Positions 1 to 64,000 of a stretch of 64,000 nucleotides of DNA are shown one piece after another; the first letter of the stretch is position 1; every line of letters begins with the position of its first letter. The notes under the pieces are model-generated. The model was not told the DNA's origin. It did no database searches and worked only from the letters and a program-made list of their open reading frames with translations. The DNA comes from Citrus sinensis (lineage: Eukaryota; Streptophyta; Magnoliopsida; Sapindales; Rutaceae). The stretch lies in NCBI RefSeq assembly GCF_022201045.2, contig NC_068562.1, positions 1,922,001 to 1,986,000 on the forward strand, read 5' to 3'. The translations under genes were made by a program, and so were the position numbers.

Positions 1-206
1 TTCACCAACTTGCGCTGAGGCTGAGGCTGAGGGCAGGGATTGGTCCGTTGCTCCTTCCCCTCCGAGGGGTTCCTCACTTCCTTGTTTAAATTTGCCCAGT
101 TATAGCCACCAAAACGCTGCCGTCTATTGGGAGAAATACCTTTCCTTTGGCCGAATTGTAGAGTCACTGTGGGCGACTGGGCGGCTTTTAAAACGTAACT
201 GGGTAA
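1..206 (-). other. Possible exon or leader running off the left edge
   Basis: This tract is GC-richer than the DNA around it and, read on the minus strand, stays open to the window edge in more than one frame. One frame gives a basic, Gln/Pro/Arg-rich peptide containing RRQRFGGYNWANLNK. No ATG, clear splice site or known domain is visible, so it may be a 5' leader or the first exon of a gene lying to the left. I do not recognise a family. Confidence 0.25.
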
Positions 207-2618
207 AATGTCAAAAACTAAGAAATTTGCGAGTCTCAATCTCAATATTGAATTATTGAGCAGAATTATTTGCTATCTAATAAATGTTTTGAACACCTTT
301 TTCTTTTTAAATACTTTTAAATACTTTATATATTAATAAAATTTATACTTTACAAGTAGAAGTATTCAAGGTATAGATGCTATGGTATGGGAGATAGAAT
401 GTAAAGAGGAATCGTGATGTGTGTTTGTAAATGTGAGAGCCGCACAAAGTGAAAAAAAAAACAAAAAAACAAAAAACAAATATTTTTTAAAACTTAATAA
501 ATAGGTGCTTTCAGGAATTAAGTGTTCACTCTTAGTTGCCGTGAGGTAATATTTTTATGTTTACACGAAAAAAAATCTATGCATTTAAAAAGAAAAAAAA
601 AATAGTCAACGTTTCTTAAAGGCATACTATATTCCTTATGCTAGGGTATAATGGTGCTTTCCTATATTTGAAACGTCAGAATTTTTTTATCCCCCAGTCA
701 ATTACGCCATAAATTCGGATGCAAATTGATAAGATCCACATTGCAATTGCTTCTGCGCCAGTTACACGCTGTCCTCTATTAGCTTCTACTTACGTAAACA
801 ATCCCAGTATTCTTTTAAGATGTCGAAAAGGTGATAATTGAAGTACAAAATCAAACCATGCATAATGCACGTTTCGAAGCTTTCAATTCGCAAATGACTA
901 CTTCAGAGTATCCATGCCTTCCACTCAGGATCCACTCAGGATTCTCAAAGAAGTAAGACTCAAAACCGAAAAGCTGCAAAGGCTCCATCCGAAAGATTCT
1001 TTATAAACTGAAACCGTCATCAGAATTCAGTTCCACAGAAGTTGTATGAAATTTTAAGAATAAAAATTAAGGCAAAAAAAAAAGAGAAAAGTTTGCCTAA
1101 AATGATTCTATCTGGGAACATAACAAATTAGCTTTATCAATGAATGTTGTGTATTATGAAAGACATGCGTTTATCACCCTCACAGATAGTCGAAGAATGA
1201 TATAGATCGGAATCGGATACTTTTGATATTAACCAGCCATAGCTCCAGAGTCTTGACTTCAAGATCTTCATCATTCACTCCTCTGATGAACTCAAGCTGA
1301 AGAAAAGACCAATTCTAATATGTAAATTAATTGCATAATTCTATTTCATATGTTTCACAGAACAATAAAACTACAGAGATATGAACAATTGCCTTCACAT
1401 AATACATATTCAGTCACATTAACTCATACCATTTCACTAAAGTGAACATGGATCATTAGTACCGGTATGGTTATTATGTACAATACTTCCTGCTCACTGC
1501 ATGTCTCTTAGGCAGAGATTGCCAACTTTATAACTACCGGCCAAAATATTCACTTCCTTCATCTACCATCAATATCATCCTCTTCTTAGTTTCCCCTAGT
1601 TTGCTCCAACTCTATTGTACAAGAAGAATAGAGCTGAGGAAGATAGCTGCCTTATCCCTCATGGCTTTTGTTTTATATTCTTCAACGTAAGCCAATTTTT
1701 TATTGGGGAAAAAACATAATATACAAAATTTAGATTCTGAAGAAAATAAAATAGGGATCATCTACCTTCCTGTGTTCCCTCTCATGACTGTAATCAATCA
1801 CTAGTAATCGTCAGTAAAGGACACACTTATTCTTTTCCACACAAAATTAAAAAAAAAAAAAGGACACACGTATTAAATGTTATTAACAAAGATTTGCTTC
1901 TTTACCACCCATCATCGTAGAAAACCACCCAACTTGTGGCTAAACTGACAGCTACGACAGCCCTCACTGATTTTCTCTCCAGCATAATGCCATCCAAGGA
2001 ATAGTACTTCCCTTAGTTTTAATTATTAGATTACAAGATTCAGTCACAGGCATAATAAAACTAAGTTGCAAGAGCAACTGATGTTATCTGACAAACTATT
2101 TTTTATTGTTATCTCCATTCTTTCTCCTAAACAACATTAATTTTTACCGTCAGCTATACATGTGATAATCTCCTGGCAAGACATAAAAACATTAACCCAC
2201 AAAGATTATCCCCTTCCAGGTGCAACAAAGTCCCCTCCACTCTTTAATAACAGGTCTCCTCATGAAGTAATCAAACTAACTATCATCTTCCGACTTGATA
2301 CACTATTGGAAACGCCTACAGCAGAATATATTTCAGATAAATAAGTTAGATCTCGTAGGTCACGGGTCAGAGAACACTTTTCATAGTAAATATCCAACAA
2401 GACAATCAAGATTCATCCTGTTCAGGGATATCACAAAGGAAACAGCAAAACATACATCAATTCAACAACCATCAAATCCTAGAAACAACCCAAGCATTCA
2501 TAATCATAACAAACGAACCACCATAACACCTTTCCGCCGAATAAAAAGGAAGAAGAAAAAAGAAATGAACAAGCAGCCTCGAAAACATTATATCACGAAT
2601 TAGTCATGTAAAAGTACC
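207..2618. other. AT-rich intergenic region
   Basis: There is no convincing complete gene here. The region has many short A and T runs. One minus-strand tract at 1184-1296 looks like an internal exon and is listed separately. The part nearest 2618 probably contains the 3' UTR of the bL12 gene, which is read leftward. Confidence 0.5.
1184..1296 (-). other. Candidate internal coding exon, unknown family
   Basis: On the minus strand a 113 nt tract starts after a pyrimidine-rich acceptor (..TTCTTCAG) and ends at a GTGAGG donor. In the frame open from the acceptor it reads LEFIRGVNDEDLEVKTLELW and continues to ..SISFFDY, which has coding-like composition. I could not place it in a family and found no partner exons with confidence. 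It could belong to a gene continuing to the left edge, or be a relic. Confidence 0.3.
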
Positions 2619-3176
2619 TCACTCCATGGAGACTTGAGCGCCAACTTCCTTCAGTTTAGCAACAATTTTGTCAGCCTCGTCTTTGGTAACGCCCCTTTTC
2701 AACAAAGTGGGAACTTTCTCTACCAACTCTTTAGACTCTTTCAGCCCCAAACCCGTAAACCCTCTAACTTCCTTAATCACCTTAAGCTTCGCCTCAGCAC
2801 CATACCCTGCCAGCTTCAAATCGAACACCGTCTTCTCTACTTTCTCCTCTGCCTTTCCGGTCCCAGTTCCTCCTCTCGCGGTGGCGCCCTTCACGGAAAA
2901 CCCCATTCCGGGCATCATTACGCACATGTTCGGCATTTCCTTAATTCCCAATTTGTTCCGCACGACATCGGCCAGGTCCATAACTTCGACCAGACTGAGG
3001 CATGATATTTCGTCGACGATTGAGGCAACCTTCTCCGACGGTTCTTGTGAAGGAGTGCAATAATCACGTGCCGAAATTCGATTAAGGAGATGACTGTTCG
3101 TGGCACTTCTAGGGTTTTGAAGGGAGGATTTGAAATTTCGGGACACGTGTAGGGTAATGAACCGTAAATGTCTCAT
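2619..3176 (-). CDS. Mitochondrial ribosomal protein bL12m (L7/L12)
   Basis: An intronless reading frame of 185 codons. Residues 1-45 or so are rich in Arg, Ser and Asn with few acids, as expected of a mitochondrial presequence. Residues about 48-80 (IVDEISCLSLVEVMDLADVV) match the L12 N-terminal dimerisation region. A Gly/Ala/Thr-rich hinge follows, and residues about 118-185 form the L12 C-terminal domain, with the family signature around VIKEVRGFTGLGLKESKELV and the ending GAQVSME. bL12 forms the ribosomal stalk that recruits translation factors. The presequence and the absence of plastid-type features favour mitochondria. The length fits plant mitochondrial L12 precursors. The first ATG of the frame is used; none lies upstream in frame without an intervening stop. 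Confidence 0.92.
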   Translation of the reverse strand: MRHLRFITLHVSRNFKSSLQNPRSATNSHLLNRISARDYCTPSQEPSEKVASIVDEISCLSLVEVMDLADVVRNKLGIKEMPNMCVMMPGMGFSVKGATARGGTGTGKAEEKVEKTVFDLKLAGYGAEAKLKVIKEVRGFTGLGLKESKELVEKVPTLLKRGVTKDEADKIVAKLKEVGAQVSME

Positions 3177-3748
3177 TTTCTCGGGGAGTTAAAACGGAAA
3201 ATGGAAATTGCTTTTTATGAGTTTATCAAATGAATGCATTCATCTGGATTCGAATTAGATGGTCATGGTGTGATCCTTTTTTTGGGTTTTTTTTTCAAGA
3301 CTCAAGACTCTGCATAAACCCCATGAGGCTTCGAGCACGGCTGAGGAGAATTAGTTGGTATTTTACTTTTATGACCCTTTTTAAGTCTATGGATTTTATG
3401 GGCATGGGCCACCATTTGTTGGTCTATTTGCTTTTTGGCCCAGTATATTTCGGCTGCCAGAGCCGGCCCTTCCTTCGTAGCCGGCTGATTCGTGAACGTA
3501 TTATGTAATTTACAGCGAAATTATGTTCTCATTTCACTTTCTTTTCTCATTAAGAAAGTACGTAGTAACATGAAGCTTCAATAAGCACAAAATTCCACAA
3601 ATTTCCATTCTTACAAATCCAGATCACAAAGGCTAGCAACTACAACAAGATACACAAACGAAGATTTTCAATCGTAAGGGGATGAAAAGAACATGATACA
3701 GAAGCTGATAAACACAATAATAATTTACTCCTTTTGGCGGTTTAAGAG
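3177..3748. other. Intergenic region with bL12m promoter
   Basis: This is the gap between the bL12m start and the peroxidase stop codon. It should hold the bL12m promoter on its left side and the peroxidase 3' UTR on its right side. A short plus-strand reading frame is present but its composition is not protein-like. I see no repeat here. Confidence 0.5.
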
Positions 3749-5026
<1,278 letters not shown>

Positions 5027-5151
5027 CTAGTATTTTGTTTTTCACTTTCAAAAGCAAGACTTGTATGGAAGAAGACTCGAAATATATATATATGAAAACT
5101 GAATAAAGGAAACTTCCTGCGATGAGATGAGAGTTAAAAGTGAGTTATGAG

Positions 5152-5159
5152 TATTTATA
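5152..5159 (-). promoter_or_regulatory. TATA box of the peroxidase gene
   Basis: The minus strand reads TATAAATA, about 135 nt upstream of the peroxidase ATG. A transcription start about 30 nt downstream would give a leader of roughly 105-110 nt. An AT dinucleotide run nearer the ATG (about 5083-5092) is less likely to be the TATA element. Confidence 0.6.
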
Positions 5160-6880
5160 GAGGAGACTTAGTAGAATGTCTTGAGAAAGAGACAATTGAA
5201 GGGAACAAAATGTTGGAGTTGGTGACTAACAGCTTCGCATCAATTTCAAGAAGATACGAAACCATCGCTATTCGCTAGTTGGTAGCTTTCTATATCTGTT
5301 GGCTGACTAGTTCACCACCACATTACCGTACATGTCTTCTTAGCTGATAACAGCGAAGCAAAACTTTTGGAGTTCCATAATTTACAAGTACTTACATAAG
5401 GAAAAATACCTCATTTGATTTTGATCAGTCTATATAATATCAACTGCGTCTGATTTGAACATCTTAAGCTTCCTTGTGTCCTTTGCAAACTTCAAACCAA
5501 AGCTTAAATTTTGCCGTGTATTAATAAAAAAAAAAAAAATTGTCATGTTCAAAAAGTTCAACTGCGTAGACAAGCGTTTCATGTACAAGTATAATTAAAT
5601 CCTTCTTTTCCTTTGTCAACTTGAGGTGCCAGTACAAGTTTCATATTGTACTACCAAGATAATTAAACGTGATACTTGGTAGAAGATTAAACCCTGAGTC
5701 AGGTCAACCTGGTACTATATGTTTTATCAGTTGAGTCTTCACCCAAAGACAAGCTTGAGAACAAAAGCAACAAAAGAGCTGGAGTAGACTCAACTGCTCT
5801 GTGGAAAAGCCAATCGTCTCGATCAATTATCACTTATTTAATTATTTTCTACCAAAAGTGGCGCTTGATAAAAAATTCTGAAAGTGAAAGGAAGCCTAAT
5901 TGCCAACTAGCTAGAAGCAGTCATATGATTTCGTATATTCATGACCATTGTGACTTAGTTTTCTGAGTTTAATACTTTCATTCATCAAGTTACTTGGAAA
6001 AGACTCTACTCTGTCTCTTTCCTTTTCTTTTTTTTTCCCCCTGTGCTACACACAATTGGGCTCATATTAAACTCAACGCTTTTGTGAGTTTTTGACCTCA
6101 TAACCTTTTGAAATTATTATTATTATTATTATTTTGTGTATTATCGGGTGTAGAGGGAATCTAATCTAAAGCATGATGTGAGAATATTAGGTTAATCAAA
6201 TTAAACAGAGTAGCATCATGATAAAAAATTGAAGACATAGCTAGGGTTGGACAGCTACTCCTCAAAAAGCTTCAACAGTTTAATCCTTCGATCGCAAGCG
6301 ACCTCTTCAATTAAAGTATATGTGCATGCGGAATGAGAGTTAAGAGACAAAGCCAATATTTAAGATCTCATTGTCTGATTCTTTAGATAAAAATCTGGGA
6401 TTACCGTCCACGCGTCAACTCCATGAACTTGACGAAGACTTGGCATGTGATTTCTTATGTCAGGAGTCCGGACTCGGCGGGTCCATGCTTCATACGTGTG
6501 AACGAGCCACTACCCCCCCCCCCCCTCCATATCAATCATAATTAATCAATTAGTTAAAAAATATCATTGCTTTTGAAGCCAATAAATCTGCCTTCCTAGT
6601 TCCTACTATTCTTTTCTTTTTTTTTTCTTTTTCTTTTTTCCTGAAAGAGTCTTCCTAGAATCCTAGTTCCTACTAATTCAGAAGATAAAAGAGATCAGAG
6701 GTGGCATGCTTTATGAGTTTGAAAGATCATTCGAATTCCTACTTTACAACCGACAAAGAAAAGTTTGTATCCCACCAATAAGTTACTCACATGTAAATCT
6801 GCCTGAGTAAAGCTTGGTGAACACTAATTTCCCCCTCTTTGCACTGTAGCAATGTGCTAAAATTTTGAAAAGCGCGGATG
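5160..6880. other. Intergenic region, peroxidase upstream DNA
   Basis: AT-rich sequence holding the distal peroxidase promoter and, toward 6880, the 3' flank of the next minus-strand gene. It contains an (ATT)n microsatellite at about 6117-6134, a C run near 6513-6526 and a pyrimidine-rich tract near 6610-6640. No gene is visible. Confidence 0.6.
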
Positions 6881-9800
6881 TCAAATTGAACCATATTTTC
6901 TTTCACTTGTTGTCCGTGTTCCTTGAGCAGCAGCAGGGTGGTGCTCCCACGAGGCTTCATTCCTAAAGCCACCGTTCAGATCTTCTGCTCGCGAGTAGCT
7001 TTGTCCTGCTCCACTCACCTGTTATTACACCCCATAATTCAGCCCACTGTTAGAAGGAAAGCGAGTGAGATAGAAATTGGGAAGTCAGAATCAGCCTGCT
7101 GCAAAATGGACTGAACTGAAATGCCTTACTCGGCAAGATCCCATCACCATTTAGACGAACCTTGAGGAAAACATGAATTTGTTCATTCGAGAGAAAAGGA
7201 AATAGAAAGAATCTTCCATCTTATTGACTAGGGTATGAGTACAATATAATTCGAGGCATGTATGTTATACCAATATCATCATATATCACATATTTTGCCG
7301 GTAAAGGCTATGGCAGACCCTGCCTCATAGCTGCAATCAGACAAGCCTATACCGTTTAAACCTGATAATATCATCCTTAGGACAAATAGGCCATTCCAAA
7401 ACAGTCCCATCAGTCTCGCATCTAAGCAACTTAACCAAGATTTGAACATTAAGTCCACAAACGCCAAAATTATAATTACTCACAGTTTCCAAACACGCTG
7501 AAAGAATTGTCATGCCTGGCAATGCATCAATCCCATGCTGTATTCAATAAAAAATTTAGTAGATACATAATTAAAAAAATATTGAAAAAAGAGGAAAAAA
7601 AAGAAGAAATAAGAAAGAATATCTGTATGACACACCACTTGTTCCACTCGTGTCTTGTAAATGAAACCTCCACAACAAAATAGTGTTGATGCGACAATGA
7701 ATCTGCTTCATGGCAATTCATTCAATTAAAAACAACTAAACAAGCACTGTTTTTATTTTAACTCAAGGGAAAAGTGATTATTTATTTAATAAAAACACAG
7801 TAAAGGTATGGACTGGAATTTAGCTAGGTCGATGATTCAAATATTAACAATAAAAAAAAGGGATAGAAATTTATTTCCATGGGGGAAAGATATAGAATTC
7901 CACGATTACCTTGTTAAACCATTAACCGGGTGAAAGCCTATTCCATTAACTAGTTAAGATATGTTTGTCTTTACAACAAATAGTGGGAACAGCACAGAAT
8001 TTTGAACCAGGAAAGGAAACTGGAACTTTTATTCATTAAGCCTTACACATCAAAATTCAAAAACATAAGAAAGTCAAATGATACAGGTTATTGTGACAAA
8101 AGAGTCAATGAGTCAAACTGAGTCACACTAACCATCTCCTACTATCACTCGACATGATTCTCTCTCTCCTTCTTCACTTTACGACTCTCTAAAAATTCTC
8201 CTTGTTTCTCTCTCTTACAGGACATATTGTTTGGTCATTTATTTATTTTATATCCGAGACAAATAAAAGATGATTTACTAGTTGGCAATCGTCTATGACA
8301 TACAAGGTAGATCAAATCAATATCAAGCAGATGTTAGCATGACATGTAAATTTCTACAGTTTGCACAATCTAACAAATTCTCTTATTACTTCAATGACAG
8401 AAACTGAGTAGGAATTTCGTACATGCAAGATATCACTCCAAATGTTGCCCATCCTCTTGCAGAGTCTCCTCCCTGATCCTGTCTATATTCTGCAAATTTA
8501 AAATAAACAAGGAAGAGATCAGTACAACACAAAAATTGGACTGAAACATCAACCTGAAGTTATTAGCTCAAATTGAAGCAAGGCCAGCTTTTGTTGATGT
8601 TTTGCACTACAATCATTACCACCACTAGCCCAACAAATTTTCTGCCTCAGATCACCTTCTCTTATTGCCCTCTCATAGAAAAACGCATTTCTGACTAAAT
8701 TCAGTGAACATATGGCATTGCAGGGGGACCCAGTCACATTCAATGTATTTTAAGGATATATTACAATTGGATATCCACAAACAAGTTCTATAGCAAAATT
8801 ATAGTAGCAACATAGAGCAACAGACTCATCCAAATACAAAGGACACAGCTGTGGATAAAGACCATCACAGAATGAGATAGAGCAATTTAGCTAAATGAAA
8901 AGAAATGAACTTACCACACATCTTGGTAAGAAAAAACTGAACGGGCTCATAACCCTCTATTGGTATGGTGATATTAACTCCAAATGGCATACTATGGGCC
9001 TTCTCACCTGAAAAGGATAAAAATGAAAGTTCAGATTCAGAAGATAAAAAACAAAGAAATATCAATATCCCTGTAAGCAGTGAATCATACATCTCCAATC
9101 TACAATCAACACTGTGGGAGACAAAGTTGTAGGGGGGCTCCCAGTTGCCCCAGATCCCGATAACTTAACATTGAGGCCTTTTTCTGGAGAAACCTGGAAA
9201 GGAACACAAATAAGCAAAGATCAAGTATGAAGCAAAGTTTTTCATTACTAAAAAAAATTTCCATCTGCTGCACTAAAGAAATTTAGGCATACCTTGAAAC
9301 TCGGTTTCCGCACCAAAGTGGAAACAGAAGCAATTGCAGATATATAAAGGGCCACGTTAATCTGTTCGGTCCTGAAGCTGCATGGTGAAACAACAACAGA
9401 AACAAATCTTTTTGATGAATCAAATTATAAATAACTACTAAAAACGAAAAAAGGTCAAATTCCAAACAAAATATATAATACTGATTGCATACCTAAATTC
9501 ATGGTGAGACCTTTGAAAACCTATTTGAGTCATGCCATTGTAAACCTTCAAATTGACAAAAAAATCTTTTTATTAAACATTGTCCTATCTCTATACATAT
9601 TAGCATATCTCATTTGATGAGGTTTTTAAAGTTTCTTACAATTTCTGATGATCGGGGATTAAAACCAACAGTAAAGCCCTCAAAAACCCGTGGACCTGGT
9701 TTCTCACATGGAATGGCAAGTTCGACAAAAGCTCTGCAAGAGAAGAAATAGCCTAGAATAAGAGAATTCACTACAATTGATTTTAACAGATTGTTTCCAA

Positions 9801-12800
9801 AAAAAAAAAAAAGGATAAATGGTCAGTTCTGGAAAGCAATTGTAACTCAGGTTTAGTATTTTTTATCCAATTTCTTTCCAAATCAGTGCATGTTCCATTT
9901 GCAATTAAAACCTAAGACTATGATTTGGGTTACTCTGCATTTCTAATATGCAAGTGTTCCCTTATCAAAGTAGAAGACCTTCCACCATGCAGTATTGTAT
10001 GAGAGTTCTTTCCAGCAAGCTTTGGATTACCAATCATCAACATTGCTCAGTCTTATTGGAATCTCTTACAAAACTTTGTATTCCTATATTCATTAATCAT
10101 AATCAATAGACATCAGAATTTTTTTTATATAGTTAACAATTTATCTTCTATTTAAAAAGATTTTTACAGGCCCTTTACATAACTATTCTACCAAAACATA
10201 ATTAAGAAGTTGCAGATTTTCTGTTTATCGCTGTCAAAAATTTAAATGCTAACAGGCCTCCATTTTGTAAACTATGCATCTTCAGCACATTAAGTGCAAA
10301 TTTCTAGTCTTGATATCACAGAAGTGACATACTTCAATTATATAATAAGTGAAGGAACTCGATATTACAGTAAATGAAAAAATTAATCCAAGATAAACTG
10401 GAACTCAATGTGCTACAAATAAGACCTGCAACTTGACTCATAAGTAACACGGCAAATGCATCCGAATCCACCTGAGATAAGACAAGAAAAGAGGAATTAG
10501 GTCTTAAAAGTTATTTTGAGTTACAAAGACACCTCAGACATGGACGGTTAATATTGAAATAGGCAGTGAAGGAAAAGAACATAGCATCCAAGATAATAAC
10601 CAAACAATCGGCGGTGCCTGTCCCAACCAAAAGGCACACTCGCAATCTATCTGAAAAATGCATGGCATGCAAATGATTGAGAATGAGGAAATCAAAGAAA
10701 CCCAGATTATAGTAGATTTTCATCTCCTAATCTCATACAATACGATTCCAATTAAACAGTCCTCTCTCTTCAAATAGCTGGCCTCCAATCAAGGAGGCAG
10801 GATGATTGCATCAAGTTAATAGTTTGTAGCGACAAAGACATGAAATTATCCTTATTGGTAAAATCTCATGTTGAAAACAAGAGGTCCGGGGTTTGAACCC
10901 CACTAACATGGGTGGGAAGATAATTGGGTTGACTGATAATAATAATAAGAAGAAGAAGAAGAAGAAGTAGACATGAAAACTACATTTCAAAAACATCAAA
11001 GCTAGCATTTCCTTAAAATGAAGCATTGCATTAGAGCATAATCATAAAGGGAAAAGCATAAAGGTTAGGATACACTGGATAATGCTTCTATGAACTTCTC
11101 ATTAAATCAAATTATTTATTTAGTAATTACTGTTTTTACCAAGACACTGTCTTCTCCGGTTAAGCATTTACAAACCTCCATAGAACTTCCTTGATTCATA
11201 AATTACTTAAATGAATCTCCTAATTCTGCTTATTAATTATTCTTCCAAATCTCAAAATAGAGGTCTCCCTGACATTGGAGATATTCGCAAATTCCACAAT
11301 TTCAATGAGGGTAAATATCAATTCCAGAGCATGAAGGGACAAGATGTCGGAAGTCAAACATGAAAAGCTTACAAACCTTTGCATTGTCCATTTGAACAAT
11401 TCCCGCAAATAATATTTACCTGAGATGTTGCCAGCAAAAAAATAATAATAATAAAATCATTAATTGCACATATGAGTACATGCGGGATGATGATACATGG
11501 ACAAAGGAAGTTGAGTCTATGAATTGTAAGATCAACTCACTAAAACTTGAAATTTTAAAAACAACAGTAATGTCAACCAATTCCCACATTTTGATATAAC
11601 AAACCTGTGCTGTACGTCCCCTTTTATCATAACTGTCTTCACACTTCAGAAGGTCACCATTGTAAAACCCCTGGAAATACAAAAGAAACTTCAATACATC
11701 AGGCCCTACCAAATCTGACACTATGGATCATGTAGAAACTTCCACATTGTAGTCTACAATGTGGCATCAATTTAAAATTTTCTGATAAAAAAAATAAAAA
11801 ATAAAAATTTTGAACTCTTGGACTGAGAGAGTTAGTCCTCTTATTGTAGAGAAAGAAAAATAAAGGGAGAGGGGGTGGTATGATATGTATGACATAAGAA
11901 GAAAATTCCATTTCCATTTCCATTCCAAGATTGATGTTCATCCTTTAGCAATGATTTCTATTTCTTCATACTCTTCTAAACAGATCTAACATAAGTCAAC
12001 TGACAGATTTGCAACATTTTTTCCTGAAAATAAAAGAAGGCAATTGTTTTTCAAAGAGGAGCGCAAAACAAGGACATCCCAAGAGGTCACTGATCTTAGT
12101 ACTGCTCTCACGCAAGCATGCTTAACTACAAAGTTACTGTTCTTTTAGTCTCTCTTCTCTGCATATAATTTCTGTCTTTGACTATTTCAGCTACAATGGC
12201 TTCACTCATTCTCATTATTATTTTGCTTCTCATCATGATGTTACTTACCCAGAGACAGCAAGTGAGACAGACAGAGATAAAGAGAAGGAGAGACACTACT
12301 CTGGCAGTCTACAACATCGCACTGCAATGAAAGTGCCCCTGCTTGACTTATGAGTACTAAGTTCAAAGGCAGTAATTAACAGAGCTTACTTGAACAAAGT
12401 CAACATGGCCTGAACCAGCCACAAAGCCGTTGAATCCATCAAATCGACCAAAATCTACATATCCCTGCATAAGTGTGAGCTTCTCAGCAGTGTATAAATT
12501 ACATTTAAATCACCTGAGAGAACATGCATAATGTACACACAGAAACAAATTATTTTAGACCCCAAACGCAAACTTAGAAGTATCGTTCATTTGCTAACAG
12601 CAGGATCAAATAACACATTTTTCTTTCCTTTTTTTTTTTTTAACTAATGAAAATCGAAGTATTTGCAGCAATGTTTGAGAATTTTTACTTTTTTAGGTAT
12701 AGTAATGAAATTATTAGTCTAGCTGAGCATGTTCAATTAATAACAAGGAAAAAAAACCATAATGATTTAGTACTTCAGTACATGGTGTTAGGGACTACCA

Positions 12801-13706
12801 TTTGAGATCTACGCTCCACATCTTTGCAAAATCGAACCACCAAATCCGAGTCCTGTATGATGACAAGCATAAGATGAAATCCATGGACACTAAAATCTAT
12901 TACTATGGAAATTACAGCCGCACAAGGACGTTACCTTATCTTCATACTCAAAAGGCAACCCAATCCAGCTACTCTGATTAGCAACTTAAGGGAAAACAAC
13001 CTCATTGCACAGTAGAGCCAAAATTTAAATGAAGCGTGTATAGGGACAGAAAAGAAAGTCACTGAGGTGCATCTTGGAGTCCATTCGGCATGTTTAAATC
13101 CGATTTTATGTCTACCGAATAGTGGTTAGTTGAAATACAGAAATAGATGAAAGCGTTTTATATATATTTATTTTCTAATGCGCTTGTCAGCTAACAAAAG
13201 TACTTCTTCAAGAAGCACTAGAAAAGCACTTTCCCCGAAGTGCTTTCAAAGAAGTCATCTTTGTGAAAAATGTGGAAATAATGGTGCGTTTGAGAGTGTT
13301 TTTTATAGAAATTTTTCTGTAAAAAACACTCTCAAATGCACCATTATAACCTCGTCTTGCACAAAGATCGTAAATCATTGAAACATTGTTTAGAATATAA
13401 GTAGCCTATTATTCTTTTATTTAAACATGAAATTGATTTCATGCAGAGTAATGCTGGATACGAAATCAACAATGCGACTGGAATTATCGAGAGCGTAGCA
13501 CTTGGATCTCGGAACTGCAACTGCGACAGTTCCAAGTCCCTGTAAAACAACAGCTGGAATGGAAAAAAGAAAATAAAATAAAATAGATTATATCGAGACT
13601 CAAAATCTACGCAATCTCAGCATAATCAAATGGCAACATTACCGGTGACTAATATCAATAAGTAATCCAATAAGCTCGCCTTCAAATGGCATCCTTCACT
13701 TCTCAT
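6881..13706 (-). CDS. Type I secretory-pathway membrane protein, unknown function
   Basis: I assembled 17 exons, all with GT..AG introns and continuous phase: 13706-13643, 13553-13462, 12973-12935, 12852-12799, 12464-12390, 11670-11605, 11419-11377, 10471-10426, 9733-9640, 9545-9493, 9377-9293, 9193-9091, 9007-8915, 8489-8423, 7702-7639, 7537-7484 and 7018-6881. The CDS is 1230 nt (409 residues). A hydrophobic N-terminus (LLDYLLILVTAVVLQGLGTV) looks like a signal peptide. A Cys-rich lumenal region follows, with the stretches CGNCSNGQCKGGFGCICRV and GFTVGFNPRSSEI. One membrane segment lies at about residues 317-341 (ISCIFIVASTLFCCGGFIY), then a tail of about 68 residues containing HGIDALPGMTILSACLETV. 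I recognise it as a conserved plant protein (At3g44150-like from memory) with no established role. The layout resembles ATG27/MRH-type receptors, but that is inference only. Intron 2 carries a foldback element (13255-13372). Confidence 0.85.
10937..10968. repeat. Compound AAT/AGA microsatellite in an intron
   Basis: A short AAT run passes into about eight AGA units inside the intron between exons 6 to 8 of the membrane-protein gene. It is a simple sequence repeat without further features. Confidence 0.8.
13255..13372. mobile_element. Foldback MITE in intron 2 of the membrane-protein gene
   Basis: Two nearly perfect arms face each other: 13279-13306 and 13319-13346, sharing the core GGTGCGTTTGAGAGTGTTTT with about one mismatch. 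The similarity of the flanks (CATCTTTGTG against its complement in CACAAAGATC) extends the inverted repeat outward to about 13255-13372. The structure is that of a small non-autonomous DNA element. A 17 nt piece of the same core recurs at 24935-24951. No target duplication was found. Confidence 0.65.
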
Positions 13707-14720
13707 CGCTTCAATGATCAACACAGAAGATGCAAAAACAGATACAGAATCTAGCTCCTCGAAAATGACGCTACCTAATTGAGATTGCACGTAGAGCTGT
13801 AATACGCAGCAAAATTGCGCGCAAAATTGTTTTTAAAAAAAAAAATGAGCTAGCAGCGGAGAAAGAGATTTCTTAGGAAAAGAAATGCCTCGACTGTCGT
13901 AGCTGAAAAATTTTTTTATGAGGTTTTTTTTTTGTTTTCCAAAGAGTTTTAAATGACACAACTAGCCTTGTGCGAAAGTGGAAGACACGTCCACTCGATT
14001 TTCAGTGTGTTGGCTACGTCGTCCCGCCTGTGAAACCGGCAATCGACACGCGAGTCGCTATCAAAGTTCTTGATTACATTAGTTATTAAAAACCTCTTTA
14101 CGCACGTCATTTGTTTTAATTATTTTATATTTTCACGTGATCTATAAATTTATGCTAAATTAATTTATATAAAAATTAATTACTTCATCATTACTCAAAC
14201 TCTTTTTGTTTATTGTTAAATCACAAGCTCTAAAGGGGACAGCAAACTTCATGGATTAGCTACGGACTTAAATTTCTAAAAGATTTTTCAGCTAGATGAC
14301 TTTGTTTTTTTTTTTTTTTAATTTTCATTAGTCCAAGGTAATCGATAGAAAAATAAACTATATAAACTCTCCGGATTTTTTACTTCTTATAATCAATGGA
14401 AAAAAGGACTATATAAACTTTTCAGATTTTTACTTCTTATAACTTAAATAAATCAGCCTACGTTTTAAAACAGCAGTTAATTTCCTAAGTGGTATCTCAA
14501 TAGTCAATACTTCTTATCCTTTAGAGTTCATGTAGTGCTGACAATTTATTAGATGATCAATTTTCATAATTTATTAAGTTATTTATTATTTTTACACTAT
14601 CTAATAATGTGATCCTGCTATGTTATCTGACTTAAATTGTAATAGTCGGATAATTTTTGAAACACTAAGGAGCATTACTTAACATTTAATGAAATTATAT
14701 TAATTTGTGTGTATATACTG
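13707..14720. other. Promoter of the membrane-protein gene and AT-rich DNA
   Basis: The first few hundred bases beside 13706 are more GC-balanced and should carry the leader and promoter of the gene read leftward. Beyond about 14080 the sequence becomes AT-rich with T runs, and I see no gene or clear repeat. Confidence 0.5.
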
Positions 14721-15064
14721 TAGGGGTGGGCATATTGGGTTTCGGTTCGGGTTGTTCGGGTTTCGGTTCGGGTTTCAATCCGATTTGATTGGAGAATTGA
14801 ATCCAATCGGGATGAAAAATGCCAACCCGAACTGAACCGAACCGAATTTAATTTGGTTCTGTTTGGTTTGGGTTCGTAATTTGGATTGGATTGGGTTGGT
14901 AATTTGGGTTAGAATGAGTTGAAATAATTTAATCCACAAATCCTATCAAAAACCACTTAAAATTCAAAAATCTCAAATCATTAACAACATTTCAACAAGT
15001 CTTTTTAAAATTACTAAAACATAAAACATATAGTCAGAGTTTTTTTTATTTAATACATAAATAC

Positions 15065-15110
<46 letters not shown>

Positions 15111-15287
15111 TTAAAAGCCAAAACTTAAAAAAAAATTCATCTTGTTCGGGTTAAACCCAAATTTTAACCCAAATAAGTTGATAGTTTGAATCCGTTCGGG
15201 TTACACAGGTTAACCCAAGCTGAACGTTCACCCAAAATATCAGGTTCGGTTTAATTTAGGTTAACCCGATCCGAACGTTCATCCCTA
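14721..15287. mobile_element. hAT-like non-autonomous DNA element
   Basis: The ends read TAGGGGTGGGCA.. and ..GTTCATCCCTA, which are imperfect terminal inverted repeats. Inside lie many GGTTCGGGTT-type subrepeats in one orientation and their complements (AACCCGAACC) toward the other end. The flanking 8-mers ATATACTG and GTATATTG match at 6 of 8 positions, consistent with a decayed 8 bp target duplication as hAT elements make. An AT dinucleotide run lies at 15065-15106. There is no transposase coding capacity. Confidence 0.6.
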
Positions 15288-15357
15288 GTATATTGTATTC
15301 CATTCAACTTGATATCGCGAGCTTCTCAAAAAAAAAAAAAAAAAACTTGATATTGAC

Positions 15358-17570
15358 GAGCCCAATTTAGGCCGAGGCTATAACACACGGTTTTAAATAT
15401 TAGGCCCAAAAGTTTTGCAGTTAAATTTTGAGTTGATTTTTTGCATGTCCTTAGGTATTAGTGAAACTAAACCGTAGGGACAATTTTGATGCCTCAAATA
15501 AAGCCGAAGCTCCTATAATCGAAGGTTATTGTACATGGTTTTGGACTTAAACTAGAATAGGTGTTGGCGAAACTAAATCATAGGGGAAAAAAAAGTCAAT
15601 TTGAAAGTCCAAAATAATTTTTACAAAGTTTCAAAAATTAAAAAAAAATCCCAAAAAATTAGAATAACTTGTCAAATTAATGTGAAACCAGTGGCGGATC
15701 TAGAAGAATAATTTACCGGGGGCTAAATTAGATAATAGTAAAATATAAAAAATTAAAATTTTGAATATATAAAATATTTGTTAATACATTTATAATTATT
15801 CTCTACGAAATTTCATATTTTAAAAATATTATGCAATAGACTTGTCATCAATATTATTAAATTTATTATTTTCTATATAAACAACCAAACTACCATTTAT
15901 CTCATCCAATTCCAAAGATGATTATTCATGAGTTTCATTACTGAAAACGTTCTCTTTACTATTATTATAGAAAATGTAAGAATTAATCTTATTTTTTAGA
16001 ATAGAAAATATTTTGGGTGGAGGGCTATCATTATTTTTAATTAAAATATAGGTTTTTATAATTCTTAAAAGTTAAAGTTTAAATTTTATGGGGTTTATAA
16101 TTTATAGTGACTATTTTAATAAATTTAATAAGGGATAATTAGAAAATAAAAATATTTTTCTCTTTTATTTTTACAATTGTTTTTTTGGCCAGTGGGAGCT
16201 TGAGCCCCCACTGGTCACATGCTGGATCCGCCCCTGTGTGAAACTATAGGAAAATACTTTTTATGCCTCTAATAGGATTTCAGTTGAAAAAGCCTTGGTA
16301 AAATAATGTTGAAGCCCTAGTTTATGCCTAGAACAGAAGGGTACAAAATGGTTTTAGGCCTAAACTAATTAAAGAAGTTTTACAATTGAATTTTGAGCTG
16401 ATTTTTTGCATGCACATAAGTATTGGTTAAATATAACTATATGAAAAAAAAAAGTAAACAAAAGTCAATTTAGAGACCCAAGATAACTTCTACAGAATTT
16501 TTTAATATTTTTTAAAAAATAAAAGAACTTTTTGGGTTGATGTAAAACTCTAATGGATGCCTTCTTATGCTCAAATAAGGTTTTGTTAGAAAAAAAAAAA
16601 CTAAGAAAATAAAGCCGAAGCTCCTCTGGGCCAGAGTTGAAGGCTATAACACATGGTTTTATGCCTAAACCAGGCCTGAGAGCTTTGCGATTGAATTTCG
16701 AATTAGCTTTTGTAGGCATATAGATATTAGTGAACTAAGCTATAGAAAAAAAAATGGAAGTCAATTCCAATATCCAAAATAATTTTTACGAATTTTCAAA
16801 TATTTTTATAAAATAAGAGAACTTGTTAGATTGATCTGAAATTCCAGGGAAACTTTCTTATGACCCAAATAGAGTTTCAGTAGAAAAAACTATAGGAAAA
16901 TAAAGCCGAAGTTCCCGAACCTAGTTAAGCTCATTATCAAAGACTAGCACATAGTTTTGGAATTAAACTAGGTCTAAGAACTTTGTTGTTGAATCTCAAG
17001 CTTCTTTAAAAAAAAAAAAAACACACACACACACACACACGTAGGTATTAGTGAAATTAAACTATAGAAAAAAAAATGAAAGTCTATTTCGATACTTGAA
17101 ATAACTTCTAAGATTTTTTTAAAATAAAAAATTCAAAATATTAAGAGAACTTATTGGATTAATGTGAAACTATAGGGAAGGTCTTCTTATGCTTCAAGTA
17201 AAAAGCCCTGAGAAAATAAAGCTAAAGCTTCCTAACCTAGTTTAAGCTCAGAATCGAAGGTTATAGCGCATCATTTTAGACCTAAACAGGGGTCAAGAGC
17301 TTTGTGGCTGAATTTTAAGCTTTTTTTTTTAACATAAGAAAAAAATGATGATTCTCGAAATAATTGAAAAATTTTCTAAAAAATTATGAGAACTTGTCGG
17401 ATTAATTTGAAACTTTTGAGAAAGCCTTCTTATGCTCAAAATAGAGTTTTGGTAAAAAAACAGTCCTAGGAAAATAAAGCCCAAGCTTCTGGACCCAATT
17501 TAGGCACAAAAAGCACACAGTTTTAGGCATAAGCCAGGCACATGGATCTTGCGGTTGAATTTTGAGTTTC
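15358..17570. repeat. Degenerate tandem array of about 260-320 bp units
   Basis: A recurring block (TAAAGCCGAAGCTCC.., then ..TAACACATGGTTTTA.., then ..TTGCGATTGAATTTTGAG.., then ..AGGTATTAGTGAAACTAAA..) appears about seven times, with anchors near 15361, 15499, 16308, 16611, 16902, 17218 and 17476. Spacings between the last four are 291, 316 and 258 bp. The gap 15499-16308 is long because a 548 bp element (15689-16236) is inserted; without it and one target duplication the spacing is about 253 bp. Copies are diverged and carry no open reading frame, so this is an old minisatellite or satellite-like array. Confidence 0.75.
15689..16236. mobile_element. hAT-like MITE with perfect 8 bp target duplication
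   Basis: The element starts CAGTGGCGGATCTAG and ends CTGGATCCGCCCCTG, an imperfect terminal inverted repeat of about 15 bp. It is flanked on both sides by TGTGAAAC (15681-15688 and 16237-16244), a perfect 8 bp target duplication typical of the hAT superfamily. The interior is AT-rich without coding capacity. It lies inside a unit of the tandem array. Undoing the insertion restores the phrase TGTGAAACTATAGG that is present in another unit near 17163. Confidence 0.88.
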
Positions 17571-17599
17571 TTTTTAGATGTATGTGGATGTAGTAATAT

Positions 17600-17860
17600 A
17601 TTTACTCTCAAGTATAAATTGTATGAACTGTTATTTACAACTTCATCATATAGACGACATCTTGTAAATTTTAAAAATTTGTATGACATGTCGTTTACAA
17701 TTTTTAACATTTAAATAAAGTGTTTTAAAACTGTCATATCAAAGTATACAATGTATGACCAGTCATTTATAACTTTATTGTTGGAAACATCTACAAAATT
17801 GTATAATACGCTGTAATTTATATTTTTAGCGTATAGAAGACGTATCATATTATTAACTAA
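17600..17860. repeat. Short weak repeat cluster next to the tandem array
   Basis: A motif like GTATGACCTGTCATTTACAA recurs with changes near 17621, 17681, 17753 and 17801, spaced 48-72 bp apart. The copies are diverged and the cluster is not clearly part of the longer array before it. Confidence 0.4.
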
Positions 17861-19086
17861 TTAAATTATTTAATTTAATTTCATCAAATAGAAAAAGATT
17901 GAAGAACTGAGGGGAAAAATATTTAAAGAAAGACTATTAGTAGAATAATAATTAGGTTGCAAATGAAAGAAGGGTTATTTTAGGTTTTTGCAGGGTGTAT
18001 AAAGTGAAAGTTTTACTTTTAAAATTTACACTTGATGAGTTTGTTAAGTAAATAAGTGTAAAGAGACAAAATTATAGGTTAAAAATAATCCTATTATTTT
18101 GTACTTAATGTAACAATTTATGTGAGCGCATTTAGTTAAAGGATTATGATAGCTTTTTTTTTTCTTATGTTGAGCACTAAATCAATGATCAATATTTATT
18201 TTGAGTTTTTTTTATTTCTCTCACCTGACAATTATTAATTTAGCGCTCAGCAAAAACTCAACTCAACATTGAATCTTTATCTTATCTTTAGTTAAGAGAA
18301 TATAATTTATTTAACTAAAAAAAATGTATCCTTTAACTTATAACTATTGAGATGATAAATTTCTATCAAATGGTTTTTTTTTTTCAATAGATTGATTGCT
18401 CATGAGTTTCAGGATGAAAGATCAATATCAATAAATCCCATCAAAATAAAAAACGGAATATTATTTATGCTACAATATCAATATAGCACACAAAATGTTA
18501 ATTCTATTTATAATAAGACTTTATAATTTCTATCACAATAATATTTTATCAGCGGCAAAATATCATTTCTCATAATTATTAATTATTTCCTTCCAATGGG
18601 ATAGGTAACCATGCCCTCAAAAACCATCTCAACATTATTACTATAATTTTTCTTGATTTAACTACGAAAACAACAATTTAGATTTGATATTTTTCTTGCT
18701 ATTGTTAGAAACATAAAAGCCGTAATTACGTCAATATAATATGAGTTCATAATTTTTTTTTTTTTTAAAGAAGTTGATTTCATTTCGTCAAACACTAATT
18801 TCATCTCATTTTTTGTAACAAGTTGTTAGCTCACACAAGCGAAGCAAAGAAACCAACCCAATTGAAACAAGTAAATTCAAATCCATCGAAGTACAACGAC
18901 AACACAAACATCGAGAACAAACTTTCAATTAACAAGTGTCAAAGCTCAGAAAGCCAAATGTACACCGTTCAGCGAGTTGAGTCAGAGACACAAATCGGAA
19001 CCCTAAAATGCCGAGACTGGTAAAGCTTTCAATATCGTTGAGCCTCTCAAACTCTAGTAAAAAGGAAGGGGAGGGGAAGAGAAGGG
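17861..19086. other. AT-rich intergenic DNA and GT4 gene promoter
   Basis: From 17861 to about 18800 the DNA is AT-rich without recognisable features. From about 18800 the composition becomes more balanced and should contain the promoter and leader of the glycosyltransferase gene. An ATG at 19008 opens an out-of-frame reading frame of 61 codons that overlaps the main start at 19087, which could act as an overlapping uORF if transcription begins upstream of it. Confidence 0.5.
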
Positions 19087-22000
19087 ATGGGGAAGCACTC
19101 GGCGACCGGGTGGTGGGTCCCACTGACGAAGCGGTGGATATTGGCCCTGCTTATCATGCTGTCCATCTCGACAGCGATTGCTTTCTTCATTAGAGCTGCC
19201 TTGGATCCCTGCGATCGTCATCTGGAAGTTTCCGACAAGAAGCGAGTTCAATCACAATCAGTTCCGCGTATCGCGACCAAATCGAGTCCCCTCAGTTTCA
19301 TGAAGTCCAAGCTCGTTCTCTTGGTCTCACACGAACTCTCTCTTTCTGGTATATATATATATATATATATTTTATTTTACTAGTCAGTTCAGTCGTGCTG
19401 GTTGCATTAGTGCTGTGGTTTGTTCAATTGAAGTAATTGTTAATTAAGGAGAAGATGTATTAAGGGATATGCATTAATTATCATCTGACTCTTTAGCAAC
19501 ACAAGATTTTAAGATGAGTTAAGGCTCTGCGGTATTTGTAGTTCGGAGTACAAAAGACACTTTTTTGGGTCTTCCTATCATGTTGAGTTCAATTTTTGCT
19601 TAAATTAGGAAAATACAATGCTTGTATTCCTGCTATTCAGACCATTATATTTGGATCCTTATTTTTTGTTAATTGTGTGGCTGTATAGAATGTAATTCAT
19701 ATAATCTTTAGTGTTCATTAACAAATGCTGGTCTGCCGGAGCCTTAGTTCTTGAAAGGGAAATAATTTGTGCTACAGATGAGCTGATATTAACGGTTAGA
19801 ATGATGAATATAAAACCTGGTAGTTGTAGCAACCTGCGGCTGTCCCTGTATTCTGCTTATGTTGTACATTAGCATAGTTTGGCTTGTGTTATGTAGTATT
19901 AGCTTTCTAGAATGTGCCTCCCAAGGATTGACTATATTATGCATGCATGAAGGACCCTAGACTACTACCGTGGTAGCTCATGTCATTTAAAGCTTTTCGT
20001 TTGTCCTTATCATTATTCGTTATCCTTGCATGACACGAGCGAGTGAATTATCTGGCAGGTATTGATGTATAAAACAGCATTTTTTTTTTCCAAATGTAAG
20101 CTGGTGGTTCATTTCCTTCCATTTAGTTGTAATATGATGGAAATGACAACTCAGCACAAACGTGTTTGGTTGGGAGAGGGGTGATTGGCCAGTTGATCTT
20201 AACTCTTGAATTTTCTTTTCTTTCACTATAAAAGAATATGTGGCTGAATATTTTTTTTATTAATTAGAAATTATGGCCGAATATTTATTTCATCTAATTG
20301 ATTATATGAATTCTTTAATAATTGCTTTATATATTTATCATTCTACATGTAAGGTATTTAAGTATAGTTCTACCCCCCCTCCCGATTTGTTTTTATTTCT
20401 AATTTTTTTTAATTGTTGGCATACTTCTTCTCTGTAACATTTCTCAGGTGGTCCATTGCTGCTGATGGAGCTAGCATTTCTATTAAGGGGTGTTGGTACT
20501 AAGGTTAATTGGATCACTATCCAGAAGCCATCTGAAGAAGATGAAGTCGTATACAGTTTGGAGCATAAGATGTGGGACAGAGGAGTACAGGTTATAAGAT
20601 CTCTGGATTATAGGACCTGAATGTATATCATCTTGTGTCGTGTTCAACACCTGCATTTGCTGGCTTTTCACCTTTTAGGATTTTACTTTGCTACTATCTG
20701 TATTTTCTTCCATTATCAAGTGGTTCATGATAATTTGTTTTCGTTGAATGCTTGGGTGCCTATTCTCATTTCCAATGCTAATGCAAAAGTGAACAGTTTG
20801 TTGTATTTGGACTATTGTATTTACTTTGAGCAATTTTCCCATGCATTCTCAATTTCTCATTAATATTTTTGAAACGGTAAGAACTAGAAAATATTGTAAA
20901 ATTCTGTTATCTCATTGATCACATGCGTAAATCCCCCTTCTAAAGTGGGCTGTGATTTTCCAAAAGAGACCATCTTGCTAAGGTATAGACCATGGTCCCT
21001 TAGCCTGCTAGTTTAAGTATAATCTATGTATCTTTAAAATAAGAAAAATTATTAATGAGGATAGAAATGAGGATCTTAGATTTGAGCCCATATATGATGG
21101 GATCTGCTGACAGTCTGGTGTTCATGAGAGATTGAAATGATTTAAAATTCTTTACCTGGCTTCTAATTATGACTTTTTTTTCTTTGTTAGGTAATTTCTG
21201 CTAAAGGTCAAGAAACTATAAACACAGCTCTTAAAGCAGATTTGATTGTCTTGAACACTGCAGTTGCTGGCAAATGGCTGGATGCTGTTCTCAAGGAAGA
21301 TGTTCCTCGTGTTCTACCAAATGTATTGTGGTGGATCCACGAAATGCGAGGGCATTACTTCAAATTGGACTATGTTAAGCACCTTCCTTTGGTTGCTGGT
21401 GCTATGATTGATTCACATGTGACAGCAGAATACTGGAAGAATAGGACTCGAGAGCGTTTAAGGTAAACTTCTAAAGTTTTCACAATTGCTTTTTATTATT
21501 CTTATTATTATTATTATTATAGCTCAGTTCTCAGTTAGTCCATAAGATAAATTTTTATTTTGCTTCCTTTTAAGACATTTCCAAACTATTGACTCATAAA
21601 CTTGAATTTAGGTTAGGTTCGGGAGTAACGAATTTCCTTGCCTAAAAATATTAAGACATGGCATCTTGGATACTTGGTCACACCCTGTGCTTGGACTGCA
21701 TTCAATAGAATAACAAGACTAAGGCTATATATTTATATTGTACTTATGCCCTGCCTACATGCTTCATTCATAATCTATTCCAACATTATGTTTCAATGTA
21801 GGAATCAGCTCTTGAATATCATATACTGGTCAGAAATCTATAGTTCATCTGAAACAAATGATTGACAAGTTCGGCGGACTATACTTTTGGTCAGAAATTA
21901 TAATCTAAAATGGACAGAACTGAATCACATTGTTTACTCAAATATTGGATTGTCATTCTCAACGTTTACTCTCTGCAGGATTAAAATGCCTGATACCTAT

Positions 22001-23783
22001 GTTGTTCACCTTGGAAATAGCAAGGAACTTATGGAAGTTGCTGAGGACAATGTAGCAAAGAGGGTCCTGCGTGAACATGTGCGGGAGTCTCTTGGAGTGC
22101 GAAATGAAGATTTACTCTTTGCCATAATAAATAGTATGAATTTCTTGCTGATAAGATCTTGTGTTGCAAATTTTCTGACTGCATCTGCTTTTATTTAGAT
22201 CAAGTTACTTCTTTGCTTAGGTTACTTCAGTCTGATTAAGTTTAAAAAAGGTTGCTACCACTGCAGGGCATCGGTTGTATTGATTACTGTGTGCTTCTCG
22301 GTTTTGCCCGACTAAAAAGAAACGCTAAGAACCTTTTGTTCTATTCTTTTGTTCACTTTTTGGTTCTGATTTGTTCTCTCCATTCTCATTGAAGAGCCCA
22401 CCTTGCCCCATCATCTTCCCTTCTGTCCATACAAGAAACTGAAAGAGAAATTGGGAAAACTTCTTCCGAGTCTGCTGTTAGGTAAATGCTATTGTTTAAT
22501 TTATATTTCAAGTGTACTGAAGTACTATTTAACTTCAGGTGTTTCACGTGGAAAGGGGCAGGATCTGTTTCTTCGCTCATTCTATGAGAGCTTGGAATTG
22601 ATCAAAGGAAAAAAGCTAGAAGTGCCTTCAGTGCATGCAGTGATTATAGGAAGTGACATGAATGCTCAAACCAAGTTTGAGTCAGAATTACGGAACTATG
22701 TGATGCAGAAGAAAATTCAAGATCGTGTTCATTTTGTAAATAAAACTCTGACCGTGGCCCCTTATCTAGCAGCAATCGATGTTCTTGTGCAGAATTCCCA
22801 GGTAGTTTTTGTTCATGCCTGCAAAGTTATTATTTATTCCACCCAGAAATTATTGGTATGTTTAGATAAACGTGCTCAAAGTTGTGATTTCTTTATATAC
22901 TTTCATTGCCATGCTAGGAAGCAAAGGGCCTGTGTTATATATTTGAAAATCATATTACCTGAGAAGAATTGGAAGGAATTAGCCAATGATGTGAACATGC
23001 AAGCACACCATGACTGTGTCTGATTAGCAGACTTTATTTTTCAAACAAAGGAAAAATGAAAGAGATATGGTTGTTAGTTCCATCAGGGTTGAACATTTCA
23101 TGGTGGAATTCTGAATTTAGGCCACAGGATAGTTCATGTCAGCAAAATAGATGAAAAGGACCTAGGATTTCGAGTTTCTCCCGTTAGGCTCACCGAAATT
23201 CATCTAAAGTTTCTTATCAATCTGTTGTCCCTCTGGTTTTTGTACTGTTGTAATCATTATTGTTATTATTTTTCCGTTTTCCCTTGTGGACATGTAATTT
23301 TCCACAAAAGGATTAACTGAATGGAAAAGTTCTGATAAATCTGCTTCCTGTTTTTACTCCATGCAGGCTTGGGGAGAGTGCTTTGGGAGGATAACCATCG
23401 AAGCCATGGCATTTCAGTTACCTGTACTGGTATTAAGTGAACTTCACCCTTCTATTTGGTAATGTTTTCAGCATTCAAGCCGGAATTGATACTATTTGTT
23501 AACTTAGCTCCAAAAATGTCTATATCAGGGAACTGCAGCTGGAGGCACCACAGAGATTGTAGTAAATGGGACAACCGGGTTGTTACATCCCGTTGGGAAA
23601 GAAGGGATTACTCCTCTTGCAAAAAACATTGTGAAGCTAGCTACACACGTTGAGAGGAGGCTTACAATGGGAAAGAGAGGCTATGAGAGGGTCAAAGAAA
23701 TCTTTCAAGAGCACCACATGGCAGAGAGAATAGCTGTAGTACTGAAAGAAGTGTTGAAGAAGTCCAAGAGCCACTTATATTAG
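19087..23783 (+). CDS. GT4-family glycosyltransferase, Golgi type II membrane protein
   Basis: Seven exons: 19087-19348, 20448-20590, 21191-21462, 21979-22133, 22539-22801, 23367-23429 and 23529-23783. All introns are GT..AG and phases agree; the CDS is 1413 nt (470 residues). Residues about 17-38 (WILALLIMLSISTAIAFFIR) form an uncleaved membrane anchor after a short basic cytosolic tail, a type II Golgi topology. A GT-B fold follows. Its C-terminal GT4 half carries SRGKGQDLF, then NSQAWGECFGRITIEAMAFQ, in which the E-x7-E motif is intact, then TAAGGTTEIVVNGTTG. The sequence agrees closely with the plant family of At1g75420/At1g19710 from memory. The donor sugar and acceptor are not known to me. 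The gene converges on the one at 24400-24864. Confidence 0.92.
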
Positions 23784-24399
23784 TTCAGCTGGGGGCTGTG
23801 ATGGCTGAAATGGTTGTATAGACTAAATTCAGAGCTTAGTTTTCTGGAATGTAGTGACATTTTTTTATTAATGGATGGATGTATGGGTGTTGTTTCCTAG
23901 CCTTAACCGAAACTCCTGTAAATTATCTACATACTGAGGCATTCATCTTAGTGGCCTTTTTCGTATAGTTCTAATCAGCGAAATTTTTTTTCATAGATTG
24001 TAGACAAATTTATGGTTAACAACAGTCTTACATATGGTTTCATGGAGCGAGCAAACTTTAAAAGTTGAAAGCAGTATCATTTTTCAATTTTCAGTGATGT
24101 ATTATGATATTGGTGGCATCTGCGGTATCTCTCATTCCTGGCAAACGAGATTGGGATGTCCTAAGGCTAGACTTCAAATATCATCACCTCATATTACAGC
24201 CAGTAACACAACCAAACTAAGCTTTATGCCATTAGATAACTCAATTCTTATTTGAACAAGCATGCATCAACTTTATGCCATTAGATAACTCTTATTTTAA
24301 CAAGCAATCATCACTTCTCTAAAAAGTAATTGACAAAGAAGCAACCTTCTTACTCTTCAACTGAAAATCAGAAACACAAGGTTAAGGCAGCTTGGGTTG
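23784..24399. other. Convergent 3' flanks
   Basis: The 3' ends of two convergent genes meet here. The phrase CTTTATGCCATTAGATAACTC occurs twice, near 24221 and 24271, as a short direct duplication. No gene is visible. Confidence 0.6.
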
Positions 24400-24864
24400 T
24401 TAAGGAGAAAGATCTTTCCCTGATTTTGCCTGATTCAAGTTGTTGGGTTTGGTGAACCAAGTTGTGTACAGGAATTGCTTGTGAGGGCCCACATGGTTGC
24501 AGATGAGCCTGAGCTTTTGTCTCTCCCTCATCCATCTCAACACGATCTTCATGTGGCTTTTGCCCGTCAATCCACTCACTCCAGCTTGCTGAAAATGTAA
24601 AACAACAAGGTTTAGTATTATGATAAGTGATCACTGTCAGATCGATTGTATTGATTATAAATTATAGATGAAACAGTTGAAATTGAGTTTAATAGAAATA
24701 CGCACCTGGACGCGTTCCCAAGTTTCAGCAACAGTGAGAGGACCGTGTTCCTTGACGATGTCAAATATAACCCTGGTAATTGTCTGAGTTTGCTCCGGTG
24801 GAGCTTTGAGCTCTATGGGCTTCATCTTCGGTTTCGGCTTCGTCGACAAATATCTCACAAACAT
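24400..24864 (-). CDS. Small conserved mitochondrial-type protein (possibly mitoribosomal)
   Basis: Two exons, 24864-24706 and 24588-24400, with a GT..AG intron on a codon border, give 115 residues. The N-terminus MFVRYLSTKPKPKMKPIELK looks like a mitochondrial targeting sequence. The middle has a helix-turn-helix-like stretch (VIFDIVKEHGPLTVAETWER) and a basic second half (SHMKIVLRWMRERQKLRLIC). An in-frame ATG at 24915 would add 17 residues (starting MVVVYSCCGLSN). I prefer 24864 because the following sequence is a typical presequence, but the choice is open. I recognise a conserved small plant protein and suspect a mitoribosome role from its charge and targeting; this is inference. It is divergently paired with the PPR gene at 25028. 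Confidence 0.78.
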
Positions 24865-25027
24865 TTTTGCGTTCAAAATATTGCTCAAACCACAACAAGA
24901 GTACACAACTACCATTCCAGTAAATGTATTTTATACACTCTCAAACGCACCGTTTTGATTTCTGTTATAACGTCACGCCGCCATTATTTTTTAACAGCCA
25001 TACCTTTCCCGCCTGGACGCTGCGTCA
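24865..25027. promoter_or_regulatory. Shared divergent promoter, 163 bp
   Basis: Only 163 bp separate the ATG codons of two divergent genes, both probably organelle-targeted, so their promoters must overlap. The interval carries TATTTTATACACTC and, at 24935-24951, a 17 nt piece identical to the core of the foldback element at 13279-13346. If the longer start at 24915 is used for the left gene, the gap shrinks to 112 bp. Confidence 0.6.
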
Positions 25028-26989
25028 ATGGTAAGTCTGACACGCACGTTCTCTACGGCGAGTTCTCTGGGTTATATTCCGAAACAGTTTACTCAACAGC
25101 TAAAACCTAGTGAAACTTTCGAGTTATTGTCTGAACTTCAACGACAAAAGAGACTTCTAGAGACACAATTGATATCCACACTCGATGGCTGCAACGACCT
25201 TCTTCAAATCAAACAAGTACACGCTCACATTCTCCGCAGAGGCCTTGACCAGTCCTGCTATGTCCTCACGAAGGTCATTCGCACGCTTACTAAAATTAAT
25301 GTCCCCATGGATTCCTTCCCTCGTCTAGTTTTTGAACAGGTGAAATACAAAAACCCGTTTCTTTGGACTGCTCTTATTCGTGGGTATATTTTACAAGGGC
25401 ACTTAAAAGACTCGATTTCATTGTATTGCTCTATGAGAAGAGAAGGTATTGGCCCTGTTTCTTTTACCTTGTCCGCACTGTTTAAAGCTTGTACCGAGGT
25501 TCTTGATGTGAGTTTGGGTCAGCAAATACATGCCCAGACGATTCTGCTTGGCGGTTTTACTTCTGATTTATATGTTGGCAATACAATGATTGGCATGTAT
25601 GTGAAATGCGGGTTTTTGGGATGTAGCCGGAAGGTGTTCGATGAAATGCCTGAGAGAGACGTGGTTTCCTGGACCGAGTTGATTGTGGCGTACGCGAATA
25701 ATGGGGATATGGAATCTGCTGGTGGGTTGTTTAATGAGTTGCCTTTGAAGGATAAGGTGGCCTGGACTGCTATGGTCACGGGTTATGTGCAGAATGCTAA
25801 GCCTCGAGAGGCAATAGAGTACTTTGAGAGAATGCAATATGCAGGAGTTGAAACAGACTATGTCACGTTGGTTGGTGTTATTTCAGCATGTGCTCAATTG
25901 GGTGTGATTAAGTACGCTAATTGGGTTTGTGAAATAGCCGAAGGATCGGGATTCGGACCTATCAATAATGTTGTTGTCGGATCAGCTCTTATTGACATGT
26001 ACTCCAAGTGCGGGAGCATAGATGATGCTTATAGAATTTTTGTGGGCATGAAGCAGAGGAATGTGTTTTCTTATAGTTCAATGATTCTTGGGTTTGCAAT
26101 GCATGGTCGTGCTCATGCTGCAATACAGTTGTTTGGTGACATGGTAAAGACAGAGACAAAACCTAATGGGGTTACATTTATAGGAGTGCTTACAGCTTGT
26201 AGCCATGTGGGGCTGGTAGAACAGGGCCGAAAGTTATTCGCAAGCATGGAGAAATGTTACGGTGTTTCTCCATCTACAGATCACTACGCTTGTATGGTTG
26301 ACCTTTTAGGTCGAGCTGGATGCTTGGAAGAAGCTCTGAAGATGGTTGAAAAAATGCCAGTAGAGCCCAACGGTGGGGTATGGGGAGCACTTCTTGGAGC
26401 ATGTCAGATCCATCGGAATCCAGAAATTGCACAGATTGCTGCAAACCATTTATTCGAGCTGGAGCCTGATAAAATAGGAAATTACATCATCCTCTCTAAC
26501 ATATATGCGTCAGCTGGAATGTGGGATGATGTTTCAAGGGTTAGGAGGCTGTTGAAAATGACAGGTCTGAAAAAGAATCCTGGATACAGCTGGTTGGAAG
26601 GAGACAGAGGAGTTATTCATGAATTCCGTGCTGGTGACTTAACCCATCCAAACTCCACTGAGATTCAGCAGGCACTGGGGGATCTTCTGGATAGATTACA
26701 GGCTGATGGATACCAGCCAAATCTCCGCTCTGTGCTTTATGATGTGAGCGATGAGGAGAAGAAGCGAATACTGATGACTCATAGTGAGAAGCTAGCTTTG
26801 GCATTTGGGTTGCTGACTACAAGCCCTGGTGCCACTGTAAGGATTATGAAGAACCTGAGAATATGTGAAGATTGTCACTTGTTTATGTGTGGTGCATCTC
26901 AAGTCATAGGGAGGGAGATTGTTGTGAGAGATAACATGAGATTCCATCACTTCCAAGATGGAAAATGTTCTTGCGGTAATTACTGGTGA
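25028..26989 (+). CDS. PPR protein, PLS class with E and DYW domains
   Basis: A single-exon frame of 653 codons starting with a Ser/Thr-rich organelle targeting sequence (MVSLTRTFSTASS). PLS-type pentatricopeptide repeats fill roughly residues 60-490, for example VVSWTELIVAYANNGDMESA and NVFSYSSMILGFAMHGRAHA. The E region and PG box (IHEFRAGDLTHPNS) follow, then a DYW domain with the zinc-binding deaminase signature HSEK..CEDCH and the final zinc ligands in FHHFQDGKCSCGNYW. DYW proteins recognise organelle RNA one repeat per base and deaminate C to U. The last three residues are NYW instead of DYW; the HxE and CxxC residues are intact. It resembles the At5g44230 type from memory. The target site cannot be read from the gene by eye. 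Confidence 0.93.
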   Translation: MVSLTRTFSTASSLGYIPKQFTQQLKPSETFELLSELQRQKRLLETQLISTLDGCNDLLQIKQVHAHILRRGLDQSCYVLTKVIRTLTKINVPMDSFPRLVFEQVKYKNPFLWTALIRGYILQGHLKDSISLYCSMRREGIGPVSFTLSALFKACTEVLDVSLGQQIHAQTILLGGFTSDLYVGNTMIGMYVKCGFLGCSRKVFDEMPERDVVSWTELIVAYANNGDMESAGGLFNELPLKDKVAWTAMVTGYVQNAKPREAIEYFERMQYAGVETDYVTLVGVISACAQLGVIKYANWVCEIAEGSGFGPINNVVVGSALIDMYSKCGSIDDAYRIFVGMKQRNVFSYSSMILGFAMHGRAHAAIQLFGDMVKTETKPNGVTFIGVLTACSHVGLVEQGRKLFASMEKCYGVSPSTDHYACMVDLLGRAGCLEEALKMVEKMPVEPNGGVWGALLGACQIHRNPEIAQIAANHLFELEPDKIGNYIILSNIYASAGMWDDVSRVRRLLKMTGLKKNPGYSWLEGDRGVIHEFRAGDLTHPNSTEIQQALGDLLDRLQADGYQPNLRSVLYDVSDEEKKRILMTHSEKLALAFGLLTTSPGATVRIMKNLRICEDCHLFMCGASQVIGREIVVRDNMRFHHFQDGKCSCGNYW

Positions 26990-27890
26990 TTAGACATTTG
27001 ATTTGACTGTCCATGGAAGTCTGATCCCTGCACCATTTTAGTCCTTGCCCATCAAGAAAAGTTGGATATAATGTAGTTGTTTGCCAAAATACTCCAATGT
27101 CAATATCATGCCATGTCCCACCTTGGAGTTACTGTGAAATGGTCTCAATTTCTGTGAACTGCCATTTGCTCGAGCTAATTTTGATCCGTGAAGAACTTAA
27201 GAAAATGAGTCCTGCACACTCCCCACAAAGCAAGACTGCCCTCTCAAGGAGATTTGGCCTTAAATGAGCGTGTTGCTAAAGGATGTGGTTCTTAATGCCA
27301 GTGCTGAGATCCTGCCGTGCTTTTTTAACAGATGTGATTTATTTGTAACTCGTCAAGCACATAAATTTATCACCGTCTACCCTTGAGAGGATACCGACTT
27401 CGGCACTGGGAAGACTGAAGTAATTCCTAAATATCGGTTTTAGCACTCAATTTGTTACCACAAAGCAGTGGGAGATGAACATTTGCAGAAGCCAGAAACA
27501 GAAGCGTACTGTTAGCCAAAGTGGAAGCATGAAATCATTCTAATGTTAAATTTTTCATGTCTGATGTCTTTCGTATCTATTTTAGATTTTCATGTCTAAT
27601 GCCTTTTGGGTTCAGAGTAGTGCTACGTATGTCGCTTGATGTAGTTTCATGCCACTCAATTCATTCGAGTCATTTGGCCAATAACAAAAGTTGATCCGAG
27701 TGAAAATAGATAGAACGCAGAAGTCCGCTCAATTTGAGACAGAAAATGGACATTCGCATGCATCATCTGCGCATCACGCACAGATTTGAGTATTGTCCGA
27801 GATGAAATATAATTTCTCTACGCTTTTGCAAATGTTAGAAATTTGAAGTACTCTTCATCTTGGTTGTGACAATTTCTGCTCTATTATCAT
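26990..27890. other. PPR 3' flank and intergenic DNA
   Basis: This region holds the 3' UTR of the PPR gene followed by non-coding sequence of mixed composition. No open frame or repeat is clear before the S29 relic at 27891. Confidence 0.5.
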
Positions 27891-27971
27891 GTTTGTGGCA
27901 ACCCTCATGAGATAATCAGGAAGTATGGACTCGTGCCACATAGCAATGCCAAGGAAATTGCTTTCATTAGT
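27891..27971 (+). pseudogene. Relic of cytosolic ribosomal protein S29 (uS14)
   Basis: Translation gives VCGNPHEIIRKYGLVPHSNA followed by KEIAFIS. The cytosolic S29 protein has VCGNPHGLIRKYGL, then a CxxC-containing segment, then SNAKEIGFIKYR. The zinc-ligand segment between GL and SNAKEI is deleted here and the end does not terminate properly. Only the C-terminal half is recognisable, without introns, so this is probably an old processed copy. The assignment rests on my memory of the highly conserved S29 sequence. Confidence 0.75.
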
Positions 27972-28640
27972 ACCGCTTATGATTAAAATGTTGTCAACGT
28001 CGGAAAGGGTACCGGTATCATACTAATGGCTTTTGTTTCATCCGTGATGCCAAAGGCAAATTTCTATTTCTCAACGTCGGATTGTTAAAAGATGTTTTGT
28101 CTTAAATTGGTTGAATGTTTAACCAAATTTCTATTACTGAGGTTTAACCAATTTCTCACATTTTGATGCTGAGTTCTTTACTTCTTTTTGTTTTTTCACC
28201 ATATTATCAAAATCCCCAATAACAGATACTCGTTATGAGAGATGTCCTCCGCTGTTTCTCCTCCAGTACGTCATTTAAATTGAAACGAAAGAGCATACCG
28301 ACAAGCCGTCCGTTGGCATGTCTTATAAGCTGTAAGAATCAGGATACTATCTAGTTTCAGAAATGAAAGTTTGTAATACGAATAAGCAGGCTTAAGGTGC
28401 GGTGTAGTGTGGAAAATCGATAAAAAAACGTTTAGCAAAAGAACTCTTATTAATTAGTTCAATATATATATATGACAAAATACAATAGAAAGCTGTATTA
28501 ATACACAAAACTAAAGGAACAGCCCACCCACTAGTACAAATAGCTTGACAGCTTGTTGTATGTGTTACATAATACTATCCCAAGATGCATAACTAGTAAA
28601 AAGAGATGGACATATATAAAACTACGAGAGAGTCCCTATG
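27972..28640. other. Intergenic region
   Basis: AT-leaning sequence without open frames. The right end lies a short distance beyond the dehydrin 3' UTR. I see no repeat other than the inverted pair that begins at 28641. Confidence 0.5.
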
Positions 28641-28742
28641 TTACAATTAATGTAACATACACACTCAACAACAACCACACAAATAATAGGCCCACATCAT
28701 TTGTATGGTTGTTGTTGAGTGTGTATGTTACATTAATTGTAA
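28641..28742. repeat. Perfect 37 bp inverted repeat with 28 nt loop
   Basis: Arms 28641-28677 and 28706-28742 are exact reverse complements (beginning TTACAATTAATGTAACATAC), separated by 28 nt. As RNA from either strand this would fold into a long perfect hairpin. It lies 135 bp beyond the dehydrin stop codon on the 3' side, so the dehydrin transcript could include it if its 3' UTR is long enough. No target-site duplication is visible. It may be a young foldback element or a hairpin locus. Confidence 0.9.
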
Positions 28743-28877
28743 TGTAGCATTTGCCAAACTACGAATATTATGGACATATTACAAAAGCACTCGTGTAAAA
28801 TATAGCAAATAATAAAAAGCACTAGTATATATAGTATTGTATGTGTCGTCGACGAAAGACAAGTACAGGCAGGTAGT

Positions 28878-29523
28878 CTAGTGACGGTGTCCAGGAAGAT
28901 TGTCTTTGATCTTCTCCATCATTCCTTTCTTCTCGTGGTGGCGCATCTGCCCCTCCCCGGTAACACTATAACCACTAGGAGTGGTGGTTGCAGCAGCGGA
29001 TGATGATCTTTCGTCTTTGTGTCCCAGCGGCAGCTTCTCCTTTATCTTCCCCTTCACTCCCTTCTTCTTCCTCCTCCCACCTTGCCCATCATCCTCAGAC
29101 TTGCATGCACATCATTATCATATGTTCATGGAAACAGTAAATAACATAAGTACGTCCTCATGATGAATTAATGATTTTGCTTTATCATAATAAAGAGAGT
29201 AGTGTTAAGTATATCTAGAGATCAGGTTCACGTAGATGGGTATTTAATTAATTAGTGAAACAACTTACAGAGCTGGAGCTTGACGAGCTTCCAGAACGAT
29301 GAAGGCCATGACCATGATGCCCTCCACCTATGCCGGTGCCGGCCGCTGGTGCGGCACCGTAACCCGTGGAATCGAACCCTCCGCCTCCAGTGTGATGAAC
29401 TGGGTTCCCATACTCATCAGTACTTTTAACCACCGGGTTCCCGTACGCGTCTACTTGGCGATTTGGGTCCTCATACCCGCTTGTTTTCTGAACTGCACCG
29501 TATTGGTTCTGAAAATGTGCCAT
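28878..29523 (-). CDS. Dehydrin, Y2SK2 type
   Basis: Two exons, 29523-29269 and 29099-28878, give 158 residues. Two Y segments (VDAYGNP at 24-30, TDEYGNP at 35-41), a serine tract (about 75-89) with acidic EDD after it, and two Lys-rich K segments ([33 protein letters not shown], near the C-terminus) define the class. The single intron interrupts the S segment, as is usual in this family. Glycine- and histidine-rich linkers and the lack of Cys and Trp fit a disordered LEA-II protein that protects membranes and proteins during drying or cold. Y-type dehydrins are commonly ABA- and drought-induced; the upstream G-box agrees. The start is the first ATG in frame. Confidence 0.93.
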
Positions 29524-29707
29524 TTTGAAGCTAACCAAAATGAATAACTGAGTTAGCTATGTACATATAATAAAATAATTGCTATAGCTATAAAAATATA
29601 ATTTCCAGAACTTGCAAGTGTGTCGTTTTGTGACTGAAATTTTCAATTACAATTAAAGAAGGTTACTCTCAACGGTGATGTTTTAAAGAAGGCGAGGTTG
29701 GTTCGCG

Positions 29708-29714
29708 TTATATA
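29708..29714 (-). promoter_or_regulatory. TATA box of the dehydrin gene
   Basis: The minus strand reads TATATAA about 185 nt upstream of the ATG, giving a leader of about 150 nt if transcription starts 30 nt downstream. Confidence 0.55.
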
Positions 29715-29970
29715 GACTATCAAAGATCAACGTGCATGTCACCTTGGTCGCTCTACACGAGCCACGTTTCAGTTCCGGCCATTGCCACATTATTGTTGAA
29801 GGTTTGCGTTGTGATGTCCGGAAGCTGACAAGTGTCTGCCGATGGTAATGTTTACATAGATTCAATGCTGACACTTCACCGCACCGCCTGCCATACATGC
29901 GTTCCTTCCCTTAGTTGGAATTCGGATTGCGTTTTGCATGCTTTATCTGAGAATTTCTGAACGAGTTGAC

Positions 29971-29976
29971 CACGTG
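29971..29976. promoter_or_regulatory. G-box / ABRE core upstream of the dehydrin
   Basis: CACGTG followed by TG, about 450 bp upstream of the dehydrin ATG and 260 bp upstream of the TATA element. ACGTG-core boxes bind ABF/AREB bZIP factors in ABA-responsive promoters. A second ACGT core (CCACGTTT) lies near 29761. The site is assigned by motif and context only. Confidence 0.5.
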
Positions 29977-32047
29977 TGTTTAAACTTTAAAGAAAGGCAT
30001 GCTGGGTTATTATTGATCCGATAATATGAGGAAATTACCTCAATTTTAATAATAGGAAAAAAATAAATACAAAATTTTCATCTGATTAAATGAAAAGAGA
30101 TAAAGAGACAAAAAGAAAAAAATTACAATGTTTGATTCACGGTGCAACAAATTTTGATTACTAATTGGTTTATAGATAGGTACGAAACGCTGGAGTTTAC
30201 CATTTCCACCTGACATGGTTCTCGGAAATACGAGTCAATGTTATTATTATTATTTTTAAAAATAGCAAAATCAACAGAAACGGCAACTTCAACAAAACAA
30301 ACAAGCATTGATTATCGCTAGATTGAGATGGATATAAAATATAAAGAATAGAATTGCATAATATACAAACGTTGAATATAAATTCATGAATAGTAGTTGT
30401 TGGTACTGTTCACATTATTATTTGTTAGTACTGTTTATATGATACTATTTACAGAACTGTTCATATTAGCAACAGCCATAAATTCGTTGAAGTATGCGAA
30501 ACAACGTCTTAAAGATCAATTCTCACTCCTCCAAAGAAGATTTTTCATTGAAAAAATGACATAAACAAAGGTTTTCACTATAAATAATTCTTGTGATTTG
30601 TCGTCATTTCTAGATATTGTGAGTTAAGAGGAAAAGATGTTGGATTGATGTGACCCAACTTTAATTTCGTGCTGTTAAATGGGTGTCAACTACAAAATGT
30701 GATTTCCTAAAGGCCCATGTCATAGCTGCAATTTGAATACCAACCATTAAAACTCCGTTTGGTATTGTAGATAAACATCTTAAACTTTGATTGTAAGTAT
30801 TTAATAAACACTTATAAAAATGTAAGCGAAAATTATTTTTTTAACAATTATTTTAATATATTTTAACAATTTTATTAAAATTATTATTTAAAAATTATAC
30901 TTATTATACATGATTAATTTTATATCACCACTATCATTTTTACTTTTCTAATAACTGTAAGTTGGTTAATTACGATTGTATCTTACATGCAGATTTTACC
31001 TTATTTGAAGTATATTTACTTACCTTCTCTTCCCTTTTACTTACCTTCTTCTTTAGATGCATTGAGATGCCTCTCATTAATTTGGATAACCGAGATTTAC
31101 TTATTTGTTTCTAAATTTAACCACCACCAAAAAGACAAAACATTCAAAAGGATAAGCAAAACAAAAGATGTGTTTTAAGGCTAATTCAGTAATATTATAA
31201 CTTTTAAAATAATTACTATTATTTATGTTGTAAATATAATCACCTGTGAAAAAATTAATTAAACATTTGGTATAATTTATTTTTAAAAGTGTTGTAAGTT
31301 TTGAAATTGTATGTTTAGTGAATTTACTGTTAAAATGTTGTAAATACAAGTAACTTAATTAAACATTATGCTGAATAAAATTTATTTACATATTTGTAAA
31401 CATGTATATAAAATATTCTTTTATTATGTATATATAAAATTATCTCAATATAATTAGTAATAATCATAGTTTCTCTAAAGTTAATGATTTTATTTCTTAA
31501 TTAATAAAGATTATTTTTACTATAAAAAAATTAATAAGGATAATTTTAGATTTCTATATATATATAAAATTATATTAAGTATAAAATCGATTCTCAAAAT
31601 TAAATATTGAAAAGATACATACTTTTCGAAATCTGCTCCATAATGAGATAGAATGATGTTATTTTGTCAAAAGTAATTTCTAAAAAAATTTACTAAATAC
31701 TAAAATTAACTTTTAATTTTTCAAAATTACTTTTCAGCCTCCAGGCACTCATCCTCAAATAAAAGTAAAGACAATTGAAGTTTGATTTCAAGGATAAATC
31801 TTTCCTCTTGAGTGAGCAGTTCAAACAATGGCACACTATCAGAGGCGCACTATAGAGGGTAGTGTAACAAAAGAGATCCCAAACTCATAAAAAGGCCATT
31901 TTCCCCAGTAAAATAGAAAAACAATGTTCATTCTTCAAGTAGCATGAATATTCTTGCTTTGCATGATAAGCATAATATCCCTTCCATTTATAAAATTGGG
32001 ATTCCAAGAATATCAAAGCTAAGCCAAAGGATCATATATTTTTTTTT
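29977..32047. other. Long AT-rich intergenic region
   Basis: Very AT-rich from about 30740 to 31760, beginning with ACTCCGTTTGGTATTG, a phrase common at the ends of small plant transposons. I could not find matching ends or a target duplication. No gene is visible. The right end contains the 3' flank of the UBE3D-like gene. Confidence 0.45.
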
Positions 32048-34562
32048 TTACCTCTGCAAACATGACAAATGAAAATCCTCAATTGAAGTATACGAAGGAG
32101 GAAGTGTATCCTTTGCTGACACCAGCAACTTGATCAACTCTTCTATTGGACGTTTCAACATGAAAACATCATCAGCTAGATTCTTTGTTTGCCAATCATC
32201 TAATATCCTGCAGAAAATCTCAAGTCTCTTAGACTAATTAATAGAACAGATTCTGGTATCACTCAACTGGCACATACAACACTTATTAAATAATGTTAGT
32301 AGAAAAAAAAAAAAATTCTTTCCAAAGATTTTTCTACAATAAAGGAGTTGAGTGGCAATCTTGAGCCTAAAATGAAAAGTGCAAACAGCTGGTTTATGAA
32401 AAAAGAGTGATGATACAGTCATAAATTTTTGTACAAATTTATTTTGTACAAATTAATTTGGTATTAACTCATTGGTTGAATAAAAATACAAAATAATAAA
32501 ATCAAATCATATGGATCAAGAGATATATAATTCAACCAATTTAATCATGCCACCAGTTTGTACCAAAAAAAAAAAAATTGTACCAAAATTTGTAACTATA
32601 TTATTACTCATAAAGAAGACTAACCTTGATTGAGATTCTGAATTACTCCCACAATCAGAAAACAGAACCTTAATAATAGGCTGTAGATCCAACTTTAGAA
32701 TTGGCCCCGTAGTGCTGTCCATGCCCGAACAATAACCAGTACAGCACCAAGCATTTGGATTCAAGAGAACAATTTGTAGCATGGGAGATTTGGTTTTCAA
32801 ATCCCTTACCAGAGTCCGAAATGATAATTCGTCTTTTGCACTTTCCAGAAGCTGATTCGTGAACATTCTCTCCAAAGTATATTTCCTGCCGATGATGAGA
32901 AAAGTTAGTTTACCATCCAGCAACAAAAATAAAAGTCAAGCTCTATTAAGAGGTCCTTGTCCAAAAATAGCACCGTATATGTTGGTTAGAAAATTTTACA
33001 TAACGTTTGCTTACCGGAATTTGTCATCTGATCCACTGATAGGTAAACAAGTGGAAATGTAACACTTAAAGAGTCGAACCCCACCATCTATAGGGGCATC
33101 ACTGGTACTAGAAGGGTATGCTCCAAGAAAAGTTAAACAGCAGGGACACAGAAATTCAATCCACTCAATATCCTTTGAGAGATTATAGGATCTAGCCATG
33201 AAAATGTTTCCGAGAAAGCCATTACGAAAAGATCTCTGATCTGCCGTGTTTCTCTCAGTTTTTTGGTACAGAGAAGAAGATTCAGACAGAGTAGGTTTAC
33301 AACCTTCACCAACATGATCTTGAATTTCCTGAGTTGCATGAACACAACATCCAGGGGCAGAAGCCACATTTTCAGATGAACCAGATACCGGTAATGTGCA
33401 AAACAAGCTGTCTCCGCTAGTTTCTTTCTCATTAACATCAAATTGCTGGGTTACAATAAAGTTTTCATCCTTAGGACCCATAAAACTTAATTTTCCACTA
33501 AAATCATGCACTAGCTCATTCTGGTCATCACAGCCAGCAGTTTTTCTGTAAATAATTCCAGGATCTAGTGCAGATCCACATGTAACATCTTCAACAGTTG
33601 AGGCCAGTCCAGCCTGGCACTTTCCGCCACCAACCCGCTCAGGAAAATTGCATCCCACAAGATCATCCTTGAAAAGGGTAACAGTTGTACAATTTAACAG
33701 GCACATACTCGTTACACATGTGTAGCAATTTGCATACCTAGTTACCAACTTCTCACTTATGCCTCCAAATGAACAACAACAAGCTCCAAACCAGTTGTCA
33801 GCAGCCTCTTGCCAGTTAACAGATGGCATCTCCACAAAATTTCTACATTTATGCATTAAAGAAATTAAAAAAAAAGGAGAGAAACAAACCATCAGATTGA
33901 TGTCCAATGCATAGCAAAGCTCATAAAATGGCTATACAAAAAAATTCTTACCTAATAGGTGTTTTAGTCAACTTAGTCGAGCAATTTCTGCAATAAAAAT
34001 GTACACCTTCCTTCTTCAATGATAACTTCTTTATATCTAATTCATGTTGAATGTGCATAACACACATGTTAGAGCACAATGGCTGCCATGTGCTTATAGT
34101 TTATGATCTCGGAGCACAAATGACAAAACAAAAAAGAAATAAGTACAATAAATGCGAGTCACCAGAATCCATCAGCAGTGGTGTTGACAAGTGAGAGTCG
34201 GCAATTTGAGTCAATCGAAGCACGGAATCAGAGCTTGCGACAATCGGATGATCAACGGGAAGAAGCAAGACGAGCTTAACTTCAATGTGGTCAGCCAAAG
34301 CTCGGTAACTAACCGGGGACTCGGAGTCGATCAAAACTTTCGGAATGGGAACTAGCAGCGAGATTTGACTTTGCAAGTCTTGTTGCTGAACCCAGGTAAT
34401 GGAAACGTGATGTTTGGGTAGATTGAGATTGACTTCGAGATTTTGACATTGGTTTGAGGTGTTTGTGTGAGTATGCGAATCGAAGACAAATAATTTGAGA
34501 GTTGGAGAGTGAGACTGAGCTTCCCACGTGAACCGCCATTTTCTAGGGTTTTTGATTGCCAT
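32048..34562 (-). CDS. UBE3D-like E2-binding protein (HECT_2 family)
   Basis: Five exons: 34562-34163, 34036-33952, 33842-33015, 32885-32625 and 32207-32048. All introns are GT..AG and phases agree; the CDS is 1734 nt (577 residues). Cys-rich motifs of the family appear in order: FYCRNCSTKL, NWFGACCCSFGG, LCPCCLTFLGA, then a C-terminal block with DLKTKSPMLQIVLLNPNAWC, VLFSDCG and the ending DFHLSCLQR. Members bind E2 ubiquitin-conjugating enzymes; in animals UBE3D binds UBE2C and has been reported to act like an E3. The plant role is not established to my knowledge. The third exon is unusually long and carries a low-complexity linker between the Cys clusters. Confidence 0.87.
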
Positions 34563-35414
34563 GGCTTTTGTTTATATTTCTGCAAATTTGCTTCTTACCC
34601 GCGTCAATCAAAATGGGTGGTAGTCAAAGAATTGGGCTAAATAGTGGTTGTCAGGCCCAATATATCGGTCTAGTTTTCTTGGGCCTTAAAATATGTTTCT
34701 CAGCCCATTGATAATTGGACGGTGAAATTGTCATCCTCAATGCCCAAGTCTATGACCGTCATATCGCACGATGATGATCTCCCAGTATTTTTCAGATTAC
34801 GGGATTATTATCGATTTGGTTAACAAGGGAAATTAATCATTTTCTGCCTTACCCTTTTGATAGGATCGTAACAGGAGCATCACACCAGCAAGCACCCACC
34901 GGTCCAAATCATACTCCAAGCTTTGGTCAACCATCCAAATCCAAGAAGCAACGACAACACACTTGACCAAGTAACCAAAAATTCTATTTTCTTTTGTCCA
35001 CGTGCAGGATAATAGACGTGATGATCATTTGTTTAGTCACAAAATCCAGTAGGATCCAATATGATCAAATAATTTTTATGCACCTACTAAACTGATCAAA
35101 TATTGGGATATATAGAAGTTTACGCAAGCTAAAATGTAAAACAAATAAACAAGAGAAAATTCAGTTTTGATAATCTATACATATATCTCGGTTCTAATTA
35201 CTAAGTAAAAATCACTAAGATACAAACCTTTTGAACCTCATAAGTAACAATAATAGATGGCTCATAGATGAAGACATATTACATATGCTACCACGAAATC
35301 TCACATAATACTATTTTGTCTTAATCGATCAAAAACTAAACACAATCACTTTACGCCCACTGGATAGCAATAATGGATCTGGATTAGATTAGTTAACAAG
35401 ATCAGTACCTGAAA
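34563..35414. other. Intergenic region
   Basis: The left part is the promoter of the UBE3D-like gene; the right part is the 3' flank of the bZIP gene. No repeat or further gene is visible. Confidence 0.5.
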
Positions 35415-35900
35415 CTACAGCATAAACAAGCCATTATTAAATGGAGGCACGGTGATGGTGGGCTGACTCAAATAGGGGTAATTGAAAGTGTCACTGTTCC
35501 CCAGGTAATCATCAACAATGAGCTCGTTAGAGGTGCAATTAGCCAAAAATTGAAGAGTAGCTGGCTGATCAAAATAAACTGCGTTGGTTGAAGCAATGAG
35601 TCCATTTAGAGAATGGAGCCTGTGTTGGAGCTGAGCAAGCTGAGACCTGAGAACAGCGTTTTCATTCATAAGGTTCGAGTAAGCTTGAGTGACAAGGCTG
35701 ATCATAGCACGAATCTGGCCATTTTCCTTCTGGTAACGGCTAATATCAGCAATTAAACGATGGAAATATTCCTGCTTTCGCATCCTGGAACGGCGTGCAG
35801 CTTCACGATTGGCCTTCATTCTCCTCTCACGATAATCATCAGAGGTTGAGTTTTGAAGCATGTCTGACCTAATAGAGTAGTTTCCACTAGAAGAAGCCAT
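35415..35900 (-). CDS. bZIP transcription factor, divergent S1 group
   Basis: An intronless frame of 161 codons, which is the usual structure and size for S1 bZIPs (AtbZIP1/2/11/44/53). The basic region at about 22-43 contains KANREAARRSRMRKQEYFHR; the invariant Asn31 and Arg39 (N-x7-R) needed for ACGT binding are present. Compared with the usual S1 core (NRESARRSR), Ala replaces Ser at 34, and the stretch before Asn is RERRMKA rather than KRKRMIS. A zipper of about six heptads follows (46-98), with LRSQLAQLQHRLHSLNGLI typical of the group. S1 factors are translationally repressed by sucrose through a leader uORF and form heterodimers with group C bZIPs in starvation responses. The leader uORF is present (36010-36165). 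The sequence looks diverged from its family but intact. Confidence 0.9.
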   Translation of the reverse strand: MASSSGNYSIRSDMLQNSTSDDYRERRMKANREAARRSRMRKQEYFHRLIADISRYQKENGQIRAMISLVTQAYSNLMNENAVLRSQLAQLQHRLHSLNGLIASTNAVYFDQPATLQFLANCTSNELIVDDYLGNSDTFNYPYLSQPTITVPPFNNGLFML

Positions 35901-36009
35901 CAGATGACTGTGAGAGTATGTGGACTTTGTTTGATCCGATCCAATAGTATAGTAAAAGCACGTATATATATAGAACCCTGCTGAACCTGGTGCTATTAAT
36001 AATGCTTAA

Positions 36010-36165
36010 TTAAAATGAAGTGACTGTTCGTGAAAACATATAAAACCAGTATAAGAACACAACAGAGAAGGACTGAACTATGTTGACTCGGAGCCTGTTA
36101 CTACTTTTTATAGCAAAATATGAGAAAATCGTTTTACTTGGTGGTGGAAACATGGCAGAAAACAT
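36010..36165 (-). CDS. Sucrose-control peptide uORF in the bZIP leader
   Basis: A 51-codon frame starting at ATG 36165 (a second in-frame ATG at 36153) and ending 109 nt before the bZIP ATG. Its C-terminal part, VQSFSVVFLYWFYMFS, is the conserved sucrose-control peptide of S1 bZIP leaders (HLVQSFSVVFLYWFYVFS in the family). Known members stall ribosomes near the end of this peptide when sucrose is high and so shut down the main ORF. Here the frame continues for six more residues (RTVTSF) where other members stop right after the Ser. The codon after Ser is CGA in place of TGA. Confidence 0.9.
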   Translation of the reverse strand: MFSAMFPPPSKTIFSYFAIKSSNRLRVNIVQSFSVVFLYWFYMFSRTVTSF

Positions 36166-36201
36166 GATCAAGAACAAGTTATTGAGAAAAAACAAAAACA
36201 A

Positions 36202-39200
36202 AAAAACATTAATGGAGGGAGATGTATTACGGAGTTAGTAATAACAAGGACTGAGATCAATCCAAGGATTTTTGAAAAGAAATGAAAAGAGCTAAAGAAA
36301 GAGAGAGACACACACAAAAAGTTCAAAGCAAAAAAGGTGACAAAATGAAAGCCGTTTTGACGAGAACTTAAAATTGGATTTTATTTATGACTAAAGTTAA
36401 TTAATGAGGGTGTTCATAAGTGTTTTAGTTTAGAACGGGCTATTTCCAATCTTAAAAAAAAAAAAAATTAAACACCCTTATGTTAAATTTTGTATCAAGT
36501 ATAAAATTTGGGTTGAAAAGGAATATCAAGACTCTTTTTTTTCCATAATACTCTTTGAATATAGTAATTAGAAAATTAAATTTAAAGTTTTTTCAATTAA
36601 TATAAATTTAATATTAATAATATAATCTATCTATTAAACTAATAATATTAAATTATTTTTAACATTTAAAATAATATTAAAATTTTAAATTATTAATATC
36701 TTTTTAATGCCCTGGGTTAAATAGATTTTACAATTAACAAAATACGTCCCTATTAATAATACTGAAATTATTTTTAAAATAATTTAATTTCAATTTTAAT
36801 TTATTTATTTTAATATTATGTTTCTATTTATTATTAAAATTACTTTAATATAATAAAATAGGTCTAATAGATTGTAAAATATAAAAATATTTTTTAAATA
36901 TGAAAATTATTTTAAAATTTATATATTATTACATTTAGTATAATGTCGTATTTCTGTTTATTATAAAATTTTGAAGTCAATATTTTTGGGTTTATAGAGT
37001 GAAATGATATTATAGTAAAAAGGGGATTTTGATCCCTTATTAAAAATATGGAGGTTCTTGTGACTATTTTCCTAAATTTTGAAGGTGTTAGTATCTTTTT
37101 TTCCTATATATTATAATATTCATTTCTCAAACATGTAGTAGGTTAAAAAAAAAAAACTAGTTTATAAGGTACATGAGATAGAAAATGTATAACATTACAT
37201 TAACCAATTCCTGCAGTTTTACTTTTCAAGAGAAAAAAATAGCTGATTAAGCATTTAATTTAAATTATAATTTGAAATATATGGCCCCATATTTATCTTT
37301 TTTTCTTTAACCTTTATGCAACAATAATGCATTCCCGTTTGATCATTTGAAAGAAAGAGACTATTGGGAAAACTTAAAAGCTCCATAACTTTCTTTCTTT
37401 TTACTTAAGCATGAACCTCAATCTCTCATATCCTCAAATTTAAACATATATGTCATTGGATTTAAACCATTATCCTGTTACCTTCAATACAAGAGCCGAC
37501 TGACTAACTATTCTTTAGGAAAGAAAAGTTTTCTAACTTTAGATTATAATCACTTGAATAAAAAGAATTATTAACTTGTGTATTCTACACTAAAAAAGAT
37601 TGTCGTAAACTTAAACTTAGCCTAGAAAGCATATTCTCCGCAGATATGAGATTTTCTCCCTCAGCTTTGGCAGGCCTTAAGGTGTTGCCACAACCTTTTT
37701 TTTTTGTTTTTTCCGGGATTCATGACTGTTATTGTTATTATTGAGCAGGCAACCACTAGCAGCTGATATAGTCTTTGGGTGGCGAATGATTCCATATTGG
37801 TTTGTTAATCTTTTAGAGAACTTTGCGATCAGACTCCATGGAGTTCACATCACAGATGATTTAATTGCCACTATATTCTCTCTAGTTTCCGGTACTTTTC
37901 AGGTTCAGTGAAAATAACGACATTGTCTATAAATTAAAATTGGCTAATTTCGGTACGATAATGGTTTTCAAGCTATACATTCTTCTGATAGTATATATAT
38001 GTTTTTTCACCAATTTTTTTTTTTTTTGAGTTTCCCTGCATTGTTCTATAATATATATGATTCTTCTAAATGGTAAAAGCTGATTATATATGCTTTCGTG
38101 AATGTTTCATGTTTTTATTTGGAAGTATGTTATATATGCTTATAAATTTATGGACAATATAAAATTTACCAATCGACGATGGCTATTTACTAAGTAAAAA
38201 TGATTGAACTATCCTTTGAAGATTACGGAACAAGAACTAAATTATAGTAAATGTGAGGAGTAAAGCATGATCCAAATTAACCATACTATAAACTGAAAAG
38301 AAAAAACAAACAAGCAAACACGTTCGCTAGCTTTCTCTGGAAGGAAGTGACTGAAGAAGCTTTTACTTTTTTACTTTTTGTTTATTTAATCCTTATGAAT
38401 TATTGTGGTCAGCAAAATGTATGTAGACAGTAGTAGCGATACTTCTTTCGGAAGCAATAACTTACAATTGGTGAGGGGTATTGTAGAATGTTCCAATATT
38501 CGTTCAGCTTTGTCTTGATTTATCATGGAGTTTTTACCTTTGTAATTGTACGTACAATGACACAATCTCCCTAGTGGCGGTTTCCTTTCCTCTTTGGCCT
38601 TTGCTTATTTGCTATGCATGCTCGCAGTGCGCTCTAGAGTCCCATAGCATTAACTTTGTCAGTCTTATCTGATCATTAAAGTTTCTCAGGGTTGCTTTCT
38701 TTCACATGTAAATTAATCTCGAGCTGTTGTGATGAATTCTTGGTATTACTTTTAGTCGAAATTACTCTTCACTGAAGAATAGAAACATGGCGTGGTTAGA
38801 CTTCTAATAGAAGCCTTCATAGAGCAGCGGCTTAATTTAACTATAAGCCAGAACTGAAGAGTGATTAATGCATTACATAGTATGGTATCAACAATTGACT
38901 AGGCATGTTTATAATATATATAGTGAAATCATTACTCATCATGAAAAATAAGTGCCAACTGGATAAAATATTCTCGTTCATTTTTATCTTTTGGTGGGCA
39001 ATTGTTGCGAAAATAATTCAATAGACTGATCAATGCAGTTGTTAATAAACGCATAAACTCACCATGTGTTTACAGTAGTCGAATTTGGAACAAGCCTCGC
39101 TAGATGTTAAAGCTATGCACACGCCTCCCTTTTGATAAAGATATGAATTAAGATGGGGCTTACTTCTGCAGCTAGACGGAGCTTTGTTTCAGTTCTGACA

Positions 39201-39514
39201 TAAGGGTTATATAGGCTTTTAACTTTTTATTTTGTTTTTTCGTTTACTAATAGAGGTTCTAATTAAGAGTCCAGCAACGTAGTTTTGGCCTCTAACTAAT
39301 AGGTGAAATATATAACCAGATAACATCCGGTAGTACGTAGTTACATATAGACATGCAGACCAAGTCCATGACACTTCCATCTCCCATCTTATCTAAGAGC
39401 ATCCATTAATTGTAAAATACTAGAAATTAGAACACATGGGTATAAAATAAAAATGGCATTAGCGGGAGGGATAGTGCGTTGATTGGGGAAACTGGGGGTT
39501 CCCAAGGTAGTGTT
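36202..39514. other. AT-rich gap between the two bZIP copies
   Basis: About 3.3 kb without a gene. The part from 36400 to 37200 is extremely AT-rich with many short homopolymers. The remainder has ordinary intergenic composition. No terminal repeats or target duplications were evident. Confidence 0.5.
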
Positions 39515-39850
39515 CAATGAGATGGTCGGATAGAACTGGAAGCAGCATTAATCTTTTCACAGACAAGGGGAAGGGGAAGCCTCGGCCTAGGGTTTTGGTT
39601 AGCCCTAAGAGTAGCATTCTCAGTTGCAAGTTGGCAGCAAGACTGGCGTCACGCGCTCAAGCGAGCGCACGACTGTGTGTTTTCCTCCTTGAGATGGTTG
39701 ATGAGAGCCTTAAACTCATGCAACTTCTCCAGCTTCCTGATCCTGGAGCGACGTGCCGATTCTCAACTTTTAATCATTCTTTTCCGCCTTTGTTCCATAT
39801 CTTGAAGACGCTTCAAGTCCTCGTCACTACTGCTTCTGTTTGGAATCATC
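39515..39850 (-). pseudogene. Decayed tandem copy of the S1 bZIP gene
   Basis: Read on the minus strand from the ATG at 39849, the sequence gives MIPNRSSSDEDLKRLQDMEQ, then RRKRMIKS, a stop, and ESARRSRIRKLEKLHEFKAL. This is the S1 basic region (RKRMISNRESARRSRMRK in live genes), with the codons around the invariant Asn replaced by a stop. Further on, ENTQSCARLSA is followed by another stop, then ATENATLRA corresponds to the zipper segment AENAVLRA, after which similarity is lost. With the uORF relic at 40271-40320 it shows that the unit once included the leader. It keeps the more standard ESARRSR core, unlike the live neighbour. Confidence 0.85.
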
Positions 39851-39916
39851 ACTACTGAGTCTGGCCTAAGGCCAAGAGTGTTTCTGTTTCCACCAACGCC
39901 AACCATAACCCGAAAT

Positions 39917-39965
39917 AGTTTCTATATATGTACGTATGTATATAGAAAGTACATATATAGAAACT
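39917..39965. repeat. Perfect 17 bp inverted repeat in the pseudogene leader
   Basis: AGTTTCTATATATGTAC at 39917-39933 is mirrored exactly at 39949-39965 with a 15 nt loop. It lies in sequence separating the bZIP relic from its uORF relic; that spacer is about 300 nt longer than in the live gene, so extra DNA has been inserted here. Confidence 0.7.
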
Positions 39966-40270
39966 GGAATTAATAAATATACTTGGTGTGAATGGAAAAG
40001 CTCCGAGTCCGAGCCCCAGGCGTGCAATTTATTTTGAAATAAACAGTTATGCGTACAAAAATAATGATTAGTTCGAAGGAGTATAAGATAATGTAAAAAA
40101 AAATACTAAAGAGAGAAAGACGAGAGAAAGTGTGTTGAAAAAAAAGAGAGAAGGCTGGGTAGAGAAAGAGCAAAATTCTCATCTTTTTTCTCTCTTTAGC
40201 ATTACACATATGTAAAATTATAGATGCACATAATTCATGTTTTGGGATAACCAAATGAAGTGACAATTAT

Positions 40271-40320
40271 TCATGAAAATGTATAAAACAGGTATAGAAA
40301 ATTTCACTTAGTACGAAGAG
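40271..40320 (-). pseudogene. Relic of the sucrose-control uORF
   Basis: Aligned with the live leader, the minus strand reads TACCTGTTTTATACATTTTC followed by ATGA, giving YLFYTFS and then a TGA stop, where the live copy has YWFYMFS and then CGA. The downstream phrase GTCACTTCATTT is the same in both copies. Codons farther upstream (the VQSFSVV part) are deleted or altered. This supports duplication of gene plus leader. Confidence 0.75.
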
Positions 40321-43300
40321 CCGGAAATTAAATTATGTTTTAGAAAATTTTCAAAACAATTGGGGGTATTTACAGAAGAGATGATACATTTCTAATTATT
40401 AAATTATAAACTTAAAGAAAACTTGATTTGTGGTCATAAATTAATTTACAAATTAAAGTTGATGGTTTTAAAATTCAATAATATTATATTTACTTAGTTT
40501 AGATATTTTATTGGGATATTCATTTATGTATCACAAATTATTTAATGTCATATAAATTATATTAGTTGATTTTATTATTAATTATTAATCTATTATTTTT
40601 ACAATGCTACATTAATGGGTATTCCAATTAATTATCGAAAATGAATAAGCATAGCATTTCTCTTAAAAATCAATGATCAAGATTAAATTTTGATGTAACA
40701 GTTGTAGATCAAGAAGTGTACATGCATGAAGGCTTGCATCAAATTTTATAAATTGGCCGGACATGGGTCGGCTCTTTACACATTATAAAACCTTCCTACA
40801 AGTATCTCCTCTCCCATCATTCTCCTAACTATTATATACATGAAACATGTATATTTTATGCATTAATTGTCACGTGTTTATTATAAACAAAGATTAGTAA
40901 TATCCTAAATTCTTCCTACAAGTAAATTTGGTGTGTCAGTATTTGATGAATGTAAACATCATAAAATCACATGATTAATAGTAAGTTTCGTTATTATTTT
41001 TATTCAATCAATTGTGTTTCATTATCTTCTAATCAATCGATTATGTTAACAATTTCAGTTGCATAAAATAGTCATCATAAAAATAATTTGTGGCTATCGT
41101 TATTATTATACAAACCCAGACGGTTAGATTTACACCAATTCAAGAACGTTTAGATTTAATTTTGTTAATTAATTGAGATTGCAGTCAAACAAATAATATT
41201 TCGATTTTATTCTAAAGCCAGTTTGATAATACTGTATCTTTGAAAATGGTGATCTTATAATTTGAAAAAAAATGCTCCTGCATATTTTTAAATTATTAAA
41301 ATTACCTTTGTGAAAGACACTATCATGGTTGAGCCATGATAATGGCGGCATGCACACTGGCTTGACATCGTTGCTAACCTATAGCAAGGAAATATGTATA
41401 TGCTTAATTGGTTTAAGAACGTTATCTTCTAAAGAAAAATATAAGTGCCTCAAAATTCAAACTGCTGAACGTGCATGTTGATTGTTGAAGCTCGGGCATT
41501 ATAGTGAACATAAATGAAATTGTGAAGAATCCATAAAGTAGCACTTAAAGTAGCATTTAATCATTCAAATTACTAAGTAATGGTTGGGATTACTTATCTG
41601 AGCAATTTAAACTTGTTGAGCGAGCATAACTGATCTTCGAAATCTTACTGCAGAAAGAGTACATAAGCCACAAATATAAAAATAACTTGAACGTATAATC
41701 TAGTGAGTTAACAGTAGTAGAAAGACAGAATTGAAGAATCAACTAACAGGCCCAGGCAAACATTTATAAAATACATATATAACTCATATTCAACACAAAA
41801 ATTACACCCGATTGACTCAGACCTATTAATTAAACAAACAATACTTGAACTTTTTGATACTATTCTTCAATTTTTTCATGTCGTCTCACGTACCTTAACA
41901 TGACCCCTTAGCAATTTAGCATGACTTAATTACAGTTAACAAAATAGGTGGTATAGGAAAAAAAGGGGCCACTCGAATTTGTCGTGATTTACATGGGGAC
42001 GGGGGTTTCTTTTTCTCATCTTCATTTTTAGGCTTTAGCTTTGCAGTAGGAGTTTCACATGATGCTAATAATGTTACCCAATCCCCATCAAGTGGAGTCC
42101 AATCAGTTCGAAAGCAAAGCGGCATCCTTTTGTCTGTTTCTTCTCATATCTCAAAGTTTTTTTTTTTTTTTTTTTTTTTTTTGAGAAGCTCCAATCTCAA
42201 AGTTAATTCTTCATTGGGAACAAATTTTACCCTCTGATTGACAAAAGTAAAGATAAGGCTATGAACGTAGGTAATCGGCTAGAAAACCGACGTCGAGATT
42301 CCCTCAACTTTGAATTCAATCATTCGACCTTTCAATTTTCGAGAGCCATGTTTTTAGGTTTCCCGACGGGAGTGGGTTAGTGTTTAACTCATACGGATGC
42401 AGATTAGTAGCCTTAAATAATATAAAAGTGACTCTTAACATAATGGAGCCGATTGATAGGATCAGTTTCTAATTTAATTGTACTGTAAATTTACGAACCT
42501 AAAATAATTTGATCATGAATCGTCTATGTTTCTTTGTTCATGAATCATGAAGCATATGGAAAGAAAATGTTGACTGATGGGGAAGTGGGTGGTTGCAATA
42601 TACAAATTATAAGGGAAATGACCAAATATTTAAAAACTCTATAAAAATTTAGATTTATTAAGCAATCCACGCCTTACGCTTCATAAGTATAAATTTTCCT
42701 CCTAATGATGATTAAAAGTATCAAAATTTCACTCATTGTTAAAGTACACTTTGAAGTCTTAATATAGAAGCTCATTAGAATACCAACTTAAATAACCAAA
42801 TAACCAATATATACAAATGGTAATTTAAAGGGTTAGATCTTTACCTTCACACGTATCTATAGCTTATGAGAACTTGTAACGATTGGCTAGTTTTTAATCT
42901 ATCAAGTTGAATACATGAAAAAGACATTTTAACTTCTAAATTAGTACTTGATTAAAATTAAAGAAAGAAGAAGAAAATGAATTTTCTCTTTGTAAATGTG
43001 AACAATGTTCTCAAAGGCTAAAGACCCATTTATTTTAGAGATAAGTCTCTATTTATAGATGATAGGTGATGTGAAATTAAGGTTTTACCTTGAACCCCAC
43101 TCATAAGGACACATGTCATCTGTCATTATTATACACGTGGATGTAAATTTGGTTGTAGGAGATCATATATATTTATTCTGTATGTGCTTGTTTTCCTATC
43201 TTTATGACTTTGGCCATAATTTCGACCGTGGATTTTGAATAAGCATGACTCTAATTCACCCTCTTACAATTTTTTATAAGTTCTTGAAAAAAAATTTCAT

Positions 43301-44067
43301 GAACGTTATTTCTTTGGAATAATTCCTTTTTGGCGGTGGCAGCCTGCCAACTCCTAATGTATGAGATGGGGGCTCCTAAAGAACGTTAATGGGTGCAATT
43401 AGTACTGCTCTTAATGAATCCAGACTTGGGCTTTGCTTACTCTCTATAGGTTCGAGGCTTTATTCAAAATTCCTTCCTTTATCAAATAAAAATCCTTTTG
43501 CCTCCACCCTTTTCCTCTTGCTGTCAAAGCTGGTAAGGACGTCTGCTAACCGTCGGGAAATTGCAGTGGACAAATGAAGAACGCATTGCCTCCGGTTTTA
43601 CTTATCAAATGCACTCTCGAAAGAAATTTATCCTTTTGGAATTGTAAACTCTAAAATTGAGTTGCGGAGAAAATATGTATTGCTCGATAGGTGGGTAAAC
43701 AAGGACACACTGTTGCCTGGGAGTATTCACAATTCTGGAAGGAAAGAATAACATCTTGCGAATAATATTTGCACAATAAGAACTATTGAAGATTACTAAG
43801 AGACAGTATATCATACACGCATCATAAATAAAACAACAGCCAATCAGCCATATATTCATAAACTATTAACACAAACTAAATATTTACAAGCTTCAAGAAG
43901 GCATGTCCCTTAATCAAAGTATCAAATTAATAAAAAAGATGCTAGACAAAAATCTTGGTGGAAGAACTTTGCCAACACAAGTCTCAGTAGAACCCTCCCA
44001 AGTAGAAATGTAAAGCCTTAAGACAACAAAGAAGCAGCAGAAACAGAGAAAGCTTTTATAGCATCAC
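40321..44067. other. Long AT-rich intergenic region
   Basis: About 3.7 kb without a gene I can support. It contains a T run at 42157-42182. A minus-strand frame at 41916-42125 starting MPLCFRTDWTPLDGDWVTLL has coding-like composition but no recognised family. The rest is AT-rich with no clear element ends. Confidence 0.45.
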
Positions 44068-46063
44068 CTAGGCAATGGCAAATGCAGCCTCTGGGTGGTA
44101 ATGTAGCATCTCATTCCACATCATCTGCCTGATTATCTGTTCTCCAATGTTCTCGTCAATGTCAAGACTAAGAGGAACCTGGGCAGGTGGGTTGCACTGG
44201 GGATCATAGAGCCCTGACATGTAAGGGTGTTGAAGTGCCTCTGTGACTGTGATTCTCTTAGAGGGTTCAAAAACAAGCATTTTCTGCAATAAGTCTAGGG
44301 CTAATGGATCAGCCTGGGGATAAAGACTGGAAAAGTGGGTCCCCCTGGAGTAAGGGAGTGATTTGATGAATCTCCTGGCTTTTGGACTATCGATGAACTC
44401 CAGATCTGCTTCCTGTTGGGTTCCAAGGACACTGATAATTAGTTTTAGCTGGTTAAGGCACTCAGTTCCAGGGAAGATAGGTTTCCTTCCAAGAATCTCA
44501 GCAAATATGCATCCGACCGACCACACGTCGATGGAGGTTCCATAATTGTCGCAGCAGAGTAGGAGCTCAGGTGCACGGTACCAGCGGGTAACAACATATT
44601 CAGTCATGAACTGTTCATTGCCCCTGCTGGTTCGTGCCAATCCAAAATCGCATATCTTCAAGTCACAGTTTGCATTGACTAGAAGGTTCCCAGGCTTCAA
44701 GTCCCGGTGAAGGATGTTTGCTGAGTGAAGATACTTCAGCCCTCGCAGCAACTAAAACATAGAATTAAAATTTATCACTATCAGACCAAATACCAAACAC
44801 AATAAAACGCTTGAGAGTCATCTACAGTTTTGTAAAAAAAGAAAAAAGAAAAAAAAACACAGTTTCTATGCCACTAAATCAAACTCCATTTAGCATAGTC
44901 GGACAGTCATTAGTGCTAACACAAGAGAGGCATGAGGGTTCTTGTAACCATAAGGTACTAGCAGGCAGCACAGCTTTTAACTACCTGTAGTGTAGATTAA
45001 ACTCCAATCACAGAGAGCACAAGAGGGGACAGAGGGACATATTTCAAACAACATCACAAAAGGACCTTGACATGATAACCCCCTCTGTGATTGAACAAAA
45101 GGCTGAATCAGAAGAATGTTCAAGGTATAAGCATCACTTGGTCGAGAACTGCAGGATATACACCGTTACAGCACATTTTTGGCAGGACTAATAGATTATC
45201 AATTTTTCCCTTCATTGAAGTTATCAAAAGCAAACAAATTTCAACTAAAGGACTGAAAGTAAATTACGTCAAGAAGAACCAACCAATACTAGATTTTGAT
45301 GCAAGATTACCATTTGAAGGAGTATCAAAATTCCAAAATTACAAATATAACAATCAACAACATAGTTCCAAGTTGATTGTTTCAGTTTCTTGAATACCCA
45401 TCTAACGTTAAGCAAACAAGTTTTCTACATAAACTTATAAATCCTCAGCTAAGCAAAGTCCAATCATAAGCAAGCTAATACATTTCCTATTCTCACTAAA
45501 AATTTATGTCAAGAAATATTCTATAAATCTGCATTGGAAATAAAACAGTAAAAAGAATGAAGTTATTTAGCAGATTCACACAGTTTAATCCCATTAAAAA
45601 ACCCCTCTTATAAAATGCTACTAAAGATGTGATATAATACCTGAAAGACAAAATACTTGCAATGATCATTGGACAGGGACTGAGAAGATTTGATAATCTG
45701 ATGCAAGTCCGTGTCCATGAGCTCATAAACCAAATACACATCCTTGAAACTGATCCTATGAGTAGGCATCATAACATCCTTCAAAGCAATAACATTGTCA
45801 TGCTTAATATGTCTGAGCAGCACCAACTCCCTCAAAGTTCTCAATGCATCGATTCGATTCTCAAACACATTATTGATCTTCTTGATCGCAACTTTCTCGT
45901 TCGTCTCCCTATTGATGGAAGAACAGACAACCCCGTATGCTCCCCGACCAATTGGTTTGATTGGAACGTACTTTGTATCAATTTCAAACAATGTTTGCCA
46001 CATCATGTAATAATGCTTCCCTCTTGACCTCATCCCATTTGGAGGTTCAACCAGAGTGGCCAT
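44068..46063 (-). CDS. Group C MAP kinase (MPK7-like)
   Basis: Two coding exons, 46063-45641 and 44751-44068, give 368 residues, the same length as I recall for Arabidopsis MPK7. The Gly-rich loop GRGAYG is at 39-44 and the catalytic Lys in VAIKK at 61. [10 protein letters not shown] starts at 156, DFG is at 176-178 and the activation motif TEY at 191-193. The short C-terminus without the extension of TDY kinases and the N-terminus [11 protein letters not shown] mark group C (MPK1/2/7/14). These kinases act below MKK3 in stress and circadian-related signalling. An intron in the leader (46297-46068, GTAAGT donor, TTTTCAG acceptor) precedes the ATG by only 4 nt. All kinase residues I checked are intact. 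Confidence 0.95.
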
Positions 46064-46297
46064 CTCCCTGAAAATAACAAGAATTCAGTCTAAATAATCC
46101 ATTTATGACTACATTTGACTAACACAACAGCTCAATTAAACATTAAAAAAAAAAAAAAAAAAGCGGGGCAAAAAGAGAAACCTACATATGACAATCAATT
46201 TGAAAGCGAAAAAACGCGGACAATAGTATGAAGTTTAAGCTGAACGAAGAGATATGTTTATATACCGAAGAAAAGGACATTCAGAATCGATACTTAC

Positions 46298-47584
46298 TTG
46301 CCGCTACGACTTGTTTGCTTTGATGTTTCGCGATCGCTGATTCTCTTCTCACCTACTTTTCCAAGTAGTAAACTTTTGCACTTTTCAGCCAATTAACCAT
46401 CCCCAAAGCAGCTCAATCGAATGCAATATAAGAAGCTTCTTCGCTGATTCGTCAAAAACAAAAATTCGGAATTCAAAGGGGAGCAGCGAGTTCGTCGCTT
46501 AAATACAAATTACATTGCATCTATATTCTGAATGTCTGATCCGATGGGATCTAAATGGTTTATCCGATCTGTGAGATTCCTTATCTCGTCGCGATCGGAT
46601 TCAGAGCCGAGCCTGAGCCTGAGAGAGAGGGCGAATAATTTATGCTTACATATGCATAGGGGAGTAAAGAAGAGGCGACGCCCACATGGCAATTTTTTTA
46701 AAAACTACACAAGACGACACCAGAGTCGACGTGTTTCTTTGAGTAATTATCATCTTTCGGCTTTCGGCTTGCTGCAGTCTTCACTCTTCACTCATGCGCA
46801 CACAATTACGTCTGTATTTTTATTGTTAGCATTTAGCAATTAGCAATTAGCAATTAGCAGCCGTATCTTCCTTCCGTTGTGTTGACCTTTGGCTTTGGCT
46901 GGCTCTCCAGCTCCCCTCCCTCGTTTATCCTTTGCTCTCTTCTCTGCCTTGGTGTTTCCAATATCCGGGGAAGTAACTTTCTTCTAAAATTAGAATAATT
47001 TTTAAAAATTTAAAAAAAAAAAGAATTTTTTTTTTAAATTTTTACTTCCACAGGGTATCATATTTGCACAAATTATAAATTTAATTTTTATAAGGTGTAA
47101 TATGATTACAATTAATTTAATTTTTTTTTATATTATTAGTTATTTAATTCAATTTGTTAATATATGTTTATCCACTTAAATGAATCGAGATACCAAGTAA
47201 TTAAAATTTCTTGAATTTCATAGCCTTTCATTTTAATATTTATGAGAGAGCAAGACCGATAAAGTATAATAAAAAAATATTAGTTAGGTAAATTGTTTTT
47301 TTTTTTTATGTAATTATTAAATGTATAAAACTGAAATGTTGCGACGAAATCTTGAGCTGGCGGCGAATGCATGTGCTAGGATTGGACCAGGCAGGCGAGG
47401 TAGCGCGAAGGCAAGAGGAGTAGTTAAAAAGACCTGCTCTTGACTGGCTTTCCTGCATTTGGTAAAAACGTGAAAAAAGGACTGAAAAGCTTTGAGAATA
47501 CTCCTCCCAGCCTCCCAAATAATAATTAAGCCTTTGCTTTTCCTTCAATCCATCATTAATCTCGTGAATGACAATATGGTACTT
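46298..47584. other. MPK7-like leader, promoter and AT-rich flank
   Basis: The first leader exon probably lies between 46298 and about 46690, where the sequence is GC-balanced. Beyond it the DNA becomes AT-rich, with three tandem copies of a short TAGCAATTAGC motif near 46829-46860. No gene is visible. Confidence 0.45.
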
Positions 47585-47691
47585 CTATCTTACATGCATG
47601 TAAGATACATTCCTCTCACATAAATGGTATGTGGGTCCCACACATGCACTATTCATGTGAGGGGAATGTATCTTACATGCATATAAGATAG
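47585..47691. mobile_element. Foldback MITE, 107 bp
   Basis: Arms 47585-47633 and 47641-47691 are inverted copies with a few mismatches. The first reads CTATCTTACATGCATGTAAG; the complement of the second starts CTATCTTATATGCATGTAAG. Only about 7 nt separate them. Each arm contains its own short palindrome (CTTACATGCATGTAAG). The structure is typical of a small non-autonomous foldback element. Confidence 0.75.
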
Positions 47692-49783
47692 GGTTTACCT
47701 GACAATATACTTCAAAGAAACATTCGGTACGTAGTAGTCTCACTCGCTCTACGGCGCGCCACGTGGAAAGATGGTGTTATGCCGGCTGGCTTGCGTTAAT
47801 TTGCCGAATTTTCTCGACCCTTTGGGATGGCCCATACAACGTTTGGTCTTGTCACCGGAGGCCAGGTCCGCATTTGGAATCAATCGATGTACATCTGTAA
47901 ATTTTATATATTTTAATTAAAAAACGTTTGTTTGATTTTGATTTTGATGCTATTTTATGTCCGATGGGAACAATAGTCTAATTTTCTGCTAGCTTATCCT
48001 ATTACATCACTTCCTACGTAATTTTCTTTTCCTCAGTTTGGAAATGGTTAGGGATAATTGCTATTCTAAACGTGAACGGAATTCTTTTTTAATTCTATTA
48101 TAAAAAAAAAAAAAGAGGAATTTGATTAGTACTGTGTTTGAAAAATATAACAAACATAGGCCATAAGGCCAAAGCCATCCATTTCTTTAAAAGAATTAAA
48201 AGTATTTTGAAGAAACATAGCATGCATCCTTTACACGACTACTGTTGCTATTATCAATTCAAAACGTATAGCGATGTATAGATCTTCCACTTATATATGC
48301 ATGCATGCATGCATGTAGGTAGGTACGTATGGTGGTGTACAATCGCCTTAAAAGCTATCTGAAACAATATATAGCACGAACTATAGAGAGTAGTAATTGA
48401 GATTTTGACACACTTCAATTTCCTTATAAAGCCTCCCTCCCTATGTTAAAATGGTGTGACAGTTGGGGAAGCGGCTAGGGTTTGCCCTTGTGTTGTTCTC
48501 CCAATATTTTTTAGCTCTACAATTTGATTTGTGATTTGTGGAGATAAAAAGAATTTGGCGGGATAGAAATTTCGTCATAAACTTTTTGGAATTATTTGTT
48601 ATTTTATTTTATAATTCCCTAAATCATTTGTACAACACCACGACGTATGAGGTGTGAAAAATTCTTAGTTAAAAAGTAATCATGTGTTGATTTAAACTAA
48701 TTATACAATTTTTTTTTTAATCTTTTATTGTAATTTAATTTTTATTAAGGTCAAAATTTGTAAACTCAATAGAATGGAGGGGTTTTATCAGGACTTTTGA
48801 AGGGTGTGAGTGAGACGCTCCAATCTAATGAAAAAAGAGGGCTAAGCCTAAAAATGTGAAATCTACTACCAAAATCCAAAAAGAGGCTGTGTGACCCTAT
48901 GAAACCCCAAATTAAAACAAGCCCAAGAAGAAGTTGTTAGGGAAATCCTATTTGGGAAGCTATGGGTCCAAGCCCGATGTCTGTTACCAGAAACTTCGGA
49001 GAAGCAAGCCCAAAATAAAATGAGAGGTCAATTATCGCCCCTCAGTAAACTATTATTAGGGTAGGCATATTTTCTCTCCACTACTTTTTATAATTCACCC
49101 CACTAACAAAAAATAATTATGATAAATTCTTATTATTTCTTAAATATACAAATCAACAAAAAATTTTACAGTTAATCAATTAAATTCGTATTATAATATT
49201 TTTTATATCGGTATCTTTGACTATCAAGGTTGTTTTAAGATAAGTCTTACATGATTATTTTATTGTAATAATTTAAAATGAGTACTTTAGGTATTTATTT
49301 TATTTGATTAAGTCTCCAAACTTCTTCTTTATTTGTATTTTTTAAAATATCGTGAACTTATTACAATTATTTATTAGGAATGGTGAGTTTAAAAAAATTA
49401 TGGGGTGGAAACATCACCACCCTCTATTATCTTTCTAAAATGTTGTTTTCAATTATATTTAGTTGATTAGTTCATTTGGAAGAACCTTTTAAATCAATTC
49501 AAAAAGATACTCCTTTTTAATAAGCACTCCTAATTTTACGAGTTTTCACAATCTTAAAATTTGTTATATACTTTCCTATTTTTGTTACTGTACAACCTTG
49601 TTGTTAAAAAAAAAAAGAAGTTTTTTAATCAATAATTCTTTAATAACAGTCATGAATTAAAATTATGTATATTTTGAACTATAGATTCGAAGTAGCTTTA
49701 AGTATAGAAATAATTAATCTATGTGGGGAAAAGAAATAAAAAAATTAACAAGAAATTATTTTTAATTTTGCAAATCAAAATCA
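47692..49783. other. AT-rich intergenic DNA left of the tRNA gene
   Basis: No gene is visible. It includes an ATGC tetranucleotide run at about 48298-48318. The minus-strand TTTT at 49777-49780 immediately follows the tRNA and can serve as its polymerase III stop. Confidence 0.5.
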
Positions 49784-49855
49784 TGTGGCTGCTGGGATTC
49801 GAGCCCAGGTCTCCACGGCCACAACGTGGAATTCTTACCACTAAACTACAGCCAC
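49784..49855 (-). tRNA. tRNA-His(GTG)
   Basis: The 72 nt gene folds as a standard cloverleaf. The 7 bp acceptor stem is GTGGCTG with CAGCCAC plus discriminator A. The D arm is around TTTAGTGGTAA. The anticodon stem CCACG/CGTGG encloses the loop TTGTGGC with anticodon GTG. The T arm is CTGGG TTCGAAT CCCAG-like (CTGGGCTCGAATCCCAG). Internal promoter boxes are present and a T4 run follows on the minus strand. There is no intron. It is of the cytosolic type. Confidence 0.96.
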
Positions 49856-51081
49856 TTTGTTGTTAAAATATCCTCACAAATTTAGATAAACTATATAAAA
49901 GACTAGGCCGATTCAAAAACAGGATAATGACAGGAATCTCCAAAGGATAGTTCTATTAAATAACGAATGACATCTCTCTCACGTAATGGATCGTTGTGAC
50001 GGCGCAATGGCGCATGCATATCGATGACTGCCCAAATCTGAAGATTACACTATTATGAAAAATATTACAAAAATTTAAATTTGCTTAAATTTACACTTAT
50101 TGTATGTTAAGTGTATTGTCCTTTGTTTTTATACACTTGTAATTTAAAACGCAAAATTTGAAGAAAAAAGGAAAAAAGTTAAAAAAAAAAATGGGTTGTA
50201 TTATTTAGTCAAGAGTGGAAAATTGATATTTTTGCAAGAAAGTTTGCACGGTTTACAACTATTGAGTGAAAATCAATATTTTTTGCAATGTTTAAACAAC
50301 TTTGGTATACAAACATACACCAAAGACTCACCAATGTTTAAACAACTTCGGCTAAACTTGCTTTCCTTAAGTTGATTTTCTTGAGCTTTGATGCATGAGT
50401 AATTTGCAGAATAGCACATTTCTTGTCTTGTCAAAGGCTATATATTGAGAAAATTAAAATTCTTCTTGGAGAACTTGGGACACTAATCGGCCCTATGAAT
50501 TCATCAGATTCAGAGCTCAGAGAAACAATTCACGAGGTAAGGAAATTCTTCTAATATTTTAGATTGAGGTTTGATTAACTGCGAAAGTGTCTATTATTAA
50601 AAAATGTATAATTAATTTCTTTACAGGGTTCAAGTTTTGCTCGACTAATAGACTATGCCTTGTGCCCTTGCCTTGTTCATAATATTTTCTTAATGATTAC
50701 AATGAGTACTACAAGACAGCCTTTTACTTATCATATCAAATATCAAGAAGACACTAAACAGATTGTATACACAAGCTTCGATCCCTTATGGACACTGTGT
50801 CCCCTCATTTGTCACACATGGAAATAAATAAAGAAAAGTTACATAAAATGTTCACCTAGCTACTTGCATCTGCAAGTAAGTTACAATAAGAAGCCCTTTC
50901 TTTAATTAAAAAATATACACGAGTGAAAAAACGGCCACATGGTACATCTGAGCAAAACTTTTAAATGTATTTTACAATCAATCAACAAATTAGTGTGCAT
51001 TTGGGTGGCCTCAAAGGAGATAATTTCACCACGCACAGCACCATCTTCCTACGAATCTCTTAGTATCCAGCTTTTCTTTGT
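49856..51081. other. Intergenic region
   Basis: No gene I can support. A plus-strand tract near 50440-50530 (reading LLGELGTLIGPMNSSDSELR) has coding-like composition and a GTAAGG after it, but no start, partner exons or family were found. The right end contains the 3' UTR of the SEC14-like gene. Confidence 0.45.
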
Positions 51082-54000
51082 TTACCAGTTGAACTGCAGT
51101 GCAAGATAAAAGAATTTTGAAAATGATAAAGCGTACTCTAAATGAATAATAAACTCATATTGGTATTATAAAGAAATTATTAGCTAGTCTTATTAGCATA
51201 CCAACTTCTTCTTCTTCTTCTTCTTATCAATAAATGCTAACAATTCCTCCTGACGAGCAAGTGAATCCTCCAGAGCCTGGGCAATCAAACATGAGTGCAT
51301 TAATGGCACTGTATGTATATGAACGTCGAATTATCACTCACACAAATCCCTAAGACATGAATCACAGCTTTTCAGTAAGAAATTCATATTACCCTCCTAG
51401 TTGACATCAGCTCTTGCTCCAAAGCATCAACCCTACTAACAGCAGCATTTAACATTTCCTCCTTCTCCGCTAACATAGCTGCAGGTTTTGCGCTCAAAAT
51501 GGTTACTGCATCTTCCAATTCAGCCATGCGCTTCATGACAGCAATGTACTCTGCACCATAAATTCCAGGTGTAGACTTATGCCGGTCTACCTCGTCAACA
51601 TTGTAACCGGGATTGGAGTAGATGGTGGCATCTGTTAGCTTTTTAGGCATATTTTTTGTCACTCTGATCATCGTTACGATGCCCATAACGAAGGCCATCA
51701 CTCCAGTGAAAAGCTGAGAGCTAATATTCCCTTCAGGAACCTCATGCCGCATGTTGTAATCTTCAGCTCCAACTGACAGACAATTCAGTTCAAATATATA
51801 GTCGTTTCCTCTTTTATCAAGAAGACAAATAAACTCTCTATTTCACGGGCACAAGCACGGAGTGATACCTTTCAGATAGAATTTTTCATTCTCAACTACT
51901 TTTTGCCAACTTGCATCCACAGGTTTATCGACCATTGGCACAAAACGATCATCGTACTTGAAGGACTTGTGGAAATTTTGCTTCATAATCTGTGGGGTTC
52001 AATTTCGTGAAAAAAAAGGGAAAGGAAAAATTAGCAATGGATACCAGTGAATCATTCATAATGACCAGAAAGGGAAATTGAGAGTAAGGAGGAACTGGAA
52101 GAACTTGTACATTAAACTCTTCCTGAATAGGAGAGAGCCTCGGACACTGTTCCTTGGGGCTCTCCGCATTGGAAGTCTCAATTTTCTGAGTAAAATTGTA
52201 CATACTTGATCAATGACAAGAACAAGGACTCAAAAACAACATGGAAAGACAAGTATGTTTCAGAGAACAAGTGAAACCTTGAAGCTTATTGTCTCGTCCT
52301 CAGAAATTGTCTTCTCCTCAGGTTTTTGAGCCCCACCCATATTTTTACATTTGTGGTCACCGTTTTGAACCATCTACAGGTCCATGGATCAACATTTTTA
52401 GATAGCTAATTCAAGAGCAGCTATGAACAAGAAAATCAGTCTTGTTATTCAAAGCAAAAGTGCCAGGGTTACCTTCAAGATATCTGGGTCTTTCCATGGG
52501 CCCTTATCAGACCGCATACAACCCCCTTGATCAGCACAAGTACAGCTACCTCCCAAAAACTCCGGCAACTCACTGGTGCAAAAGCCAAACCACTGATAAA
52601 TTTAAACGACAAAAGTACCAAATGAAGCCAAGTTGTGCATTATAAGTTTACCTAGCGTCAATAATTTCCAGCAACTTGCTCTGATATTTGTTCCCTAGCA
52701 CCTGTTCAATAGTATATTTCACTGATCAGATATATTCCCTTGATCAAAATAATCTGCGAATGACATGCCATCAACTTTCAAGGCAACATGAGCAATATGA
52801 CGTGTGTGTATCCTTACATGAATCTTTGCCGTGGTCTTTGGATCAAGGAAGGACTTAATCGTATTCCACAACATTCTAAATCCTGAACCAGCATTAATGA
52901 TGAACATCCGGTTCAAGGTCTGTAGTAAGGAAAAGAAATTACTCATCAGAATTCTGTCATCTACAGCTAGTACTTGGAGATTCCATAGAGAGGCCAACCA
53001 AAGACTTGGATGGCTGCTAACTAAGAATAGAGATGAATTAGAACCTCAGGGTAATTGTCACCATCAATTTTCTGAATCTGAGTAATTAGTTCCCTGGCAG
53101 CCTTATTAAAACTTTTAAGACCCTGTAGCATAACATCGTGTTAAAATCAAAACAATGTGCTTTAGAAGAGATTAAGCGTTGATCCGGAGAACTAATCTGT
53201 AAGTTATTTTCACATACCACTCCTTGCACATCAAGGATTGTTGTACTTTGATCAATGTGCTTTTTTGCTGCAATCGAACATGCTGGAAACTTGATATCAA
53301 AGGTCCTCTCAAATTCCCGTACATGGTAGTTGAGATAGCGCTCCATATTCGTTACTTGCATGAGCTTGGTAGCATCAACTAAGCCTAATCTCTCAATATA
53401 TACAGGTTGTCCTTCCTTGTCTACTCCATGATGACCATGGGGATAACATTCCAAGACTTGGCTCAATTCCTTAAATTCAAAATCCTTAAAGAAAGATGAA
53501 TCTAATTAAACTTCTGGTCCAAAAATTCTAGATTAAACTAACAACTCCGTAGAAGAATTAATTCGAAAGCCTCCAAAGCCTGGTTGTTTAATTTTTATGA
53601 ATGATTAATACCTGCATAATATCATCAGTACCAAACTCCTTTCTCCACTGAAGCATATCTGACCACATTTGTTTTGTTTTTTCTATATCGAATTTCCTGG
53701 CCTTCAAGAATCTGTATGCGTAAATTCAAATTCAAAAGTAAAAGGTTTAGAGGTTCACAAAGGAATATAGGGATGTTATATGTATCATCTAGGCTGTAGA
53801 AGAAGAGGAAAGGGAAGAAGCAAATAAACCTGAGCATCATATGATAATCATCGTGTCTTGAGGGCAACAATTCCTCTAATATAAGAGCTTGACGAAGCGC
53901 ATCAACGGCCTTAATTTCTTCGGCGTCATGCACATCCTCAATCTCAACCACAGACATCACCTTACTACTTCTCCTTCCCCTTTTCAAAGAATGCCTGAAC

Positions 54001-54231
54001 TTGTTTGAAGCACTAATTGCTACCTTCTTCAATGACCCAATCCTGGTCTTTTTCTCATCCTCAAAAATCTCATTTTCTGGTGTTACAAAACCGACAACCA
54101 TATTAGTTACAATCGATAGTAATAATTAATACAGGCACGAACTACTAACGAACCTAGAAAAATAGTATTAATAAATAATATTCAAAGATTCTGATACCTT
54201 GTCTGGGAGAGAGGATTCCACATGCGGCCAT
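51082..54231 (-). CDS. SEC14-like phosphatidylinositol transfer protein (SFH type)
   Basis: Fourteen exons: 54231-54198, 54076-53830, 53711-53612, 53484-53218, 53122-53045, 52919-52818, 52701-52652, 52572-52473, 52373-52278, 52185-52111, 51989-51869, 51772-51393, 51276-51202 and 51093-51082. All introns are GT..AG with matching phases; the CDS is 1737 nt (578 residues). The N-terminus has [20 protein letters not shown], the usual plant SFH motif. The CRAL-TRIO-N helices ([18 protein letters not shown]) and the lipid-binding Sec14 domain ([20 protein letters not shown] to [12 protein letters not shown]) follow. The C-terminal part has a membrane-like stretch ([16 protein letters not shown]), a coiled coil and a Lys run ending KKKLFNW. 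Such proteins present PI and PC to lipid kinases and pattern membranes. An alternative start inside intron 1 (ATG 54101, [13 protein letters not shown]) reads directly into exon 2. Confidence 0.9.
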
Positions 54232-55580
54232 GAGATTTAACACTCGTTTAGGTATTTACTTTGCTTTAAACGGGTTGGTGACGCAGCAAAGGGCAGAAGA
54301 ATCAAGCACTCATATCACGAGATGCCAGAACTATATATTTGCATCAAATGCCTGCCAACGTTTGAACAAAATGTACGTCAGAGGAAAAAAAAATCAAACA
54401 CGAACAAAAAGAGTATCAAAGACTGATTGAGAGTGAGAAAGAAAGGTTTAAAAAGGAGTAGTTACCCTCTGCCGAAGAGCAAAAGAGATGAAGTTGGGAG
54501 ATTTAAGTACAAAAGACCGAAGAATTCTCAGTAAATGCAGCGTCCTTAGGAATTGGCGGAGAGATACGATGAGCTAATAAGTGGCGTTGTTTACTTTTTT
54601 TGGGCTTCCCTAAAACAATCAATGTTCGCGGCCTTGTTGAGGTGAGGTTCGATGGCTGTTGGCTGTAATTGACCGTGCGTGGCGAAATGTAAGGCCACTC
54701 CATTCATAATCTTGACGGTATCTTTTAACCTCTTTTCCCGCCACTTTCGTAGATTATTCAGTTATCCGGGCCTGAAAAGGAAGACTTTGCTTAATGGAAC
54801 GCTAGACTTACATGTCCAATATTATTCCGCCACGTGGCATCTCTTGCCTGAAAATCCGCCCAGATCTGAGATTTCAAGATCTAGGTCATTAGGTTGTACG
54901 TATGCTCTCTCTCTCTCTCTCTCTATATGGGATTAAGATCAATTGTTAATTACAACCATGTCCATAGCAATTAGAAACTGTGATGAAAATTAAGCATGAC
55001 CAAAGTTTGTACGACGCTTTAACGGGACACAGAATTGGACCAGAAAAATGAATACCGTAAACCTAAAATTTCTATGTACTTGAGCAATATTATTTTGCCT
55101 TTATTAACATTTCTTAAGCCGAAAAAAAAAAAAAAAAAAAAACTCAAACAATTCAGTCAATATTTCTTTTTCTCCTCAAGCTCCACTTCTGTTGCAAAAT
55201 GCAATAAAACATCCTTCAAGTTCAAGTCATTTATAAACTTCCATATAAAAAAAAAAAAGGAAAAGGAAAAAAAAGTTAAATAAAATTAAACCTTTAAAAA
55301 GAACTAGAATTGCTTTCTTTTCGAGTATTAAACAAGCTTCAATGTAGCTATCAATGATCTGAACTAACCAATGGTTGTATCCCTTGATCTAATGGCAGAA
55401 GCGCTTGCCGTCAACAACATTGCTAGAATAATAAATTTATAACTACTTTTTTAATCACAAAAATGATTTTCTTGGGACAATAGAAAAACCTTAAATGTGA
55501 AAATAGTTATACAAGCTCACATTTATTAAGTCAACTGACATTCCAGGAAAGAAACCACATTTTCATTTTCAGATTTCACG
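54232..55580. other. SEC14-like promoter and intergenic DNA
   Basis: The left part should be the leader and promoter of the SEC14-like gene, with a (CT)10 run at 54905-54924. A-rich tracts occur near 55122-55142 and 55250-55275. No gene is visible before the TXNDC9-like stop codon. Confidence 0.5.
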
Positions 55581-57507
55581 TCAGTCAGAATCAGAGTCTG
55601 GATCCACAGAGCATCTCACCGTCCTGTGCCTATTCTCCTGATATTCATCCTCTTCATCATCTTCATTCTCTTTCTTCTCGCTAATTACACCTATAAAATA
55701 AAGGGTTTCAGACACAAGTTTAAGCTACGAGTTGAACTACATCAGGGCAGAGGCAATACCTTTCTTTACTAGTAGAACCTCAAGTGTCTTTGTGGTGAAA
55801 TCATCTTTTCCTCCCAGATCTTGAAATCCAACCAGCCTATCTATAGCAATTCCTTTTCTGAATGCAAACAGTGTTATGATTTAGTATTAATATTTGATTA
55901 GAAAACATTATTAGTTTCTACATTCGACAGGTGATGCAAAACAATTATTCCATTGGGCATAGGGTATATCATTTCAGCTGGACATTCATTTTTGTCATGT
56001 CCAGAAAGATAATGGGAATCACAAGGGAGTAGATTACCACTACCCATGCGTCATTACTGCTCGGGTTATGACAATTAGAATGAATTTTGTATACTCCAAT
56101 TTCTTAGTTGTTCTCGAAGCCAACAAACCTCAACTCATATGCCGTAAAAGATAGCAAAATGTGCATAAAAATAGAAAAATTAAAAGGCATCACACATTGT
56201 CTGACCTGAATATTATGACACAAGGCAAAGTTTTAATTCCAAGTTTGGTCACGAAGAAGGGTGCATTCTGCAATATAACAATGATGATATTCCATAAGGC
56301 ATTATGTGCAGCTTAACATTTTGAATGACTTAAGATGAAATTTTGTTTTACAATCTAACAGCATAAGCCTCAGTCGATGAAAAATCTCAATTCAACTGGA
56401 GAACAAGAGTGCTTGTGAATACTAACCTCTGCATCCAGCTTGATAAACTTCGTACCAATATGCTTTGGTGCAAGGGCCTTCAAATGTTTATCCATTATCC
56501 TTAAAATATTCCATCAACATGGTCAGATACATAAATCTTGATACATTAATTATGCGTGCAAACCAATGTATCGGTGTACATGTGTATGGGAGCAATATTT
56601 TAAACAGAGGATTTACTTGCAGCGATAGAACTCCTTATGGTAGAAGTGGCAAATCGCTTTCTCACTTCCAGTGACTTCAGCCAAGAAATCCCCTTCACCT
56701 ATCTCCCTGTATTCTCCATGTCCTTTCATTTGCAAGACTTGTCGCTTCTCAGCTTCTTTCTATTGAAATAATTTTTTTAACGTGAATGACAAATTCAGAA
56801 ATCTCAACCCAGAGGCCAAAGCTAGCTACCAAATCGCACAGCAGTTCACCAAGGGGTTAAAAGGACACAAAAAAAAAAAAATCTAACCTTGAGAGCTGCA
56901 ATCCTGTCCGAATGCAATTTTTCCAGCTCAGGATCCTGCAAAGGCATTGCAATTCCATATGAGATGAAATGACTAGACACGTTTATAATTTTACACTGTA
57001 GATATAAATACTAACTTACATCCATCAGTTCATCGAGGTCAACTTCGTCGTTAGAACTTGAAGCCTGAGCCTTCTCTTTATCAAGCAGTTCCTGTAAGAC
57101 CAGTATATATACCCTTTATACATCATAATAGCCGTCATTAATGTTATGCTGAAAACTTCAACAATTCATCGAGGAATGGAATTTCTGGGTATTAAAATAT
57201 TGGGGTATAAATATAGCGAAAGTCACTCTCTCAACGACAGTTTAAAAAATAACCAAAAGGGTTCTAAAAGTATCGCCGTATTGAGTAAAACCTTCCGAAT
57301 GAATTTACCGGTTATTGAATTATCAAGTGAAGATTTGCGTGATAGTTCGCTATTATAAGCCAATTATTTGTTCGCATCCATGAAATTAAAAGAATAAAAG
57401 AAGATAGAAATAGAGAATGGAACCTTTTGATAATCACGAGCAGCTGCCGCAATTACATTCCCAAATGCCAAGTTAGACAGAGTCGATTTCACAGAATCGG
57501 GATCCAT
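55581..57507 (-). CDS. TXNDC9-like phosducin/thioredoxin-fold protein
   Basis: Eight exons: 57507-57424, 57091-57020, 56935-56888, 56759-56617, 56499-56427, 56267-56206, 55857-55760 and 55690-55581. All are GT..AG with matching phases; the CDS is 690 nt (229 residues). An N-terminal helix region (LLDKEKAQASSSNDEVDLDE; DPELEKLHSDRIAALK) precedes a thioredoxin fold with GHGEYREIGEGDFLAEVTGS and FYHKEFYRCKIMDKHL. The redox CxxC is absent, as in this family. The fold continues with FFVTKLGIKTLPCVIIF and ends in an acidic Asp/Ser tail (DPDSDSD). Family members work with the CCT chaperonin in folding actin and tubulin, shown for yeast and animal homologues; the plant role is inferred. The Arabidopsis counterpart from memory is At2g18990. 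Confidence 0.92.
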
Positions 57508-58212
57508 TTCTCCTTAACAACTAAGGGATTGCTTAATTGAAGGGAGCAGATCTAAAATACAACGTAACTTCGGTAGAAAGATCAGAGGAGTGACGGAGTG
57601 ATAGTTTCGAGTCTCAGAGTTTTTGCAACAGAAAAATGGGATCTTTAATTCTTTTTAATACAATAACTGGTTTGTGGTTTCCGATCGGACCGGGTAAAGA
57701 GACAGCTTCGCCGTGCGACGCCCTCTCGCTCTCAGGGCTCAAGGCTCTCTCAATCTCTTTTGCTTTCAGTATCCTGGCGTGGTGTCTGCTAAGTTGTTAA
57801 TTTGATATATTTTCATTCGACCCCCTTGAAATCGTAAAAATTATGATTGAACCTCTTTTACAAAATTATTAGTTTGTATGGATGAATTTTGTAGGATTAA
57901 TAATTTTAGGCGTGCCTTACTCTTTTGAATTCCAATTAGTTCGACAAAGTTGAATAACGAAGCTGAATGATTCACTTCAAAGAGAGACACATACAACTAC
58001 TAATTTAGAACACCACACAAGCTAGTGAAGCATAGCAAACGCATGGTTGCTAGTGAAATATCTAACATATAACAAAGAAAAGAAATCATTTCACAGTGAT
58101 ATTGTTTGCCATAAAAATAACAATAAAGTTTTTACATGAATCAAAAAATGGATATTAATATAACTTGAACTAGTTAAAAAATTGTCTTGGTTGTTTAGTT
58201 TAGATATGGTGG
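57508..58212. other. TXNDC9-like promoter and NLR 3' flank
   Basis: Sequence near 57508-57800 is GC-balanced and should be the promoter of the TXNDC9-like gene. The remainder is AT-rich and forms the 3' flank of the NLR gene. I see no repeat. Confidence 0.5.
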
Positions 58213-60762
58213 CTAACGGCTATGCTCTTCCTTGATCCAGACACCTCCTCTGAATCCAACATCTTCAATTGGGAAAGAGTCCAACTCCGGACACCAACTA
58301 GCATTCACAATATGTAAGGATGGCATAACCCCTTGCAACCTCGTCCATTCGATTCCCAAATCTGATAGAGATTCAAACAATAGGGCCTCGATTTTCCAGA
58401 CAGTATTATTCTCCCCCCAAAAGCTGTCATGCATTTTTGAAAGGTTTCCTGAACAGACGGAAAGATATCTTAACATAGGAAGCGAGGCAGGATTGAGCCA
58501 GACAGGACTTGTTTTCCCGGGATAAAAATTCAGAGAGAGCTCATCCAGTTGCTCTGGAGGATAAAGCTCATCAATTTTGGCAATGAGGTCACTGCCATGG
58601 CTGTCAAAGCAACTTATTGACAGAAACTGCAGCTCTCTCAGGTTTACCAATGCATCTTCTTCAATCTCATCACCACAAGTAAGCTGCAATCCAAGTTTCC
58701 TAAGTCTAGTCAAATTCTTCAACTCAGAAATCCGACAGCCTTCTGGTTGGCTTGATCTAGCAGGTCTAAATCCCAACAGAACTTCAAGGTTCAAAAGCTT
58801 TCCGAAGCCTTTTGGTAAGTACTGAAGGGAACCACAATGAGTTACATCTAATGCTCTGAGCTGGATGAATGACTGAACATAAGAGGGCAGCATCTTAAGG
58901 TTTTGACAGTAACTGACATCCAAAATCTGAAGGTTCTTAAGTTTCTTCAAAGAAGGGGGAAGATGTATCAAAGGGTGGGTGTTGCTTAAGCAAAGATAAC
59001 TTAGGTGTTGGAGAGAACCAGTCTGAGATAATAAACCTTTGAGAGGCAGTTCAAAGATAGATCTGGATATATCTAGAACTCGCAAATAACGACATTCACT
59101 AAACTTTGTTGCAAGATTTGATGCAATGTTATTCACTTCAGCAGTTTTGGTGGTGGACATCAAAGCTCGCAACTTTAGATTAGATATAAGTTGCTTGCTT
59201 TCCACATCGCTTGTGACCCCCAGATGACGACAATTCAAACCATTTGGTTTCGAAAATGCATCCTCCTCTGCCACTCTGATCACCAAGTCACGGACCATGT
59301 CATGAATTTTGCAAGTGCTAATCATTTTATTGTAAGCCTTATCAACCACTTCTACCAAGCATCTATTTGTTAACCCTGAGAAACAATCTTCTCCAGCTTC
59401 AATTGATGATCTACCATTTCTCTGAGGGACAAATCCCTCGCCAATCCACCAGTAAACTAATTGCTCTTTCCTTATGACACAGTCCTCAGGATAAACAGAG
59501 AAACTCAGAAAGCATGATTTCAGGTAAGGGGGGAGCTCATCGTAACTAAGCTGCAGTGAAGCCATCACAGAGTCGTCATTTTCTGCCAGTTCATCCCGAA
59601 AATTATCTGCCGTTCGCCTCCATTCATTATAAGTTGGTGGTTTATAGAGCATCATGCCTCCAACTGCCTTGATTGCTAATGGAAGCCCCTTGCACTTCTC
59701 TACAATCTCCTTTCCAACACCCTCTAGCGAAGGGTGCTGACACTCTCCTTCAGTTGCTGCAAATGCTATTTTTCTGAACAACAACCAGCTATCATCCTCA
59801 CTGAGGAATTTGGGAAAATGCATCCTTGCCTTCTTCACTCCCATTTTCTGGGAGACTTTCCCATTTCTTGTGGTGATAATGATACTACTTCCTTTTCCCT
59901 TAGGTAATCCTTCATAGATTCTACGCCACCAAGCAAGGTCTTCTCCCCAGACATCATCCATCACAATCAAATACCTCTTGCCTAATAGATATTGGTTAAT
60001 TTTCCTTAACAGCTCCCCTCTGTCATCTCCAGCACTTGCATCACCCAAATTCCTCAACATGCTTCTCATAATTTGTTCTTCAGTAAATGTTTGAGAAACA
60101 GAAACCCACATTCTTCTTTCAAACCAATTCTCTATTTCTCTGTCATTGAATACCTTCTGAGCAATTGTGGTCTTTCCCAATCCACCCATACCAACAACGC
60201 CAATTGCTAGTATCCCTTCCTCTGCTTCAAATAGCCAATCTTTAATCTTCCTTGTGTCGCCTTCCAATCCAACCACTAAGGTATGGTCATATACAGGGCA
60301 GCTCCATCTGCTCATTTGGTCATTGCGTGCATCCATTGTGTCTGTCCGGGTGAAAAGTGGGACATTAAGAAAAGACGCTATGTTGTGTTTAATCTTGGTG
60401 ATTTTGTCATTGATTTCTCTGAGGCGCTTTCCAGTTTGATACCGAAATGAAATATTTGGAGGATATAGAAAAGTCAACCAAACATTGGAAAGTTGATCCT
60501 CATCCCTTGATTGGAGATGACAGTCTGCCAGAATGTCTTCAGCTTCATAAATCAGCTCCCGCAGCTCAGCCATGAACGTGCGTAGAGTTTGGGAATTTCT
60601 CTTCCTCTTAAGCCTGTCTGCATCTGCCAGGAAGCTCTGCATGAACTGAAGCTCACTCTGTAACCTCTCAAACTGGTCCCTGAATTCATTCACATAGCCA
60701 GTCTGTTCCGTAAGAGTGATAAGTAGCCTTTCCAAGAATATCTGCACCACTGCATCCGCCAT
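58213..60762 (-). CDS. ZAR1: CC-NB-LRR immune receptor of the ZAR1 type
   Basis: An uninterrupted frame of 849 codons (ZAR1 of Arabidopsis has 852). The coiled coil begins MADAVVQIFLERLL, which fits the MADA motif and keeps Glu11, the channel-lining acid of the ZAR1 resistosome. The EDVID-type motif is EAEDILAD (73-80). The P-loop GMGGLGKTT is at 191-199, Walker B LIVMDDVW at 265-272 and GLPLA at 359-363. The MHD position is IHD (486-488), as in ZAR1. LRRs run from about 540 to the end, with GFRGGVWIK as the conserved close. Similarity to At3g50950 runs along the whole length, including SWSSPVYDH-like and FSGLTNRCL segments. A leader intron spans 61445-60798. The upstream TTG-led extension of the frame is not a start. 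ZAR1 pairs with RLCK XII pseudokinases; none lies in this window. Confidence 0.93.
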   Translation of the reverse strand: MADAVVQIFLERLLITLTEQTGYVNEFRDQFERLQSELQFMQSFLADADRLKRKRNSQTLRTFMAELRELIYEAEDILADCHLQSRDEDQLSNVWLTFLYPPNISFRYQTGKRLREINDKITKIKHNIASFLNVPLFTRTDTMDARNDQMSRWSCPVYDHTLVVGLEGDTRKIKDWLFEAEEGILAIGVVGMGGLGKTTIAQKVFNDREIENWFERRMWVSVSQTFTEEQIMRSMLRNLGDASAGDDRGELLRKINQYLLGKRYLIVMDDVWGEDLAWWRRIYEGLPKGKGSSIIITTRNGKVSQKMGVKKARMHFPKFLSEDDSWLLFRKIAFAATEGECQHPSLEGVGKEIVEKCKGLPLAIKAVGGMMLYKPPTYNEWRRTADNFRDELAENDDSVMASLQLSYDELPPYLKSCFLSFSVYPEDCVIRKEQLVYWWIGEGFVPQRNGRSSIEAGEDCFSGLTNRCLVEVVDKAYNKMISTCKIHDMVRDLVIRVAEEDAFSKPNGLNCRHLGVTSDVESKQLISNLKLRALMSTTKTAEVNNIASNLATKFSECRYLRVLDISRSIFELPLKGLLSQTGSLQHLSYLCLSNTHPLIHLPPSLKKLKNLQILDVSYCQNLKMLPSYVQSFIQLRALDVTHCGSLQYLPKGFGKLLNLEVLLGFRPARSSQPEGCRISELKNLTRLRKLGLQLTCGDEIEEDALVNLRELQFLSISCFDSHGSDLIAKIDELYPPEQLDELSLNFYPGKTSPVWLNPASLPMLRYLSVCSGNLSKMHDSFWGENNTVWKIEALLFESLSDLGIEWTRLQGVMPSLHIVNASWCPELDSFPIEDVGFRGGVWIKEEHSR

Positions 60763-61773
60763 ACTTTCTCCCCCACAAATATGAAGCAAGGGAAAAGCTG
60801 AAAATATTGAACATTAAGCCGAGGGCTAAAATAGAAATGAGTTGCTAGAATGTAAGTACCATCACTTGCGAGGAAATTCCATTAGCAATTCATATGATAA
60901 AAAGACTACAGGAAACATATAGAAAATATTCTTGGGTTGAACTCTTGTTAACTATGAATTAAAACGGGTAGGATGTGAATTGTTTCTAATCTCAGAATAT
61001 ACAACAGTAATCATTTATAAATTTAAACGTCAGTTAATGCTCTTAATCAAAAAAATTTCCTGGTTCCTTCCCCGGCATCAGCATCCAGAAATAACAAGGG
61101 AAGTACTAACTTGGAGAATTGGTGGCTATGAGCTAAGCAGAAACACCTAGCAGGAATTCAATGTAAGTCTGATTCAATACAAGAATAACAACATAAATGA
61201 CTTTCATTTTCTTTTGATTTCTGTCATAAGTAGCTCAATTCTGATGTTAAAAAAGAAAGAAAGTAAATTTTAAATATGCGTTACGTCAAATTCTAAATCT
61301 GCCTGCAACTGGGTTATCTGCACAGTTAACCTTCATGCCAATAGGTTTCCTTTTTCATACAAAACTACTAATCAAGTCAATCGGAAGAACAAGATTTATT
61401 AAAAAATAGAAGAAAAACAAAAAAAATCAAGAAAAATGTACTTACAATCAAATTCTTGGAAGCCTTTCGTAATCTCTCAGAACTCAGTAATTCATTGAAA
61501 ATGGCGGAAATATAATGATAATATAAGCACAGGTTTTAGCGGTCAAACCAGATGGACAGATTGAGTTACAAGGAAGGTTCGACTTTTATTTTGCTTCTCT
61601 GATCCTCTATCTGTACATTTTACATTCGTGAATTACAAAAACATCCTTATTTGCTGATGGGATTAGAAATGCAAAGCTGATCTGGGGAAGGTTAATAGGG
61701 TAATTTGGTCATCGACCTAACACCCAGCTCATGACACTCTAGTCAACTGCACAGCCAATTGAATTGTTATGGT
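60763..61773. promoter_or_regulatory. Leader, leader intron and promoter of the ZAR1-type gene
   Basis: On the minus strand a GTAAGT donor at 61445 and a TTTTCAG acceptor at 60798 bound a 648 bp intron in the 5' leader. The first leader exon lies from 61446 to about 61510. A W-box core (TTGACC on the minus strand) is at 61541-61546. The DNA further upstream is interrupted by a transposable element at 61774. Confidence 0.55.
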
Positions 61774-62459
61774 TAGAGCTGCCAAAACAGGCCATTGAAT
61801 CATGTTCGTGTCGTGTTAAATTTAAGTCGATTTAAATTCGATCTATTTAATAATTGTGTCAAAATATTAAGATTTAAATCCGACACAAAAAAATAATCGG
61901 GTTACTCAATAACTCATTTAATATCTATATATTGAACAAAAGTTACATCAAATATTTACACGCTATTATACATACGTATGTGCATACATACATACATACA
62001 TACATAATTTTTTGATATTATTAAATATACATATCTACCAATATATTACACATTTACACTATTGAGGTTTTAATTATATATATATATAATATTATAAAAT
62101 ATACATGTCTATCAATTTTTACACATTTACACTATTGAAGCTCTAAATGTATTTAAAATTTTATGAATAAAACATTGTGTTTATATTCACCCTTTTAAAG
62201 AATAAAAAAAAGAAAACCATCTCTAATATTTGAGTTTTAATGATAAGAATATGTAAATTATTTTAAAATAGAAAATATAATCGGGTCATTGATTGGGTAA
62301 ATGGGTCAAGAATTTTAACCCTAACCCAACACGAAAAAAAATCGTGTTGACTCGGACCAGACCCATTTAATAATCGTGTTAAATTTGACGACCCATACCC
62401 ATTTATTTATGTCGTATTCGTGTCGGGTAATCGGGTCATGTCAAGTTTTACCAGCTCTA
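61774..62459. mobile_element. hAT-like non-autonomous DNA element, 686 bp
   Basis: The ends are TAGAGCTGCCAAAAC and GTTTTACCAGCTCTA, imperfect inverted repeats of about 15 bp. The flanking 8-mers GTTATGGT (61766-61773) and GTTATTGT (62460-62467) match at 7 of 8 positions, an almost intact target duplication. The interior has subterminal copies of GGGTCGTGTCGGGTT-like motifs in opposite orientations near the two ends and a CATA microsatellite at 61983-62006. There is no transposase. Confidence 0.8.
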
Positions 62460-62539
62460 GTTATTGTCTAGATCGCCTTTTTAAAAAAAATTAAAAAAAT
62501 AATAAAACTTTAATCTAGCCCGGATTGTCAGAAAATTAG

Positions 62540-62785
62540 GTTCGTTTGTGATTGAGGTGCTGCTGTAATAAAAAAAATTATAATTTTTAATAAAAATTAA
62601 TAATATATAATAAATAATAATTTTGATAAAATTATTAAAGATATAATAAATTTTTTATTATATAAGTGAAAAATTATATTAATATATCTTATAAGTTACA
62701 GTAGATAGTGTTTATCAAACACTTTAATACTGTAACTTTTAAATTATAATTGTTCAATCTCAATCTCAATCCCAATCCCAAAAGT
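62540..62785. mobile_element. Possible AT-rich MITE
   Basis: GGTTCGTTTGTGATTGAGG near 62540 and the inverted CAATCTCAATCCCAATCCC near 62765-62778 look like the ends of a small non-autonomous element with a very AT-rich interior. The inverted match is short and imperfect, and no target duplication was confirmed. Confidence 0.35.
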
Positions 62786-64000
62786 ACCTTTAATATCCAA
62801 ATTGTGCCAGGTAGATAAAACTCAAAACGATGTGGTTTGGCTTCTATCCTCTAGGGCATAATTCGAATGTGAATTTTCATATAAACCGATTAAGTAGCTC
62901 TTTCCCTTTGCTTTCGTGTGTGTATTGAAAATATTAAAAGTAAACCCGACAAAGGTAAAAAGTATAGTGATGGTAAATTATATTACTACTAACTAATTAA
63001 TAAAGAAAAATTATACAATACAATTGAGGTTTCATGTCATAATCTAATATAAAACCATCAACTAATTATAATTGGACAAGTAGCATTATATATTGAAAAA
63101 AATTTAGAACCCAAATTTTAAATTTCCCTCTTCTTATTATCCTTTAATATTTTTGAATATTTTAGAATTCCAAAAAAGCATTAATGTTACTCTCTCTCTT
63201 TCTTCATCACCTTATTTCAGTTCGAATTCTTTTCTCTTTTCAATTTTTATCTTTATTTTGGTGGCTTTTCTTTTGAAACCTAGTAAAGAAGAAGATTTTT
63301 GATAATGAATATGATATTGGCCCCTTCGCACATAAAGGTTAAAGAAAGAACGATTTTGGGTTGTGAAAAGGAAGATTTAAAAATAATAATAAAGAAGATG
63401 AAACATTTGTGGCTGCCGTTGTTTAAATATATATATATATATATTTTTTTTTTATAGTGACTGTCGTCAGTTTTGTTTATTTTACTTTTGGTTAGTCAAT
63501 TATTTATTGGCATGAAGAAAGAACTTATTTTAATAAGCATTTATAAATTGATTTGAGGAGATTTGTTTTCCAATACTAGAATGGCTTTTGAATCGGTACG
63601 AATTTTTTTTTTTCAATTGTGAATTAGTACGGTCTAAAGTACATTTAATAATATAACTAAAGTTTTGAACAAATTGGTAAATCTTATTTGATTTGTTTTA
63701 TATCAACGGTATCATTGAATGTTTATATTTTGTTAAGTAGTGATGAAATTAAATAACTTAAAAAGATTTTCAAGAAATATACTATATACAAAGATGAAAC
63801 AACATAAAAAAAGAAAAAAAGAGTCATCTTTTATCATTGGTGGGTAAGTTTTTCCCAGTAGATTTGGCCTTTGATTCCTCACTTTCATGGTCAAACTTTA
63901 ATCTCCAATGACTTGGAAATAATATTTTACTGGGAGTTTAAATCTTTGATTGAAACACCAATGTGGACTGTTATATTGATTTAGTATTGGCGACGCAGCA
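62786..64000. other. AT-rich right end without a gene
   Basis: No open frame or RNA gene is recognised. An AT dinucleotide run lies near 63427-63443. The sequence may contain promoter or intergenic DNA of a gene beyond the window. Confidence 0.5.

Follow-up and report, generated by a model that had tools for sequence, protein, structure and literature searches.

The window, i.e., the whole 64,000-nt stretch of the Citrus sinensis genome that was analysed (C7:1922001-1986000 of a 300-Mb genome, which is also the single source of all paralogue comparisons below), contains a main ORF for an S1-type bZIP protein and, 109 nt 5' of it on the same strand, an extended sucrose-control (SC) uORF, with TATA-like motifs located upstream of, inside and downstream of the uORF. 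SC peptides are a well-known means by which plants turn off certain regulators at high sucrose. A decayed copy of an S1 bZIP gene lies in tandem with the live one. The features are collected in Table 1 together with the SC-uORFs of three intact paralogues, here designated C5, C8 and C3.

Table 1. Features of the SC-uORF locus in the window and the SC-uORFs of the intact paralogues.
Feature	Position	Strand	Content and context	Basis
Main ORF, S1-type bZIP	35415-35900	minus	161 aa, no internal stop	ORF list, Pfam, heptads
Spacer, uORF stop to main ATG	35901-36009	minus	109 nt, vs 214, 201 and 141 nt in the paralogues	
Strict TATA-like motif in spacer	35972-35963	minus	TATATATATA; +193, ~70 nt before main ATG	consensus match
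Extended SC-uORF	36010-36165	minus	51 codons; MFSAMFPPPSKTIFSYFAIKSSNRLRVNIVQSFSVVFLYWFYMFS + RTVTSF, TAA	ORF list and sequence
Extension and new stop	36010-36030	minus	CGA ACA GTC ACT TCA TTT, new stop TAA	codon and flank comparison
CGA at stop site	36028-36030	minus	TAA, TGA, TGA, TGA at this site in four other copies	codon table
Last 14 codons, conserved part of SC peptide	36031-36072	minus	SFSVVFLYWFYMFS	codon comparison and random-placement test
Strict TATA-like motif inside uORF	36105-36112	minus	TATAAAAA; +53	consensus match only
Short upstream uORF	36168-36209	minus	MFFCFCFFSITCS; offsets -44 to -2, stop two bases 5' of SC-uORF ATG	sequence
Weak TATA-like motif	36382-36389	minus	CATAAATA; 224 nt 5' of uORF ATG, pyrimidine-rich stretch after	consensus match only
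Decayed tandem S1 bZIP copy	39480-40300	minus	head-to-tail, 4 kb away	blastn, reading frames, protein comparison
C5 SC-uORF			41 codons, TAA; spacer 214 nt to S1-type main ORF	
C8 SC-uORF			40 codons, TGA; spacer 201 nt to S1-type main ORF	
C3 SC-uORF			28 codons, TGA; spacer 141 nt to S1-type main ORF	

The main protein matches the Pfam families bZIP_2 (7e-10) and bZIP_1 (1.1e-9), both over the curated cut-off, and carries the N-x7-R-x9-L pattern. Its closest matches in the genome, apart from the self-match, are the S1 copies on C8 (47%) and C5 (41%), and a scan of viral contigs found no relatives. A nine-row bZIP tree places the window gene weakly with the S1 copies (72/87, marked as weak, and with a long-branch warning for this gene), while the order of the copies inside S1 is left unresolved by the nine sequences. 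The d positions of the zipper read L Y I V L L L L in the window protein, compared with L L I T I L L L in C5 and L L I A I L L L in C8. In the Tajima test with C3 as outgroup, the window protein has 22 unique changes vs 5 in C5 (chi-square 10.7) and 25 vs 4 in C8 (chi-square 15.2), and the comparison of C5 with C8 gives 10 and 4 (chi-square 2.6). The rate of evolution of the window protein is thus clearly higher than that of C5 and C8 and, given this rate and the Tyr residue at the second zipper leucine, a change of dimer partners is possible. An ORF of 293 codons immediately 3' of the bZIP gene (33011-33892, minus strand) gave no match to Pfam at E 0.01.

The SC-uORF closes with the codons TCC TTC TCT GTT GTG TTC TTA TAC TGG TTT TAT ATG TTT TCA, followed by CGA ACA GTC ACT TCA TTT TAA. 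The preliminary description had read this as the SC peptide running through CGA into six added codons, and its coordinates, strand, peptide and codons are all reproduced here. Relative to the paralogues, the window peptide has Met in place of Val near the end (codon 36037-36039, minus strand). The same codon constitutes a new in-frame ATG (MFSRTVTSF), which could act as a tiny uORF of its own if transcription starts within the SC-uORF. Further upstream, an internal Met of the paralogue core, found in C5 and C8 and presumably the internal ATG that was edited in strawberry, is replaced by Ala, and the first ATG sits four codons farther upstream. Divergence is greater in the upstream half of the core, with FAIKSSNRLRVNIVQ in the window vs FMINSSLRRRTHLVQ in C5 (8/15 alike), and part of the Arg-rich stretch is changed. 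Plant uORFs of at least about 50 codons can trigger mRNA decay, and such decay is a possible side effect of the length of the window uORF, at 51 codons vs 28-41 in the paralogues.

The same four SC-uORFs, in the window and in C5, C8 and C3, were returned by two protein searches of the genome, with no further locus, and the three intact relatives of the window uORF match it with E values of 1.2e-8 to 4.5e-4. The decayed copy is absent from the matches of both searches, and further decayed copies may have escaped. A degenerate DNA pattern for the SC sequence, with at most one mismatch, gave 1,219 matches in the genome, below the 1,685 of the reversed control; four of its 31 exact matches are the known SC loci, and no SC-uORF was found at the 11 examined among the 27 others. 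In the decayed copy, the uORF remnant reads F L Y L F Y T F S, then TGA ATA ATT GTC ACT TCA TTT (approximately 40296-40250, minus strand), and the bZIP frame is broken by two in-frame TGA codons, with a basic region that is partly legible (ESARRSR). The live and decayed uORF sites align with 79.5% identity over 44 bp in a blastn comparison within the window (E 4e-4). At the protein level, the decayed copy is only slightly closer to its live neighbour (42/111) than to C5 (39/119), C8 (41/121) and C3 (31/111).

All four of the other copies found, three intact and one decayed, have a stop codon at exactly the site of CGA. The available text of a 2016 paper (PMC4960570) states, with reference to an earlier study, that the stop of S1 uORFs has an invariable position in angiosperms and a different one in gymnosperms. 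Because of this position being called invariable, and because all four other copies stop there, the loss of the stop in the window uORF is to be regarded as derived, most simply through one T-to-C change. These comparisons bear out three earlier proposals: that S1 leader peptides usually stop directly after the Ser residue, that the decayed copy 4 kb away retains TGA at the same codon, where the codon-level comparison agrees, and that the change arose in the live copy. The further suggestion of the preliminary description, that the moved stop could weaken or alter sugar repression, is a prediction. A change in the decayed copy instead of the live one is ruled out by the stop in the four other copies.

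Similarity between the window copy and the decayed copy extends past the stop position, where all 12 bases of GTCACTTCATTT are common to the two, a score matched by one of 2000 dinucleotide shuffles. The corresponding flank of C8 gives a weak signal (45/2000 shuffles scoring as high), and those of C5 (1762/2000) and C3 (1871/2000) give none. Compared with the decayed copy, three bases (ATT) are missing in frame from the window copy, and TGA to CGA is one transition. Since homology to the decayed copy, and weakly to C8, continues beyond the stop, the extension is former 3' flank that would now be read through, and not an insertion; an inserted extension is ruled out by the flank homology to the decayed copy. 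Synonymous change provides no date, as the main ORFs are saturated or near it in all six pairs.

The last 14 residues of the SC peptide are identical to those of the window at 13/14 positions in C5, 13/14 in C3 and 11/14 in C8, and an end resembling SFSVVFLYWFYVFS is present. The underlying codons differ from those of C5, C8 and C3 by 7, 11 and 9 bases, which change 1, 3 and 1 residues, respectively. When equal numbers of changes are placed at random, so few residue changes arise with P 0.00075 for C5 and 0.0023 for C8, and in 0/20,000 placements for C3. The likeness of the peptides is not due to chance, and the last 14 codons have been under selection at the amino-acid level. This constraint is a history summed over the whole divergence, and as such shows past use of the peptide, not use since the stop was lost. 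Four residues of AtbZIP11, Ser-29, Ser-31, Leu-35 and Tyr-39, are listed as thought to be essential in the available text of PMC4960570, and counterparts of all four are kept at positions 1, 3, 7 and 11 of SFSVVFLYWFYMFS, as matched by residue-number spacing.

The reading that we tentatively prefer is that the window contains the SC-uORF of a fast-evolving tandem S1 bZIP gene, that its stop was lost by a T-to-C change, and that weaker sucrose repression of this gene can be expected. The end state is read directly from the codons; as for the order of events, the simplest course is that a T-to-C change made an Arg codon of the conserved stop behind the final Ser, and translation would then proceed across six codons that were once 3' flank and end at the following TAA. 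With the SC peptide kept, the usual sensor would be placed in the ribosome tunnel with CGA in the A site, and a tRNA would have to act at a position where a release factor normally does. Ribosomes on uORF2 of AtbZIP11 reportedly stall at the stop codon, to judge by the title of work by Yamashita in 2017, and from this it would follow that sucrose acts on elongation instead of termination in the window uORF. We predict a weaker, leakier pause, then ordinary termination six codons on, with weaker sucrose repression confined to this one S1 bZIP and normal repression of the three paralogues. Certain observations argue against this outcome. If the loss of repression were long past, the SC peptide should show decay, and the last 14 residues show none visibly; in addition, transcripts devoid of the uORF could arise from the TATA motifs that lie within and behind it. 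Furthermore, a moved stop alone does not predict loss of repression, because two S1 uORFs from gymnosperms, in which the stop lies elsewhere, still mediate sucrose repression of a reporter in Arabidopsis cells, to a degree similar to that of AtbZIP11, according to the available text of PMC4960570. Judged from these gymnosperm uORFs, the position of the stop may be irrelevant to repression.

A rather unlikely alternative is that sucrose repression is fully kept, either because elongation at CGA or close to it is arrested by the SC peptide as effectively as termination is, or because the stall occurs at the new stop six codons later. The continued conservation of the SC peptide would agree with full retention, but the known stall in AtbZIP11 is reportedly at the stop codon itself. 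The two repressing gymnosperm uORFs lend further weight to this alternative, as does the fungal arginine attenuator peptide, which depends on conserved residues and not on their position as far as can be judged from a review seen in part (PMC11550727). In the same partial source, the natural stall of the attenuator peptide is at the uORF stop, and a primary title cited there speaks of regulating elongation. Against full retention, stalling during elongation, as opposed to termination, is known for few eukaryotic uORFs (PMC9305500, available text), and the stop position is said to be invariable in angiosperms (PMC4960570). A distinct outcome, in which sensing has shifted from termination to elongation such that the SC peptide stalls the ribosome at the Arg codon CGA, release and termination follow six codons on, and the gene has a sucrose threshold of its own among the four S1 paralogues, appears decidedly doubtful.

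We also consider it unlikely that the uORF is a relic bypassed by most transcripts, with transcription initiated from the TATA motifs of the uORF itself or of the spacer; such bypass would leave the stop free to drift. All three intact paralogues have strict TATAWAW motifs within 600 nt 5' of the uORF (C5 at -223 and -561, C8 at -391 and -200, C3 at -306), whereas none is present in the corresponding 600 nt of the window gene, where the strict motifs are at +53 in the uORF and +193 in the spacer. The motif TATAAAAA starts in the Ala codon that replaces the internal Met of C5 and C8, and the Ala-Ile-Lys codons spell GCTATAAAAAG (36105-36114). The spacers of C8 and C3 are devoid of TATA motifs, which also speaks for bypass, but that of C5 has three, and the match in the window spacer has a chance of 0.145 (200 shuffles). 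On account of the shuffle result and the C5 spacer, the TATA-like motifs are weak evidence, yet they leave room for bypass. The fast evolution of the main protein (22:5 and 25:4) points in the same direction, as does one survey, seen in part, in which uORFs are present in just 5/10 poplar, 3/7 tomato and 2/5 maize S1 bZIPs (PMC11120861); since only some members have uORFs in these species, loss of SC control may be common. The amino-acid-level constraint on the SC codons opposes bypass, as does the weak motif CATAAATA, located at -224 and thus close to the C5 offset of -223, which together with the pyrimidine-rich stretch is a candidate promoter from which the complete uORF would be transcribed.

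It is improbable that the gene is becoming a pseudogene like its tandem neighbour, with loss of the stop among the first scars: the neighbour is broken by two TGA codons, in the live gene the main ORF evolves at an accelerated rate and Tyr replaces one of the zipper leucines, but 161 codons are free of stops, the basic region and the remaining zipper positions are kept, the Pfam scores exceed the cut-off and the end of the SC peptide is intact. A sequencing or assembly error, or a rare allele, is very improbable: CGA and TGA are one base apart, and a single-base error could still account for that codon, but the adjacent codons also differ (Val to Met, and ATT missing relative to the decayed copy), so that the divergence of this site exceeds a single base call. 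In our judgement, a weakened sucrose response is the most likely outcome, followed by full retention through elongation arrest, with bypass of the uORF in third place.

A natural weakening of the response could matter, because edits of the strawberry SC-uORF raised reporter output by 22.0 to 53.3% (five values) and sugar content by 33.9 to 83.6%, according to the available text of PMC7470447. If repression needs the stop codon, the gene would escape from it and yet keep the sensor, as a natural counterpart of the sugar-raising strawberry uORF edits. If instead repression persists, the nascent SC peptide would be able to arrest elongation, which would help to settle whether sensing depends on termination. 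Among the literature matches listed, which did not extend to figures, supplements or most subscription text, there was no earlier account of such a variant, of an extension of an S1 uORF or of citrus S1 bZIP uORFs, and the letters of the SC peptide gave no match in literature text. The alignment figures of PMC4960570, PMC8795868, PMC11120861 and PMC7470447 may hold other exceptions to the stop position.

As for the S1 bZIP SC-uORFs in general (CPuORF homology group 1, with AtbZIP11 uORF2 and tobacco tbz17), the window uORF has an SC end that agrees with C5 and C3 at 13 of 14 residues, keeps the four residues thought to be essential, and precedes an S1-type bZIP. It differs from them in the missing stop after the final Ser, the six extra codons, the Val-to-Met replacement, the changed internal Met and Arg-rich stretch, and the 109-nt spacer. 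Because CGA occupies 36028-36030 where all four other copies stop, the window uORF is, as judged from its codons, a variant and not a standard member of the homology group. If repression is kept, it would resemble the fungal arginine attenuator peptide (Neurospora arg-2, yeast CPA1), in which metabolite-dependent arrest is reportedly independent of position in the available text of PMC11550727; the two peptides are unrelated in sequence and ligand, and the likeness is one of analogy only. Similar to the S1 uORFs of the gymnosperms Picea abies and Pinus taeda (PMC4960570, available text), the stop in the window uORF is displaced from the angiosperm position. The gymnosperm uORFs differ at two of the four essential residues and their repression has been measured, whereas the window uORF keeps all four and is known from sequence. 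Despite the Val-to-Met replacement and the changed upstream half, the window uORF isolates the stop better than these gymnosperm exceptions, in which several positions differ at once, and it constitutes a natural test of the role of the stop in sugar sensing.
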